Translations under genes and position numbers: made by a program | Part shown: one piece after another, positions 1 through 47,683 of the stretch | How the letters are laid out: each line of letters begins with the position of its first letter | How positions within the stretch are numbered: position 1 is the first letter of the stretch | The notes under the pieces: generated by a model | The model's input: the letters and a program-made list of their open reading frames with translations, nothing else | The model's database searches: none | What the model was told of the DNA's origin: nothing | NCBI GenBank assembly: GCA_030917925.1 | Contig: JAUPTV010000112.1 | Span: 1-47,683 of the forward strand | DNA: 47,683 nt | Direction of reading: 5' to 3' | Origin: Pseudomonadota bacterium | GTDB lineage: Bacteria; Pseudomonadota; Gammaproteobacteria; Competibacterales; Competibacteraceae

Positions 1-2678
1 AACGCCACTCGGTCGTGGTCGCCGCTGAATTTGTGTTTTGTGTAGGCGGCATCGACAGCGGCATCCAGCTTTTGATGGGCTTTGGTTAAGACCGGGGGCA
101 TGGTTAACGGGCCATACAGGTCGGCCAGGGAGGCTTCCGGGAACTGGGCACGAACGGCCAGTACGGTTTGCGCGGCGCGTTCAATCGCCTGCTTCTGCGC
201 GTCGGTCGGAGCCTGTGGCCAGGGGAAGTTGTTGTAAACAATCCCGGCAGAATACTGGTAGCGGCTTTCCAGTCGTCCGCAAACCGTTTTCATCCATCCC
301 ATGTGCAGGGTAGAGGATAAAATACCGAAGTTATAGATTGTTGCATCTGGAATTATTAACGTTGTTCCACTGGCGATAATGTCGGGGAAACAAAAACCAA
401 TAGGAATGTAATCCCGATTTTCCGATGATACTTTTGGGATCAATAAATATTGAACCGAAGGCTGCCTGATCTCACCAAATAAGCCGGGTGTTTTTGCCAG
501 CAATTTTGTTTGCAGCCGGTTACTGGATAGCCGGTATTGACGATTTGCTTCAATTCGTTGCAGAATTTCTGGAAAGTCGCGCAACTCGGAAGGATGACAA
601 TTAACCAGCCAAAGACAGTATCTTGGAATTCTGTTGATAAACTCGTCTCCACCCAGGTATTGCCTGATATAGCGCTCAGCTTTCGGGTATTTTTCCAATA
701 AACTGTTTTTTTCCTGCTCACTGATGATTAAGTTCCCTTTGTCGATGGGCATATTGCCATAATTTATTTCAGGGATACTATTATTTAATGGGCGGGATCG
801 CTGACTAATAAAAAGGGTTGGCGCATCAATTAAATAGGGGTTAATAACGGTCGCTTTGATTTCCTGTGGTTCAGCGTTAGGCGTTTCATAATCAAACAAG
901 CGTTTGTCCGGCGTGTCCTGCACGGCAAAACCGATGATGACGCAATGCACTGCCGCCTTGCCCCGCGCCTCGCTGGACCATTGAAAAGTGCGATGGGCGA
1001 AATGAATTTTCACGCCGCGTTTCAGCAAATCCGCCCACAGGACGCCGACCTGCTCGCCCTGGGTGATGGAATTGGTGGAGACAAAAGCGGCTTTCATCGC
1101 GGGCTGCTCAGCTAGATAATCCGCCGCCTTGCGATACCAGGCCGCGACATAATCCAGCACCCCGGCACTCGGCGTATCGGCAAAAATCCGCGTCATCTCC
1201 TGTTTTTGCGTAGCCGATTGCTCTTTTTTCCCCACAAACGGCGGATTGCCCAGAATGTAGCTCAGTTCCGTCGGCTTGACGATCTCCCGCCAGTCCAGGC
1301 ACAGCGCGTTGCCGTGAACCATCGTCGCAGATTTACGCAGCGGCAACCGCACAAAGTAGCGGCCAAATTCCTCCGACACCCGCAGATTCATCTGATGATC
1401 CATCAGCCATAGCGCCGTTTGGGCAATCTGCGCCGGAAATTCCTCCAGCTCGATGCCGTAAAACTGATCCACATCACAGAGAATCTGGAACTGCCCGATA
1501 TCCAGCGACGCGGTGTCCTGATCTTTATAGAGCGCCCGCAACACGTCCAATTCCAGTTTCCGCAACTCCCGATAGGCGATGACCAGAAAATTACCGCAGC
1601 CACAAGCGGGATCGAGGAATTTTAATTGCGCCAGCCGCTGATGAAACTCCGCCAGTCGTTTGGGCTGATGTTTGACTCGTTCAAACTCCGCTCGCCATTC
1701 ATCCAGAAACAGCGGCTTAATTAGCTTTAGGATATTCTTCTCCGAGGTGTAATGCGCCCCCAGATTCCGGCGGACCGTCGCATTCATCACCGATTGAAAC
1801 AGACTGCCGAAAATCGCTGGAGAGATCCGGCTCCAGTCCAGTGCGCAAGCATCCAGCAATAGTTGCCGCATCCCGGTATTAAACGCCGCGATAGGCAAGC
1901 GCTCTGCAAACAGCCGGCCATTCACATAGGGGAACGCCGCCAATTGCTCATCCAGCGTTTTCAAACGGCGTTCAACCGGCGTATCCAGCACTTGAAACAG
2001 ATCGGCCAGCCAGTACGCCAGATCCTGCCCATCGTCTGCCGTGCGCTGCTCAATCAAATCCTGAAACTGGCGGCGCTCGAAAATGCTGGTGTCCTCGGCA
2101 AACAGGCAAAACAGCAGGCGCACCAGATACACCTCCAACTCATGCCCGGCATAGCCAATGGTCTTGATCTGATCATGGAGTCGCCCCATCTGCTCTGCCG
2201 CCTGGATATTGACCGGGTCCTGCTCCTGAGCGACCGTGGTTTGATAGCCCGCGATGAAGCCGAATAACTGAACGTGCTGGTACAGCGCTTCCAGGGCAAA
2301 TTCGGACTGGGAACCGGCTTCCAGGTCATACAGCCGGAAGCGGGCAAAATCGGAGACGAGAATATAGCGTGGCAGATCGCGGTCCTTGATCCCCGGAAAG
2401 TAGTCTTTCGCCTGCGCAAAGGCCCGGTCCAGATTCTTGCCCCGCGATTTGTGTTCAATCAGCAGGATGCCGCGCCAAAGCAAGTCAATATAGCCGGTTT
2501 GACCGTCCCCCTTGTTGACCTTCGCCTCGAACGTCGCCACCCGCCGCCGCGACACGCCAAAGATCTGGAAAAACTCATCCCAGAAGGTTTTGGCTTCGGC
2601 GTGCTCGGAAGACTCGTCCAGCCAGCGCTGGGAAAAGTGCAGCGCACGGTCTTTAATCTCGTTCCAGGACAGGGGCAT
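1..2678 (-). CDS. MmeI-like type IIL restriction-modification enzyme, 3' end beyond window
   Basis: Open without a stop from ATG at 2678 to the window edge, giving 892 codons and no terminus. Such enzymes both methylate adenine in their target site and cut at a distance, in one polypeptide. The N-terminal nuclease shows D65, nine residues, then E75-H-K77 (motif ILLIEHK), the D-X9-EXK spacing of MmeI. The methyltransferase has motif I LDPACGCGNFL at 355-365 and motif IV NPPF at 478-481, the adenine-specific form. Near the end, LHMGWMKTVCGRLESRYQYS and the NNFPWP stretch are family hallmarks. The segment coding for about residues 615-780 (window 340-830) is clearly more AT-rich and falls where the target recognition domain should be. 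No strong Shine-Dalgarno site was seen. The glycosyltransferase-like gene lies 33 bases upstream on the same strand. The MmeI-family assignment is confident; the recognised site is unknown. Confidence 0.9.
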   Translation of the reverse strand, partial: MPLSWNEIKDRALHFSQRWLDESSEHAEAKTFWDEFFQIFGVSRRRVATFEAKVNKGDGQTGYIDLLWRGILLIEHKSRGKNLDRAFAQAKDYFPGIKDRDLPRYILVSDFARFRLYDLEAGSQSEFALEALYQHVQLFGFIAGYQTTVAQEQDPVNIQAAEQMGRLHDQIKTIGYAGHELEVYLVRLLFCLFAEDTSIFERRQFQDLIEQRTADDGQDLAYWLADLFQVLDTPVERRLKTLDEQLAAFPYVNGRLFAERLPIAAFNTGMRQLLLDACALDWSRISPAIFGSLFQSVMNATVRRNLGAHYTSEKNILKLIKPLFLDEWRAEFERVKHQPKRLAEFHQRLAQLKFLDPACGCGNFLVIAYRELRKLELDVLRALYKDQDTASLDIGQFQILCDVDQFYGIELEEFPAQIAQTALWLMDHQMNLRVSEEFGRYFVRLPLRKSATMVHGNALCLDWREIVKPTELSYILGNPPFVGKKEQSATQKQEMTRIFADTPSAGVLDYVAAWYRKAADYLAEQPAMKAAFVSTNSITQGEQVGVLWADLLKRGVKIHFAHRTFQWSSEARGKAAVHCVIIGFAVQDTPDKRLFDYETPNAEPQEIKATVINPYLIDAPTLFISQRSRPLNNSIPEINYGNMPIDKGNLIISEQEKNSLLEKYPKAERYIRQYLGGDEFINRIPRYCLWLVNCHPSELRDFPEILQRIEANRQYRLSSNRLQTKLLAKTPGLFGEIRQPSVQYLLIPKVSSENRDYIPIGFCFPDIIASGTTLIIPDATIYNFGILSSTLHMGWMKTVCGRLESRYQYSAGIVYNNFPWPQAPTDAQKQAIERAAQTVLAVRAQFPEASLADLYGPLTMPPVLTKAHQKLDAAVDAAYTKHKFSGDHDRVA

Positions 2679-2711
2679 AAGTTGATCGAATAGTGTAGGT
2701 TAATGGACGCC

Positions 2712-3791
2712 TCAAAGCCGCTCCAGCCAGTCCGCCGCTTCAGCAATTCCGGTCGGCGCAACGGGCGGTTTAGCGGGCTGGTTCAGTAATTCCTGCAACG
2801 CTTCGGCCAGGTCGCCGGTGGTCAATTGTTCGCGGCTGACCTTGACACCATGCCCCTGTTCCTGCAACCAGCGACTTAACCACGGTTCCTCCGGCCAATC
2901 GTCACGAGCCACATACAGCGTTCGGACGCCATTGCAAGCGGCTTCGGTAAACGCGCCATAACCGGGTTTGGTCAACAGCACGTCACAGGAACGGATGAGG
3001 TCCACCATCGGCAGATCCGCCAACCGTCCCCAGTTCGGCATATCCACCCGCGTAGTTTGCCAGGTCGGCGGCGTCAGCCAGCGCACACCTTGCAGCGTTG
3101 GCCACTCCTCCAGCGGTGGGCGCATGTCCACCCCGCCCAGCCCGATCAACACCAGTATCTCGTTCGCGGGCAAACCCAGCCGACGGTTGATCTCGGTCCG
3201 CCGCTGTTGACCGAGCGCCGCAATCGGGCCAATCGGTTGGGCGTTGTGCAGTTCCGGCATCGGCATGGACGGCGCGGGTTGCAGGAAGGCGACAGCGCTG
3301 TTGTAAGCGGCCAGCATCGGTGCGCGTAACGCTGCCAAATCCGGTTCATGCCGCCCATATCCAGCCAGAATATCCGCCCAGTTCAGCGAACACAGCGCCA
3401 GCGCCGGAATGTCCAACCGGGCGGCGGCGGCCAGGGTGAGATAGGGAATATCGGCCAACAGCCCATCCGGTGCAGCGTCCCGCAACAACGCTTCCTGCCA
3501 GGCTAGTCGCGCCGCCCAATCCGCATGGAACGCCCGGTAAGCCGCCAGACTTTCGGCCACCTTGGCCTCCAGCGCATCGACCATGACCATACCGAAATCG
3601 GCGGCTCCGGCCACGACCGTAAATTCGCTATCAATACGCTGACGCAATACCGCTTCCGGCAACGCGCTTTGCACGGTCAACCGCCCGGCAGGATGACGCC
3701 GCCGCCATTCATTCAGCACCGGCGCGACCTGCGCCAGATGACCAAAACCATGCTCGGACAGGGCTACATACAGATGAGAATGCGCATTCAT
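2712..3791 (-). CDS. GT-B-fold glycosyltransferase-like protein (MurG-like C-terminal half)
   Basis: 359 residues from ATG at 3791. A GTG four codons upstream (3803) is possible, but its GTGGA sequence is better read as a weak ribosome site for the ATG. The N-terminus (LYVALSEHGFGHLAQVAPVL) has the glycine/histidine turn of GT-B glycosyltransferases. The C-terminal half, with SCDVLLTKPGYGAFTEAA and the following ARDDWPEE, matches the nucleotide-sugar binding region of MurG/GT28-like enzymes. There is no signal peptide or membrane segment, so it is probably cytosolic and acts on a nucleotide sugar. The acceptor cannot be deduced. It precedes the restriction enzyme by 33 bases on the same strand, but nothing in the sequence links their functions. 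Confidence 0.7.
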   Translation of the reverse strand: MNAHSHLYVALSEHGFGHLAQVAPVLNEWRRRHPAGRLTVQSALPEAVLRQRIDSEFTVVAGAADFGMVMVDALEAKVAESLAAYRAFHADWAARLAWQEALLRDAAPDGLLADIPYLTLAAAARLDIPALALCSLNWADILAGYGRHEPDLAALRAPMLAAYNSAVAFLQPAPSMPMPELHNAQPIGPIAALGQQRRTEINRRLGLPANEILVLIGLGGVDMRPPLEEWPTLQGVRWLTPPTWQTTRVDMPNWGRLADLPMVDLIRSCDVLLTKPGYGAFTEAACNGVRTLYVARDDWPEEPWLSRWLQEQGHGVKVSREQLTTGDLAEALQELLNQPAKPPVAPTGIAEAADWLERL

Positions 3792-3818
3792 TGATTTTTC
3801 CACTGCGGCTTGATGGCT

Positions 3819-3917
3819 GGGGGGAGTAGTCCTGCTTTTGGTAGTGGTCTTTTGCTCATCCTATTATAAAAAATAGAATTTCCCTTACCAACCACTAGAT
3901 TTTGCAGGACTACCCCC
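3819..3917. repeat. MITE-like element with imperfect terminal inverted repeats
   Basis: Two ends of about 28 bases face each other. The left end reads GTAGTCCTGC then TTTTGG then TAGTGGT. The reverse complement of the right end reads GTAGTCCTGC then AAAATC then TAGTGGT. Both outer flanks run into G5-6/C5 tracts. The AT-rich centre holds CTATT...AATAG. Small size, no ORF and paired termini are what a miniature transposable element shows. The right-end sequence occurs again at 6695-6712. No clear target-site duplication was identified. Confidence 0.6.
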
Positions 3918-4004
3918 TGGCGGAGTTGAAAGCGATTGACGTAAGACAAACATGTACATTCGATTCAGTGAATAGCTGATAGCCACAGACCTATGAGCTA
4001 CGGT

Positions 4005-4026
4005 AGCCTATAAAAAAAAATAGGCT
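4005..4026. repeat. Stem-loop with an A8 loop
   Basis: AGCCTAT and ATAGGCT form a 7-bp inverted repeat around eight A residues. It lies between the MITE-like element and the start of the secreted-protein gene. A role is not evident: on the minus strand the loop would be a U-run, but there is no U-tract after the stem. The rest of 4027-4156 shows no gene. Confidence 0.4.
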
Positions 4027-4172
4027 TCCCAATTAACATCCATAGAGGTAATCAGTTGATTGCCTGCATTAGATGGACAATTAAGTTCTAACCATTATTA
4101 AGGAAGCTATAGGTGGGAGGTACGCGCTGCCCATTCTAATTTCGCTGTGTCGTGCTGGAGGAATAACTCTAT

Positions 4173-6524
4173 ATGAACATCAACTGCATTAAAATTAGTT
4201 GGCATCTGCTGGCTATAGCCATTCTAACGGTAGCCACCGCCATACCGGTATGGTCTGCGCCTGCGTGCAAGACGGTCGCAAAAATCACCCCGACGAGACA
4301 AAATGTTGATGCCGGACAGATGATCAGTGGCGTTTTTACTCCAACCCAAATCAAGCTGGATGGCACCAAGTCGCAGGACGTTGACGTTGACGCTAACCCT
4401 GGCTACCAGTGGGAACAGATAGATGGCCCGGAGGTGACGCTGAGTAACCTGAATGCCCCGACATTGATGATCACAGCACCGGAAGTGCCGCCAGGGGGGG
4501 CAACGTTGACCTTCCGGTTGACCGTGAAAGGTTGCAGCAATCCCGTTCAGACCGATTCAACAACAACCATCGTGAACGTAGCATACATCGAGCATAACCA
4601 GCCCCCGCTTGCATCAGCCACGGTAGACCCGGTCGAGGTGCATGAGGGTAATATCGTGACCTTGGATGGCAGTCCCTCCACAGACCCTGATGGCGATGTG
4701 CTGACGTACCAATGGGCGCAGGTCCTGAACCCTGACGGCATTGAAGTTACCCTACAGTCAGACCCTACAGGGGCCACTGCAACATTTACTGCCCCAGACG
4801 TTTACCCAAACGACGGTGTGTCTCTGACATTTATCCTGACGGTCTCGGATGGTTATTTGTCCAGCTCTACCCAAACGACGGTGACAGTTATATGGGTCAA
4901 CGACCCGCCGACAGCCCAGGTGATTTGCCCAACGGTCATTGATGAGTACCAACAGATCACCCTTGATGGTCGCCCATCGTCGGACCCCGATGACGGTATC
5001 ATCACACATACCTGGACTCAGACCCAGGGTTTGCCCAATGCAGATTTGTCTCAGGTTGATCTAACCGCCAGCGTCATCAGTTTTACCGCACCGCCATTAA
5101 CATCCACGTTCAACACCATGGCCTTCAGTCTAACCGTGACTGACGCGGGCGGACTCTCGGATTCCACCGCCTGCTCGGTTATTGTCAAGGATGTGACCCC
5201 CCCTACGATCTATGGTGCCACTGATCAAACCGCAGAAGCCACCTCCGCTGAGGGCGCGATAGTAGACTTTACAGTCACTGCCACCGACCGGGCCGATGGG
5301 GAGCGTGAAGTCGAATGCGACTTTCCATCGGGCCACCAGTTCGCACTCGGAAACACCCCAGTGACCTGTAGCGCCAGCGATGTTGCCGGTAATACCACGA
5401 CAGCCTCGTTCCAAGTGCGGGTGGTTGACACCACGCCGCCAGACACTCACATTGTAGACACACCAAAAAATCCAACCAATCAAACCACAGCAACCTTTAG
5501 CTTCACCGGGTCGGACCTCGTGACCGCTCCCGGAAAGTTAACCTTCCGGTGCCAGTTGGATGAAACTCCTGAGGCTCCCTGCTCGAATCCCGTCACCTAT
5601 AGCGATCAGCGTGAGGGTCAGCATACCCTGAAAGTGTGGGCTATTGATGAGGCAGGGAACCAGGCAAAAACCCCTGCAGAGTTTCCTTGGCAGGTGGACA
5701 CAACTCCACCCATCATCACGGCCACAGTCAGTCCCGAGCGTCCAGAGTCGGGGTGGTGGAATAGTACGAGTGGCGCACCGTCAGTTACATTTACTTGTAG
5801 CGATGCAGCCTCCGGTGTGGCCTCTTGTCCAGAGACCTATACCTTTGGCGAGGGTGCGCACCAAAGCCACAGCGACACCGCTACTGACCAAGCGGGCAAC
5901 AGCGCGACCGTCAATGTAAGCGCTATTGACGTTGACCTGACTCTGCCCATCATCGACTCCTGGACTAGCGAACCAGCCAAGGACAGTTCCTACTACTTCG
6001 GTTTCGTCCCTGTAGCCCCAACCTGTGTGGCCACAGACGCACTATCGGGTATCAAGGACTGCACCATCACAGGTTATGGGACGACCGTAGGTAGCCACAC
6101 ACTAAACGCTACAGCAGAGGATGTCGCCGGCAACCGCCAGAAGGTCGTTATCGGCACTTACACCGTGTTAGCTTGGACACTTCGCGGCTTTTACCCACCA
6201 GTAGATATGGATGGCGTCTGGAATTCTGTCAAGGGTGGCTCAACGGTACCGTTAAAGTTTAGGGTCTTCGCTGGGCCAACCGCGCTGACCGATGTTGCTG
6301 TCGTCGACCAGTTTACCGCCAAGAGCGTGATTTGCCCGGGGGCTTCCGCCACGACGGCCGATGTTGAATTCACGACCACCGGTGGCACCGTACTGCGCTA
6401 CGATGCAACGGCGGGTCAGTTCATTCAGAACTGGCAGACCCCCAAAAATCCTAACGCCTGCTACGAAGTAACCATGCAGACCGACGACGGATCACCGCTC
6501 ATCGCACGATTCAAGTTGAAATAA
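4173..6524 (+). CDS. Large secreted PKD/HYR/Ig-like repeat protein with C-terminal PxKF domain
   Basis: 783 residues, starting 11 bases after GGAGG at 4157-4161. Residues 1-29 form a Sec signal peptide (hydrophobic core LLAIAILTVATAIPV, then WSA). Three PKD/cadherin-like beta domains follow to about residue 345, each with an LDG-x-x-S-x-D-P-D type motif (LDGSPSTDPDGD, LDGRPSSDPDDG). A HYR-like domain begins at DVTPPTIYG and includes VTCSASDVAGNTT. Further Ig-like repeats start with DTTPP. The end, from GFYPPVDMDG with TVPLKFRVF, matches the PxKF domain. It is probably exported and adhesive or surface-associated; no catalytic motif was seen. The gene stands alone, flanked by copies of the same short repeat (3897-3914 and 6695-6712), which suggests insertion as a block. 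Confidence 0.85.
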   Translation: MNINCIKISWHLLAIAILTVATAIPVWSAPACKTVAKITPTRQNVDAGQMISGVFTPTQIKLDGTKSQDVDVDANPGYQWEQIDGPEVTLSNLNAPTLMITAPEVPPGGATLTFRLTVKGCSNPVQTDSTTTIVNVAYIEHNQPPLASATVDPVEVHEGNIVTLDGSPSTDPDGDVLTYQWAQVLNPDGIEVTLQSDPTGATATFTAPDVYPNDGVSLTFILTVSDGYLSSSTQTTVTVIWVNDPPTAQVICPTVIDEYQQITLDGRPSSDPDDGIITHTWTQTQGLPNADLSQVDLTASVISFTAPPLTSTFNTMAFSLTVTDAGGLSDSTACSVIVKDVTPPTIYGATDQTAEATSAEGAIVDFTVTATDRADGEREVECDFPSGHQFALGNTPVTCSASDVAGNTTTASFQVRVVDTTPPDTHIVDTPKNPTNQTTATFSFTGSDLVTAPGKLTFRCQLDETPEAPCSNPVTYSDQREGQHTLKVWAIDEAGNQAKTPAEFPWQVDTTPPIITATVSPERPESGWWNSTSGAPSVTFTCSDAASGVASCPETYTFGEGAHQSHSDTATDQAGNSATVNVSAIDVDLTLPIIDSWTSEPAKDSSYYFGFVPVAPTCVATDALSGIKDCTITGYGTTVGSHTLNATAEDVAGNRQKVVIGTYTVLAWTLRGFYPPVDMDGVWNSVKGGSTVPLKFRVFAGPTALTDVAVVDQFTAKSVICPGASATTADVEFTTTGGTVLRYDATAGQFIQNWQTPKNPNACYEVTMQTDDGSPLIARFKLK

Positions 6525-6534
6525 CAGACCAACC

Positions 6535-6554
6535 GGGGACTGGAAACAGTCCCC
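6535..6554. terminator. Perfect 8-bp hairpin with GAAA tetraloop after the secreted-protein gene
   Basis: GGGGACTG, GAAA, CAGTCCCC begins 11 bases after the stop codon. The stem is perfect and the loop is a stable GNRA tetraloop. No T-run follows on either strand, so it may stabilise the 3' end of the mRNA or act as a weak or factor-assisted terminator rather than a classical intrinsic one. Confidence 0.5.
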
Positions 6555-6694
6555 AAATTGAAGGTCAACGTCATCCGCTCAAACATGGGCTAAGGCCCGA
6601 ACTGCCCGCCGTTGTCCGCATACCCAATAAAGACAGCAATTCCTCTCCTTTCCTTGGAGATAGCGGATGATCATCGATACGCTGTTCGCCCACC

Positions 6695-6712
6695 AGATTT
6701 TGCAGGACTACC
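6695..6712. repeat. Second copy of the MITE terminal sequence
   Basis: AGATTTTGCAGGACTACC here is identical to 3897-3914, the right end of the MITE-like element, in the same orientation. The flanking bases differ. No opposing end was found nearby, so this may be a solo end or a decayed element. The surrounding stretch 6555-6786 contains no convincing gene. Confidence 0.55.
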
Positions 6713-6786
6713 GATGGCCGAAACCGGCAATCTTCGGCGGCTTGACCTTGCAATTCCAAATTGCCGGACTATGGTTTTTCATAATG

Positions 6787-6833
6787 TCAGCCACAGTCGG
6801 GGCGCGGTCGACCGCATCGAAGGCTGTGGCTGA
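6787..6833 (+). promoter_or_regulatory. Long stem-loop enclosing a 12-bp palindrome upstream of glgP
   Basis: TCAGCCACAG (6787-6796) pairs perfectly with CTGTGGCTGA (6824-6833). The 27-base interior contains the perfect palindrome GCGGTCGACCGC (6804-6815). It ends 20 bases before the first glgP ATG and 83 before the preferred one, so it could be a leader RNA structure or a protein-binding site controlling glycogen phosphorylase. No T-run follows, so a plain terminator is unlikely. Confidence 0.4.
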
Positions 6834-6916
6834 AGACTATTAAAGCGTTTCCGATGTCGTCCGGCCTGGCCGGATGTTGTCGATTCTTCAGCACCAGTAC
6901 TGCGGACTTTATCGAT

Positions 6917-9427
6917 ATGCCCACTCAAATGCTAGAAACCAGCCAGCCGGTCGCCTGGTTGACCGAACTGCCGCCCCTTGGCATGGACGCCAAGAGCATT
7001 GTCGCCGACTTTCGGCGCTATTTCAGCCATACCTTGGGCCGTGATCGGCACACCAAATACGCCTATTACATGTACGAGGCGTTGGTGCTGACGCTGCGTG
7101 ACCGGTTATGGGAGCGCTGGAAGGATACCCGTTATGCTTATGAAGAGGATGGCGGCGTCCGGCGCGCTTATTACCTGTCCATGGAATTTCTGATGGGGCG
7201 GGCGTTCAGTAACGCCATGCTCAATCTGGGCCTGACGGATCCGGTCCACAAGGCGTTGCAGGACATGGGCCTGAACATGGAAGAGCTGGCCGAATGTGAA
7301 AATGACGCCGGTCTGGGCAACGGCGGCCTCGGTCGCCTGGCCGCCTGCTTCATGGACAGTTGCGCCACCCTGCGCTTGCCGGTCGTCGGCTACGGGATTC
7401 GCTACGCCTACGGCATGTTCCGCCAGCGCATCGAAAACGGCTATCAGGTTGAGGAGCCGGATCACTGGTTGCGCAGCGGCAACCTGTGGGAACTGGAGCG
7501 TCCGGAATATACCCAGCGGGTGCGCTTCGGGGGGCGTAACGAAGCGTTTATGAAACCCGATGGCGAAATGGGCTGGCGCTGGATCGATACCCACGATGTG
7601 CTGGCCGTGCCCTATGACGTGCCGATTCCGGGTTATCAGAACGGTACGGTGAACACCTTGCGGCTGTGGTCGGCGGCGGCGACCGATGAGTTCGATTTCG
7701 AGGACTTCAACGCCGGCAGTTATACCGAAGCGGTGGGCGCCAAGAACATGGCGGAAAACATCACCATGGTGCTCTACCCCAACGACGCCACCGAGAGCGG
7801 CAAGGAATTGCGGCTGCGCCAGCAGTATTTCCTGGCCTCGGCCAGCTTGCAGGACGTGCTGCGCCAATGGGTGCGTGTCCATGGCGAGGATTTCACCAAC
7901 TTCGCTGCCAAGAACTGCTTCCAGTTGAACGACACGCATCCGACCATTGCCGTTGCCGAGTTGATGCGGTTGCTGATGGACGAACATGCCGTCGGTTGGG
8001 ATCTGGCCTGGACAATTACCAGTCAGGTAATGGCTTACACCAATCACACCCTGTTGCCCGAGGCGCTGGAGCGCTGGCCGGTGCGGCTGTTCCGGCAATT
8101 GCTGCCGCGCGTTCTGGATATTATTTACGAAATCAACGCCCGCTTCCTGGCCGAAGTCGCCCGCCGCTGGCCCGGCGATATCGAACGGCAGGGCCGGATG
8201 TCGCTGATTGAAGAAGGGTATGAGCAGCAGGTGCGCATGGCTTATCTGGCCATCGTCGGCAGCACGTCGGTCAATGGCGTGGCGGCGCTGCATTCCGAAC
8301 TGCTCCAGCAAGGGCTGTTCCGCGACTTTTACGAGTTGTGGCCCGACAAGTTCAACAACAAGACTAATGGCGTCACTCAGCGCCGCTGGCTGGCGGATTG
8401 CAATCGCGGTTTGAATACGCTGATTACCGAAACCATCGGCGCGGGCTGGGTTACTGATCTGGAGGAACTGCGCAAGCTGATTCCCTATGCCAAGGACGCC
8501 AAGTTCGGCGCGAAGTGGCGGCAGGTCAAACACGACAACAAGGTGCGGCTGGCGGCGCTGATCAAGGCTGATTGTGGCGTTGAGTTCAACCCCAAGGCGA
8601 TGTTTGACGTGCAGGTGAAGCGTATGCACGAGTACAAGCGCCAGTTGCTGAACATTCTGCATGTCATCCATCTGTATGACCGGATCAAGCGTGGCGATAC
8701 CGCGAACTGGACACCCCGTTGCGTGCTGCTCGGCGGCAAGGCGGCGCCGGGCTATTACATGGCCAAGCAGATCATCAAGCTGACCAACAACGTCGCCAAG
8801 GTCATCAATACCGATGCCGATGTTGGCGATCAGTTGAAACTGGCGTTCCTGCCCAACTACCGGGTGTCAGCGATGGAAATCATCTGCCCCGGCACCGATC
8901 TGTCCGAGCAGATTTCGACCGCAGGCAAGGAAGCGTCCGGCACCGGCAACATGAAGTTCATGATGAATGGCGCGGTGACGATTGGTACGCTGGACGGGGC
9001 GAATATCGAAATCCGCGAGGAATGCGGCGATGAGAATTTCTTCCTGTTTGGCCTGACCGCTGCACAGGTTGAGGAGCGTCGGCAGAATTACAATCCTGTC
9101 GCCATTATCCAGAGCGATCCCGACATTACCCGGATTATGCATCTGCTGGAAAGTGGCCACTTCAACCAGTTCGAGCGGGGCATTTTCGATCCGATCCTGC
9201 ACTCGTTGACCAGTTCGCATGATCCGTGGCTGACGATTGCCGATTTGCGCGGCTTTCTCGATGCCCAGCAGCAGGCGACCCTGGCCTATCAGGATCAGGA
9301 ACGCTGGACGCGGATGAGCATCATGAACACCGCTACCAGTGGCAAGTTCTCCACTGACCGCACCATGCGCGAGTACAACGCGGAAATCTGGAAGCTGAAA
9401 CCGCTGCCGAAAATGCCGCTGGCGTAA
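6917..9427 (+). CDS. glgP: Glycogen/starch/alpha-glucan phosphorylase
   Basis: Releases glucose-1-phosphate from alpha-1,4-glucan ends using phosphate and pyridoxal phosphate. From ATG 6917 the protein is 836 residues, close to the family's 815-840. An upstream in-frame ATG at 6854 would add 21 residues (MSSGLAGCC...) with no homologous look; neither start has a good ribosome site. Diagnostic segments are YYLSMEFLMGRAFSNAM, NDAGLGNGGLGRLAACFMDS, QLNDTHPTIAVAELMRLL, the VKRMHEYKRQLLN region, and the cofactor motif EASGTGNMKFMMNGA with Lys at bases 8954-8956 carrying PLP. It is cytosolic. The gene is monocistronic, followed by a strong terminator at 9439, with a structured leader upstream. No other glg gene is in the window. 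Confidence 0.97.
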   Translation: MPTQMLETSQPVAWLTELPPLGMDAKSIVADFRRYFSHTLGRDRHTKYAYYMYEALVLTLRDRLWERWKDTRYAYEEDGGVRRAYYLSMEFLMGRAFSNAMLNLGLTDPVHKALQDMGLNMEELAECENDAGLGNGGLGRLAACFMDSCATLRLPVVGYGIRYAYGMFRQRIENGYQVEEPDHWLRSGNLWELERPEYTQRVRFGGRNEAFMKPDGEMGWRWIDTHDVLAVPYDVPIPGYQNGTVNTLRLWSAAATDEFDFEDFNAGSYTEAVGAKNMAENITMVLYPNDATESGKELRLRQQYFLASASLQDVLRQWVRVHGEDFTNFAAKNCFQLNDTHPTIAVAELMRLLMDEHAVGWDLAWTITSQVMAYTNHTLLPEALERWPVRLFRQLLPRVLDIIYEINARFLAEVARRWPGDIERQGRMSLIEEGYEQQVRMAYLAIVGSTSVNGVAALHSELLQQGLFRDFYELWPDKFNNKTNGVTQRRWLADCNRGLNTLITETIGAGWVTDLEELRKLIPYAKDAKFGAKWRQVKHDNKVRLAALIKADCGVEFNPKAMFDVQVKRMHEYKRQLLNILHVIHLYDRIKRGDTANWTPRCVLLGGKAAPGYYMAKQIIKLTNNVAKVINTDADVGDQLKLAFLPNYRVSAMEIICPGTDLSEQISTAGKEASGTGNMKFMMNGAVTIGTLDGANIEIREECGDENFFLFGLTAAQVEERRQNYNPVAIIQSDPDITRIMHLLESGHFNQFERGIFDPILHSLTSSHDPWLTIADLRGFLDAQQQATLAYQDQERWTRMSIMNTATSGKFSTDRTMREYNAEIWKLKPLPKMPLA

Positions 9428-9438
9428 GTGATCAAACT

Positions 9439-9462
9439 CCCTCTCCCGTCAGTGGGAGAGGG
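9439..9462 (+). terminator. Intrinsic-type terminator after glgP
   Basis: CCCTCTCCC, loop GTCAGT, GGGAGAGGG: a perfect 9-bp GC-rich stem 11 bases after the glgP stop codon. It is followed by TGATTTAAAAATTCTGTTTT, which is T-rich but not a pure T-run. Confidence 0.7.
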
Positions 9463-9650
9463 TGATTTAAAAATTCTGTTTTAAATTAAATAATTATAGT
9501 AACACTACTTTTCGATAAATTCTGAATCGGCTTTTCCCTTAGCGATCTTGGCGACCTTGGCGTCTTGGCAGCTCATCAGTTTTTCAGGGTTAAACCGGCT
9601 GAGAATCGGTATAAAATAGGCGGTAGCACTTCACTGTAAAGGTATTTGAC

Positions 9651-10223
9651 ATGAACAGGATGCTTAAAGTCATTATTGGAATAACCACCGGGCTGTTCAC
9701 AGTCAGTTGTTCAAATCTGCTGCCCACCGTCAAACAGACTACGGATTCCCAGTGGGTCAGTTATGAAGACGCCAAGCGGTCCTTTGACCGGATTATGCCC
9801 GGAAAAACAACGGTTGCCGAACTCAAAAGCCTTGGATTTGACCCCTTTGAAAAACCCAATATCAGACTGCTCAATTATTTGGAAATTACCGAATTATTTA
9901 TTCCCAATGCATCGATTCAACTGGTCGATCTGCATCCTGATATACAGACCTGTCTGAAAGCAAAGAGCGCGTGCCAGGCTTATGAGATTGCACCAAAGGA
10001 TATCAACAGCCTGCGTTATGGAAACGTGTTGCTTGACGTATTTAATTTCAGAAAAAAAACCAGAACGACCGGCTGGAAGTTTCAAGGTTTGATTGTTCTG
10101 AATGACAATTTGGTGGTTTACAAACTGGAAGGCGGTCAACCGAATATTCTCGAATTGGAAGATAAGGAAAATCCGCTCGGTCCTTTCCAGAATATTAGCA
10201 TCGACCCGAACATATCTATTTAA
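9651..10223 (+). CDS. Putative lipoprotein of unknown function
   Basis: 190 residues with a ribosome-site-like AAAGG 10 bases upstream. A short hydrophobic N-terminus (LKVIIGITTGLF) ends in TVSC, with Cys20 as the likely lipidated residue, so it is probably anchored in the outer or inner membrane. The region YEDAKRSFDRIMPGKTTVAELKSLGFDP is reminiscent of the short helical hairpin of BamE/SmpA-type lipoproteins, but I do not recognise the full protein. It is moderately AT-rich compared with its neighbours. A TATAAA at 9610-9615 could be its -10 element, without a clear -35. The upstream stretch 9463-9605 has no gene; it holds three near-repeats of CTTGGCG around 9547-9569. Confidence 0.75.
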   Translation: MNRMLKVIIGITTGLFTVSCSNLLPTVKQTTDSQWVSYEDAKRSFDRIMPGKTTVAELKSLGFDPFEKPNIRLLNYLEITELFIPNASIQLVDLHPDIQTCLKAKSACQAYEIAPKDINSLRYGNVLLDVFNFRKKTRTTGWKFQGLIVLNDNLVVYKLEGGQPNILELEDKENPLGPFQNISIDPNISI

Positions 10224-10229
10224 TAACAA

Positions 10230-10247
10230 TAATGAGTTCGCTCATTA
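10230..10247 (+). terminator. 7-bp hairpin with TTCG tetraloop
   Basis: TAATGAG, TTCG, CTCATTA begins seven bases after the lipoprotein stop codon. The UUCG loop is exceptionally stable. There is no downstream T-run, so it may mark the mRNA end or insulate gor from the upstream gene. Confidence 0.45.
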
Positions 10248-10288
10248 GCTGAATTGTCGGCAGAAATAACCCCGGCAGTGGAGGATGC

Positions 10289-11638
10289 ATGGCTGAACAT
10301 TACGATCTGATGGTGATCGGCGGTGGCAGCGGTGGTCTGTCAGTCGCGGAACGGGCGACTGGTTATGGTGCCCGTTGTGCGTTGATTGAAGCCGGGCGAC
10401 TGGGCGGCACGTGCGTGAACGTGGGTTGCGTCCCCAAGAAAGTGATGTGGTACGCGGCTCATCTCGCGCATACGTTGGACGATGCGGCGGGTTATGGCTT
10501 CCGGCTGGATTACTTCGGGTTCGATTGGCGGAAGCTGAAAGATGCTCGTGACACCTTCGTTCAGAATATCAATGAGTGGTATCTCGGTTATCTGGCCAAG
10601 GCCAAGGTCGATCTGTTGAACGGCTTTGGCCGGTTCATCGACGCGCATACCCTGGACGTCAACGGTGAACGTTACACGGCTGACCACATCGTGATTGCGA
10701 CGGGTGGTCGCCCGCAGGTTCCCGAGTTGCCGGGCGCGGAATTTGGCATGACCTCGGACGGGTTCTTTGCCTTGCCCTCCTGTCCACCGCGCACCGCGAT
10801 TGTCGGCAGTGGTTATATCGCCGTTGAACTAGCGGGGATGCTGCAAGCGCTGGGTTCGGAGGTGACGCTGCTGCTGCGCAAGGATCAGGTGCTCCGGTCG
10901 TTCGATGCGTTACTCCGTGAACAGTTGATGGAGCGGTTGCGCGAGGATGGCGTGACGGTGCTGACGCAGACGCAGGTCCGGGCTGTGGCGCGGCTGGCGA
11001 ATGGCGCACTCAGTTTGCACTGCGAGGGTCAGGCCAGCACACTGCCTGTCGATGCGCTGATCTGGGCGATTGGCCGCGACCCGAATACCGACGCGCTGAA
11101 TCTGGCGGCAACGGGAGTATTGGTGAATCCCAACGGTTCCATCCCGACCGATCCGTTTCAGAACACGTCGGTTTCTGGCGTTTACGCTATCGGCGATGTG
11201 ACCCAGAACTTCCATTTAACCCCGGTGGCGATTGCCGCCGGCCGTCGATTGGCGGACCGGTTGTTCGGTGGGCAACCGGAGCGCCGACTGGTTTATGAGA
11301 ATATTCCGACCGTGGTGTTCAGCCATCCGCCGATAGGCACGGTGGGGCTGACCGAGGAAGAAGCCCGGCAGCAATTTGGCAGCGCGGTGCAGATTTATCA
11401 GACGCAATTTCGGCCCATGTACCACGCCTTCACCCACCGCCAGCCCCGGACCGCGATGAAGCTGGTCTGCGTCGGCCCGGAGGAGAAGATTGTCGGTTGC
11501 CATATCATCGGCGAGGGGGCGGATGAGATGCTGCAAGGATTTGCGGTTGCGGTGCGCATGGGTGCCACCAAGCGCGATTTTGACGATACCGTGGCGATTC
11601 ATCCCACTAGCGCCGAGGAATTGGTGACGATGCGCTGA
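10289..11638 (+). CDS. gor: Glutathione-disulfide reductase
   Basis: 449 residues, preceded by GGAGG seven bases before the ATG. It is an NADPH-dependent flavoenzyme reducing oxidised glutathione in the cytosol. The N-terminal FAD fold is VIGGGSGG (9-16). The redox-active disulfide is Cys42 and Cys47 in [13 protein letters not shown]. The NADPH domain shows [14 protein letters not shown] second FAD contact is the YAIGDVT region. The C-terminal interface motif [11 protein letters not shown] carries the catalytic His. The length equals that of E. coli Gor (about 450). The next gene starts 55 bases downstream on the same strand. Confidence 0.96.
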
Positions 11639-11693
11639 CGGGTGGAATTTTAAGGTGTTGAACGCCATTTTTAGCCCCTGACTATGAGGTTTT

Positions 11694-12236
11694 ATGTCCA
11701 TTCGTCCCTTTGAGCAGCACACCCCGCGTATTCATCCCACCGCTTATGTCGATGACCTGGCGCTGGTGATTGGCGATGTCGAAATCGGCGAAGACAGTTC
11801 AATCTGGCCGATGAGCGTAGTCCGGGGCGATATTCATCGTATTCGCATCGGTGCTCGCACCAGCATTCAGGATGGGACGGTTATTCATGTCACGCATGAC
11901 AGCCGCTTTTGTCCCGGCGGTCAGCCGACGCTGATCGGCAATGACGTGACCGTGGGCCACAAGGTTATTTTGCACGCCTGCACGGTTGAAGACTTTTGCC
12001 TGATCGGTATGGGCGCGATTGTGATGGACAAGGCTATCGTGCGTTCGCGGGTGACGATTGGCGCCGGGAGCGTGGTTCCGCCCGGCAAGGTATTGGAAAG
12101 CGGATTTCTTTATGTGGGCAGTCCGATTAAACAGGTTCGCCCCTTGAATGAGTGCGAACTGGAGTTTCTGGAATATTCGCCCCAGAACTACCGGCGGTTG
12201 CAGAAGCGGCATCAGGCGATGCGCAACCTGCCGTAG
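11694..12236 (+). CDS. Gamma-carbonic anhydrase family protein (YrdA-like)
   Basis: 180 residues with GAGG upstream of the ATG. A left-handed beta-helix of hexapeptide repeats (for example VIGDVEIGEDSSIW and VGHKVILHACTVED) is visible through the first 150 residues. Zinc-ligand candidates are His68 in VTH, His89 in VGH and His94, the spacing of the gamma-CA/YrdA family. These proteins form trimers; many members have little or no carbonic anhydrase activity, so the substrate is uncertain. It may share a transcript with gor. Confidence 0.92.
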   Translation: MSIRPFEQHTPRIHPTAYVDDLALVIGDVEIGEDSSIWPMSVVRGDIHRIRIGARTSIQDGTVIHVTHDSRFCPGGQPTLIGNDVTVGHKVILHACTVEDFCLIGMGAIVMDKAIVRSRVTIGAGSVVPPGKVLESGFLYVGSPIKQVRPLNECELEFLEYSPQNYRRLQKRHQAMRNLP

Positions 12237-12293
12237 CGCCGGAATTTCCCGGTTATACTGGCGGTTGTCTACCTAATTGGGATTACGTCCGCC

Positions 12294-12866
12294 ATGAATC
12301 CAATTGCGATTATTTTGCTGATTGTTGTCGTCCTGCTGGTGTTGTACGGCATCGTTATCTACAACCGTCTGGTGAATCTCAAGCATAATGTCGGGATGTC
12401 CTGGTCGAATATCGACGTGCTGCTCAAACAGCGCCATGATGAATTGCCCAAACTGGTTGAGGTTTGCAAGCAATACATGGGCTATGAACGGGACACGCTG
12501 GAAGCGGTGATGCAGGCCCGCCGTGGAGTGGCCGACGCCCAGCAACGCTACGATTTGCCTGCACTAGGGGCGGCGGAAAGTCAGTTACGGCTCGGGCTAG
12601 GCCAATTGTTTGCGGTAGCTGAGGCGTATCCTGAATTGCGGGCCAATGCGAATTTCCGGCATCTGGAGAGTCGTATTACCGGTTTGGAGAATGCCATTGC
12701 CGACCGCCGCGAGTTCTACAATGACAGCGTTAATCTCAACAATGTCCGCATTGAACAATTCCCCGATGTCATGGTGGCGCGGTTTTTCAACTTCCGGCCT
12801 TTTCGCTTGCTGGAATTCAGTGAGCCGGAAAAGCAGGATGTGGATCTGGCGCAACTGTTCCGCTGA
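12294..12866 (+). CDS. LemA family membrane protein
   Basis: 190 residues. An N-terminal membrane helix (AIILLIVVVLLVLYGIVIY) is followed by the LemA signature NVGMSWSNIDVLLKQRHDEL and a helical bundle rich in R, E and Q (residues about 35-170). In LemA proteins the short N-terminus is outside and the bundle is attached to the membrane. Function is unknown in the family. The GIDE-domain gene follows 12 bases later, a pairing that suggests a joint membrane complex. Confidence 0.93.
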   Translation: MNPIAIILLIVVVLLVLYGIVIYNRLVNLKHNVGMSWSNIDVLLKQRHDELPKLVEVCKQYMGYERDTLEAVMQARRGVADAQQRYDLPALGAAESQLRLGLGQLFAVAEAYPELRANANFRHLESRITGLENAIADRREFYNDSVNLNNVRIEQFPDVMVARFFNFRPFRLLEFSEPEKQDVDLAQLFR

Positions 12867-12878
12867 TCCGCCGCGTTG

Positions 12879-13823
12879 ATGTTGCAACCTCGATTTAAAG
12901 ACCTGCTGCGATTTGGCGTCCTCTGGTTCGGCAGTTTTCTGCTGGTCCGGCAGGACGCCGCGCTGGCGCTGAAACCGCCGCCAGTGACCGTGCTGGCCGC
13001 GCTGGCGCTCGCTATTGTGGTGGCTGGCGCTTATGGGGCGTTGTATTACGGACGACGCGCCTGGCGGTTGGCCGATACCCCGATTGCCCGCATTCGCTCG
13101 GCCTCTCAGGGGTATGTGGAGTTGTATGGTCGCGCTCGATTGATGGAAGGCCCGCCGATTTTAGCGCCACTAAGCCTGTTACCGTGCGCCTGGTATGGTT
13201 ATCAGGTCGAGGAGCGTTGCCAGAATCGCTGGCAGACAGTGGACTCCGGTGAAAGCGACAGCCTGTTTCTCATTGATGACGGGACCGGCCACTGTGTGGT
13301 TGATCCGCATGGCGCGGATTTCATCAAGATTCGCCGCGATGTTTGGTATGGCAGTGAGAGCGGGGCGCGGACTCATGCGCTTTGGGGGATCGGCGCTACC
13401 TATCGATATACCGAACAGCGCTTGTTGCCGGGTGAAGAAGTCCATGTGATCGGCGGGTTTCGGACCGTGGGCGGGTTGCGTGAAGCGCCGGATATGCAAC
13501 GGGCGGTAGCCGACTTGCTGGAGCAGTGGAAGCGTGATCCGCAACGGATGGCGCTGTTTGACCGGCGGCGTAATGGCAGGGTTGATCCGGATGAATGGGA
13601 GGCGGCGCGGCGGGCGGCAGAAAAGCAGGTGCGGCGGGAACAGTTGCAGCAAGGCGTCGATCCGGATATTCATCTGCTGGCTGATACCGAAGAGGCGTCG
13701 CGCCCGTTTATTATCGCCGCCTTTCGGGAAGAGGGTCGGCTGATTAGCTATTTTCAATGGCGAGCTACGGCTTGTCTGCTGGCGGCAGTGACTGCGGGCG
13801 GGTTGTTATTATATGGGCTGTAA
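12879..13823 (+). CDS. GIDE-domain (MULAN E3-ligase-like) membrane protein
   Basis: 314 residues from ATG 12879; the TTG one codon earlier is not needed. Two N-terminal hydrophobic segments (about residues 10-25 and 34-58) are followed by a GIDE domain: the region ARIRSASQGYVELYGRA, then the CAWYGYQVEE motif and DDGTGHCVVDPHGADF. One more hydrophobic helix closes the C-terminus (CLLAAVTAGGLLLYGL). In mitochondria the domain lies in the E3 ligase MULAN/MAPL; here there is no RING finger, so ligase activity should not be assumed. It is coupled to lemA, as in many proteobacteria. Its stop codon lies 20 bases before the next start. Confidence 0.8.
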   Translation: MLQPRFKDLLRFGVLWFGSFLLVRQDAALALKPPPVTVLAALALAIVVAGAYGALYYGRRAWRLADTPIARIRSASQGYVELYGRARLMEGPPILAPLSLLPCAWYGYQVEERCQNRWQTVDSGESDSLFLIDDGTGHCVVDPHGADFIKIRRDVWYGSESGARTHALWGIGATYRYTEQRLLPGEEVHVIGGFRTVGGLREAPDMQRAVADLLEQWKRDPQRMALFDRRRNGRVDPDEWEAARRAAEKQVRREQLQQGVDPDIHLLADTEEASRPFIIAAFREEGRLISYFQWRATACLLAAVTAGGLLLYGL

Positions 13824-13843
13824 AACGCTATCAGGAATCATCT

Positions 13844-16800
13844 ATGACCGCTATTCCCGTTTCGCCAAAAAAATTTTTGACTAATCAGGGTAAAAATACC
13901 CTGAGTCAGCGGCTGGAAACGATTTTACCGCAGACCCAGGATTTTGATTGTCTGGTGGGTTACTTTTTTATCAGTGGGTTTTTCCGCATGTATCCCGTGC
14001 TGGAATCGGTTAAGGCGATTCGTATTCTCATCGGTTTGAAAAATGAGCAAGTGGTGCATGGGTTGCTGCAAATTGTTCAGGATTCCACCGCATCGGAAAG
14101 CCGTTTGTCATCGGCGGAAATCCGGGAAATGTTTGGCGGGATGATGCGGAGTGAACTGGTTCAGGCGCAGGACTCACTGGCGATTGAAACCGGCATCCGC
14201 ACGTTTATTGCCTGGATTCGTTCGGGCAAGCTGGCGGTGAAGCTGTATCGTGAGCAGAATATTCATGCGAAGGTTTATATTATGACGCCTGAGCAGCGAC
14301 TGCCGGATGTTCATCATGGTTATGTGATTACCGGGTCCAGTAATTTTTCCTACAGTGGTTTGGAGGGTAATCTGGAATTTAATGTGTTGCTCAATGAACC
14401 GGAAGACCATGATTATGCCCTGCATCGTTTTAATGAGTTATGGGCAGAGGCGGTTGATGTTAAGGAGGTGCATGAGACCATTATTCAGGTGGTGGAAAGG
14501 GAGTCACCATTTGCGTTTTTTACACCCTATGAGTTGTATTTGAAATTTCTGGCGGAATACTTCCGTGATTATTTGGGCGACCGCTCAAAGTTGAATCCGG
14601 AAAATCTGCCCGCGAATTTTCGGAAATTACAGTATCAGGAAGATGCGGTTTTTACGGCTTTGCAGATGTTGAAAATGTATGGCGGGGTGTTTATTGCGGA
14701 TGTGGTGGGTTTGGGGAAGACCTTTATTTCAGCGTTGTTGGCGCTGCAACTGGATGGTCGTTGTCTGGTTATTGCGCCGCCGAGTCTGCTTGATGAAAAC
14801 AGTCCCGGTTCATGGTCACGGGTGTTTCGGGATTTTTGTATTCCTGGCCACAAGTGCGTTTCGATTGGCAAGTTGGAAGAAACGCTCAAACAGGGCGTTG
14901 ATTTCTATAAGTATGTATTTATCGATGAGTCCCATCGTTTCAAGGGCGATTCGACACAGCGTTACGAATTATTGACCCGCATTTGTCAGAATAAAGGCGT
15001 GATTCTGGTTTCAGCGACGCCCTATAATAATACGCTGGATGATATTTACAGCCAGTTGAAGTTGTTTCAGCCCCCGCGTAATAGCACGATTCCCGGATTG
15101 CCCAATCTGGAAGCTTTTTTTGACCGGTTGCGAAAGCGGTTGAAAGGCTTGCATCGTCTGGATGATGCGGAACGCTATGTTGAGACCGTTAAGGAAAATG
15201 CTCAGGAACTGCGGGATCGGGTGCTGAAATATATTATGGTGCGCCGCACCCGTCGTGAGATTGAAGAGTTTTATGGCGATGACCTGAAAAAACAGAAGTT
15301 GGGATTCCCGCAAGTGAATGATCCGGTGCCGTTGTTCTACCGGTTGAACCCGGATGAGAATGACGTTTTTACCCAGACTTTGCAGCAGATTACCAGTGCG
15401 GATTTTCATTACGCCCGCTATCAACCGCTCAATCCACTGTATTATACCGGGTCGCTGGAAGAGCGGGTTGTGCAAGGTCAGCGTAATTTAGCGACGTTTA
15501 TGAAAATCCTGTTGGTCAAGCGTTTGGAAAGCAGTTTTTATGCGTTTCAGGAGACGCTAGGTCGGTTTATTCAGTCGCATGAACTGGTGCTGAAAGCGTT
15601 TGATTACGGTTTTGTTTATACCAGTAAGAAGCACAGTCGCAAGGTGCTGGATTTTCTGGAAGAGGGCGATGATGATGCGATTGAGGCGTTGATTCAGGAG
15701 GAAAAAGTTGAGAAGTTTGCAGCAAAATATTTTACTCCCCTGTTTCGGGAACATGTTGATGTGGATTTGACGGTATTGCGTGAAATTCAGCAGGCATGGC
15801 AGGGCATTCAGCGCGATCCGAAGTGGCTGGAATTTAAACAGGAATTGGTGACGCAGCCGATTTTTAAAACCGGGAAACTGGTTATTTTCAGTGAATTTTC
15901 GGATACGGCCCGTTATTTGGCTGGGCGGATTAAGGCTGAAGTAGAGGCTAGGACGCTGTTTTTCAGTTCGCTGTCCAGTCCTGAACAGCGTCAAGCGGTA
16001 ATTGCGAATTTTGATGCAAATAGTCGTGAGGAAGTCGATGATTACCGGATTCTGGTCACGACCGATGTATTGGCAGAAGGCGTGAATTTGCATCGTTCGG
16101 CAGTGGTGATTAATTATGATATTCCGTGGAATCCGAGCCGGATGATGCAGCGGGTCGGGCGGGTGAATCGGGTCGGGACAAAGTTTAAAACGATTTTTAC
16201 CTATAACTTTTTCCCGACCGATGAAGGTAATGATGAGATTGCCTTAACCGAAGCGGCGAAGTTGAAGATTCATGCGTTTATTGCGCTGTTGGGAAATGAT
16301 GCGCGATTGCTGACTGGTGATGAAGAAATTACCTCGCATAATTTGTTTGACCGGATTAACTCCCGGCAAGCGGCAGAGGGTGATCTAGCGGAATCGAAGA
16401 GTGAATTGAAATATTTGCGGCTGATTCTCGATATTAAGGAGCAGCAACCGGCGTTGTTTCAGCGGATTCTGACGCTGCCCCGGAAAGCGCGGTCGAGTCG
16501 TACTACCCCCGATACTAACCTTCCGCTACAAGCAGGGAGGGAGTTGGATGGTGCGGTGCTGACTTATTTTCGCCAGGGACGGTTGGACAAGTTCTTTCGC
16601 GCTCAGGATGGCGATGAGGCGGTGGAGGAACTGGATTTTTTCAGCGCAGCGGGGATTCTGGAAACAACGGAGCAGGAACTGTTGCAGGAGATTCCAGCCG
16701 AAGCGTTTTACCGGTTGCTGGATCAGAATAAGCGTGGATTTCAGGGAGCGACGACGGTGGGGGTGGATAGTTTGTCATCGACTACCGCGACGAGTGGCCA

Positions 16801-17122
16801 TGAGGCGGCACTGTTGAAGCGGTTGCGGGCCAGGGATTTTCGCAATGCTGCGGGGTTGACGCCGGAAGATCGGAAACTGGCGGTGGAGGTTCATCGCTTG
16901 ATCGCGGAAGGTCGAATCGGTAAAAACACTTTGCGCAAGGTGAAAGCAGCGTTCGAGCAGACGGCTGATCCGGTTGAGATGGTCGCCATTCTCCGCAAGG
17001 AAGTCGCCAGTCAGTATCTGCTGGGCGCGGCTCCAAAGGCGGATTCAAAGGGGGTATCGGCTCCACGGGAGCTGATATTGTCTTCTTGGTTGTTTTGCGT
17101 TCCTGGCGGATTTGACCAATAA
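13844..17122 (+). CDS. PLD-nuclease/SNF2-helicase fusion, predicted restriction or anti-phage protein
   Basis: 1092 residues from ATG 13844 (AGGAA seven bases upstream). An open extension to 13757 overlaps the previous gene and is not used. The N-terminal domain has a single phospholipase D half-site: NIHAKVYIM (H-x-K), then GSSNFSYSGL and EFNVLLNE. The superfamily II helicase core follows: IADVVGLGKTFISALL (Walker A), YVFIDESHRF (DESH), VSATPYNN, and motif VI QRVGRVNRVGT. The C-terminal 250 residues are unassigned. It would be an ATP-driven DNA translocase with a nuclease head. The Phd-like antitoxin and the Eco57I-like methylase are on the same strand downstream, which fits a restriction-type pair of translocase/nuclease plus protective methylase. 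Codon use is visibly more AT-rich than in glgP or gor, suggesting acquisition. Confidence 0.88.
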   Translation: MTAIPVSPKKFLTNQGKNTLSQRLETILPQTQDFDCLVGYFFISGFFRMYPVLESVKAIRILIGLKNEQVVHGLLQIVQDSTASESRLSSAEIREMFGGMMRSELVQAQDSLAIETGIRTFIAWIRSGKLAVKLYREQNIHAKVYIMTPEQRLPDVHHGYVITGSSNFSYSGLEGNLEFNVLLNEPEDHDYALHRFNELWAEAVDVKEVHETIIQVVERESPFAFFTPYELYLKFLAEYFRDYLGDRSKLNPENLPANFRKLQYQEDAVFTALQMLKMYGGVFIADVVGLGKTFISALLALQLDGRCLVIAPPSLLDENSPGSWSRVFRDFCIPGHKCVSIGKLEETLKQGVDFYKYVFIDESHRFKGDSTQRYELLTRICQNKGVILVSATPYNNTLDDIYSQLKLFQPPRNSTIPGLPNLEAFFDRLRKRLKGLHRLDDAERYVETVKENAQELRDRVLKYIMVRRTRREIEEFYGDDLKKQKLGFPQVNDPVPLFYRLNPDENDVFTQTLQQITSADFHYARYQPLNPLYYTGSLEERVVQGQRNLATFMKILLVKRLESSFYAFQETLGRFIQSHELVLKAFDYGFVYTSKKHSRKVLDFLEEGDDDAIEALIQEEKVEKFAAKYFTPLFREHVDVDLTVLREIQQAWQGIQRDPKWLEFKQELVTQPIFKTGKLVIFSEFSDTARYLAGRIKAEVEARTLFFSSLSSPEQRQAVIANFDANSREEVDDYRILVTTDVLAEGVNLHRSAVVINYDIPWNPSRMMQRVGRVNRVGTKFKTIFTYNFFPTDEGNDEIALTEAAKLKIHAFIALLGNDARLLTGDEEITSHNLFDRINSRQAAEGDLAESKSELKYLRLILDIKEQQPALFQRILTLPRKARSSRTTPDTNLPLQAGRELDGAVLTYFRQGRLDKFFRAQDGDEAVEELDFFSAAGILETTEQELLQEIPAEAFYRLLDQNKRGFQGATTVGVDSLSSTTATSGHEAALLKRLRARDFRNAAGLTPEDRKLAVEVHRLIAEGRIGKNTLRKVKAAFEQTADPVEMVAILRKEVASQYLLGAAPKADSKGVSAPRELILSSWLFCVPGGFDQ

Positions 17123-17154
17123 TCCGAATCTGAAAGTCAATCAGGAACTAAATC

Positions 17155-17370
17155 ATGTTGCAACTTAATATTCACGAAGCGAAAACTCATCTATCGCGTT
17201 ATCTGCCGGCGCTGGAACAGGGTGAGACGATTCTCTTATGCAAACGGAATGTACCGATTGCTGAAATTCGGCCGTTACCAAAAATGCCCATTCAACCTCG
17301 CCCGCTCGGATTAGCCGCTGATAAGGGTGTTGAATTGCCGCCGGAATTTTTTGAGCCGTTGCCGTATTAA
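17155..17370 (+). CDS. Phd/YefM-family antitoxin without adjacent toxin
   Basis: 71 residues with AGGAA upstream. The start MLQLNIHEAKTHLSRYLPAL and the segment ILLCKRNVPIAEIRPL are the DNA-binding N-terminal fold of prevent-host-death antitoxins; the proline-rich tail is the toxin-binding part. Members usually precede a PIN or Doc toxin, but the next gene, 71 bases on, is a DNA methylase. A partner could lie elsewhere, or the protein may be a solitary regulator of the flanking defence genes. Confidence 0.85.
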   Translation: MLQLNIHEAKTHLSRYLPALEQGETILLCKRNVPIAEIRPLPKMPIQPRPLGLAADKGVELPPEFFEPLPY

Positions 17371-17416
17371 TACCAGACGGTCACATTCAGGCTTACCCCG
17401 TGCGAACTGTCTGGTA
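17371..17416 (+). promoter_or_regulatory. Inverted repeat between antitoxin and methylase genes
   Basis: TACCAGAC (17371-17378) and GTCTGGTA (17409-17416) are perfect inverted arms, extending by two more matched bases after one mismatch. They enclose 30 bases directly after the antitoxin stop codon and before an A/T-rich stretch leading to the methylase ribosome site. It may be a terminator or attenuator, or an operator for the Phd-type protein. Confidence 0.45.
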
Positions 17417-17441
17417 AAAAATTTAAATAAGGAAATGAATC

Positions 17442-20400
17442 ATGGATAAATTAACCGCGCAACGTCTGGTTCGCAGCACTTTTAAAGCGCCTTTTGATCG
17501 GGGGCGTTTTCGGGATTTTATTAACGAATTGTGCAATGGTTTTAATCAGGATAAAGCGCAGACTATGCAAGTGCCGGATGCGTTTGCAGCTCATGTGAAA
17601 AGTTGCCAGCGGTTGGGGACGTTTGCATCGCCGGAAGAGGAATTGGCGGATGTGTTGGTTGTGCATTTAACCGAGTCCTGGAAGTTGGAGCGCACGCGAA
17701 CAGCGCTGCGGGATTTTGTCGGGCATAAGTTGAAGCGTGGCGATGCTTATAAAGAGGCGGGCTTGATTGCTTTTGTGGCTCCGGATTCGCAGTCGTGGCG
17801 GTTTTCGTATATCCGTATGGAGTACGAAACGAAGCGCGATCCGAAAACCGGCAAGATTAAGGCAGAGGAGCGGTTGACGCCAGCGCGGCGTTATTCGTAT
17901 CTGGTAGGGGCGGATGAGGAGTGTCATACCGCGCAGACCCGGTTTCTGCCGCTGTTGCAAAACACTATGGCGAAACCGACGCTGGCGCAGATTGAGGAGG
18001 CGTTTAGCGTTGAGTCGGTCACGAAGGAGTTTTTTAATGAATATGCGCGGTTGTTCAAGGTCACGGAAGAGGCGTTGACTGCGGCGTTGGTTCCTCATTC
18101 GGCGATTCGGGAGGATTTTCAGGCCAAGGGGGTGAGTACTACGGATTTCGCCAAGAAGCTTCTGGGCCAGATTGTGTTTCTGTATTTCATTCAGAAGAAG
18201 GGTTGGCTGGGAGTAGGAAAGGGCCAGGCGTGGGGTGAGGGGCCGCGTCATTTTATGCGGCAACTGGTGGATCGGGCGGCAGCGAAGGGGCAACGTCTGT
18301 TTAATCAAGTGCTGGAGCCGTTGTTTTATGACACATTGGCGACGGATCGTGGCCCTGATGCCTGGTGTTCGATCTTTGAATGCCGTATCCCATTTTTAAA
18401 TGGCGGTTTGTTTGAGCCAGTGGCCGGGTATGATTGGAAACAGCAGGCACTGACGTTGCCGAATGCCTTATTTACTAATCAGCAGCTTTCGGCGTCTGGC
18501 GATATAGGCACCGGGATTTTGGACGTGTTTGATCGTTATAACTTTACGGTGAATGAAGCGGAGCCGTTGGAAAAGGAAGTGGCGATTGATCCGGAAATGC
18601 TCGGTAAGGTGTTTGAAAATCTGATTGAGGAAAATCGGCGCAAGGGGTTGGGCGCGTTTTATACGCCGCGTGAGATTGTGCATTATATGTGTCAGGAAAG
18701 TTTGATTAACTATCTGGATACGGTAGTGAATCAGCCGAACCGGATGATGGCGTTGACCGATATTGAGATGCTGATTCGGGAGGGGGCGCAGGCGGTGCAT
18801 TATGAGACGGCCCGCAAAGAGGGGACTGTGAGTGTTCAGCGCCACTTGCCAAAAGCGATTGAGGAACAGGCTCGCGTTTTGGATCAGGCTTTGAAAACAA
18901 TTACGGTTTGCGATCCAGCGATTGGTTCGGGCGCTTTCCCAGTGGGGATGATGACCGAGATTGTGCGTGCTCGCACTGTATTAACGCCCTATCTTAAAAC
19001 TGGGGATGGTGGCGGGGAAGATCGCACCGCTTATCATTTCAAGCGCCAGGCGATTCAGAATTCACTGTATGGCGTAGATATTGATAAAGGTGCTGTTGAA
19101 ATTGCGAAGTTGCGGCTGTGGTTATCGTTGGTGGTCGATGAAGAGAATGTGCAGAATATTAAGCCCTTGCCGAATCTGGATTATAAAGTGGTCGCGGGTA
19201 ATTCACTGTTGGGCGTAGAAAAAAATTTGTTTAATGACGAATATTTTAAACAGTTGGAACTGCTCAAGCCGAATTTTTTTGATGAATACGACCATGCAAA
19301 AAGAGCGCAATCCAAAGAGCAAATTGATGGGTTAATTTATCAACTGACCAAAAGCCGGGAAATTTTCGATTTCGAGATTTATTTCTCCGAGGTTTTTCAT
19401 GCGAAAGGTGGTTTTGATATTGTCATTGGTAATCCGCCGTATGTGCGCCATGAAGAAATTAAAGACCTGAAACCGCAGCTTAAATTGCGCTACGAATGCT
19501 TTACCGGCACAGCAGATTTATTCACTTATTTCTACGAACGTGGGATTAAGTTGCTGCATAACGGTGGTCAGTTTGCTTTTATTACTTCAAATAAATGGTA
19601 TCGCTCCGGTTATGGGGAAAAGCTGCGGGGTTGGTTGACGAAACAGACCCGGATTCATGAATTAATTGATTTTGGCGATGCGCCAGTTTTTGAAGCAATT
19701 GCATATCCGACGATTGTTTTGTTGCAGAGAATCGTACAAACCGAGGCGGATGCTGCTGCTACTTTCCGGGCATTAACCTGGAAGCCCGGTCCACCCATTG
19801 CAGATTTTGTGTCGATTGTCCGTCGCGACAGTTTTGATATTCCACAACGCAGTCTTGATAAATCCGGTTGGCGTCTGGAAGGGGCGGCTAAACGGAATTT
19901 GCTGGAAAAACTTCGTGCTGCCGGTACGCCATTGGGTGAATATTGCAAAGGTCGACTTTATCGGGGTATTGTCACTGGCTTGAATGATGCGTTTGTAATT
20001 GATCGCACTACCCGAGATCGGTTAATTTCAGAACATTCTTCTTCAGTGCAAGTTTTAAAGCCTTTTTTGCGTGGAAGAGATGTTAAACGTTGGCAAGTAG
20101 AGTCGAAGGATTTATGGTTGATTTTTACTAGGCGTGGAATTGATCTAAAAAGGTTTCCGGCAATTCAGGAATATCTGATGAAATTTAAAGCTTCCCTCAC
20201 GCCAGGGATTTCTGGTGGTCGAAAATCAGGAAGCTATCAATGGTATGAGGTTCAAGATAACATAGCTTATTGGCAGGAGTTCGAACAGCCTAATATTGCA
20301 TGGGGAAATCTTGCTACTCAACCCCAATTTACTTTTACCCCTACTGGCTACAATTTATGCGCCCCTGCAACATTTTTGGTTTCGGATTCTAAATATCTTT

Positions 20401-20678
20401 TGGGTGTTTTGAATTCTGAAATTACACGGTATCTCGTTTCACAAAGTGCAGCGGAGAGACAAGGTGGATTCCTGGAATATAAGCCTATGTATGTTTCTCC
20501 AATCCCTATTCCTGTTGCTACACCTGCCGAACAATCCGAGTTGGAAATACTGGTTCAGCGTATTCTTGAAAATCCAAACGCTGAAAATATTGCTGACAAG
20601 GAAGCCGAAATCAATGATCGGGTCTATCGGCTCTTTGGTTTGAATCGTGATGAAATTGCGCTGATTGAAAGTGTTTAG
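17442..20678 (+). CDS. Eco57I-like adenine-specific DNA methyltransferase (type IIG-like)
   Basis: 1078 residues, with AAGGAAA nine bases before the ATG. About 400 residues of N-terminal helical region include RRYSYLVGADEECHTAQTRF. The methyltransferase follows: AFYTPREIVHYM, motif I DPAIGSGAFPVGMM with Asp491, and motif IV NPPY from Asn664, the N6-adenine form. The C-terminal 300 residues resemble a TaqI-type specificity domain (GIVTGLNDAFVID, with PFLRGRDVKRW) and are more AT-rich. No clear PD-(D/E)XK nuclease motif could be assigned at the N-terminus, so cleavage may be supplied by the PLD-SNF2 protein upstream. Confidence 0.9.
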   Translation: MDKLTAQRLVRSTFKAPFDRGRFRDFINELCNGFNQDKAQTMQVPDAFAAHVKSCQRLGTFASPEEELADVLVVHLTESWKLERTRTALRDFVGHKLKRGDAYKEAGLIAFVAPDSQSWRFSYIRMEYETKRDPKTGKIKAEERLTPARRYSYLVGADEECHTAQTRFLPLLQNTMAKPTLAQIEEAFSVESVTKEFFNEYARLFKVTEEALTAALVPHSAIREDFQAKGVSTTDFAKKLLGQIVFLYFIQKKGWLGVGKGQAWGEGPRHFMRQLVDRAAAKGQRLFNQVLEPLFYDTLATDRGPDAWCSIFECRIPFLNGGLFEPVAGYDWKQQALTLPNALFTNQQLSASGDIGTGILDVFDRYNFTVNEAEPLEKEVAIDPEMLGKVFENLIEENRRKGLGAFYTPREIVHYMCQESLINYLDTVVNQPNRMMALTDIEMLIREGAQAVHYETARKEGTVSVQRHLPKAIEEQARVLDQALKTITVCDPAIGSGAFPVGMMTEIVRARTVLTPYLKTGDGGGEDRTAYHFKRQAIQNSLYGVDIDKGAVEIAKLRLWLSLVVDEENVQNIKPLPNLDYKVVAGNSLLGVEKNLFNDEYFKQLELLKPNFFDEYDHAKRAQSKEQIDGLIYQLTKSREIFDFEIYFSEVFHAKGGFDIVIGNPPYVRHEEIKDLKPQLKLRYECFTGTADLFTYFYERGIKLLHNGGQFAFITSNKWYRSGYGEKLRGWLTKQTRIHELIDFGDAPVFEAIAYPTIVLLQRIVQTEADAAATFRALTWKPGPPIADFVSIVRRDSFDIPQRSLDKSGWRLEGAAKRNLLEKLRAAGTPLGEYCKGRLYRGIVTGLNDAFVIDRTTRDRLISEHSSSVQVLKPFLRGRDVKRWQVESKDLWLIFTRRGIDLKRFPAIQEYLMKFKASLTPGISGGRKSGSYQWYEVQDNIAYWQEFEQPNIAWGNLATQPQFTFTPTGYNLCAPATFLVSDSKYLLGVLNSEITRYLVSQSAAERQGGFLEYKPMYVSPIPIPVATPAEQSELEILVQRILENPNAENIADKEAEINDRVYRLFGLNRDEIALIESV

Positions 20679-20719
20679 GATTGTGAGTTTTTAATTTTAA
20701 ACTATGGAGAATAAAATCT

Positions 20720-20983
20720 ATGCGTATCGAAACCGAACTGGATAGTTTCCATACTGAGCGCTTGCTATATTTGCAACAAAAGCTCCAGAAACCATTGACA
20801 GAGATTGTTGCTGAAATGTTAGCTAAAGCAATTGATATGGCGATTCCTGAAGAAAGAGAACCCCAGGAAACAGAAGGACAACGCATCTACCGCATTTTTG
20901 AAGAAGCTGGCCTCATTGGTAGTTTTGATGATGACGAAAGCCTTTCTGTCGATTACAAGAAGCACTTATGGAATAGTCAATGA
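20720..20983 (+). CDS. Antitoxin of a VapBC-type pair
   Basis: 87 residues; TGGAGA lies about ten bases before the ATG. The N-terminal 40 residues (MRIETELDSFHTERLLYLQQ) look like a short beta strand plus two helices, as in ribbon-helix-helix antitoxins. An acidic tail (EEREPQETEG, DDDESLSVDYKKHLW) would wrap the toxin. Its TGA overlaps the toxin ATG by four bases, the usual antitoxin-toxin arrangement. The family is inferred from context more than from a recognised signature. Confidence 0.8.
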   Translation: MRIETELDSFHTERLLYLQQKLQKPLTEIVAEMLAKAIDMAIPEEREPQETEGQRIYRIFEEAGLIGSFDDDESLSVDYKKHLWNSQ

Positions 20984-21402
20984 TGATTATCGTAGATACT
21001 GGATTTTGGGTTGCATTCTTCAATCGGAGAGATACCTACCATCTCCAAGCACGTCGATGTGTACCGCACTTGCAGGAATCCATGATTACTACTTTGCCGG
21101 TTGTGACTGAAACCTGTTATTTGCTTCAACATCGTGCGGGGATACCTATTATGTTAGCTTTCGTGGGCGCACTCCGCCAAGGTGGAAGCCAGATTTTCCA
21201 AATCCACGAGACGATGTTGATGCGTATCGAAGCATTGATGCATCAATACGCTAACTTACCTATGGATTTTGCTGACGCCTCGCTGGTGGTTCTGGCTGAA
21301 GATTTAGGGCATGGACGGATTCTTTCTACTGATGAGCGTGACTTTCAGACTTATCGCTGGAAAAACCATTATCCATTTGAAAATTTATTATTAAAAAACT
21401 AA
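20980..21402 (+). CDS. PIN-domain toxin, VapC-type ribonuclease
   Basis: 140 residues, translation coupled to the antitoxin by ATGA. PIN-domain acidic residues are in place: Asp6 (IIVDTGFWVAFFN), Glu44 (VVTETCYLL), Asp99 (MDFADASLV) and Asp118 (LSTDERDF). PIN toxins are metal-dependent RNases that cut tRNA or rRNA and stop growth when the antitoxin is lost. All active-site residues are present, so it is probably functional. Confidence 0.9.
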   Translation: MMIIVDTGFWVAFFNRRDTYHLQARRCVPHLQESMITTLPVVTETCYLLQHRAGIPIMLAFVGALRQGGSQIFQIHETMLMRIEALMHQYANLPMDFADASLVVLAEDLGHGRILSTDERDFQTYRWKNHYPFENLLLKN

Positions 21403-21455
21403 TGTTTTTACTGATCCGGATTTAGGCAAACAGTTTCCAAAACTGACGAGATCCT

Positions 21456-21620
21456 ATGGATATTATTCAACATCGTCGAGTAGAAGCGCAGAGAAAGGAA
21501 ATCGCTCAAGCGGCAGTCGAGAGTCTTGCTGAGTTTCGTTCGGGCAAACTCAAACCAGAACCTGTTGAGGATATTATTGAAAAATTACGGCTTAACTTAA
21601 AAAGTTCAATCTACAAATAA
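21456..21620 (+). CDS. Small ORF, possible antitoxin
   Basis: 54 residues, helical and charged: MDIIQHRRVEAQRKEIAQ to its end KSSIYK. The segment LAEFRSGKLKPEPVEDI is of the kind found at the ends of small addiction-module antitoxins. The ribosome site is weak (GACGAGAT). It lies between the VapC-type gene and the UPF0175 gene on the same strand, 15 bases before the latter's ATG. The protein itself is not recognised. Confidence 0.5.
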   Translation: MDIIQHRRVEAQRKEIAQAAVESLAEFRSGKLKPEPVEDIIEKLRLNLKSSIYK

Positions 21621-21634
21621 CCGGAGGATACATC

Positions 21635-21874
21635 ATGCAACTCGTCGTTGAATATCCAGATGTGTTACCGGATGCACTACGGATCAGCCGCAATCAGTTT
21701 GAACAAGAAGCCCGAATGGCGATGGCCGTTAAATTATTCGAGTTAGGGCGTTTGACGAGCGGCCAAGCAGCAGAATTAGCTGGATTAGATCGCGTCGAAT
21801 TCATCATGAATTTGCATCGATATGGCGTTTCACCGATCCAGATTATGCCTGAAGAACTAGCGGAAGACTTATAG
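21635..21874 (+). CDS. UPF0175 family protein (antitoxin-like)
   Basis: 79 residues with GGAGGA upstream of the ATG. The family core ALRISRNQFEQEARMAMAVK is followed by LFELGRLTSGQAAELAGLDR, a helix-turn-helix-like stretch, and FIMNLHRYGVSPIQ. UPF0175 proteins usually accompany a DUF3368 PIN-like toxin. None follows here: the next gene is on the other strand after a hairpin, so this is an orphan. Confidence 0.85.
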   Translation: MQLVVEYPDVLPDALRISRNQFEQEARMAMAVKLFELGRLTSGQAAELAGLDRVEFIMNLHRYGVSPIQIMPEELAEDL

Positions 21875-21898
21875 GTTGGCTTGCCAAACCAACCTATA
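21870..21898. terminator. 10-bp perfect stem-loop closing the toxin-antitoxin block
   Basis: TATAGGTTGG and CCAACCTATA are perfect inverted arms around CTTGCCAAA. The left arm overlaps the UPF0175 stop codon. No T-run follows. The block sits between convergent genes, so it may end transcription from either side. Confidence 0.55.
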
Positions 21899-21968
21899 AA
21901 GGGGCGCTATATTGGGCTAAAGGTCGCCATGCTGGAGCGGCAAACCGGCACACACATTTCCCCATCTT

Positions 21969-23375
21969 TTAATCAAAAATCTTCCCCGGATTCATAATCC
22001 CGTTCGGGTCAAACGCCTGCTTGATGGCCCGCAGATAGCTGATTTCTACCTCGTCGCGGGTGTAGTGCAGATACGGCTTTTTGAGCAGGCCCACGCCGTG
22101 TTCGGCGGAAATACTGCCGCCATGCCGTTGCAGGACGGTGAATAGATGTTCGCTGACCGTCCCACATTTTTCCGCGAACGCCGCCGTATCCAGATCTGCC
22201 GGTTTAAGAATATTGATATGCAGATTGCCATCGCCAATGTGGCCGTACCACAGCACTTCAAAATCTGGATATTCCCGCTGCAACAGGGCTTCGGCCTCAC
22301 TCATAAACGCCGGCACCTTGGAAATCCGCAGTGCAATATCATTCTTGTAAGGCTGATACGGGGCGATGGATTCGCTGATGTCTTCCCGCAACCGCCAGAG
22401 TTCCTGGGCCTGGGCCTGGCTTTGACTGATGACGCCATCCTCCAGCCAGCCCTGATCGGCGCAATGCTCAAACAAGGTCAGTGCGGTATCGGTATGTATC
22501 CCGTCCGGGTTCTCAAACTCGATTAAAGCATAGTAAGGCGTTCCGGCCTCGAAGGGGCGTTGCAGACCCTTGGCGAGGACATGACGCAGCGCCAGCTCGG
22601 AAAAGAACTCAAAAGCGCTCAATTCCAGCTTGTTGCGGAAGATGTGGTACAGCGACATCAGGCTGTCCAGATCGGGAACGCCCAGCACCATGATCACCGG
22701 TTCACGCAGCGGGCGAGTGAGACTCAAGGTCGCTTCGACAATGATGCCCAGCGTGCCTTCACTACCGATGAAGAGATGCCGCAGATCATAGCCGCTGGCG
22801 TTCTTGATCAGTCCCCGGTTGAGTTCCAGGACATCGCCGCGCCCGGTCACGACTTTCAGACCGGTCACCCAGTCGCGGGTCAGGCCATAGCGAATCACTT
22901 TAATGCCGCCCGCGTTGGTGGCGACATTGCCGCCAATCTGACTGGAGCCGCGTGAGGCGAAATCGACCGGGTAATACAGCCCCCGGTCACAGGCAAAGTT
23001 TTGCAGGACTTCGGTGACCACGCCAGCCTCACAAGTCACGCTGCGGTCGGTGGGATCGAAATCGAGAATCCGGTTCATCCGCTCCATGGACACTACGATT
23101 TCACCCTGACACGCCACCGCCCCGCCACTCAGGCCGGTGCGGCCGCCCGAAGGTGCCAGCGCCAGCCGATGCTCGTTCGCATAGCGCACCAGTTGCTGCA
23201 CCTGATCCAGGGTTTCCGGCAGCACCACCGCCAGTGGGTTCGGCGTATACATGCGGGTCCAGTCGCGTCCGTAGTGCAAGCCACTGTCCGCATCGGTGCG
23301 AACATGGGCAGGGTTAATGAAGGCGCGGATGCCGTCAAGCAGGGCGGCGGAGGCATTGGGATCATGCAGGGTCAC
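21969..23375 (-). CDS. FAD-binding oxidoreductase, D-2-hydroxyglutarate dehydrogenase-like (GlcD/D2HGDH family)
   Basis: 468 residues from GTG 23375, which has GGAG 11 bases upstream; a TTG at 23399 would add eight residues without a ribosome site. The FAD-binding PCMH domain shows PSGGRTGLSGGAV, then QIGGNVATNAGGIKVIRYG and GSEGTLGIIVEATLSL. The C-terminal domain ends in SAEHGVGLLKKPYL and FDPNGIMNPGKIF. D-2-hydroxyglutarate is the side product of SerA acting on 2-oxoglutarate. In Pseudomonas a dehydrogenase of this family is next to serA and pulls serine synthesis forward. The divergent serA here, with 102 bases between the starts, supports that substrate over D-lactate or glycolate, but this is inference. 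Confidence 0.88.
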   Translation of the reverse strand: MTLHDPNASAALLDGIRAFINPAHVRTDADSGLHYGRDWTRMYTPNPLAVVLPETLDQVQQLVRYANEHRLALAPSGGRTGLSGGAVACQGEIVVSMERMNRILDFDPTDRSVTCEAGVVTEVLQNFACDRGLYYPVDFASRGSSQIGGNVATNAGGIKVIRYGLTRDWVTGLKVVTGRGDVLELNRGLIKNASGYDLRHLFIGSEGTLGIIVEATLSLTRPLREPVIMVLGVPDLDSLMSLYHIFRNKLELSAFEFFSELALRHVLAKGLQRPFEAGTPYYALIEFENPDGIHTDTALTLFEHCADQGWLEDGVISQSQAQAQELWRLREDISESIAPYQPYKNDIALRISKVPAFMSEAEALLQREYPDFEVLWYGHIGDGNLHINILKPADLDTAAFAEKCGTVSEHLFTVLQRHGGSISAEHGVGLLKKPYLHYTRDEVEISYLRAIKQAFDPNGIMNPGKIFD

Positions 23376-23477
23376 GGTAGCGGGAACTCCAGGTTGCAAG
23401 AGCGAAGGTTGCCAGTCCCGTTCAGAGGGATTATGTTCAACCCTTCTATTCTAACACCGGCAAAATCCTCTGCAGCT

Positions 23478-24716
23478 ATGAGTCAGACTTCACTCGAAAA
23501 GAACCGCATCAAAATCTTGTTGCTGGAAGGTCTTCACGTCAGCGCCGTGGAGGCGTTTCAAGCGGATGGCTACACCCAGATTGATTTTTACACCAAAGCG
23601 CTGCCCGAACCGCAATTGCGGGACGCGATCAGCGACGCTCATATCGTTGGCATCCGCTCCGCCACCCAGTTAACTGCCGGGGTATTGGAACATGCCCACC
23701 GCTTGATCGGTATTGGCTGCTTCTGCATTGGCACGAATCAGGTCAATCTCGACGCCGCTCAGGAACACGGCATTCCGGTCTTCAACGCGCCGTTTTCCAA
23801 TACCCGCAGCGTGGCGGAACTGGTGCTGGCGGAGATCGTGCTGCTATTGCGCGGCATCCCCCAGCGCAATGCGGCGGCGCATCGCGGCGGCTGGATCAAG
23901 ACCGCGACCGGCTCTCGTGAAGCGCGGGGTAAGTGCCTGGGCATCGTCGGCTATGGCCATATCGGCACCCAGGTCGGTTTGCTGGCCGAGGCACTGGGGA
24001 TGCGGGTGGTGTTTTACGATATTGAAACCAAGCTGGCGCTAGGCAACGCCCAACCCTTGCCGTCGCTGGACGCTCTGCTGGACCGGGCTGACGTGGTAAC
24101 CCTGCACGTTCCCGAAACACCGCAGACCTTCCAGATGATCGGCGCGGAGCAAATCCAGCGGATGAAGCCGGGTTCCGCGCTGATTAACGCCGCACGGGGG
24201 ACAGTGGTGGACATCGCCGCCTTGACGGCGGCGCTGGAAGCTCATCATCTGGCGGGCGCAGCGATTGATGTCTTTCCGAAAGAGCCGAAAGCTAACGATG
24301 ATGAATTCATTTCGCCTTTGCGGGCGTTTGACAATGTGCTGCTGACCCCCCATGTCGGCGGCAGCACCGAGGAAGCGCAGCAGAATATCGGCCTGGAAGT
24401 CGCCAGCAAGCTGATTAAATACAGCAATAACGGCTCAACGCTCACGGCCGTTAACTTCCCGGAAGTGGCGCTGCCCGAGCATCCTGGCAAGCATCGCCTG
24501 TTGCATATTCACCGTAACCAGCCGGGCGTGCTCTCGCAGATCAACGCCATTTTCTCCGAGGAACACCTCAATATTGCCGGCCAATATTTGCAGACCAATC
24601 CCCGCATTGGCTATGTGGTGATCGATATCGATGATCCGGGGCGGGCGGAAACACAGCAGTTGCGCAAACGGCTGGAAGCAGTCGCCGGCACCATCCGGAC
24701 CCGGGTGCTGTATTAA
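23478..24716 (+). CDS. serA: D-3-phosphoglycerate dehydrogenase
   Basis: 412 residues from ATG 23478. The N-terminus SLEKNRIKILLLEGLH aligns with E. coli SerA, so longer in-frame starts (23433, 23001) are rejected. It oxidises 3-phosphoglycerate with NAD+ as the first step of serine synthesis. Motifs seen: the Rossmann loop LGIVGYGHIGTQVG, GSALINAARGTVVD, and the catalytic His in LLTPHVGGSTEEA. A C-terminal ACT domain starts at LLHIHRNQPGVLSQI and would bind serine for feedback inhibition. It is divergent from the D-2-hydroxyglutarate dehydrogenase-like gene. Confidence 0.97.
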   Translation: MSQTSLEKNRIKILLLEGLHVSAVEAFQADGYTQIDFYTKALPEPQLRDAISDAHIVGIRSATQLTAGVLEHAHRLIGIGCFCIGTNQVNLDAAQEHGIPVFNAPFSNTRSVAELVLAEIVLLLRGIPQRNAAAHRGGWIKTATGSREARGKCLGIVGYGHIGTQVGLLAEALGMRVVFYDIETKLALGNAQPLPSLDALLDRADVVTLHVPETPQTFQMIGAEQIQRMKPGSALINAARGTVVDIAALTAALEAHHLAGAAIDVFPKEPKANDDEFISPLRAFDNVLLTPHVGGSTEEAQQNIGLEVASKLIKYSNNGSTLTAVNFPEVALPEHPGKHRLLHIHRNQPGVLSQINAIFSEEHLNIAGQYLQTNPRIGYVVIDIDDPGRAETQQLRKRLEAVAGTIRTRVLY

Positions 24717-24758
24717 CTATCGATCCCGCTCTTGGCGGAGAGGGGAGGGGAACGCATC

Positions 24759-25307
24759 ATGTCGCTGCGCGATGAATTGTTGAAAGCCGGTCTGGCGTCG
24801 GCGGATAAGGCAAAAAAAGTCCATGCCGATGCCCGCAAGCAGGATTATCAGCGCAAGAAAAGCAAGATCGCGGATGAGGACGCCGCCCGGCAAGCGGAAA
24901 TACGTCGGCAGGCCGAGGCGGATGCGCTCCGTAAACGGGAACACGACCGGCAATTGAACCTGGAGCGAGAGGCGGAAAAGCACCGTCGGGAACGGGCGGC
25001 CCGCGCCCATCAGTTGATCGACAGCCATCGCCTCAATAACCCGGATGCGGAGATTCTCTATAATTTTCTGGACAGCGACGGTCACTGGATTCGCGCCATT
25101 CGGGTGTTAGCGCCGCAACGCCAGGGGTTGGCGATGGGGCAGTTAGCCATCGTGCGCGGCGACCGGCATGAACACGACTTCCCCTTGGTGCCTCGGGACA
25201 TCGCGTTGAAGTTGTCGGAACTCGCCCCGGAACGGGTGTTGCTGCTGCATCCGGAAAGCGATGGCTCCGAGGCCGAGGAGTCCTTGTTGGATTCGCAAGC
25301 AGTTTAA
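24759..25307 (+). CDS. DUF2058 (YaiL-like) nucleoprotein/polynucleotide-associated family protein
   Basis: 182 residues from ATG 24759, preceded by GGAGGGG; an upstream start at 24732 is not needed. The start MSLRDELLKAGLASADKAKK is typical. A long highly charged coiled coil (about residues 20-85, rich in R, E and K) follows, then a globular end with ILYNFLDSDGHWIRAIRVLA. Family function is unknown. It is 42 bases after serA on the same strand. Confidence 0.9.
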   Translation: MSLRDELLKAGLASADKAKKVHADARKQDYQRKKSKIADEDAARQAEIRRQAEADALRKREHDRQLNLEREAEKHRRERAARAHQLIDSHRLNNPDAEILYNFLDSDGHWIRAIRVLAPQRQGLAMGQLAIVRGDRHEHDFPLVPRDIALKLSELAPERVLLLHPESDGSEAEESLLDSQAV

Positions 25308-25456
25308 TGTTTTTATCCAATCGTGCGCGGGCTGGGCCTGCCACACTAGAAATAAGCCATCCGCAGGCAGCGCCTTTTATCGCGATCCGTGAGCGCCTCG
25401 GCCTGTGGCGTTTATTGTTTTCCTGCTAATTGCGCATGGTGCGGGAATAGCCCTGA

Positions 25457-25783
25457 TCAATGGGACCTGGGTCCCAGCAGGTCCGTTAGTTCTTTCGCTT
25501 CAAAGAGACTATCCGCCCAGGCTTCCAGTTGTTGAATATCCGCTTGGCGCAAACGGGTACTGGCCCATCGCGGCAATGCGCCAAAGCGCCGACGAATCAG
25601 CTTGGCCAGAAGTTTCTGGCGACCCAGTTTTTCACCTTCCTCGCGGCCTTCCTTTTTACCTTTCTCAATAACAATACCGACCAGTTGCTGGTAGGCGCGG
25701 GTTTCTTCCAGGGGCGTCAAGACTTGCAGCATACGCAGAACCTCCTCATCGGAGTCGGTACGCTGAACGGTATGCAGTGAATT
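25457..25783 (-). pseudogene. C-terminal remnant of an Rpn/PD-(D/E)XK family transposase-like nuclease
   Basis: The open frame starts directly after an in-frame TAA at 25786 and runs through DSDEEVLRMLQVLTPLEET, then YQQLVGIVIEKGKKEGREEG and LLAKLIRRRFGALP. This is the tail seen in Rpn-family recombination-promoting nuclease/putative transposase proteins. The roughly 200-residue N-terminal nuclease domain is missing. An internal ATG at 25732 would give 91 residues, but no function would be expected. The stretch 25308-25456 upstream shows nothing recognisable. Confidence 0.7.
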
Positions 25784-25813
25784 TTAGCAAGCACCGCGAC
25801 TGATTAATCGACA

Positions 25814-27466
25814 TTACAACAGAATGTCACGCAGCCGCGTCCAGCTTTCGTCGGGCAGGGTTTTCAGGATGCGCACCAGTTTTTCATCACCGCTTTGCAG
25901 AATCCGGCTACGGATGTAGGGTGCCATCGTTTCCGATTCCTGGACTTCAGTTTCGTCAAGGTCCATGCCCCGGATGATTGCGCCGGTGCGCAGCGCTTCA
26001 TCCAGGGTGAGGGTAAAGCGGGTTGCAAAGGCCGCGCCGCAGGTTTGGCAGACGGTGGCATCACGGGGATTCAACGCCTCGCAATTTGGGCACGGTTTGA
26101 CGCGAGGGGCGATGAGCGGGAATGCGTGTCCGCATGACGGGCAGATCTTCGCGTTTAATGGACAGTCGCCGCCGCAGGCCGGGCAGCGTTTTGCGTGGAC
26201 ACTCTGGCCGGTCCGGATCGAGGCAGGCATTTCTTCCTCCACCCGTCGGGCGTAGCGCTCGAAGGTTTCAAAGGAGGGCATCACCACATAGGCGCGGGTG
26301 TCGTCGTCGGGGCCGTAGGTGCGCACGACCCGGCCAATCGCTTGCCGAAATGCCAGTTCGGTCATGGCATTGGGCAGATAGACCAGCACCCGCAGTCGGG
26401 GGATGTCCACCCCTTCGGAAATCATCGCGACCGAGACCAGCCAGCGCTTGTCAGTACTCTTGAACGCTTTGATTTTGCTTTCGGGATTCGCCATCTGGCT
26501 GTGCACCAGCACCGGCGTTTCCCCGTCGATCTGTTCAATCAGTCGGGCCAGGTATTCAGCCATATCGATGGTTGGGGCAATGACCAGACCGCCGGCGTTC
26601 GGCAGTCGCAGGCGTAGATCGTCCAGTTTCTGGCTGGCGCATTCGATCATGGTGGCCTGGTAGCCGGTCGCCAGAGGTGTTCGGGCGTCAGCTTCAAACT
26701 GGGGCGTACAGGCGAGCCGGTAGAAATCCAGCGCCCGTTGCAGGCCAGCGATACGAGCCAGTGGTTGAGGCAGTGTTACCGATTGCTGGCCGGATATCTG
26801 AAGGGCCTGGCCATCTTCTAGATCAACGGTAAAGCGGCCTTCGTGACGGTGGAAGGTGACCGGTCGGCAGTAGCCTAGATCGACAGCTTGGCCGTAGGTC
26901 AGGGTATAGGTCCCGCCTTCGGGATGGTTGATGGTGCCCGCGTCATCGTAAGGCATCCACACCGATTCCACGCCGTCCGAACGAATCGGGGTGCCGGTCA
27001 ACACCAGCGCAAACCGGGCATTGCTAAAGGCGCTGTCGGCCCCTTCACCCCAGGCGGCTTGTACGGCGGCATGGTGATGTTCATCGCAGATCACCAGCAC
27101 CTTGGCGGCACGGCACATCGCCTGTAGCGCATCTTCCAAGCCCTGAATGGCTGACCAAGTGGCGCACACATCCAGACCGAGGCTCTGAATATCGCCATCA
27201 CGGGCAGTGACTTTGCTCATATAGCGGCCGGTCACGCGCCGGAAATCGTCCGCCCATTGGTTGACCACTTCAGCGCGTGGAGCAATGACAATGATGCGGT
27301 CGATGTGCTGATGTTCGAGCAGGGTTTGGGCAATGACGCAGGACACCAGGGTTTTACCGGCGCCCGGCGCGGCGTTGATCAGGAATCGGCGATCCTGCCG
27401 ATCTTCGAGCAACCAGCGGAGCGCCTTAATCAGGGCTTGCTGTTGCCACGGTCTGAGTTTGCGCAT
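25814..27466 (-). CDS. DEAD/DEAH-box superfamily II helicase with two C-terminal zinc ribbons
   Basis: 550 residues, with GGAGGAA about 11 bases upstream of the ATG. The helicase core begins at residue 1: LRPWQQQAL (Q-motif-like), APGAGKT at 33-39 (Walker A), ICDEHHHAA (DEHH box), VLTGTPIRSDG, a second RecA domain with MISEGVDIPRL, and AIGRVVRTYG (motif VI). Two CXXC...CXXC ribbons follow at about 426-448 (CPACGG, CPSCGH) and 457-478 (CPNCEA, CQTCGA). Such helicases occur in phage and plasmid replication or recombination modules. It ends a three-gene minus-strand operon. It may be a mobile-element remnant or a defence helicase. Confidence 0.85.
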   Translation of the reverse strand: MRKLRPWQQQALIKALRWLLEDRQDRRFLINAAPGAGKTLVSCVIAQTLLEHQHIDRIIVIAPRAEVVNQWADDFRRVTGRYMSKVTARDGDIQSLGLDVCATWSAIQGLEDALQAMCRAAKVLVICDEHHHAAVQAAWGEGADSAFSNARFALVLTGTPIRSDGVESVWMPYDDAGTINHPEGGTYTLTYGQAVDLGYCRPVTFHRHEGRFTVDLEDGQALQISGQQSVTLPQPLARIAGLQRALDFYRLACTPQFEADARTPLATGYQATMIECASQKLDDLRLRLPNAGGLVIAPTIDMAEYLARLIEQIDGETPVLVHSQMANPESKIKAFKSTDKRWLVSVAMISEGVDIPRLRVLVYLPNAMTELAFRQAIGRVVRTYGPDDDTRAYVVMPSFETFERYARRVEEEMPASIRTGQSVHAKRCPACGGDCPLNAKICPSCGHAFPLIAPRVKPCPNCEALNPRDATVCQTCGAAFATRFTLTLDEALRTGAIIRGMDLDETEVQESETMAPYIRSRILQSGDEKLVRILKTLPDESWTRLRDILL

Positions 27467-27486
27467 GGTTTAGCGATTCCTCCGTT

Positions 27487-27762
27487 TCAGGTTTTGACCC
27501 AATACTCGGTGAGTTGAATTTCTCGCACCGGTAGATTGGCGGGCGGTTGCAGCACGGCGTGTTCGTTGATGCGCCGCACGGCGGTGGCGTAGGGGACGTT
27601 CCGCGATTCGATCATCCAGCCTTGACGGCGCATATCGGACATCAGGCCGGTCAGGTTTGAGACACCGTACAGCACCAGGGCTTCGAGGCGGGTGATGGGT
27701 TGACCGGTGGCGAGGTGTTCGCGCACGGCCAGAGTCATGCCATGTTTCGGGTGGGGATTCAC
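27487..27762 (-). CDS. Small helix-turn-helix/winged-helix protein
   Basis: 91 residues. The segment PITRLEALVLYGVSNLTGLMSDMRRQGW reads as a winged-helix DNA-binding fold of the type found in phage-encoded small regulators. Its ATG overlaps the TGA of the preceding gene by four bases, and the helicase starts 20 bases downstream, so all three are probably one operon. The target is unknown. Confidence 0.75.
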   Translation of the reverse strand: MNPHPKHGMTLAVREHLATGQPITRLEALVLYGVSNLTGLMSDMRRQGWMIESRNVPYATAVRRINEHAVLQPPANLPVREIQLTEYWVKT

Positions 27763-28082
27763 TCTTCAGTTCTCCGGGCGGCTAAACGGGCGAGACCGTT
27801 GTGGATCATGATTTCTTCGGCATCCCTGCGGCGCTGGGCCAAGGTTTGACGATATTCATAATTCAGGATACGCCAGCCGCCATCGGCCATAGCGACATCC
27901 AGGCTCCATTCCTCGAAGGGGATGCCGCCGGTCCGCAGTTCAAAGCTTGAAGTGTCTTCCGGGACGGTGAACAGTTCGACTAGGGCAGCGGCTTGTTCCA
28001 ACAGTTCGCGGGCGGTGAATCGGTCCCCTACGGTTCGGCGGAGTTCCTGAAACACAGCCCGAACCTGTTGCGGTCGATTCAT
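27759..28082 (-). CDS. Hypothetical protein, first gene of the helicase operon
   Basis: 107 residues from ATG 28082, which has GGGGAAGGT immediately upstream; a longer start at 28142 lacks a site. It begins MNRPQQVRAVFQELRRTVGD, with FTARELLEQAAALVELF next, and ends in a charged helix (TLAQRRRDAEEIM). I do not recognise the family. It overlaps the next gene by four bases. The AT-rich region upstream (28143-28200) should hold its promoter. Confidence 0.65.
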   Translation of the reverse strand: MNRPQQVRAVFQELRRTVGDRFTARELLEQAAALVELFTVPEDTSSFELRTGGIPFEEWSLDVAMADGGWRILNYEYRQTLAQRRRDAEEIMIHNGLARLAARRTEE

Positions 28083-28151
28083 ACCTTCCCCCTGAGTTTG
28101 TGCTGATGTGGCTTTATGGCTCCTTAGCAGGGGGCGTGCCAATTAATAAAA

Positions 28152-28185
28152 TTATTAAATTTATTTTAATAAACAACACTATAAT
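28152..28185. promoter_or_regulatory. AT-rich divergent promoter/operator region with palindrome
   Basis: TTATTAAA and TTTAATAA form a perfect 8-bp inverted repeat with a 5-base spacer (28152-28172). On the plus strand TATAAT at 28180-28185 is a consensus -10 element, whose -35 position would fall inside the palindrome. On the minus strand TTGTTT followed by AT-rich sequence could serve the helicase operon. The layout suits an operator covering divergent promoters, perhaps bound by the NadS-like protein. Confidence 0.45.
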
Positions 28186-28231
28186 TAGTGAAAGTGTGGG
28201 TGGAATGTGAGGGTGGGGCGGTTGAAGCTAT

Positions 28232-28263
28232 AAAATTTATTACTTGATAAGAAAATTTATTAC
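28232..28263. repeat. Direct repeats of AAAATTTATTAC
   Basis: Two exact copies lie at 28232-28243 and 28252-28263, 20 bases apart, about two helical turns. The core AAATTTATT also occurs at 28157-28165 within the palindrome. Such phased repeats are typical of repressor binding sites or iterons. The surrounding 28186-28306 has no gene. Confidence 0.45.
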
Positions 28264-28306
28264 GTGCAGTTCAGCTCAATGGGTAATGTTAGTGAGCTGT
28301 TGCCAA

Positions 28307-28381
28307 ATGTCGCTGCGGGAACGAAAGGCGCTTAAAGAAATGCTCAAGCGTGAATTGGAGGCAAGAGATGACCAAACGTAA
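28307..28381 (+). pseudogene. C-terminal remnant of a RelE/HigB-like toxin (tentative)
   Basis: A 24-residue frame, MSLRERKALKEMLKRELE and six more residues, overlaps the antitoxin start by 14 bases in another frame. Toxin genes upstream of NadS-type antitoxins commonly end in a charged helix like this and overlap the antitoxin. The body of the toxin is missing: between the -10 element at 28180 and this tail there are only 121 bases. The identification rests on position and the helix composition. Confidence 0.35.
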
Positions 28382-28682
28382 CTTGTTTATCGAAATGACG
28401 GAAGGTTTTGAGGCACTGGCCGAGGAACGTGCCGGCAAAAGGACTTTACGCACTCATGAAGTGGAAAGCTTGCCCGCGCCGAGCATGAAGGCTGCCGACA
28501 TTACCGCGCTCCGTGAGCGCCTCCACCTGTCACGTCCGTTGTTTGCCCGCTATTTGCGTACCAACCCGCGCACTCTCGAAAATTGGGAACAGGGGAGGGC
28601 AAAACCGAATGCCCAAGCGGCCTTATTGATCCGCTTGGTTGAACATTACCCCGATACGGTCGAGCGACTGGCGCGGTTGTAG
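28368..28682 (+). CDS. NadS-like helix-turn-helix antitoxin
   Basis: 104 residues from ATG 28368, with GGAG seven bases upstream; the in-frame start at 28350 is less likely. The N-terminus MTKRNLFIEMTEGFEALAEE and the HTH region ALRERLHLSRPLFARYLRTN then NPRTLENWEQGRAKPN are characteristic of NadS/HigA-2-like antitoxins, which repress their own operon. The partner toxin appears reduced to a fragment, leaving an orphan repressor. It converges with the PLD-like gene, 17 bases apart. Confidence 0.85.
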   Translation: MTKRNLFIEMTEGFEALAEERAGKRTLRTHEVESLPAPSMKAADITALRERLHLSRPLFARYLRTNPRTLENWEQGRAKPNAQAALLIRLVEHYPDTVERLARL

Positions 28683-28699
28683 TGGAGAAAATCACTTTA

Positions 28700-29638
28700 T
28701 TATTTAATGGGTAAGTTCAACGGGGACGGCCATTTCAAACTTCTAGGGCGGGCTGCGGGATCGAAGAGGCGTTGAATTTTGTCTTTATCCTCGCGGCCAA
28801 GTCGACCCCATGTCGACCAATCATCTGGCTTGCCCGTGATGTCGAACCCTCCGGGAACGCTGAAACCCACTATGTCGGTGATGAGATACCGTTCGTGGAA
28901 GTCATCCCAGAAGAAGACCTCTATCGTTAAGTTCAAGGATTGTAAAGCATTACCGAGCGAGGTAAAGCTCGCCTTCCAGTCTGCCTGGGTCGGGAAGGTA
29001 CGGGCAGGCCCATCACCCCTGCAAAAACTACGGTGGATTTCAATATGCGGCTTGATGGCACGCGACGCCAACGGCGCTAGCAATCGGTAGAACTCACGGT
29101 AGTTGTAGCTGTTTGGATCGAGATTGGGGTCGATGAACATCAGTGAGTTAGCTTGCATCAGCATCCGGTTCATCACTTTCAGGTAGCTGTCCGTCTTTCG
29201 GTCTACTGTAACCGATGGACTGCGGCGCTGCCACCATGTTGTGCCCGTGAGCTTTTCTATCGATGCGACCTCGCTTTGTGCGAACTGCTGTTTCGTTGCA
29301 TGCGCGGCAATGATGCCAGTCAGGGGTTCAATCCCATGCGCCGATAGACTCTCCTGACACCAGTGCTGCGCCGAGGTTGGCGTGGTGCCGGGTTGCGACG
29401 GAAAACGACTCAGTCGGTTGTTGCTTTGCAACTTCCTGAGAATTTCCTTGCCCAGGCGATGCAGGTTGCCGGACTGTTCCAGGCAGAAGCGACTCCATCC
29501 ACCGTCGCGTAAATCACGCACCAGCGCTTCCTGTAGAAGGGGTTCCTTGAGATGTGGCAGGCACATCTCGATGAAAGCCGGGTTGGAATAAGCTGCTGGA
29601 TCAAAAATGTCGGGAATGAGTACATATTCGTCAAGCAT
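28700..29638 (-). CDS. PLD-like effector candidate, last gene of the TPR-HEPN-AAA module
   Basis: 312 residues from ATG 29638, which overlaps the ATPase stop codon by eight bases; a longer frame to 29758 lies inside that gene. The C-terminal part shows IEVFFWDDFHERYLIT with H248-x-R250, then GFSVPGGFD, resembling a phospholipase D-type half-site with Arg in place of Lys. An earlier segment (LKVMNRMLMQANSLMFIDPN) may be the start of that fold. The N-terminal 130 residues are unassigned. Association with an SMC/ABC-type ATPase suggests a nuclease or phosphodiesterase effector. I do not recognise a named family; activity is inferred. Confidence 0.7.
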   Translation of the reverse strand: MLDEYVLIPDIFDPAAYSNPAFIEMCLPHLKEPLLQEALVRDLRDGGWSRFCLEQSGNLHRLGKEILRKLQSNNRLSRFPSQPGTTPTSAQHWCQESLSAHGIEPLTGIIAAHATKQQFAQSEVASIEKLTGTTWWQRRSPSVTVDRKTDSYLKVMNRMLMQANSLMFIDPNLDPNSYNYREFYRLLAPLASRAIKPHIEIHRSFCRGDGPARTFPTQADWKASFTSLGNALQSLNLTIEVFFWDDFHERYLITDIVGFSVPGGFDITGKPDDWSTWGRLGREDKDKIQRLFDPAARPRSLKWPSPLNLPIK

Positions 29639-31352
29639 CGCCGAACTGCTCCCGCAAGCCTTCTTCGAAGAAGCCGCCGGGCCAGGATTTGACCAATTCA
29701 CCAAGTTCGTTGAGCGGCATTTCACGCACAATGCTACATGTACCGTCGGGTTCCACATAGAGGACGGAAATATCTGCGGGGGTGATCGGTGGCAGCCCCG
29801 TATCTTTGTGAAGGTAGGTTTCGCGCATTCGACGCATCAATCGCAAGATCAAATGCTCGCTATGGGTTTCCAAAATGAATGTGTTTTTGCGCTCGCCGAG
29901 TGCGGCTTCGATGAATACATCACCCAGTTCAGCTTGCAACGCCGGATGAAGATGGATTTCCGGCTGTTCCATGGCGATTAGCTTGCCTTCTGAACCGTAG
30001 GCCATGACCAAAACGGGAAGGACCTGGGAGATGCCGATACCCACGTCTCGGTGAGTGACGAACGTATTAGTACGCTTATCAATCAAGACTAGCTCACTCA
30101 GCAATCTGCCCGGTTTTTCTTGAAAAGCCGACATCGTTTTCTCAAGGGATTTTTGGTGGTCCTTGAAATAAGGAAGACCCATTTGGGGGTAAGCAGCAGG
30201 ATTTTCCTGAAAATCACCAGGCATCAAGTCGAGTTCACTTTTTTCGATCTCTTCCAATCGAGACTCAATGACCTCTTCGATGGTGTCTGTACCGAAAAGC
30301 GAACGCACTATGAGTTTGTAAGGTGTCTTCAATTTGTCGGACCCTAGCCAGCCATTCACCATTTGGCGCACTTGATCATCGCGCCGCACCACGTCCCACG
30401 CATAGCCGCCTCCCGCATACCAGTTGGCGTCTTCGTGTTCGGCAAAGGCGAGGTGTCGAGGTGGAAAGGAGCGCAGGGGACCGAGATATTGAAGGTGTTT
30501 GAGTTCATCGGCCAGCACGTCGGAAAGTCCCTTGACGAGGTCGTTAATCGTGCGAGGCAAATAAAAGCGCACGGCTTGAGCGATGTCTTCGCGGCGATTG
30601 CCCTTGCTAATCGGAAACAACATGCTCACCGGCGAGAGTTCCGTGCCTTCAGTTTTGGGAAGTTCCACGGCGGTAGGGAAGAACTGCTCGATGCGGACCT
30701 GCAACTCGGGCAATACCTCAGCGATGGCCACATTAGCCCCATCGAAATCTTCTGGGCGCATCTCTTCGGAGGTAGTGGCTGATTCGACCAGCGCCTTGAG
30801 TACCTGCCGGAAGACGGGGTGGGTGGTATCCAAACGGTCCAGTCGCAAGATATTGCTGTCACTGTCCGAGCGCCGGCGGCTCATATACAGCAACTCGGCA
30901 TGGTCGACGCTGATATCGATGGACTCTACCCTCGGCTTAGCGTCCGGTTTGGGGCGATCCTGATCGTCCAGTTCGATACCCAGAGAGAGCGTTACGGTGA
31001 TAGTGTTCACCGACGCGAGCAACTGTATGAGACGCCCACTGAGGTTTGCAACCGTCAGTTCCGCGCCCCATTCCACTCTGCGGTTGGCTTGGGCGCGATG
31101 GACAAACTGGCGAAAACCGCCGAGATCAATGCTGCTGCCGCCTATATCCGTGTGATGGACATCGAGGCGAGCAAGGCTGCGCTTCTCGCGGCCAAACTGC
31201 GCCTCGTGGGCTAGCGCCAGACTGTGGATGAAGCTGGACTTACCAGCGCTGTTGGGGCCGAAGATCAGAGTGATGGGTTTGAGCGGAATGCGCTGGGTAT
31301 CGGCAAAGGCTTTGAAGTTGCCTATGTGCAGGGCGGTGAGACAGCGGTTCAT
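29631..31352 (-). CDS. AAA ATPase with DUF3696-type ending, putative defence sensor
   Basis: 573 residues; the ATG overlaps the HEPN stop codon by four bases. It is an SMC/ABC-type ATPase split by a long middle insertion. Motifs: Walker A FGPNSAGKSSF at 31-41, a signature-like VGIGISQVLPVLVMA, Walker B LIAMEQPEIHLHP, and the switch His in ILETHSEHLILRLMRRMRE. The WPGGFFEEGLRE end is typical of DUF3696 proteins. The partner gene follows with an eight-base overlap. In several defence systems such ATPases sense phage components and hold an effector in check; the trigger here is unknown. Confidence 0.85.
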   Translation of the reverse strand: MNRCLTALHIGNFKAFADTQRIPLKPITLIFGPNSAGKSSFIHSLALAHEAQFGREKRSLARLDVHHTDIGGSSIDLGGFRQFVHRAQANRRVEWGAELTVANLSGRLIQLLASVNTITVTLSLGIELDDQDRPKPDAKPRVESIDISVDHAELLYMSRRRSDSDSNILRLDRLDTTHPVFRQVLKALVESATTSEEMRPEDFDGANVAIAEVLPELQVRIEQFFPTAVELPKTEGTELSPVSMLFPISKGNRREDIAQAVRFYLPRTINDLVKGLSDVLADELKHLQYLGPLRSFPPRHLAFAEHEDANWYAGGGYAWDVVRRDDQVRQMVNGWLGSDKLKTPYKLIVRSLFGTDTIEEVIESRLEEIEKSELDLMPGDFQENPAAYPQMGLPYFKDHQKSLEKTMSAFQEKPGRLLSELVLIDKRTNTFVTHRDVGIGISQVLPVLVMAYGSEGKLIAMEQPEIHLHPALQAELGDVFIEAALGERKNTFILETHSEHLILRLMRRMRETYLHKDTGLPPITPADISVLYVEPDGTCSIVREMPLNELGELVKSWPGGFFEEGLREQFGDA

Positions 31353-31810
31353 CTAGATTCCTGGTCGGCGTCGCCCGCTTTACGCTCGATCTGATCGATG
31401 TTGCGCTGGGGGGTATGCTTTTGGGCTAACTCTGTTGCCAGCTTATTGATCTGCTCCGCATAGTGAATGCTGCTACGGGCGTCGTTGGTACGGATGGTTT
31501 TGCCCAGTTCGTAATCCGCCATAACTCGAAGAGTGCGGCTTTGCGCCAAGCGCGCACCGATTTCTCGGGCGAGCGCTGAGCCAAGAAAGTCTTTGGTGGG
31601 TACTGATTTGAAGCGTCGAATCAGAGATGCATGTACGCCCTCGTTTTTATCCGGTGCGGGCGGCGGATTCGGGCATAACAAGCTCACTTCCAAGGCCCGA
31701 TGGTAGCCTGCGTAATAGCCGCGACTAACCGCTGTGCGTAGACCGATTTCTTCGGGACTGTCGGCATGACGTCGGGCTTCGTTCAGCCAATCCTCCGGGG
31801 TGACGCTCAC
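31349..31810 (-). CDS. HEPN-domain protein, candidate RNase
   Basis: 153 residues from GTG 31810, whose GTGA overlaps the upstream stop codon, with AGGAGG four bases before it. A longer start at 31858 would lie deep in the upstream gene. The HEPN active motif is R30-GYYAGY-H37 (R-X6-H) within SRGYYAGYHRALE, in an all-helical small protein. HEPN proteins often act as metal-independent RNases in toxin-antitoxin and abortive infection systems. A long positively charged tail follows. It is tightly coupled to the ATPase downstream. Confidence 0.75.
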   Translation of the reverse strand: MSVTPEDWLNEARRHADSPEEIGLRTAVSRGYYAGYHRALEVSLLCPNPPPAPDKNEGVHASLIRRFKSVPTKDFLGSALAREIGARLAQSRTLRVMADYELGKTIRTNDARSSIHYAEQINKLATELAQKHTPQRNIDQIERKAGDADQESR

Positions 31811-32571
31811 GCCGCCTCCTGTTCGCGGAAAATCGTGATGAACTTTTCCAATGGCCAATCATCGTGTTCGGCCAATTGCCTGACCAATTGATCATCGAGC
31901 GCTTGAGCTTCTTCAAACGTCAAGGGCAAGCGGAAAGTACGGCTGAGAAAGGCTTGACCGTCATTGCCTACAAAGTCTTCGATGGTGACTTTTCGATTAC
32001 CGCTCTTCAAAGTCCGCATCAACGCCCAAGCGGGTTGCTGCATCGCGACGATTTGGTCATCGGTCAAGGCTGATTGTTCGAGCATTGGTTGGATGGATTG
32101 CATTTCGGTTTCAATTTCGGCCAGATCACCCTCCCACTGATCTGGAACCCGCTTGCGGTATTCAGTGAGGAGTTGGGCAGTCAACTGAAATCGCCCCGCA
32201 AAATAGGCATTAGTGACCATCATTTCTATAGCGTCCAAGTCGAGCGGGTCACGTTGCATCACATTCTGGGCTTGGCGGACCGCTTCGTCGTAGCGATAAA
32301 ACCGCTGCAATGTCACTGCGTAATTCAGGGCGCGTTGCGGATTCCAGCTACAGCGCAAGGCCGCTTCATGCTCTCGGCAGGCTTCATCTTCACGATCTTC
32401 CAGAGAAGCGATGATACCGAGCGCCATGTGGGCGTCACCGGGACTGTGGGCCAGCAAACCCTGAGCCTGATGACGGAAAGAGCGCAATTTGACGTCGTTG
32501 CGTAATCCGCTGCGTTGAAAAGCCACCAGTTGGCTGATCAGTTCATCAACTTGGAGTACGGGTGCGGTCAT
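31807..32571 (-). CDS. Helical-repeat (TPR-like) protein heading the HEPN-AAA-PLD module
   Basis: 254 residues with AAGGGA upstream of the ATG. Residues about 40-160 form paired helices of TPR style (AHMALGIIASLEDREDEACR, then NPQRALNYAVTLQRFYRYDEAVRQAQ), useful for protein binding. The C-terminal 70 residues, including TLKSGNRKVTIEDFVGND, are unassigned. It overlaps the HEPN gene by four bases. A hairpin separates it from hsdS, so it may start its own transcript. A scaffold or recognition role is inferred. Confidence 0.7.
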   Translation of the reverse strand: MTAPVLQVDELISQLVAFQRSGLRNDVKLRSFRHQAQGLLAHSPGDAHMALGIIASLEDREDEACREHEAALRCSWNPQRALNYAVTLQRFYRYDEAVRQAQNVMQRDPLDLDAIEMMVTNAYFAGRFQLTAQLLTEYRKRVPDQWEGDLAEIETEMQSIQPMLEQSALTDDQIVAMQQPAWALMRTLKSGNRKVTIEDFVGNDGQAFLSRTFRLPLTFEEAQALDDQLVRQLAEHDDWPLEKFITIFREQEAA

Positions 32572-32602
32572 GATTGTGGTCCCTTCAATGTGGTATCAAG
32601 GC

Positions 32603-32629
32603 AATTGTGCAAGCCCCGCTTGCACAATT
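32603..32629. terminator. 12-bp perfect stem-loop between hsdS and the TPR-HEPN-AAA-PLD module
   Basis: AATTGTGCAAGC, loop CCC, GCTTGCACAATT. Located about 43 bases beyond the hsdS stop codon and about 30 bases before the TPR-gene ATG. It reads equally on both strands; there is no long T-run. It probably ends or attenuates the restriction operon transcript. Confidence 0.6.
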
Positions 32630-32671
32630 TAGCTTTCCTGCTGAGCCTTGGGAGGTGTAGCAGGTGTTCGA

Positions 32672-33883
32672 TCATGGGGCAAGTTTCAGTTCTTTCGGAA
32701 GCGGCAGATTCAGCAGGCGGGCCTGCTGCTCCATTTCGGCCAGCAGTTCCTTGCTATGCGTCTTGCGCCATTTAGCAGTGAGTTGGCCGGAGAAGGCTTG
32801 CGTCATCAATACATCCCACAATTGATCAAGCTGCGCTTTTGCCTTTTCTCGGTAGTCATCTAAGCCAAGTAATTTAGATGCTGAAGATGCAAAGATAAGT
32901 TGTGCTTCTTCTAGCGGCACAAGTATTTCGATGGGATAAATTCGACTCCCGGATATCAGAGGTTGGCCCGCACGTCCAGCGTATTGGTTAAGGTTTGCCA
33001 GATCCAAGGCAGCAACCAAGTAACGATCATCAAGAGGCTCAAATTTATCGGCGACGTACAGCGCGTTGTCTGTAATCCATGCATTTCGATCAGAATAGTG
33101 AACCACCCCACAGTAAGCGCCAACACGCCCAAGAACAATTTTTCGCTCCTCGAACATATACTCGTCGTGAAAACCATTTATGCCGTTGCCGCCATAAACA
33201 GGATACGTTCCCTTCTTGTCCATATCCTTGGCAGGAAGGAAATTTCCACTTTTTACCCTGATCAACTTGCCCAAGGGTTCTTTCCGCAACCGTTTCGGAT
33301 TCGCCGCCGGATCGCCAAACATCTTGAGAAACAGCGCGGGCAGAATGCGGGCGGCCTTGGCGTTAGCCTCGCGGCGCAACCGGCGCAGTTGGTCGGCTTC
33401 TTCGAGGATTTCGACGATGCGGTGTTGTTCGTTTAGGGCCGGCAAGGGCAATGGAGCACGTCGAACCACACCATCAGTTACAGCGGGATAACTTGCACCT
33501 GTGGCATTTGCTACGAGGAAATCAATAAATTCATGATGCTGTGCCCGATAGAACAGATAACGGGAATTCACAAGTTTCGGATTTGCACGAAGCACGGAGA
33601 ACCCGGTTGAGGCGATTTCACCATCAAGCTCTTCAGGCACGAGAGCAACCGCATTCAAGTTGGGGCGAACAGTGGAGACCAAGACATCTCCTGCCTGAAC
33701 GAGTTTTCGAGCGCGGCTAGGTGCATCTTCGCATGGGATTGGATCGAAGCGGGAAATGCTTTTCTGTTCTCGATCAATGCCTGAAATGTCTATATAGCGA
33801 AAGCTACCTGCACCGTTTCTGGAGGGGTCTTTCTGTACCGTTGGCAGGCAGACTTCACCCATTGTCGTCTGCAACCACCTCAT
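32672..33883 (-). CDS. hsdS: Type I restriction-modification specificity subunit
   Basis: 403 residues; ATGA overlaps the hsdM stop codon. Two target recognition domains (about 1-155 and 200-350) are each followed by a conserved helical spacer: LNEQHRIVEILEEADQLRRL and the C-terminal KAKAQLDQLWDVLMTQAFSG. It directs methylation and cleavage by binding a bipartite DNA sequence. The stretch coding for the second recognition domain (about 32850-33260) is more AT-rich than its surroundings, as expected for a recombined cassette. Confidence 0.95.
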   Translation of the reverse strand: MRWLQTTMGEVCLPTVQKDPSRNGAGSFRYIDISGIDREQKSISRFDPIPCEDAPSRARKLVQAGDVLVSTVRPNLNAVALVPEELDGEIASTGFSVLRANPKLVNSRYLFYRAQHHEFIDFLVANATGASYPAVTDGVVRRAPLPLPALNEQHRIVEILEEADQLRRLRREANAKAARILPALFLKMFGDPAANPKRLRKEPLGKLIRVKSGNFLPAKDMDKKGTYPVYGGNGINGFHDEYMFEERKIVLGRVGAYCGVVHYSDRNAWITDNALYVADKFEPLDDRYLVAALDLANLNQYAGRAGQPLISGSRIYPIEILVPLEEAQLIFASSASKLLGLDDYREKAKAQLDQLWDVLMTQAFSGQLTAKWRKTHSKELLAEMEQQARLLNLPLPKELKLAP

Positions 33884-35523
33884 TCCGCCAACTCCATCAG
33901 CAGCTTTTCCAATCCCGCCACCACCTGCCGGTAATCGGCCAGCACCTCCTTCACCAGTTCACGCGGATCTTCATCGCTGACCTTTTCCGTGACTCGCGGT
34001 TTCCACTGTCCAGCGCCAAGGTTGTAGTCGGCATCGCCGATCTTCTCTTTCGTGGCCCACCAGCAATTCGGCTCCGCGCTACCGTGCGGTAGCAGGGTAT
34101 TGGCTACCAGCCCTGGCGGATTCTTGAAACCACCGGACTTATAGATTTTCCACTGGGCGAGCAGGTCGGGAATGTCGCTCTTGTCCGGGGTCTCCACCCG
34201 ACCACCGCCAGAGACCTTATCCGGGTCGTAGCCGTCGTTCCTCACCTCATAGAACCAGACCTTATCCAGCCGCGCAGCGCTCTCGGAGGCGGGCCGCCGG
34301 AACACCAGCACCGCAGTTTTCACTCCGGCGTAGGGCTTGAACACGCCTGCCGGCAGGCTCACCACCGCCAGCAAATCGAAGTCGCTAAACAGCTTCTTGC
34401 GCAGATCGACATGTGCGCCGGTGGAGCCAAACAGCAGCCCTTCGGGAACCACCACCGCACAGCGCCCACCCGGCGCGAGGTGAAACATCATCAGCGACAA
34501 AAACAACAACTCGCTTTTCTTGGAGTTCGTGGGCAAATCAGCGCGGATCGAATCCTTGGGCAACTGACCAGCAAACGGCGGGTTAGCCAAGATCACCTTG
34601 TAGCGGCGGCGCAGATCGTCTTCGGACAGCCCGCCCATGTCGGAAAGCGAATTGGCGCGTTTGAGCCGGGCGTGACGGATGCCGTGCAGCACCAGATTCA
34701 TCATGCTGATCCGCACCATCTGGCGCGAGACATCAGTGCCGAAGACCGAGGCTTCGAGCAGGCTCCAGTCGGGAATCTTTTCGCCCGCGCCCTTGCGATA
34801 GGTTTGCAGCTTCGGAATGCTGGCCTTGATCTCGGCGAGCGTCTGGCCTTTCTTTTCCAGCCAGTCTTCGCCGTAAATCGGATATTCGCTGATGTGATCG
34901 GAATACTTGGCGAGCAGATAATCTACCGCGTCAATCAGAAAACCCGCCGTGCCGCAGGCCGGATCAAAAATGGAATCGCCAAGGTCGGGATCGAGCATCT
35001 CGACCATGAAGGCGCGGATCTGGCGCGGGGTGCGGAACTGGCCGTTGAGCGAACTGGAACCCAGATGCACCAGCAGATATTCAAAAATATCGCCCTTCAC
35101 ATCCGGCCCAAGCTTGCGGAATTCAAAACCATCGAGTTCGTCAATGACCTGCTTGAGCACGTTGGGATCAACGATCTCCAGTACCGCATCGCGGAAATAC
35201 TCCGCCACCTCCGGCTCATCCCTGGCGAGCGAAGCCATGTAGGGAAACACCTCATCGCGGATGAAATCACGCAGCGCATTGCCGCTCTTGAAGCGCCAGT
35301 GGCTCCAGCGGTAACGCTCAGCTTGCGCGGCAAACAGCAGTTTGGCGTTGCCGCCGGTCGCGCCGAGTCGCACGCGCAACTCCCGGTCAGATTCTTCCTC
35401 GTCCAGCAGCTTCAGGAAAATGAGATAGGAAATCTGCTCGATGTAGGTCACCGGATTGGTCACGCCACCGGCCCAGAGGGTGTCGGTAATGTGGTCGAGC
35501 CTGCGGCGCAGTTGTGGGTTCAC
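33880..35523 (-). CDS. hsdM: Type I restriction-modification methyltransferase subunit
   Basis: 547 residues from GTG 35523, with AGGA ten bases upstream. The N-terminal helical domain (MNPQLRRRLDHITDTLWAGG) is typical. The methylase core has SIFDPACGTAGFLIDAVDYL (motif I) and ILANPPFAGQL (motif IV, N6-adenine). It binds hsdS in the next overlapping gene. The OLD-like gene ends 12 bases upstream, so all are probably one transcript. Confidence 0.96.
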   Translation of the reverse strand: MNPQLRRRLDHITDTLWAGGVTNPVTYIEQISYLIFLKLLDEEESDRELRVRLGATGGNAKLLFAAQAERYRWSHWRFKSGNALRDFIRDEVFPYMASLARDEPEVAEYFRDAVLEIVDPNVLKQVIDELDGFEFRKLGPDVKGDIFEYLLVHLGSSSLNGQFRTPRQIRAFMVEMLDPDLGDSIFDPACGTAGFLIDAVDYLLAKYSDHISEYPIYGEDWLEKKGQTLAEIKASIPKLQTYRKGAGEKIPDWSLLEASVFGTDVSRQMVRISMMNLVLHGIRHARLKRANSLSDMGGLSEDDLRRRYKVILANPPFAGQLPKDSIRADLPTNSKKSELLFLSLMMFHLAPGGRCAVVVPEGLLFGSTGAHVDLRKKLFSDFDLLAVVSLPAGVFKPYAGVKTAVLVFRRPASESAARLDKVWFYEVRNDGYDPDKVSGGGRVETPDKSDIPDLLAQWKIYKSGGFKNPPGLVANTLLPHGSAEPNCWWATKEKIGDADYNLGAGQWKPRVTEKVSDEDPRELVKEVLADYRQVVAGLEKLLMELAE

Positions 35524-35535
35524 GTTGTTGTCCTA

Positions 35536-37320
35536 TTAACTTTCAGTCGGCGTTTCATCGGGAATCGCATGTTCAAAGCACTGCTGCAAAGCATCAAGTT
35601 TGGTGCGTACCTCATCGTCGATCATGGTGGGGTCGACGTAACAAACCAGACGATGCAGTTCTCCTTTGCGCAACAACATGGGAAAACCGCTTATTTGGGC
35701 GAAGCGGCGGAAAAATTCCTCAGCAAAGTCGGAAAGCTTGATGTGTTGGGTCTGAGCTTGCCATAGCAAATGCCATGCGTCAGGAGGTAGCGTTTTCCAG
35801 GTTTGAAAATCCCTGCTGTTGCCTCTGAAAACACGCTCCCGGATCAATTCGTCGAGGACTTCGCCGATAGCGCCCGCAAAAAGGGGCGGCATTTCTGCCT
35901 CAACATAAGCGCGCAGAACATCAGGCGTAATGAAGTAATTTTCCGTCTCGTAGCGCTTCCAGTAGGTGATCGTGAGCACGCCACCATCCATGTCCTGCCG
36001 GTTTTTACCATCGTTATCGAGGATAGCCAGGCCCTTGAGTCCGGGAATCAGGTTGCGCAACGCATTAAAGTGATCGCGTGGCGTGATGCCAAAACCACCC
36101 TCGACCCGCTCCAGTTCGCTTTCAGTCGTTGCGAACGGATAGTTGTCCTGCACATAGAAACAGTTGATCCGCTCGTCCCAGATGCCCGCAACCGGGTGGT
36201 CGAGCCGCACGGCCAAGGCCCGGAGCATCTCGATATCGGTGCTGCCTTCGACATAGATCACGTACCCCCGCTCCCGCGCCCGAATGTAATGCTCGGCGCC
36301 GAAATGCTTGAGGCTGTTCTTAATATCGGATTTACGGGCGAGATCGTCGGCTCGCCCTTCGAGCAGCAGGATCAGATGGGTATCCAGCGCTTCGTCGAGG
36401 ATGACTTCCGAATGGGTCGCCATGATGATTTGCGAGCCGCATTCCCTGGCGATGTCACGCAACAGCACATAAATCTGTCGCTGGCGCAGGATTTCGAGGT
36501 GAGCGTCCGGTTCGTCGACGAGCAGAATGCTGTTTTTATGGGCGTACAGGTACGCCAGGACCAGCAGCACTTGTTGCAAGCCACGACCGGCCTGGCTGAG
36601 ATCGAAGGGAGTTTTAGCCCCAAGCTGCCGATAAGTGAGTTCCACTGCGCCGCGCGCGGTCTCCTGAGGTTGATCGAGTTGAATCAGAAACAGCCGTTTC
36701 ATCAATTGTTGTATGCGTTTCCACTCATCGGGATAGTCACGAACTACCATCAGGCAAAGATTGCGCAGCACTTCAGCGGTCCGGCCTTGGCCGAGCAGTA
36801 CGTCGATACGTCCCGGTTTCAGGATTGGTTCTTCGCTTTCAAGGCCCGACATCGGGTAAAGCAGTTCCACCTTGATACGGGCTGCGTGTTCGATCAGAGC
36901 CATATCCTGCCTGGATTGCTCATCCGGATCGCAGTAAATAAGCTCATCCCCCTTGTTGCGGAACTGCATAGTCAGCGGCTTGGAGACGCCATCGTGCAGG
37001 ACGCCGACGGTTATCGACATCGTGATATCTCTGTTACCGACGCGAACACGCCCCTGATGCCACAGCAACCGGGTGCGCGGAATAGGCACCGAGGTGATGG
37101 CCAGCCGGTTAATCGGCGCAGACGTGCGGTCCTTGGCGCTGGAGTCTTTGCGCAGATCACGCCATGTCTTGACCGCCAGCGACCATAAGGCAAGGGCCTG
37201 AATCGTACTCGTCTTGCCGCAATTATTGGGGCCAATGAGGACCGCAGGATGCGCGAACGCGATGTGCTGGCGTTCGCTGAAGCGTTTGAAGTTCTCAATC
37301 TCGATGTAATCAATCAGCAC
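35536..37320 (-). CDS. OLD-like ATP-dependent endonuclease (AAA ATPase plus TOPRIM-like domain)
   Basis: 594 residues from GTG 37320, which has GGGGATC seven bases upstream and lies 13 bases after the hsdR stop codon; an ATG at 37365 overlaps hsdR and is less likely. Walker A is GPNNCGKT at 30-37. Other motifs are LSQAGRGLQQVLLVLAYLY (signature-like), ILLVDEPDAHLE (Walker B) and IIMATHSEVILDEAL. A TOPRIM-like part follows: YVIYVEGSTDIEMLRAL and GLAILDNDG. OLD-family nucleases, alone or with Gabija/PARIS-type partners, act in phage defence. Here it is inserted between hsdR and hsdM. Confidence 0.88.
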   Translation of the reverse strand: MLIDYIEIENFKRFSERQHIAFAHPAVLIGPNNCGKTSTIQALALWSLAVKTWRDLRKDSSAKDRTSAPINRLAITSVPIPRTRLLWHQGRVRVGNRDITMSITVGVLHDGVSKPLTMQFRNKGDELIYCDPDEQSRQDMALIEHAARIKVELLYPMSGLESEEPILKPGRIDVLLGQGRTAEVLRNLCLMVVRDYPDEWKRIQQLMKRLFLIQLDQPQETARGAVELTYRQLGAKTPFDLSQAGRGLQQVLLVLAYLYAHKNSILLVDEPDAHLEILRQRQIYVLLRDIARECGSQIIMATHSEVILDEALDTHLILLLEGRADDLARKSDIKNSLKHFGAEHYIRARERGYVIYVEGSTDIEMLRALAVRLDHPVAGIWDERINCFYVQDNYPFATTESELERVEGGFGITPRDHFNALRNLIPGLKGLAILDNDGKNRQDMDGGVLTITYWKRYETENYFITPDVLRAYVEAEMPPLFAGAIGEVLDELIRERVFRGNSRDFQTWKTLPPDAWHLLWQAQTQHIKLSDFAEEFFRRFAQISGFPMLLRKGELHRLVCYVDPTMIDDEVRTKLDALQQCFEHAIPDETPTES

Positions 37321-37333
37321 AGTTTGATCCCCA

Positions 37334-39610
37334 TCAGGCCGCCAGCACGACTTGATTAATTTCATTCATCATCGACTTAAGACCGTCTTCACCAAACAGT
37401 TCGATGCCGATATTGGCGGCGTTCAGGATCGACAGCGGCGGGGCAAACAGATCGTCGAGCGAGACCTGGCCTTTGACCAGACCCCGATTCTTGAGCAGCG
37501 CCAGATATTGCGCCTGCTCAGCGGTGAGATTCCGGGTCACTAGCCAAGCGCGGAAGTTTTCCTCAACGCGCTCTTCGCGACTCTTGAGCTTGAGTATCCC
37601 CAAGCCGGCGCGGATGAAGTCCACCAGATTGCCGCCCGGATTGCGATAGGCGCGACGCAGATTGTCTTCGTTGAAATAACGCTGAGGCTGGTTCAAACGT
37701 TGCGCCAGCTCGGTTTCTTCCGCATCAGTCAGCGGCTCGCCGGCCTTGACCTTGGCGAGAAGGGGATCATGGTCAGCCTGTTGGCAAACGGCCCGCTCCC
37801 AGTCGGTCACATAGTCGTGCTTGTCCACCCGCTCCCCGTCAGGGCCGACTTCGAGGTAATGAACCGCGTCGAGCCATTCGTCTTCCAAACCTAATTCAAT
37901 CAACTCGCGGGCGGTCTTGGCTTTGCCGGATTCGGATGGGGAAACATGACCGCTACCGCCGCTGGCAAAAATGTCGGTGTCCGAGTCATTGAAATACTCG
38001 TGATTGCGAAAAAAGTCGTAAATGACAAATCGCTGTTTGTCGATATGCGGTGCCGGGCGGGTTCCGCGACCCCGCATTTGCTGGTACAGAATCGGGCTGC
38101 GCACCCGGCGGCACAGGATCAGGTGCAGGAGTTCGCGGCAGTCAAACCCGGTGTCCAGCATCCCGACGCTGACTGCGACCATGGGCAGTTCTTCCTGCTT
38201 GAAACGGCGAATCAAATCGTCGGCGTTGGCGACATCCGAGGTGATGGTCTCGGCATAGCGCCCTTGATGCTCCGGGTGCAACTCGTTCAGGTACTGGGTC
38301 AACCGGGCGGCGTGATGTTTGGTGATGGCGAACAACACCGTCTTGCCGGGACCGGTTTGCTGACCGGGCGCGAGTTGCTGATAGTTCGCCCAGGCGAGGC
38401 GGTCGAACTCTTCCATCATCAACCGATTACTAGCCTCGTTGGTCCATTGCCGCTCAAATTCAGCCGGGTCGTAATGCTCAGCGTCCACCTCCGCGCCCTT
38501 GGACACTAGCGTCGTGATCCCGGTCGCAAAGCGGTAGGGTGTGAGAAACCCTTCCTGGAACGCCTGCTGGATGGAGTACGAGTAGTCCGGCGTATCGTCC
38601 TTGCAATGGTAGAACTGGAACGTATTGCGCTCGATATACCGGGCCGGCGTGGCGGTGAGGCCGATGTGCAAAGCATCGAAGTAGATGAGCGCCGTCTGCC
38701 ATGCGCCGTAAATCGAGCGGTGGCATTCGTCAGCGACCACGACATCAAAGTAGCCGCTGGTGAACTCCGGGTAGCGGCTGATCATGGTTTGCAGCAGGCC
38801 AACGGTGATTTGCTGTTCCTGGCGCACCATGCCGGACTTGAGCCAATAACTCGAATGCCCCGGCAACAGGTCTTGAATGGCCTCAATGGCCTGCTTGGCC
38901 AATTGCTCCCGGTCGACCAGGAACAGTACCCGTTCAGCATGGCCGGCTTCAATCAACCGCTTGAGGTACAGCGCAATCAGATCGGTTTTGCCGCAACCGG
39001 TAGGCAGTTCGATCAGGAAGCGGCGTTTACCCAGTTCCACTGTGCGATCAAGCGCCTGCATGGCCCCGGTCTGGTAAGGACGCAACTGCCGGGTTTCGCC
39101 TTGGCGGAAACAGATATCCGGGATCGGGATCGTGGCCAGTGGCTGGCGGGTGGTGCGCATGTGGACCAGGCGCTCCAGATCCCGCCGCGAGAAGAACGAC
39201 TGGACGATGCGGGCATCGTCATTCTGGTAATCCCAGAAGTAGATGAGTTCACCGTTGGTCAGAAAGATGAAGGGCGCGCCGATCTGCTTGGCGTAAGGCA
39301 ATGCTTGCTGTTTTGCGACGTAAGGCTGGATCGCCCGCCGCTTGGCTTCGATGATGGCTAGTGGCCGACCGCGTGAATCGAGCAGAACGTAATCCGCCCG
39401 CCCGGTGGGAATGGCGTCGCCGTCCTGGGTGGAAAGCACGATGCTTTGCGATTCCGGTTCAGCTACGCCGTGAAAGGAGCCTGAGGTCTTGACCTCGGTC
39501 AACACCTGCGACTTGTCCGCCGGATTCCAGTCAGCGGCGCGCAGTTGATCGTCGATCAGGATGCGAGCGTCGGTTTCCTGGGTCGGAGCGATCAAGGTGT
39601 TATTCCCCAC
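37334..39610 (-). CDS. hsdR: Type I restriction endonuclease motor/nuclease subunit
   Basis: 758 residues from GTG 39610; TTG at 39595, with GGGGA upstream, is an alternative start. The PD-(D/E)XK nuclease comes first: Asp73 in RADYVLL and Glu88-Ala-Lys90 in IIEAKR. The translocase has LPTGCGKT (Lys208), VVADECHRS (294-297), LTATPARY, and QMRGRGTRP. The C-terminal region binds the methylase. The length and order resemble the shorter EcoEI-like (type IB) HsdR. Catalytic residues are intact. Confidence 0.95.
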   Translation of the reverse strand: MGNNTLIAPTQETDARILIDDQLRAADWNPADKSQVLTEVKTSGSFHGVAEPESQSIVLSTQDGDAIPTGRADYVLLDSRGRPLAIIEAKRRAIQPYVAKQQALPYAKQIGAPFIFLTNGELIYFWDYQNDDARIVQSFFSRRDLERLVHMRTTRQPLATIPIPDICFRQGETRQLRPYQTGAMQALDRTVELGKRRFLIELPTGCGKTDLIALYLKRLIEAGHAERVLFLVDREQLAKQAIEAIQDLLPGHSSYWLKSGMVRQEQQITVGLLQTMISRYPEFTSGYFDVVVADECHRSIYGAWQTALIYFDALHIGLTATPARYIERNTFQFYHCKDDTPDYSYSIQQAFQEGFLTPYRFATGITTLVSKGAEVDAEHYDPAEFERQWTNEASNRLMMEEFDRLAWANYQQLAPGQQTGPGKTVLFAITKHHAARLTQYLNELHPEHQGRYAETITSDVANADDLIRRFKQEELPMVAVSVGMLDTGFDCRELLHLILCRRVRSPILYQQMRGRGTRPAPHIDKQRFVIYDFFRNHEYFNDSDTDIFASGGSGHVSPSESGKAKTARELIELGLEDEWLDAVHYLEVGPDGERVDKHDYVTDWERAVCQQADHDPLLAKVKAGEPLTDAEETELAQRLNQPQRYFNEDNLRRAYRNPGGNLVDFIRAGLGILKLKSREERVEENFRAWLVTRNLTAEQAQYLALLKNRGLVKGQVSLDDLFAPPLSILNAANIGIELFGEDGLKSMMNEINQVVLAA

Positions 39611-39690
39611 ATTGGTTGTTTCACGGAATCTTGTATCTGGCTATTGTATCGAGTGGAAGTGGTTATGTTGCAAGCAATATAAAGTTCCAT

Positions 39691-41232
39691 CTAGCAACCC
39701 TCATGCCATCGTTCTACTACTCCATATTTCTCCATCCAGTTATTCAAGGTCTGGTAGCTGGATAACCCAAGCAACTCCGCTGCTTTGGTTTTGTTCCCCT
39801 GCGTTTCCACCAGCGCCCGGCGCAGGTAATGCCGGGTCACTTTCCCCAATAAATCAGCCAGATTGAAGCCCGGCGTCAGGGGTTGATCCAGCAGGTTATC
39901 CTCCTCGCGGGTGGGAAATAGCAGCAATGCCTCCCGCAGATCCTCCGCCGTGATCGTCATCGCCTCCGACCACAGCGCCGCCCGCCGCAAGGTGTTCAGC
40001 AATTCCCGCACATTCCCCGGCCAGTGGTACGCCAACATTAAATTAATTGCGCCGGGAGAAATAACTTTATGTTGATAGCCGGGGTCTTCCTCGCCTTCCC
40101 GGTTGACCTGCGCCAGTAACCACTCGATCAACAGGCTCAGATCGCCTTCCCGTTCCCGCAATGGCGGCAGTTTCAGCACCGCCACCGCTAGCCGGTAAAA
40201 CAGGTCTTCCCGGAACCGCCCAGCCTGAATCTCCGTGACCAACTTGCGATTCGTCGCGGCAATGATCCGTACATTCACCGTCACCGCCTGCGCCGCGCCC
40301 ACCCGCGTCACGGTCTGCTCCTGCACCACCCGCAACAACTTGACCTGGGCCATCAGCGGCAATTCCCCCACCTCATCCAGAAACAGCGTTCCACCATGCG
40401 CCGCTTCAAAGACCCCTGGCCGATCCTGCATTGCGCCGGTAAACGCGCCTTTCTTATGGCCGAACAGTTCCGATTCCACCAGTTCCGCTGGAATCGCCCC
40501 ACAGTTGACCGCTATCAACGGCTGCTCCCGGCGCGGACTGGCGGCATGAATCGCCCGCGCCAGCAACTCCTTCCCGGTCCCGGACTCCCCCTCGATCAAC
40601 ACCGGCACCGAGCGGAGCGCCACCTTGGCCGCTCGCTGCAATAGCCGCTGCACCACCGCACTGCGATGAATAATCTCGCTGAATTCCGCCCGCGTTGGCG
40701 GTTCCCCGGCGCTCAGTTCGCTCAACCGTCGATCCGCCCGGCGCAATAAATCCGGTAGAAATTCCGCCGCAATATCGAACGGCACCGACGCGATTTCAAC
40801 CCCGTACTTCGCCGAGGACTGGATCAATTCCGCTGGAAACCGGGTTTTGGTCAAGAGAATCCAGACTGCCGCCATCGCCGGGGTACCGGGACTGAGATGG
40901 ATGATTAACGCGGGGGCGGCGTCCGCTGTCAGTTCGCTCAGCACCTGCCGCGCTGCCTGGTAAATCTCGCCAAAATGCATCGGGCTGGAGAGCGTACACG
41001 GGCGAAAGTCCAGCGCAGCGTCAGTGCGTTGCCGCAGCCAGTCCAGATAATGTTGGGTCTTCTCCGGGGTGTAATCGCTCAGCAGCACCAACCGGGCGAA
41101 GGGCTTGAACGCGGCGGCTTGAGCAATGGGGCCAATTCCGGCATTGGGATCGCCATTGGCAGCGTTGAGGTCGGTCTGGCCGATCCAACTGACCAGCAGG
41201 GATTCCGGGCGTACCGGGTTTGGGGTTTTCAT
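39691..41232 (-). CDS. CARF-domain sigma54-dependent activator (RtcR-like)
   Basis: 513 residues from ATG 41232; an extension to 41283 does not look homologous. The N-terminal domain (about 10-160) starts SLLVSWIGQTDLNAANGDP and contains IIHLSPGTPAMAAVWILL, the CARF-type ligand loop. The central AAA+ domain has GESGTGKE (Lys221), the sigma54-contacting GAFTGA loop at 262-267 and TLFLDEVGELPL. The C-terminal Fis-type HTH is NKTKAAELLGLSSYQTLNNW. RtcR-family activators open sigma54 promoters after their CARF domain binds a nucleic-acid-derived ligand. Its stop lies 80 bases upstream of hsdR on the same strand. Its targets are unknown. Confidence 0.88.
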   Translation of the reverse strand: MKTPNPVRPESLLVSWIGQTDLNAANGDPNAGIGPIAQAAAFKPFARLVLLSDYTPEKTQHYLDWLRQRTDAALDFRPCTLSSPMHFGEIYQAARQVLSELTADAAPALIIHLSPGTPAMAAVWILLTKTRFPAELIQSSAKYGVEIASVPFDIAAEFLPDLLRRADRRLSELSAGEPPTRAEFSEIIHRSAVVQRLLQRAAKVALRSVPVLIEGESGTGKELLARAIHAASPRREQPLIAVNCGAIPAELVESELFGHKKGAFTGAMQDRPGVFEAAHGGTLFLDEVGELPLMAQVKLLRVVQEQTVTRVGAAQAVTVNVRIIAATNRKLVTEIQAGRFREDLFYRLAVAVLKLPPLREREGDLSLLIEWLLAQVNREGEEDPGYQHKVISPGAINLMLAYHWPGNVRELLNTLRRAALWSEAMTITAEDLREALLLFPTREEDNLLDQPLTPGFNLADLLGKVTRHYLRRALVETQGNKTKAAELLGLSSYQTLNNWMEKYGVVERWHEGC

Positions 41233-41308
41233 CAGGCAAATGAATTTCGAGTGATGGCGGCAGTTTGGGTAGAATACCGGCATTAACCAGATTCAGGGAG
41301 TAATCGAG

Positions 41309-41698
41309 ATGGCCAGTATTCCACTGCTTGCATTTATTGTCGCGGCTTACACGGCATTGGCGCTGGTTGCGCCCGGCTGGTTGGACGCGACCCTGTTCAG
41401 CTTACCGCTATTGTCCGGGATCCCGTTGCCGTTCCAGGGCGGCGACCTGCTACTGGTGATCGGTCTGGCGTTGCTGTGCGTCGAGGTTTACCGGGCAACC
41501 AGCAGCTCGACCGCGGCGATTATCAACCATGTTCTGTCCCTGGTGGTATTCATCATCGCCCTGATCGAATTGATCGTGATGCCACAGATGGCCAACATGA
41601 CCTTCTTCCTGATCGTGCTGATGACCTTGAGCGACGTGATCGCCGGTTTCACCGTCACTATTTCTACCGCCCGACGGGATATTCAGTATCCGTCCTGA
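41309..41698 (+). CDS. Small multi-pass membrane protein of unknown function
   Basis: 129 residues; AGGGAG lies nine bases before the ATG. Four hydrophobic helices can be seen: about 5-22, 46-60, 70-92 and 98-118. There is no recognisable motif. It is divergent from the CARF-sigma54 gene with 76 bases between the starts, so it could be under its control. It ends without a clear terminator; 41699-41806 shows no gene. Confidence 0.75.
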   Translation: MASIPLLAFIVAAYTALALVAPGWLDATLFSLPLLSGIPLPFQGGDLLLVIGLALLCVEVYRATSSSTAAIINHVLSLVVFIIALIELIVMPQMANMTFFLIVLMTLSDVIAGFTVTISTARRDIQYPS

Positions 41699-41806
41699 CC
41701 ATTTGCCCGAAGGGCTGGCAACTATTACTACAACTGCCGGCCTTTCGCGCAGGACCAGCGCACCGGGGTAGATTTGAAGCGGCTATTCTGCAATGGGGTC
41801 AGGAAG

Positions 41807-43393
41807 TTATAACTCCCCATTAACTATATCCATTTTTTTGTCATAAACCGAGGTCTGTATTTCCATCAATCCTAAAATTGTATGGAAAAGATAGTCATGC
41901 GAAAATTGGTTTTTTGCTTTTTCCTTTAATGCTTTTCTGTCTATTTTAAAGCTATCGCTAAACCACATCAAAGCGGCAACATGCTTTTGTGTATCTGGTG
42001 CCATGAAATGCGGAAGACCATGAAGGTATAAGTTATTTTCTCCGAGTGATTCACCATGATCACTTAAATAAAATAAAGCCGTTTCAAATTGTTCGCTATT
42101 TTTTTTGAGCAAAGCTATTACTTTAGATAGAAAATAATCCGTATACAAAATTGCATTATCATAAGCATTATTAATCTCTTCAGAAGTACAAAGTTCCAAT
42201 TGATTTGTTTTGCAAACAGGTACAAATTTTTCAAATGATTTTGGGTATCTTTTGAAATAAGATGGACCATGATTACCCATTTGGTGTAATACAATAAAAA
42301 TGTCTTTGCTTGTTTGCTGATCGATATATTCCTGTAATCCATACAGCATTCCCTCGTCTCTACATTCAACATCATCACAGACGGGATTTTTTTCTGGATT
42401 TTTATAGTCTTCGTAAAGCACTCTTAACGCCACCCCCTTTGAATCTGAATTATTGTCTATCCACAAAGTTTTAATGCCTGCATGGTTTAATAAATCCAAC
42501 AGGTTTTCTGTTGATCTTGCCTTGTTATCGCTATAACTATCTCTACCAAAAATGGAAAACATACACGGCACCGAAACGGCTGTTGATGTTCCACAAGAAT
42601 ACATATTTGGAAAATTAATAATATCTTCTTTTTTAAGCAACGGGTTCGTTTCCCGCTCATAACCGTTCAGTGAAAATCGGTCTGCTCTCGCAGCTTCACC
42701 AACCACCAATATTATCAATTCTCTATCAAGATCATTTTCGGGTATCTTAGCATCCGCGTCTAAAGATTTTAAAAGACCGTCATCATAGCGAGCCATCAAA
42801 GAAATATATTTCCCGAAAGAATAAATATAATACGTTGGATTTGTATGGTATTTTAGTGTTCTGTATTCTCTAAAGAAAGACGTATAAAACTTGCTAAACA
42901 CAACGATTAACGAAATTGCGATCAGCAACGAAACAGTAGCTGTCTTAAATTTAGCTATCACTATCTGTTTAAAAGAACCGTATTCCACATTTGCCCTATA
43001 AACAAAGATAGAAGGGAGTATGCCTAAAAACAAAAAATATGAAAAAATTTTAAAATTAAAAAGATCTTGAGACTCCGCAGCATGGGTTAATATAATGTTC
43101 TGAATCATCGTATGGTCGAAAACGACATGATAGCTATCCATAAAATAACTTGTCAAAGACGATGTTAATAATAACAAGATTAGAACAGGCTTGGTAGTAT
43201 AAGGTGAGCTGATTAAAATAATTAGAAATATTACTACACTGCTTAATACAACAAATAATGATCCTAAAAAAAATATATTATTAGATGAAAATGGATAAAT
43301 AGTAATGACATTTGAAAAAAAAGAAACATTATCAAAAGTCACTAAAAATAGGGATACGATAACGATAAGAGTGGATTCACTGATTTTTTTCAA
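41807..43393 (-). CDS. eptA: Lipid A phosphoethanolamine transferase
   Basis: 528 residues from TTG 43393, supported by AAGGA nine bases upstream. Five N-terminal membrane helices (to about residue 180) are followed by a periplasmic sulfatase-like domain. It contains ILVVGEAARADRFSLNGY, the nucleophile Thr269 in SCGTSTAVSVPCMFS, FIVLHQMGNHGPSYFKRYP and YLSDHGESLGENNLYLHG (metal ligands). It adds phosphoethanolamine to lipid A, lowering negative charge and giving polymyxin resistance in relatives such as EptA/MCR. It is strikingly AT-rich against GC-rich neighbours, so recent acquisition is likely. The two-component genes upstream on the same strand probably regulate it. Confidence 0.93.
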   Translation of the reverse strand: MKKISESTLIVIVSLFLVTFDNVSFFSNVITIYPFSSNNIFFLGSLFVVLSSVVIFLIILISSPYTTKPVLILLLLTSSLTSYFMDSYHVVFDHTMIQNIILTHAAESQDLFNFKIFSYFLFLGILPSIFVYRANVEYGSFKQIVIAKFKTATVSLLIAISLIVVFSKFYTSFFREYRTLKYHTNPTYYIYSFGKYISLMARYDDGLLKSLDADAKIPENDLDRELIILVVGEAARADRFSLNGYERETNPLLKKEDIINFPNMYSCGTSTAVSVPCMFSIFGRDSYSDNKARSTENLLDLLNHAGIKTLWIDNNSDSKGVALRVLYEDYKNPEKNPVCDDVECRDEGMLYGLQEYIDQQTSKDIFIVLHQMGNHGPSYFKRYPKSFEKFVPVCKTNQLELCTSEEINNAYDNAILYTDYFLSKVIALLKKNSEQFETALFYLSDHGESLGENNLYLHGLPHFMAPDTQKHVAALMWFSDSFKIDRKALKEKAKNQFSHDYLFHTILGLMEIQTSVYDKKMDIVNGEL

Positions 43394-43548
43394 CTTTCAA
43401 TATCCTTCGATAGTTTTTTGGTAGCGCCTGATGAAGCCGAAGCCGGTTCAATAATTATCCAGCCGAAGAATGCATTCCGCTTTTCAGATATGGTGGACGA
43501 TCATTGCTACGGATACAGCGTTTGTGTAGCGATTGGCCGGTCTGTCGA

Positions 43549-45027
43549 TCATCTTCCGGCCTGATGCATGGCTCCCGCAGAGCGTAGCAACCGGGATAAA
43601 CGGACAAAAACCTCCAGGCCGCCAAGCGAACTGTCATGCAGTTCAAGTGTTCCACCATGCAATTCTACGATCCGGGCGACGATGGAGAGGCCCAGCCCGG
43701 CACCCTGCGCCGCGCCCTGGCGGAAGAAACGCTCGAAAACCTTTGTGCGCAGTTCAGGCGGTATGCCAGGGCCGCTGTCCTGAATCCGCAGTTCCACCGC
43801 TTCGTCCAGGACTTGCAGGCACACCCGAATCTGGCCGTTCTTCGGCGTATGTTGCACCGCGTTGCTGATCAGATTCTGTAGCAGGATGCCCAGGCTCGGC
43901 GCATCGGCGATCAAGCGGTCATGGTTGCCCTCAGTCGCCTCCAGAGTCAGATCCTGCTGACGTTCCAGCGCCAGCGGGATCAGTTCGGCCAGTTCATTGC
44001 GCAAAAAAGCCAGCAGATCCAGTTCGGCCATCCGCAACGTGACCGCGCTGGGTTCCAGTCGCGCCAGCGTCAGTAATTGCGCGATGACCCGGGTGGCGCG
44101 TTCGATACCGCCATCAAGTTGCCGGAGAGCCTGATCGCGGTCAGTGGGATCAGGCGCTTGAAGGGCGTTCTGGGTATGGATGCGCAACACGGCCAGTGGT
44201 GTACGCAGTTCATGTGCGGCATCGGCCAGAAACCGCTTTTCCCGTTCCAGCAGCGCCATGACCTGCATCAGCAGGCGGTTCAGCGAAGCGACAACAGGCG
44301 TCAGTTCCTGCGGCAGCGGCGCGAGTTGGAGCGGTGCCAGATTATCCGGATCACGGGTCTTGAGTAATTGCGCCATCCGCCCCAGCGGACGCAGACCCCA
44401 ACCGATAGCCAGCCAGACCAGCAGGGCCAGCAGCGGCAGGCCCACCAGATCCGGTAACAGACTGCGCAGGGCGATCTTTTCTGTCAGTTCACCCCGGATG
44501 TCCTGACGCTCGCTGACCAGAATCCAATGGTTATTGCGCTGGTCATGCAGAACGAAAAGACGCCACTGGTCGTCGTGCAACAGCGCATCGTGGTAACCGA
44601 TCAGGTGTTCACTGGGCAGCATGGGAGCGTCGCCCACGCTGTGGACGGGAAGGTTGTCCCGGCGACCCAGGTTCTGCGCCAGTTGGCCTATGGCGCTGGT
44701 GGATTGCAGCAAAGTTTTGCCGTACTCATCCAGCACCAGAAAGCCCAGCTTGTTTTCATATTTGTGGCCGAAGGGCTGCGTTTGTGGGCTACCTTCGGTG
44801 GCGGCGACCGCTTTATCCAGCGCTTGTTGCAGCGCTTGCCCCGCTTCGTTGCTCATGTCGTGACTGACCATGCCCGCCAGCAACCGGGCATGTTGCGCCA
44901 TTTGCGCGTCGAACAGTTCCTCGATTTCGTGGTAGGCATCCTGATAGCTCTGGTAGGAAATCAGCGTCAGCGACAGACTGAGCAAGCCCAGCACCAGCAG
45001 CAGGGTGCGACTACGGATCGAACCCAT
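43549..45027 (-). CDS. QseC/PmrB-like sensor histidine kinase
   Basis: 492 residues; the ATG shares one base with the regulator stop codon (TGATG). Membrane helices lie at about 7-27 and 190-210, flanking a periplasmic 2CSK-type sensor domain. The HAMP-like linker is GLRPLGRMAQLL. The phospho-acceptor helix is FLADAAHELRTPLAVLRIH. The ATP-binding boxes are LLQNLISNAVQHTP (N), DSGPGIPPEL (G1), FERFFR (F) and GAGLGLSIV (G2). The periplasmic stimulus may be metal ions or cationic peptides by analogy. It is immediately upstream of eptA on the same strand; the 155-base gap 43394-43548 probably carries an eptA promoter. Confidence 0.92.
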   Translation of the reverse strand: MGSIRSRTLLLVLGLLSLSLTLISYQSYQDAYHEIEELFDAQMAQHARLLAGMVSHDMSNEAGQALQQALDKAVAATEGSPQTQPFGHKYENKLGFLVLDEYGKTLLQSTSAIGQLAQNLGRRDNLPVHSVGDAPMLPSEHLIGYHDALLHDDQWRLFVLHDQRNNHWILVSERQDIRGELTEKIALRSLLPDLVGLPLLALLVWLAIGWGLRPLGRMAQLLKTRDPDNLAPLQLAPLPQELTPVVASLNRLLMQVMALLEREKRFLADAAHELRTPLAVLRIHTQNALQAPDPTDRDQALRQLDGGIERATRVIAQLLTLARLEPSAVTLRMAELDLLAFLRNELAELIPLALERQQDLTLEATEGNHDRLIADAPSLGILLQNLISNAVQHTPKNGQIRVCLQVLDEAVELRIQDSGPGIPPELRTKVFERFFRQGAAQGAGLGLSIVARIVELHGGTLELHDSSLGGLEVFVRLSRLLRSAGAMHQAGR

Positions 45028-45686
45028 CAGAGTTTGTCGACCAGATAGCCAATGCCGCGCACGGTGCGAATCAGCTCGGGAAAGAGTTTCTTGCGCAGGT
45101 GATGGATATGCACCTCCAGAGCGTTGCTTTCGGCCTCTTCATCCCAGCCGTACAACGTCTGTTGCAGCTTGTCGCGGGTCAGCACGCGCCCCGGTTGAGC
45201 CAATAATTGATGTAGCAACAGAAACTCTTTGCGCTGCAACACAACGGGCTGGCCCTGGTAGCTGACTTGCTGGTTAACCGGGTCCAGACACACTTCGCGG
45301 TATTCCAGCACCGGCTGCGGCCGGTTGAAACTGCGGCGCAGCAACGCCCGCAACCGCGCTTTGAGTTCCGCAGCGTCAAAGGGCTTGACCAGGTAATCAT
45401 CCGCGCCGGCGTCCAGTCCGGCAATCCGGTCGCTGGTGGCGTCGCGGGCCGTCAGCACCAGCACCGGGATCGGGTTGTCTGTCGCCCGCAGGCGCTTGAG
45501 CACTTCCAGGCCATCCAGACGGGGCAGACCAAGGTCGAGGATGGCGATAGCGAAACTTTCATGACTGAGCGCATGGACGGCGCTGACCCCATCCTGAAGC
45601 CAGTCCACCGTATAGCCCTCGGATTTCAGGGCCACGCGAATGCCTTCCCCCAGAGCAACATCATCCTCAATCAGCAGAATACGCAT
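45027..45686 (-). CDS. OmpR-family response regulator (QseB/PmrA-like)
   Basis: 219 residues. The receiver domain has the acidic pocket IEDD (6-9), phosphorylated Asp51 in AILDLGLPRLDG, and Lys in DYLVKPFDAAEL. The C-terminal winged helix includes LQRKEFLLLHQLLAQPGRVL and VHIHHLRKKL. It is translationally coupled to the kinase. It would bind repeats upstream of target promoters, possibly eptA. Confidence 0.94.
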   Translation of the reverse strand: MRILLIEDDVALGEGIRVALKSEGYTVDWLQDGVSAVHALSHESFAIAILDLGLPRLDGLEVLKRLRATDNPIPVLVLTARDATSDRIAGLDAGADDYLVKPFDAAELKARLRALLRRSFNRPQPVLEYREVCLDPVNQQVSYQGQPVVLQRKEFLLLHQLLAQPGRVLTRDKLQQTLYGWDEEAESNALEVHIHHLRKKLFPELIRTVRGIGYLVDKL

Positions 45687-45708
45687 GGCTAACCCTAATT
45701 GGTTTGGT

Positions 45709-46374
45709 CTATTTGTTGGTGCTGGCGGTGCTTTTTTCCTCGACCGTTTTCAGCAATTGCCGGGCTTCAGCACGGCGTCCGGCATCAGCGCTGGCGCGAC
45801 CTGGACGATCCGGAGCGGCCAGGGCTTTTTCCAGAGCGGCTTTGGCCTCTGGATAGCGTTCCTCCCGTTGCAGGAAGTCGCCGTAGAAATAGTTGGGATC
45901 AATCCCTTTGGGATTCAGCGCCAGCGCTTTTTTGAGCATCGTTTCAGCCTGGCTGTCATCGCCAAAACCGATGGGCCAGCCGGGCACTTGATAATAGAGA
46001 CTGCCCAGACTGGTATAGGCCGAACCGTCCAGCGCCTTGTCGTTCAGCTTCAGGGCTTGTTCCAACTCGGCCTTGGCCTGTTTGACCAGATCGAGGGCAT
46101 CGAGTCCGCCTTTGGCACCGGCCCAGGTACTCAAAATAATACCGTGCCAGATATGCAGTTCGGCGGCTTGCGGCTCGCCAGTGACCGCCTTTTCGGCGCG
46201 TTGAGCCAGTTCGGCAAAGGCGGCTTCGCGCTGTTTTTCCGGCAACTGGTAGTTGATCTCCGCCCAGCGGGTCTGGAGTTGTTTCAACTCGGTCTGGCTG
46301 GCTTCACTGAGCGCCAGGACCGGCAGGCTGATCAGGGCCAGCAGCGACAGGCAGAGATGACGCAGAATTTTCAT
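45709..46374 (-). CDS. Periplasmic TPR-domain protein
   Basis: 221 residues from ATG 46374, with AAGGAA seven bases upstream; a TTG at 46389 is rejected. The signal peptide is MKILRHLCLSLLALISLPVL then ALS. Helical repeats follow, with AELEQALKLNDKALDGSAYT and MLKKALALNPKGIDPNYFY being clear TPR units. It lies 11 bases after the SDR gene, in an apparent operon with the two-component genes. Function is unknown. Confidence 0.8.
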   Translation of the reverse strand: MKILRHLCLSLLALISLPVLALSEASQTELKQLQTRWAEINYQLPEKQREAAFAELAQRAEKAVTGEPQAAELHIWHGIILSTWAGAKGGLDALDLVKQAKAELEQALKLNDKALDGSAYTSLGSLYYQVPGWPIGFGDDSQAETMLKKALALNPKGIDPNYFYGDFLQREERYPEAKAALEKALAAPDRPGRASADAGRRAEARQLLKTVEEKSTASTNK

Positions 46375-46385
46375 CGGCAATTCCT

Positions 46386-47177
46386 TCAATGGTCGTGAGG
46401 GGCGAAGTGCTGGATGATCGGCAACTGCTTGCGCAGTGCCTGATCGACGATCCGGGGCAACAAGCCATTGAGCCGGACAAACAGCTTTTCCGGCCAGCCC
46501 AGGTAAAGTTCTGCGCGCTCGCGGCGAATCGCCTCGACGATCTGCCGGGCGACCGTGGCTGAATCGTCCATGGCGACTTTCAGTTGGGCATTCATGGCCA
46601 CGACCGGGGCAGCGTTCATCGCGGTGCGGGTGGCGCGTGGCGCGATGTACAGCACCTTGATGCGGCTGTCCGCCAATTCGCGGCGCAGCGCTTCGGAAAA
46701 GCCGCGCAGGGCGAATTTGCTGGCGCAGTAGGTCGCAAAACCCGGATAGCCGATGGAGCCGAAGGTGGAGCCGATGTTGACCAGCAGGGCGGTGGGTGCT
46801 TGACGCAGCAAGGGTAGCAGGCGCTGGGTGAGTTGCAGGGTTGCGGTAACATTGAGTTCGATCAACCGGGCAATGGCTTCTTCATCCTGATGCTCCAGCA
46901 AGCTGAACTGATTGACGCCGGCCGCATTGATCAGACCGTTAAGGCCGCCGAACTCGCGGGCTGCCGCTAACACCACATCGCGCCCTTCGCGCTGGCGCAG
47001 GTCGGCCTGGACCCGGCTGATCTGACCGGGAAAGCGTTGCGCCAGGGCGTCGAGAGTCTGGAGTTGCCGTCCGGCCAGTAACAAGTGGGCACCGCCCTCA
47101 CACAGTTGCTCGACCAGCGTCTGGCCGATGCCGCCGCTGGCACCCGTGACCAGGGCGCGGCATTCCGAAATTTGCAT
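46386..47177 (-). CDS. Short-chain dehydrogenase/reductase
   Basis: 263 residues. The nucleotide-binding loop is TGASGGIG at 11-18, with NAAGVNQF after strand 4 and the catalytic Ser and YCASK (Tyr-x3-Lys). The C-terminus after EAIRRERAELYLGWPEKLF is a helical tail seen in lipid- or ketone-reducing SDRs. NAD(P) dependent; substrate unknown. It lies ten bases after the haem-oxygenase-like gene on the same strand, suggesting a joint pathway. Confidence 0.9.
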   Translation of the reverse strand: MQISECRALVTGASGGIGQTLVEQLCEGGAHLLLAGRQLQTLDALAQRFPGQISRVQADLRQREGRDVVLAAAREFGGLNGLINAAGVNQFSLLEHQDEEAIARLIELNVTATLQLTQRLLPLLRQAPTALLVNIGSTFGSIGYPGFATYCASKFALRGFSEALRRELADSRIKVLYIAPRATRTAMNAAPVVAMNAQLKVAMDDSATVARQIVEAIRRERAELYLGWPEKLFVRLNGLLPRIVDQALRKQLPIIQHFAPHDH

Positions 47178-47187
47178 GACGTTTTCC

Positions 47188-47683
47188 TCACACGGTCAGC
47201 GGGAGATTGCGGAACAGATCGGCATACAGGCGATAAACCACCCTGGCGGTATGCACTACAGCAGCCTGATCGTCGGCGTGATCCAGCCGGTTCATCAAAC
47301 CCTCGAATAATTTCATGTGCTCCAGATCGAGACTACCGTGGGAATTCAGGTAACTGAACGCCTGCGTGGGGAGTTGCAACGTATTCTGGATGATCCCGGC
47401 GGCCTGGGTGGCCAGTGCAACGCTGGTGCCTTCCAACACGTTGACCATGCCGAAGAAACTCACCGGGTTGTGCCGGGCGATCCGGTCGTAGACGTAGCTA
47501 ACCATCAGTTCAGTCGGTAACGCCGGGTCGCCATGACGCACGACTTCGGCATCCGCGCCACAGGCGGCGAGGTCGTTGAGAATCCACTCCTGATGGCCGT
47601 ATTCCTCCCGGATGTACTCGGCAATCGCCTGGCGCAGCCATTCCAGGCGTTCAGGCAGGCGTGCGCCGCAAGCCATCAGCAGC
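47188..47683 (-). CDS. Iron-containing redox enzyme/TenA-haem-oxygenase-like protein, 5' end beyond window
   Basis: The frame is open through the window edge. An internal ATG at 47676 is preceded by in-frame CTG-CTG, so the N-terminal part is missing. The visible 165 residues are all helical: RLEWLRQAIAEYIREEYGHQ then EWILNDLAACG. The segments VSYVYDRIARHNPVSFFGMV and FSYLNSHGSLDLEHMKLFE fit the haem-oxygenase-like fold, with His and Glu residues for a di-iron or haem centre. It is the first known gene of the operon with the SDR gene. Confidence 0.8.
   Translation of the reverse strand, partial: LLMACGARLPERLEWLRQAIAEYIREEYGHQEWILNDLAACGADAEVVRHGDPALPTELMVSYVYDRIARHNPVSFFGMVNVLEGTSVALATQAAGIIQNTLQLPTQAFSYLNSHGSLDLEHMKLFEGLMNRLDHADDQAAVVHTARVVYRLYADLFRNLPLTV

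Follow-up and report, generated by a model that had tools for sequence, protein, structure and literature searches.

In Lactococcus lactis, orf33 and orf34 of pLd8 form a putative type II restriction-modification (R-M) system in which a PLD-SNF2 helicase is paired with a 'type IIG' N6-methylase that lacks a nuclease, and its authors proposed in 2018 that the restriction domain resides in the helicase protein and noted a likeness to DISARM class I (sections of PMC6098607 on this pair). The Pin17FIII locus of Prevotella intermedia 17F encodes a 'Type IIG' methylase with an SNF2/RAD54 helicase upstream, and this methylase, when expressed alone, produced m6A at GGYGAB (passages of PMC5608340 on Pin17FIII). 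The type ISP enzymes LlaGI and LlaBIII are single polypeptides whose nuclease is Mrr-like (PMC3874165, where it treats their architecture). BREX and BREX-related (BR) loci recruit backup RNases, HEPN-MNT and Schlafen included (PMC12839542, in its account of accessory genes).

The locus analysed here lies within a 47,683-nucleotide stretch of DNA (contig JAUPTV010000112.1, Competibacteraceae; hereafter the window), in which a helicase gene, a Phd-like ORF, an inverted repeat and a methylase gene follow one another at the coordinates and in the order given by a preliminary description (Table 1). That description interpreted the locus as a split restriction system controlled by an antitoxin-type repressor; the first part of this interpretation is supported by our analysis, and the second is not. 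It is likely that the locus encodes a two-component ATP-dependent R-M system, that the gap between its genes is an insertion slot and that the Phd-like ORF, possibly together with the hairpin, is what remains of an insertion.

Table 1 Features of the helicase-methylase locus and its downstream flank (window coordinates).
Feature	Position	Strand	Remarks
PLD(HKD)-SNF2 helicase-nuclease, predicted restriction subunit	13844..17122	+	1092 aa; Pfam PLDc_2, SNF2-related, Helicase_C
PLD-like nuclease stretch, helicase residues 126-200	14219..14443	+	H141-x-K143, GSSN (N167), E178
SNF2 motor, SNF2-related stretch through Helicase_C, residues 345-778	14876..16177	+	Pfam; invariant motifs
Orphan Phd/YefM-like antitoxin ORF, 71 aa	17155..17370	+	Sub-threshold Pfam match; probable toxin-less phd-vapC remnant
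Inverted repeat (hairpin) ahead of methylase start	17371..17416	+	11-nt arms, z -3.3
Eco57I-type N6-adenine methylase, predicted modification subunit, 1078 aa	17442..20678	+	Pfam Eco57I, TaqI_C; fold like BrxX, CamA
Extra N-terminal domain of the methylase, ~residues 1-185	17442..17996	+	Ahead of BrxX-like part; candidate docking/sensing domain
TaqI_C-like target recognition stretch, methylase residues 873-1023	20058..20510	+	Pfam TaqI_C
VapBC-like pair downstream of methylase	20720..21402	+	87-aa ORF 20720-20983, PIN toxin 20980-21402
UPF0175 gene	21635..21874	+	Pfam UPF0175; also found in relative L005, downstream of its methylase

Just downstream of the methylase lies a VapC-type pair that had gone unmentioned in the preliminary description. 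Its toxin gene has a Pfam PIN domain match with a TA_toxin_VapC score far below the cut-off, and its 87-aa ORF has no Pfam match. The UPF0175 region that follows is 78% identical at the DNA level between the window and L005.

The helicase carries its own PLD nuclease motif, as had been proposed. PLDc_2 matches above the Pfam cut-off, with RE_NgoFVII below its own, and the site residues H141, K143, N167 and E178 are invariant in an alignment of 38 sequences that includes the window. The motor residues, comprising the Walker A lysine K292, D361/E362/H364 and R770/R773, are likewise invariant in this alignment. A sample of 398 genomes from the window's phylum gave helicase matches at E 1e-100 in two, the window's own genome being one of these, and phage records yielded no locus that covers 80% of the helicase. 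In the proposed mechanism, an unmarked site would engage the helicase, which would translocate on DNA and cut with its PLD nuclease; by analogy with type ISP enzymes, cutting may depend on the convergence of two complexes or on a PLD dimer.

The methylase matches Pfam Eco57I (158 bits) and possesses a TaqI_C specificity domain, and its structural model aligns with BrxX over residues 192-1078 (Z 27.2) and with CamA (Z 30.5). It would read a short asymmetric target through the C-terminal specificity domain and mark one adenine. An extra N-terminal domain of ~185 residues, also absent from the preliminary description, was modelled by AlphaFold2 with a pLDDT of 86.7 over residues 1-300.

The pairing of the two genes was examined from both sides. 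In 40 genomes picked by similarity to a helicase relative, an adjacent, co-directional methylase lies downstream of 39 of the 42 long helicase matches; the three unpaired helicases comprise one at a contig edge, one with cargo up to the contig end and one followed by a cargo gene and then a truncated methylase. Conversely, a co-directional helicase lies directly upstream of the methylases that retain the N-terminal part (match from model position 1-2) in 39 of 40 cases in these genomes, the lone unpaired methylase lying on a contig of 3615 bases, where the stub upstream still encodes a helicase C-terminus. The methylase follows the helicase in 66 of 80 loci among the matches listed, which were chosen by helicase similarity. 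A methylase-led search of 400 genomes of one other phylum, scoring at most two candidates per genome, gave six places with the N-terminal domain, all six adjoined by the helicase. In both searches, wherever upstream DNA was present, the helicase adjoined every match with this domain. The same search gave 36 places without the domain, 14 of which were opened: five showed no helicase-like match, six had a more distant one upstream (30-32% identity over most of the helicase length in L149 and L152) and three had one downstream. The two genes are therefore seldom separated (39/42, 39/40 and 6/6). The split restriction system is supported by this pairing, by the intact PLD site and motor of the helicase and by the specificity domain of the methylase.

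Type IIG enzymes carry their nuclease at the N-terminal position, and the methylase could be a self-sufficient type IIG enzyme with the helicase as an accessory. Its top PADLOC model, PDLC03596 ('Type IIG restriction enzyme-methyltransferase'), scores 854 bits, and alignment ranges place the N-terminal domain where BpuSI and DrdV have what we take to be their nuclease. VIA-align also detects a weak likeness to the DrdV N-terminus (Z 5.6), second to SSO0001 (Z 5.7). However, both values are below the tool's stated noise level of 7 to 8, and the other sub-noise matches include a restriction-endonuclease-like protein, racemases and pyrophosphatases. The best Foldseek match has an E of 0.012, and the sequence of the domain has no match among solved structures at E 0.1. 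Column counts over 43 aligned sequences revealed no PD-(D/E)xK motif in the methylase N-terminus and no conserved (E/D)xK, in agreement with the earlier statement that the methylase lacks a clear nuclease. D70 is kept in 42 of the 43, so the domain might still hold an unusual nuclease site, but its column is a gap in a Prevotella nigrescens cousin. Given also that the methylase is paired with a helicase bearing an intact PLD site, we consider a self-sufficient enzyme unlikely. In the preferred two-component reading, the N-terminal domain is a candidate docking or sensing part that may dock or signal to the helicase. Methylases of this family match a 'type IIG' profile and can easily be taken for self-contained restriction enzymes; the present results suggest that the nuclease is encoded by the neighbouring gene, so predicted enzymes of this kind may fail to cut when cloned alone.

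To describe the gap between the genes, 86 loci were pooled: 80 among the matches listed, the window and L137-L141. Of these, 74 were labelled, and the 12 left unlabelled comprise ten in which a contig edge is reached no more than 108 bases from the helicase, L008 with a truncated methylase, and L037 with a broken frame and unknown bases. With 'empty' defined as fewer than 100 bases and the frame-broken L067 counted as such, the gap is empty in 42 and occupied in 32 of the 74 labelled loci (among the matches listed). The inserts include VapBC, HEPN-MNT, AbiEii, Fic, Schlafen-AlbA_2, Bro-N, NYN and others; within the 32, the insert is non-coding in L048, is a transposase in L083, was named by eye from a remnant of 40 aa in L072 and matches HicB models only below the cut-off in L071, and the VapB label of L007 was assigned by eye. 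Of 54 first upstream ORFs, all but that of L021 were scanned. The slot state changed at least 23 times on the tree and showed no tree signal across the labelled loci other than L041, whose helicase ORF is shorter than 950 aa and which stands outside the tree. In L005, the nearest relative with a visible gap among the matches listed, the genes are 2 bp apart with no antitoxin ORF between them. The helicase-methylase gap is a slot in which small, co-directional defence genes of toxin-antitoxin (TA), RNase and other types recur. An inverted specificity cassette with a DNA invertase is present in one close relative and two cousins; the window locus has no such cassette.

The window's own slot holds the orphan Phd-like ORF and the inverted repeat noted previously, both confirmed in position. 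The ORF scores 21.3 bits against PhdYeFM_antitox, where the curated cut-off is 29.8, and keeps the N-terminal half of the Phd fold. It has 72 codons including the stop, as opposed to 79-87 in three Phd relatives that were opened, each of which is followed by vapC. No toxin gene, the adjacent partner in a type II TA system, lies between the ORF and the methylase. The repeat, with its 24-nt loop, folds at -19.6 kcal/mol (z from 200 shuffles), and its pattern occurs at a single place in the 299-contig genome. A repeated mobile element was rejected, as no further copy turned up in the genome, and so was an intrinsic terminator, as A rather than T follows the hairpin and terminator counts equal chance.

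The Phd-like protein might be a working repressor, as originally proposed, and might bind this repeat and adjust the amount of nuclease relative to methylase. It is encoded between both genes and in their direction, it retains half of the Phd fold, and the hairpin is strong and restricted to this one place. However, a Phd-type gene occurs in 1 of the 74 labelled loci (among the matches listed), and a promoter scan that gave 5 sites, against 10.6 in shuffles, found no promoter-like site before the methylase. Because the ORF is absent from L005, the slot is volatile and the ORF, short and without VapC, resembles a toxin-less remnant, the repressor role is unsupported and we regard it as quite unlikely. 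The lone ORF probably does not switch the system but is left over from a phd-vapC insertion into the slot, and the hairpin is possibly a remainder of the same kind.

That genes linked to a defence system guard it is an idea already put forward for R-M-linked genes, those of PrrC type included (PMC3710099, in the part on such genes), and for BREX loci (PMC12839542, likewise in part). A bolder reading, which we offer tentatively and hold to be possible rather than probable, is that the present pair represents a widespread two-gene restriction family that provides, between its two genes, a built-in site at which interchangeable guard modules dock. Co-expressed cargo (TA pairs, HEPN-MNT, Fic, Schlafen-AlbA_2, NYN) would kill or stall the cell upon loss of the system or its blockage by phage, and the N-terminal domain of the methylase would recruit a separate nuclease-motor. 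Through the slot, nature offers a set of systems that are similar except for the backup module, so that the guard idea could be tested by simple swaps.

That the pair is a degraded piece of a DISARM, BREX or DUF499 BREX-related (Hma) system is highly improbable: weak PADLOC matches (DrmD 123 bits, DrmMI 123 bits, BrxH 83 bits) and the pairing of an HKD-Swi2/Snf2 helicase with an N6-methylase in Type-2 BR systems (PMC12839542, section on these systems) speak for it, but the DrmD equivalog NF038317 scores 138 bits against a cut-off of 610, a PADLOC scan (E 1e-10) of ten further large window ORFs, located from 2.7 to 31.4 kb, gave no Drm (DrmA, DrmB and DrmC included), Brx or Pgl match, DUF499 is absent from the window's genome and the bare pair recurs in the 66 of 80 listed loci. 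DUF499 is present in 9 of 41 genomes (40 relatives and the window's, with none in the latter; the contigs are fragments), and its matches are on contigs other than that of the pair except in one case on the same chromosome, ~2.5 Mb away. Membership in any of these systems was accordingly rejected, DUF499 not being at the locus, and the earlier judgement that the pair resembles DISARM without matching it holds.

DISARM class I shares with this locus an SNF2 helicase and an adenine methylase (DrmD, DrmMI), but it differs in the genes DrmA, DrmB and DrmC, none of which is among the window ORFs scanned, and in a helicase whose model cut-off is far above the score obtained here. Type-2 BR/Hma systems have an HKD-Swi2/Snf2 helicase effector and a protective N6-methylase, a combination also present here, whereas their anchor is a DUF499 ATPase, almost always together with DUF3780 (PMC12839542, in its description of the type); DUF3780 was not found in a Pfam scan of 18 window ORFs. 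The nuclease-motor-methylase-specificity logic is that of type ISP LlaGI and LlaBIII, and the methylase part aligns with LlaGI at Z 24.5; theirs is a single chain, whereas two ORFs with a PLD nuclease are found here. Pin17FIII is alike in layout, and at a P. nigrescens locus of similar layout, used for sequence comparison, the methylase is 34% identical over residues 45-590, the N-terminal domain included. Pin17FIII differs in having a second, inverted ORF and several motifs (PMC5608340, same passages). The pLd8 pair does not have a cargo slot described in the sections of PMC6098607 devoted to it. In the pLd8-like layout of Lactococcus cremoris pJM1F, compared in place of pLd8, the helicase is 27-28% identical and the methylase matches from residue 187 onward only, the N-terminal domain not being recognisable there. 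As in pLd8, a PLD-SNF2 gene lies here directly upstream of a TaqI_C N6-methylase without a recognised nuclease, and the published account of that system already proposes this division of labour, in which the helicase holds the nuclease and the methylase protects (PMC6098607, same sections).

Pfam places in the helicase a PLD-like nuclease domain, which scores above the cut-off, an SNF2-related motor and a Helicase_C domain. Across an alignment of 38 sequences, one of them the window's, no variation occurs at H141, K143, N167 and E178 in the PLD site or at K292, D361, E362, H364, R770 and R773 in the motor, which bears out the nuclease motif assigned to this protein in the preliminary description. 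The H-x-K...GSSN...E arrangement presumably resembles that of BfiI/NgoFVII, and the match to RE_NgoFVII lies below the Pfam cut-off.

Positions of the genes and elements discussed (relatives' loci by L number)
Feature	Position	Strand	Description
Helicase	13844-17122	+	1092 aa
Phd/YefM-like ORF	17155-17370	+	71 aa
Inverted repeat	17371-17416		between Phd/YefM-like ORF and methylase
Methylase	17442-20678	+	1078 aa
VapBC-like pair	20720-21402		directly downstream of methylase
UPF0175 gene	21635-21874		after VapBC-like pair
Possible further defence cluster	25814-31352	-	SF2 helicase (ResIII, double zinc ribbon), AAA_15/AAA_21 ATPase
Second pair, same genome	L163:3435-9359 (G000:C105)		1331-aa methylase, 620-aa helicase ORF
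Third pair, same genome	L164:122-6307 (G000:C31)		methylase 999 aa, helicase 1060 aa
Close relative, cassette region	L007:15365-17880		specificity-domain cassette followed by serine recombinase
Cassette in L007	16303-17193	-	inverted, directly 3' of methylase
Lactococcus cremoris pJM1F	L165:1668-10161		inversion layout
Prevotella nigrescens	L162:8680-20303		inversion layout
Tandem HicB-like ORFs	L071:4424-4980		within slot

The methylase carries Eco57I and TaqI_C specificity domains (Pfam), and its AlphaFold2 model (pLDDT 84) matches CamA over residues 382–1067 (Z 30.5) and BrxX over residues 192–1078 (Z 27.2), BrxX being aligned from its own residue 1. By these alignment ranges, the ~185 residues ahead of the BrxX-like part are placed as the N-terminus of DrdV and BpuSI, which we take to be the site of the nuclease in such type IIG enzymes. 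Residues 1–300, modelled separately (pLDDT 86.7), gave weak fold matches, with a best Z of 5.7, restriction-endonuclease-like entries mixed with unrelated ones and a best Foldseek E value of 0.012. Among 43 aligned sequences, D70 is kept in 42 and R86, R90, W119 and R120 in all 43. These sequences share no conserved (E/D)xK motif, and D70 falls in a gap in the Prevotella nigrescens cousin; there is thus no clear sign of an active nuclease in this weakly matched domain, in line with the earlier reading of a methylase without a clear nuclease.

Scanning genome contigs with the helicase yielded at least 583 relatives among at least 589 candidates, and the best 80, which judged by their titles span many phyla, were kept. 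Among the matches listed, the nearest relative over nearly the whole helicase is Candidatus Contendobacter odensis (79% best-segment identity); a partial relative at 87% comes from a Competibacteraceae MAG whose contig stops inside the helicase. Of these 80 loci, 66 have a same-strand methylase match downstream of the helicase, in two cases (L008 and L028) with only the C-terminal part. Ten of the 14 loci without a match reach the contig edge within 108 bases of the helicase, and the other four (L011, L029, L061 and L083) have other genes after it, up to the contig end. Whole-genome searches of 40 genomes taken from these loci, and hence helicase-selected, placed a methylase next to 39 of 42 helicase matches above 1300 bits and a helicase next to 39 of 40 methylase matches starting at model position 1–2; for the single unpaired methylase, the contig is 3615 bases long, and the stub upstream of the gene encodes a helicase C-terminus. 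The frequent separation that would have spoken against a joint system was thus not seen. A methylase-led search of 400 genomes from another phylum, that of G417 (the genome of an Anaerolineales-titled locus), scoring at most two candidates per genome, found 42 methylase places. All six with the N-terminal domain have the helicase beside them; of the 36 without it, 14 were opened, revealing a more distant helicase upstream in six, one downstream in three and no helicase-like match in five. Within the genomes searched, this helicase accompanies the N-terminal domain of the methylase.

The gap between the two genes is bimodal, with alignment ends 5–16 bases apart in 19 of 39 pairs, 608–1839 in another 19 and 176 in one; it measures 319 bases in the window versus 2 in Ca. 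C. odensis. Calling this slot empty below 100 bases, we labelled 42 of 74 loci empty and 32 occupied, and in 8 of 38 empty loci stop and start overlap by 4 bases. The cargo comprises Schlafen-AlbA_2 with HATPase (8 loci), toxin-antitoxin kinds (7), Bro-N (5), NYN (4), Fic (2) and, in one locus each, DUF4062-HATPase, KilA-N, DUF559, DUF3800, a Y1 transposase and a non-coding insert. The toxin-antitoxin kinds are Phd in the window, PIN in L007, Gp49 with HTH in L011, AbiEii in L027, NTP_transf_2 with HepT in L052, weak HicB in L071 and a remnant in L072. The HicB-like ORFs of L071 are two in tandem, below the Pfam cut-off and without a recognisable HicA. In coding inserts the named ORF is always co-directional with the pair, and an ORF judged by eye to be AlbA_2-like occupies the same position in a distant Prevotella locus (L161). 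In a FastTree phylogeny covering 81 helicases (73 of them with a slot label), occupancy requires at least 23 changes against an average of 24.4 for shuffled labels, with 66 of 200 shuffles at 23 or fewer, and therefore carries no tree signal.

Matches to the window's Phd-like ORF occur in 109 plasmid records. In the three opened among 20 listed (H45, H46 and H62), an antitoxin ORF of 237–261 bases including the stop is followed by an overlapping VapC gene, whereas the window's ORF has 216 bases and no toxin gene before the methylase. The antitoxin is therefore an orphan, as first described, and its sequence is read as a remnant. The adjoining repeat forms a strong hairpin (z -3.3), and a pattern search found no second copy elsewhere in the window's genome.

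The first gene 3' of the methylase is co-directional in 34 of 40 loci; these genes include SMC/AAA_15 ATPases (7 and 5 members), OLD-TOPRIM (3), AAA_13 (2), SIR2 (2), RhuM and HEPN families. First genes upstream of the helicase (53 of 54 scanned) are mixed. Of their 96 families, the 25 listed include housekeeping, recombinase and TPR ones, and none is plainly a defence family. Ca. C. odensis keeps the UPF0175 gene and has, immediately behind its methylase, a DUF4258 gene in place of the VapBC-like pair; genes are therefore exchanged downstream of the methylase as well. The ATPase of the minus-strand cluster has PADLOC matches to PDC-M55A/NsnB models. Elsewhere in the genome, the second, divergent pair has a short helicase ORF and sits among ORFs that by eye look flagellar or export-related (FliR, FliQ, FliP and FliI kind), and the third is weakly similar to the window pair.

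No inverted specificity cassette was found in the window. In L007, one of its closest relatives among the matches listed, the cassette shares long inverted arms with the methylase gene (294 nt at 85%, with a 128-bp stretch at 98%) and, with the recombinase, likely forms a phase-variable specificity switch. Such a minus-strand cassette is rare, occurring only there among the methylase-bearing loci of the best 80 of at least 583 relatives. The L. cremoris and P. nigrescens loci each combine a PLD-SNF2 helicase, a methylase, an inverted specificity fragment and an annotated Mpi-type invertase. Since the three layouts are alike and their recombinases 55–59% identical to one another, specificity switching through inversion seems to be a recurring feature of the family at large.

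Membership of a DUF499 BREX-related system was rejected, DUF499 being absent from the window's genome; in 9 of 40 relatives' genomes it lies on other contigs than the pair, save one that shares a chromosome with the pair at a distance of ~2.5 Mb. The pair resembles DISARM without belonging to it, as had been proposed: DrmD scores 138 bits versus a cut-off of 610, and ten other large window ORFs have no Drm match. A search largely without subscription journals found no published description of the slot or the methylase N-terminal domain of this family. The idea that the cargo is a backup when restriction fails is in itself already known, because published work describes backup effectors in BREX loci (PMC12839542) and a second line formed by HEPN and Fic/Doc-type genes linked to R-M systems (PMC3710099). 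The anatomy of the locus fits a split type ISP-like machine, and the Type-2 BR systems follow the same helicase logic (PMC12839542). In print, the nearest counterparts are orf33/orf34 of Lactococcus pLd8, for which restriction was attributed in 2018 to the PLD-SNF2 protein (PMC6098607), and the Prevotella intermedia system Pin17FIII, in which the methylase on its own produces m6A at GGYGAB (PMC5608340).
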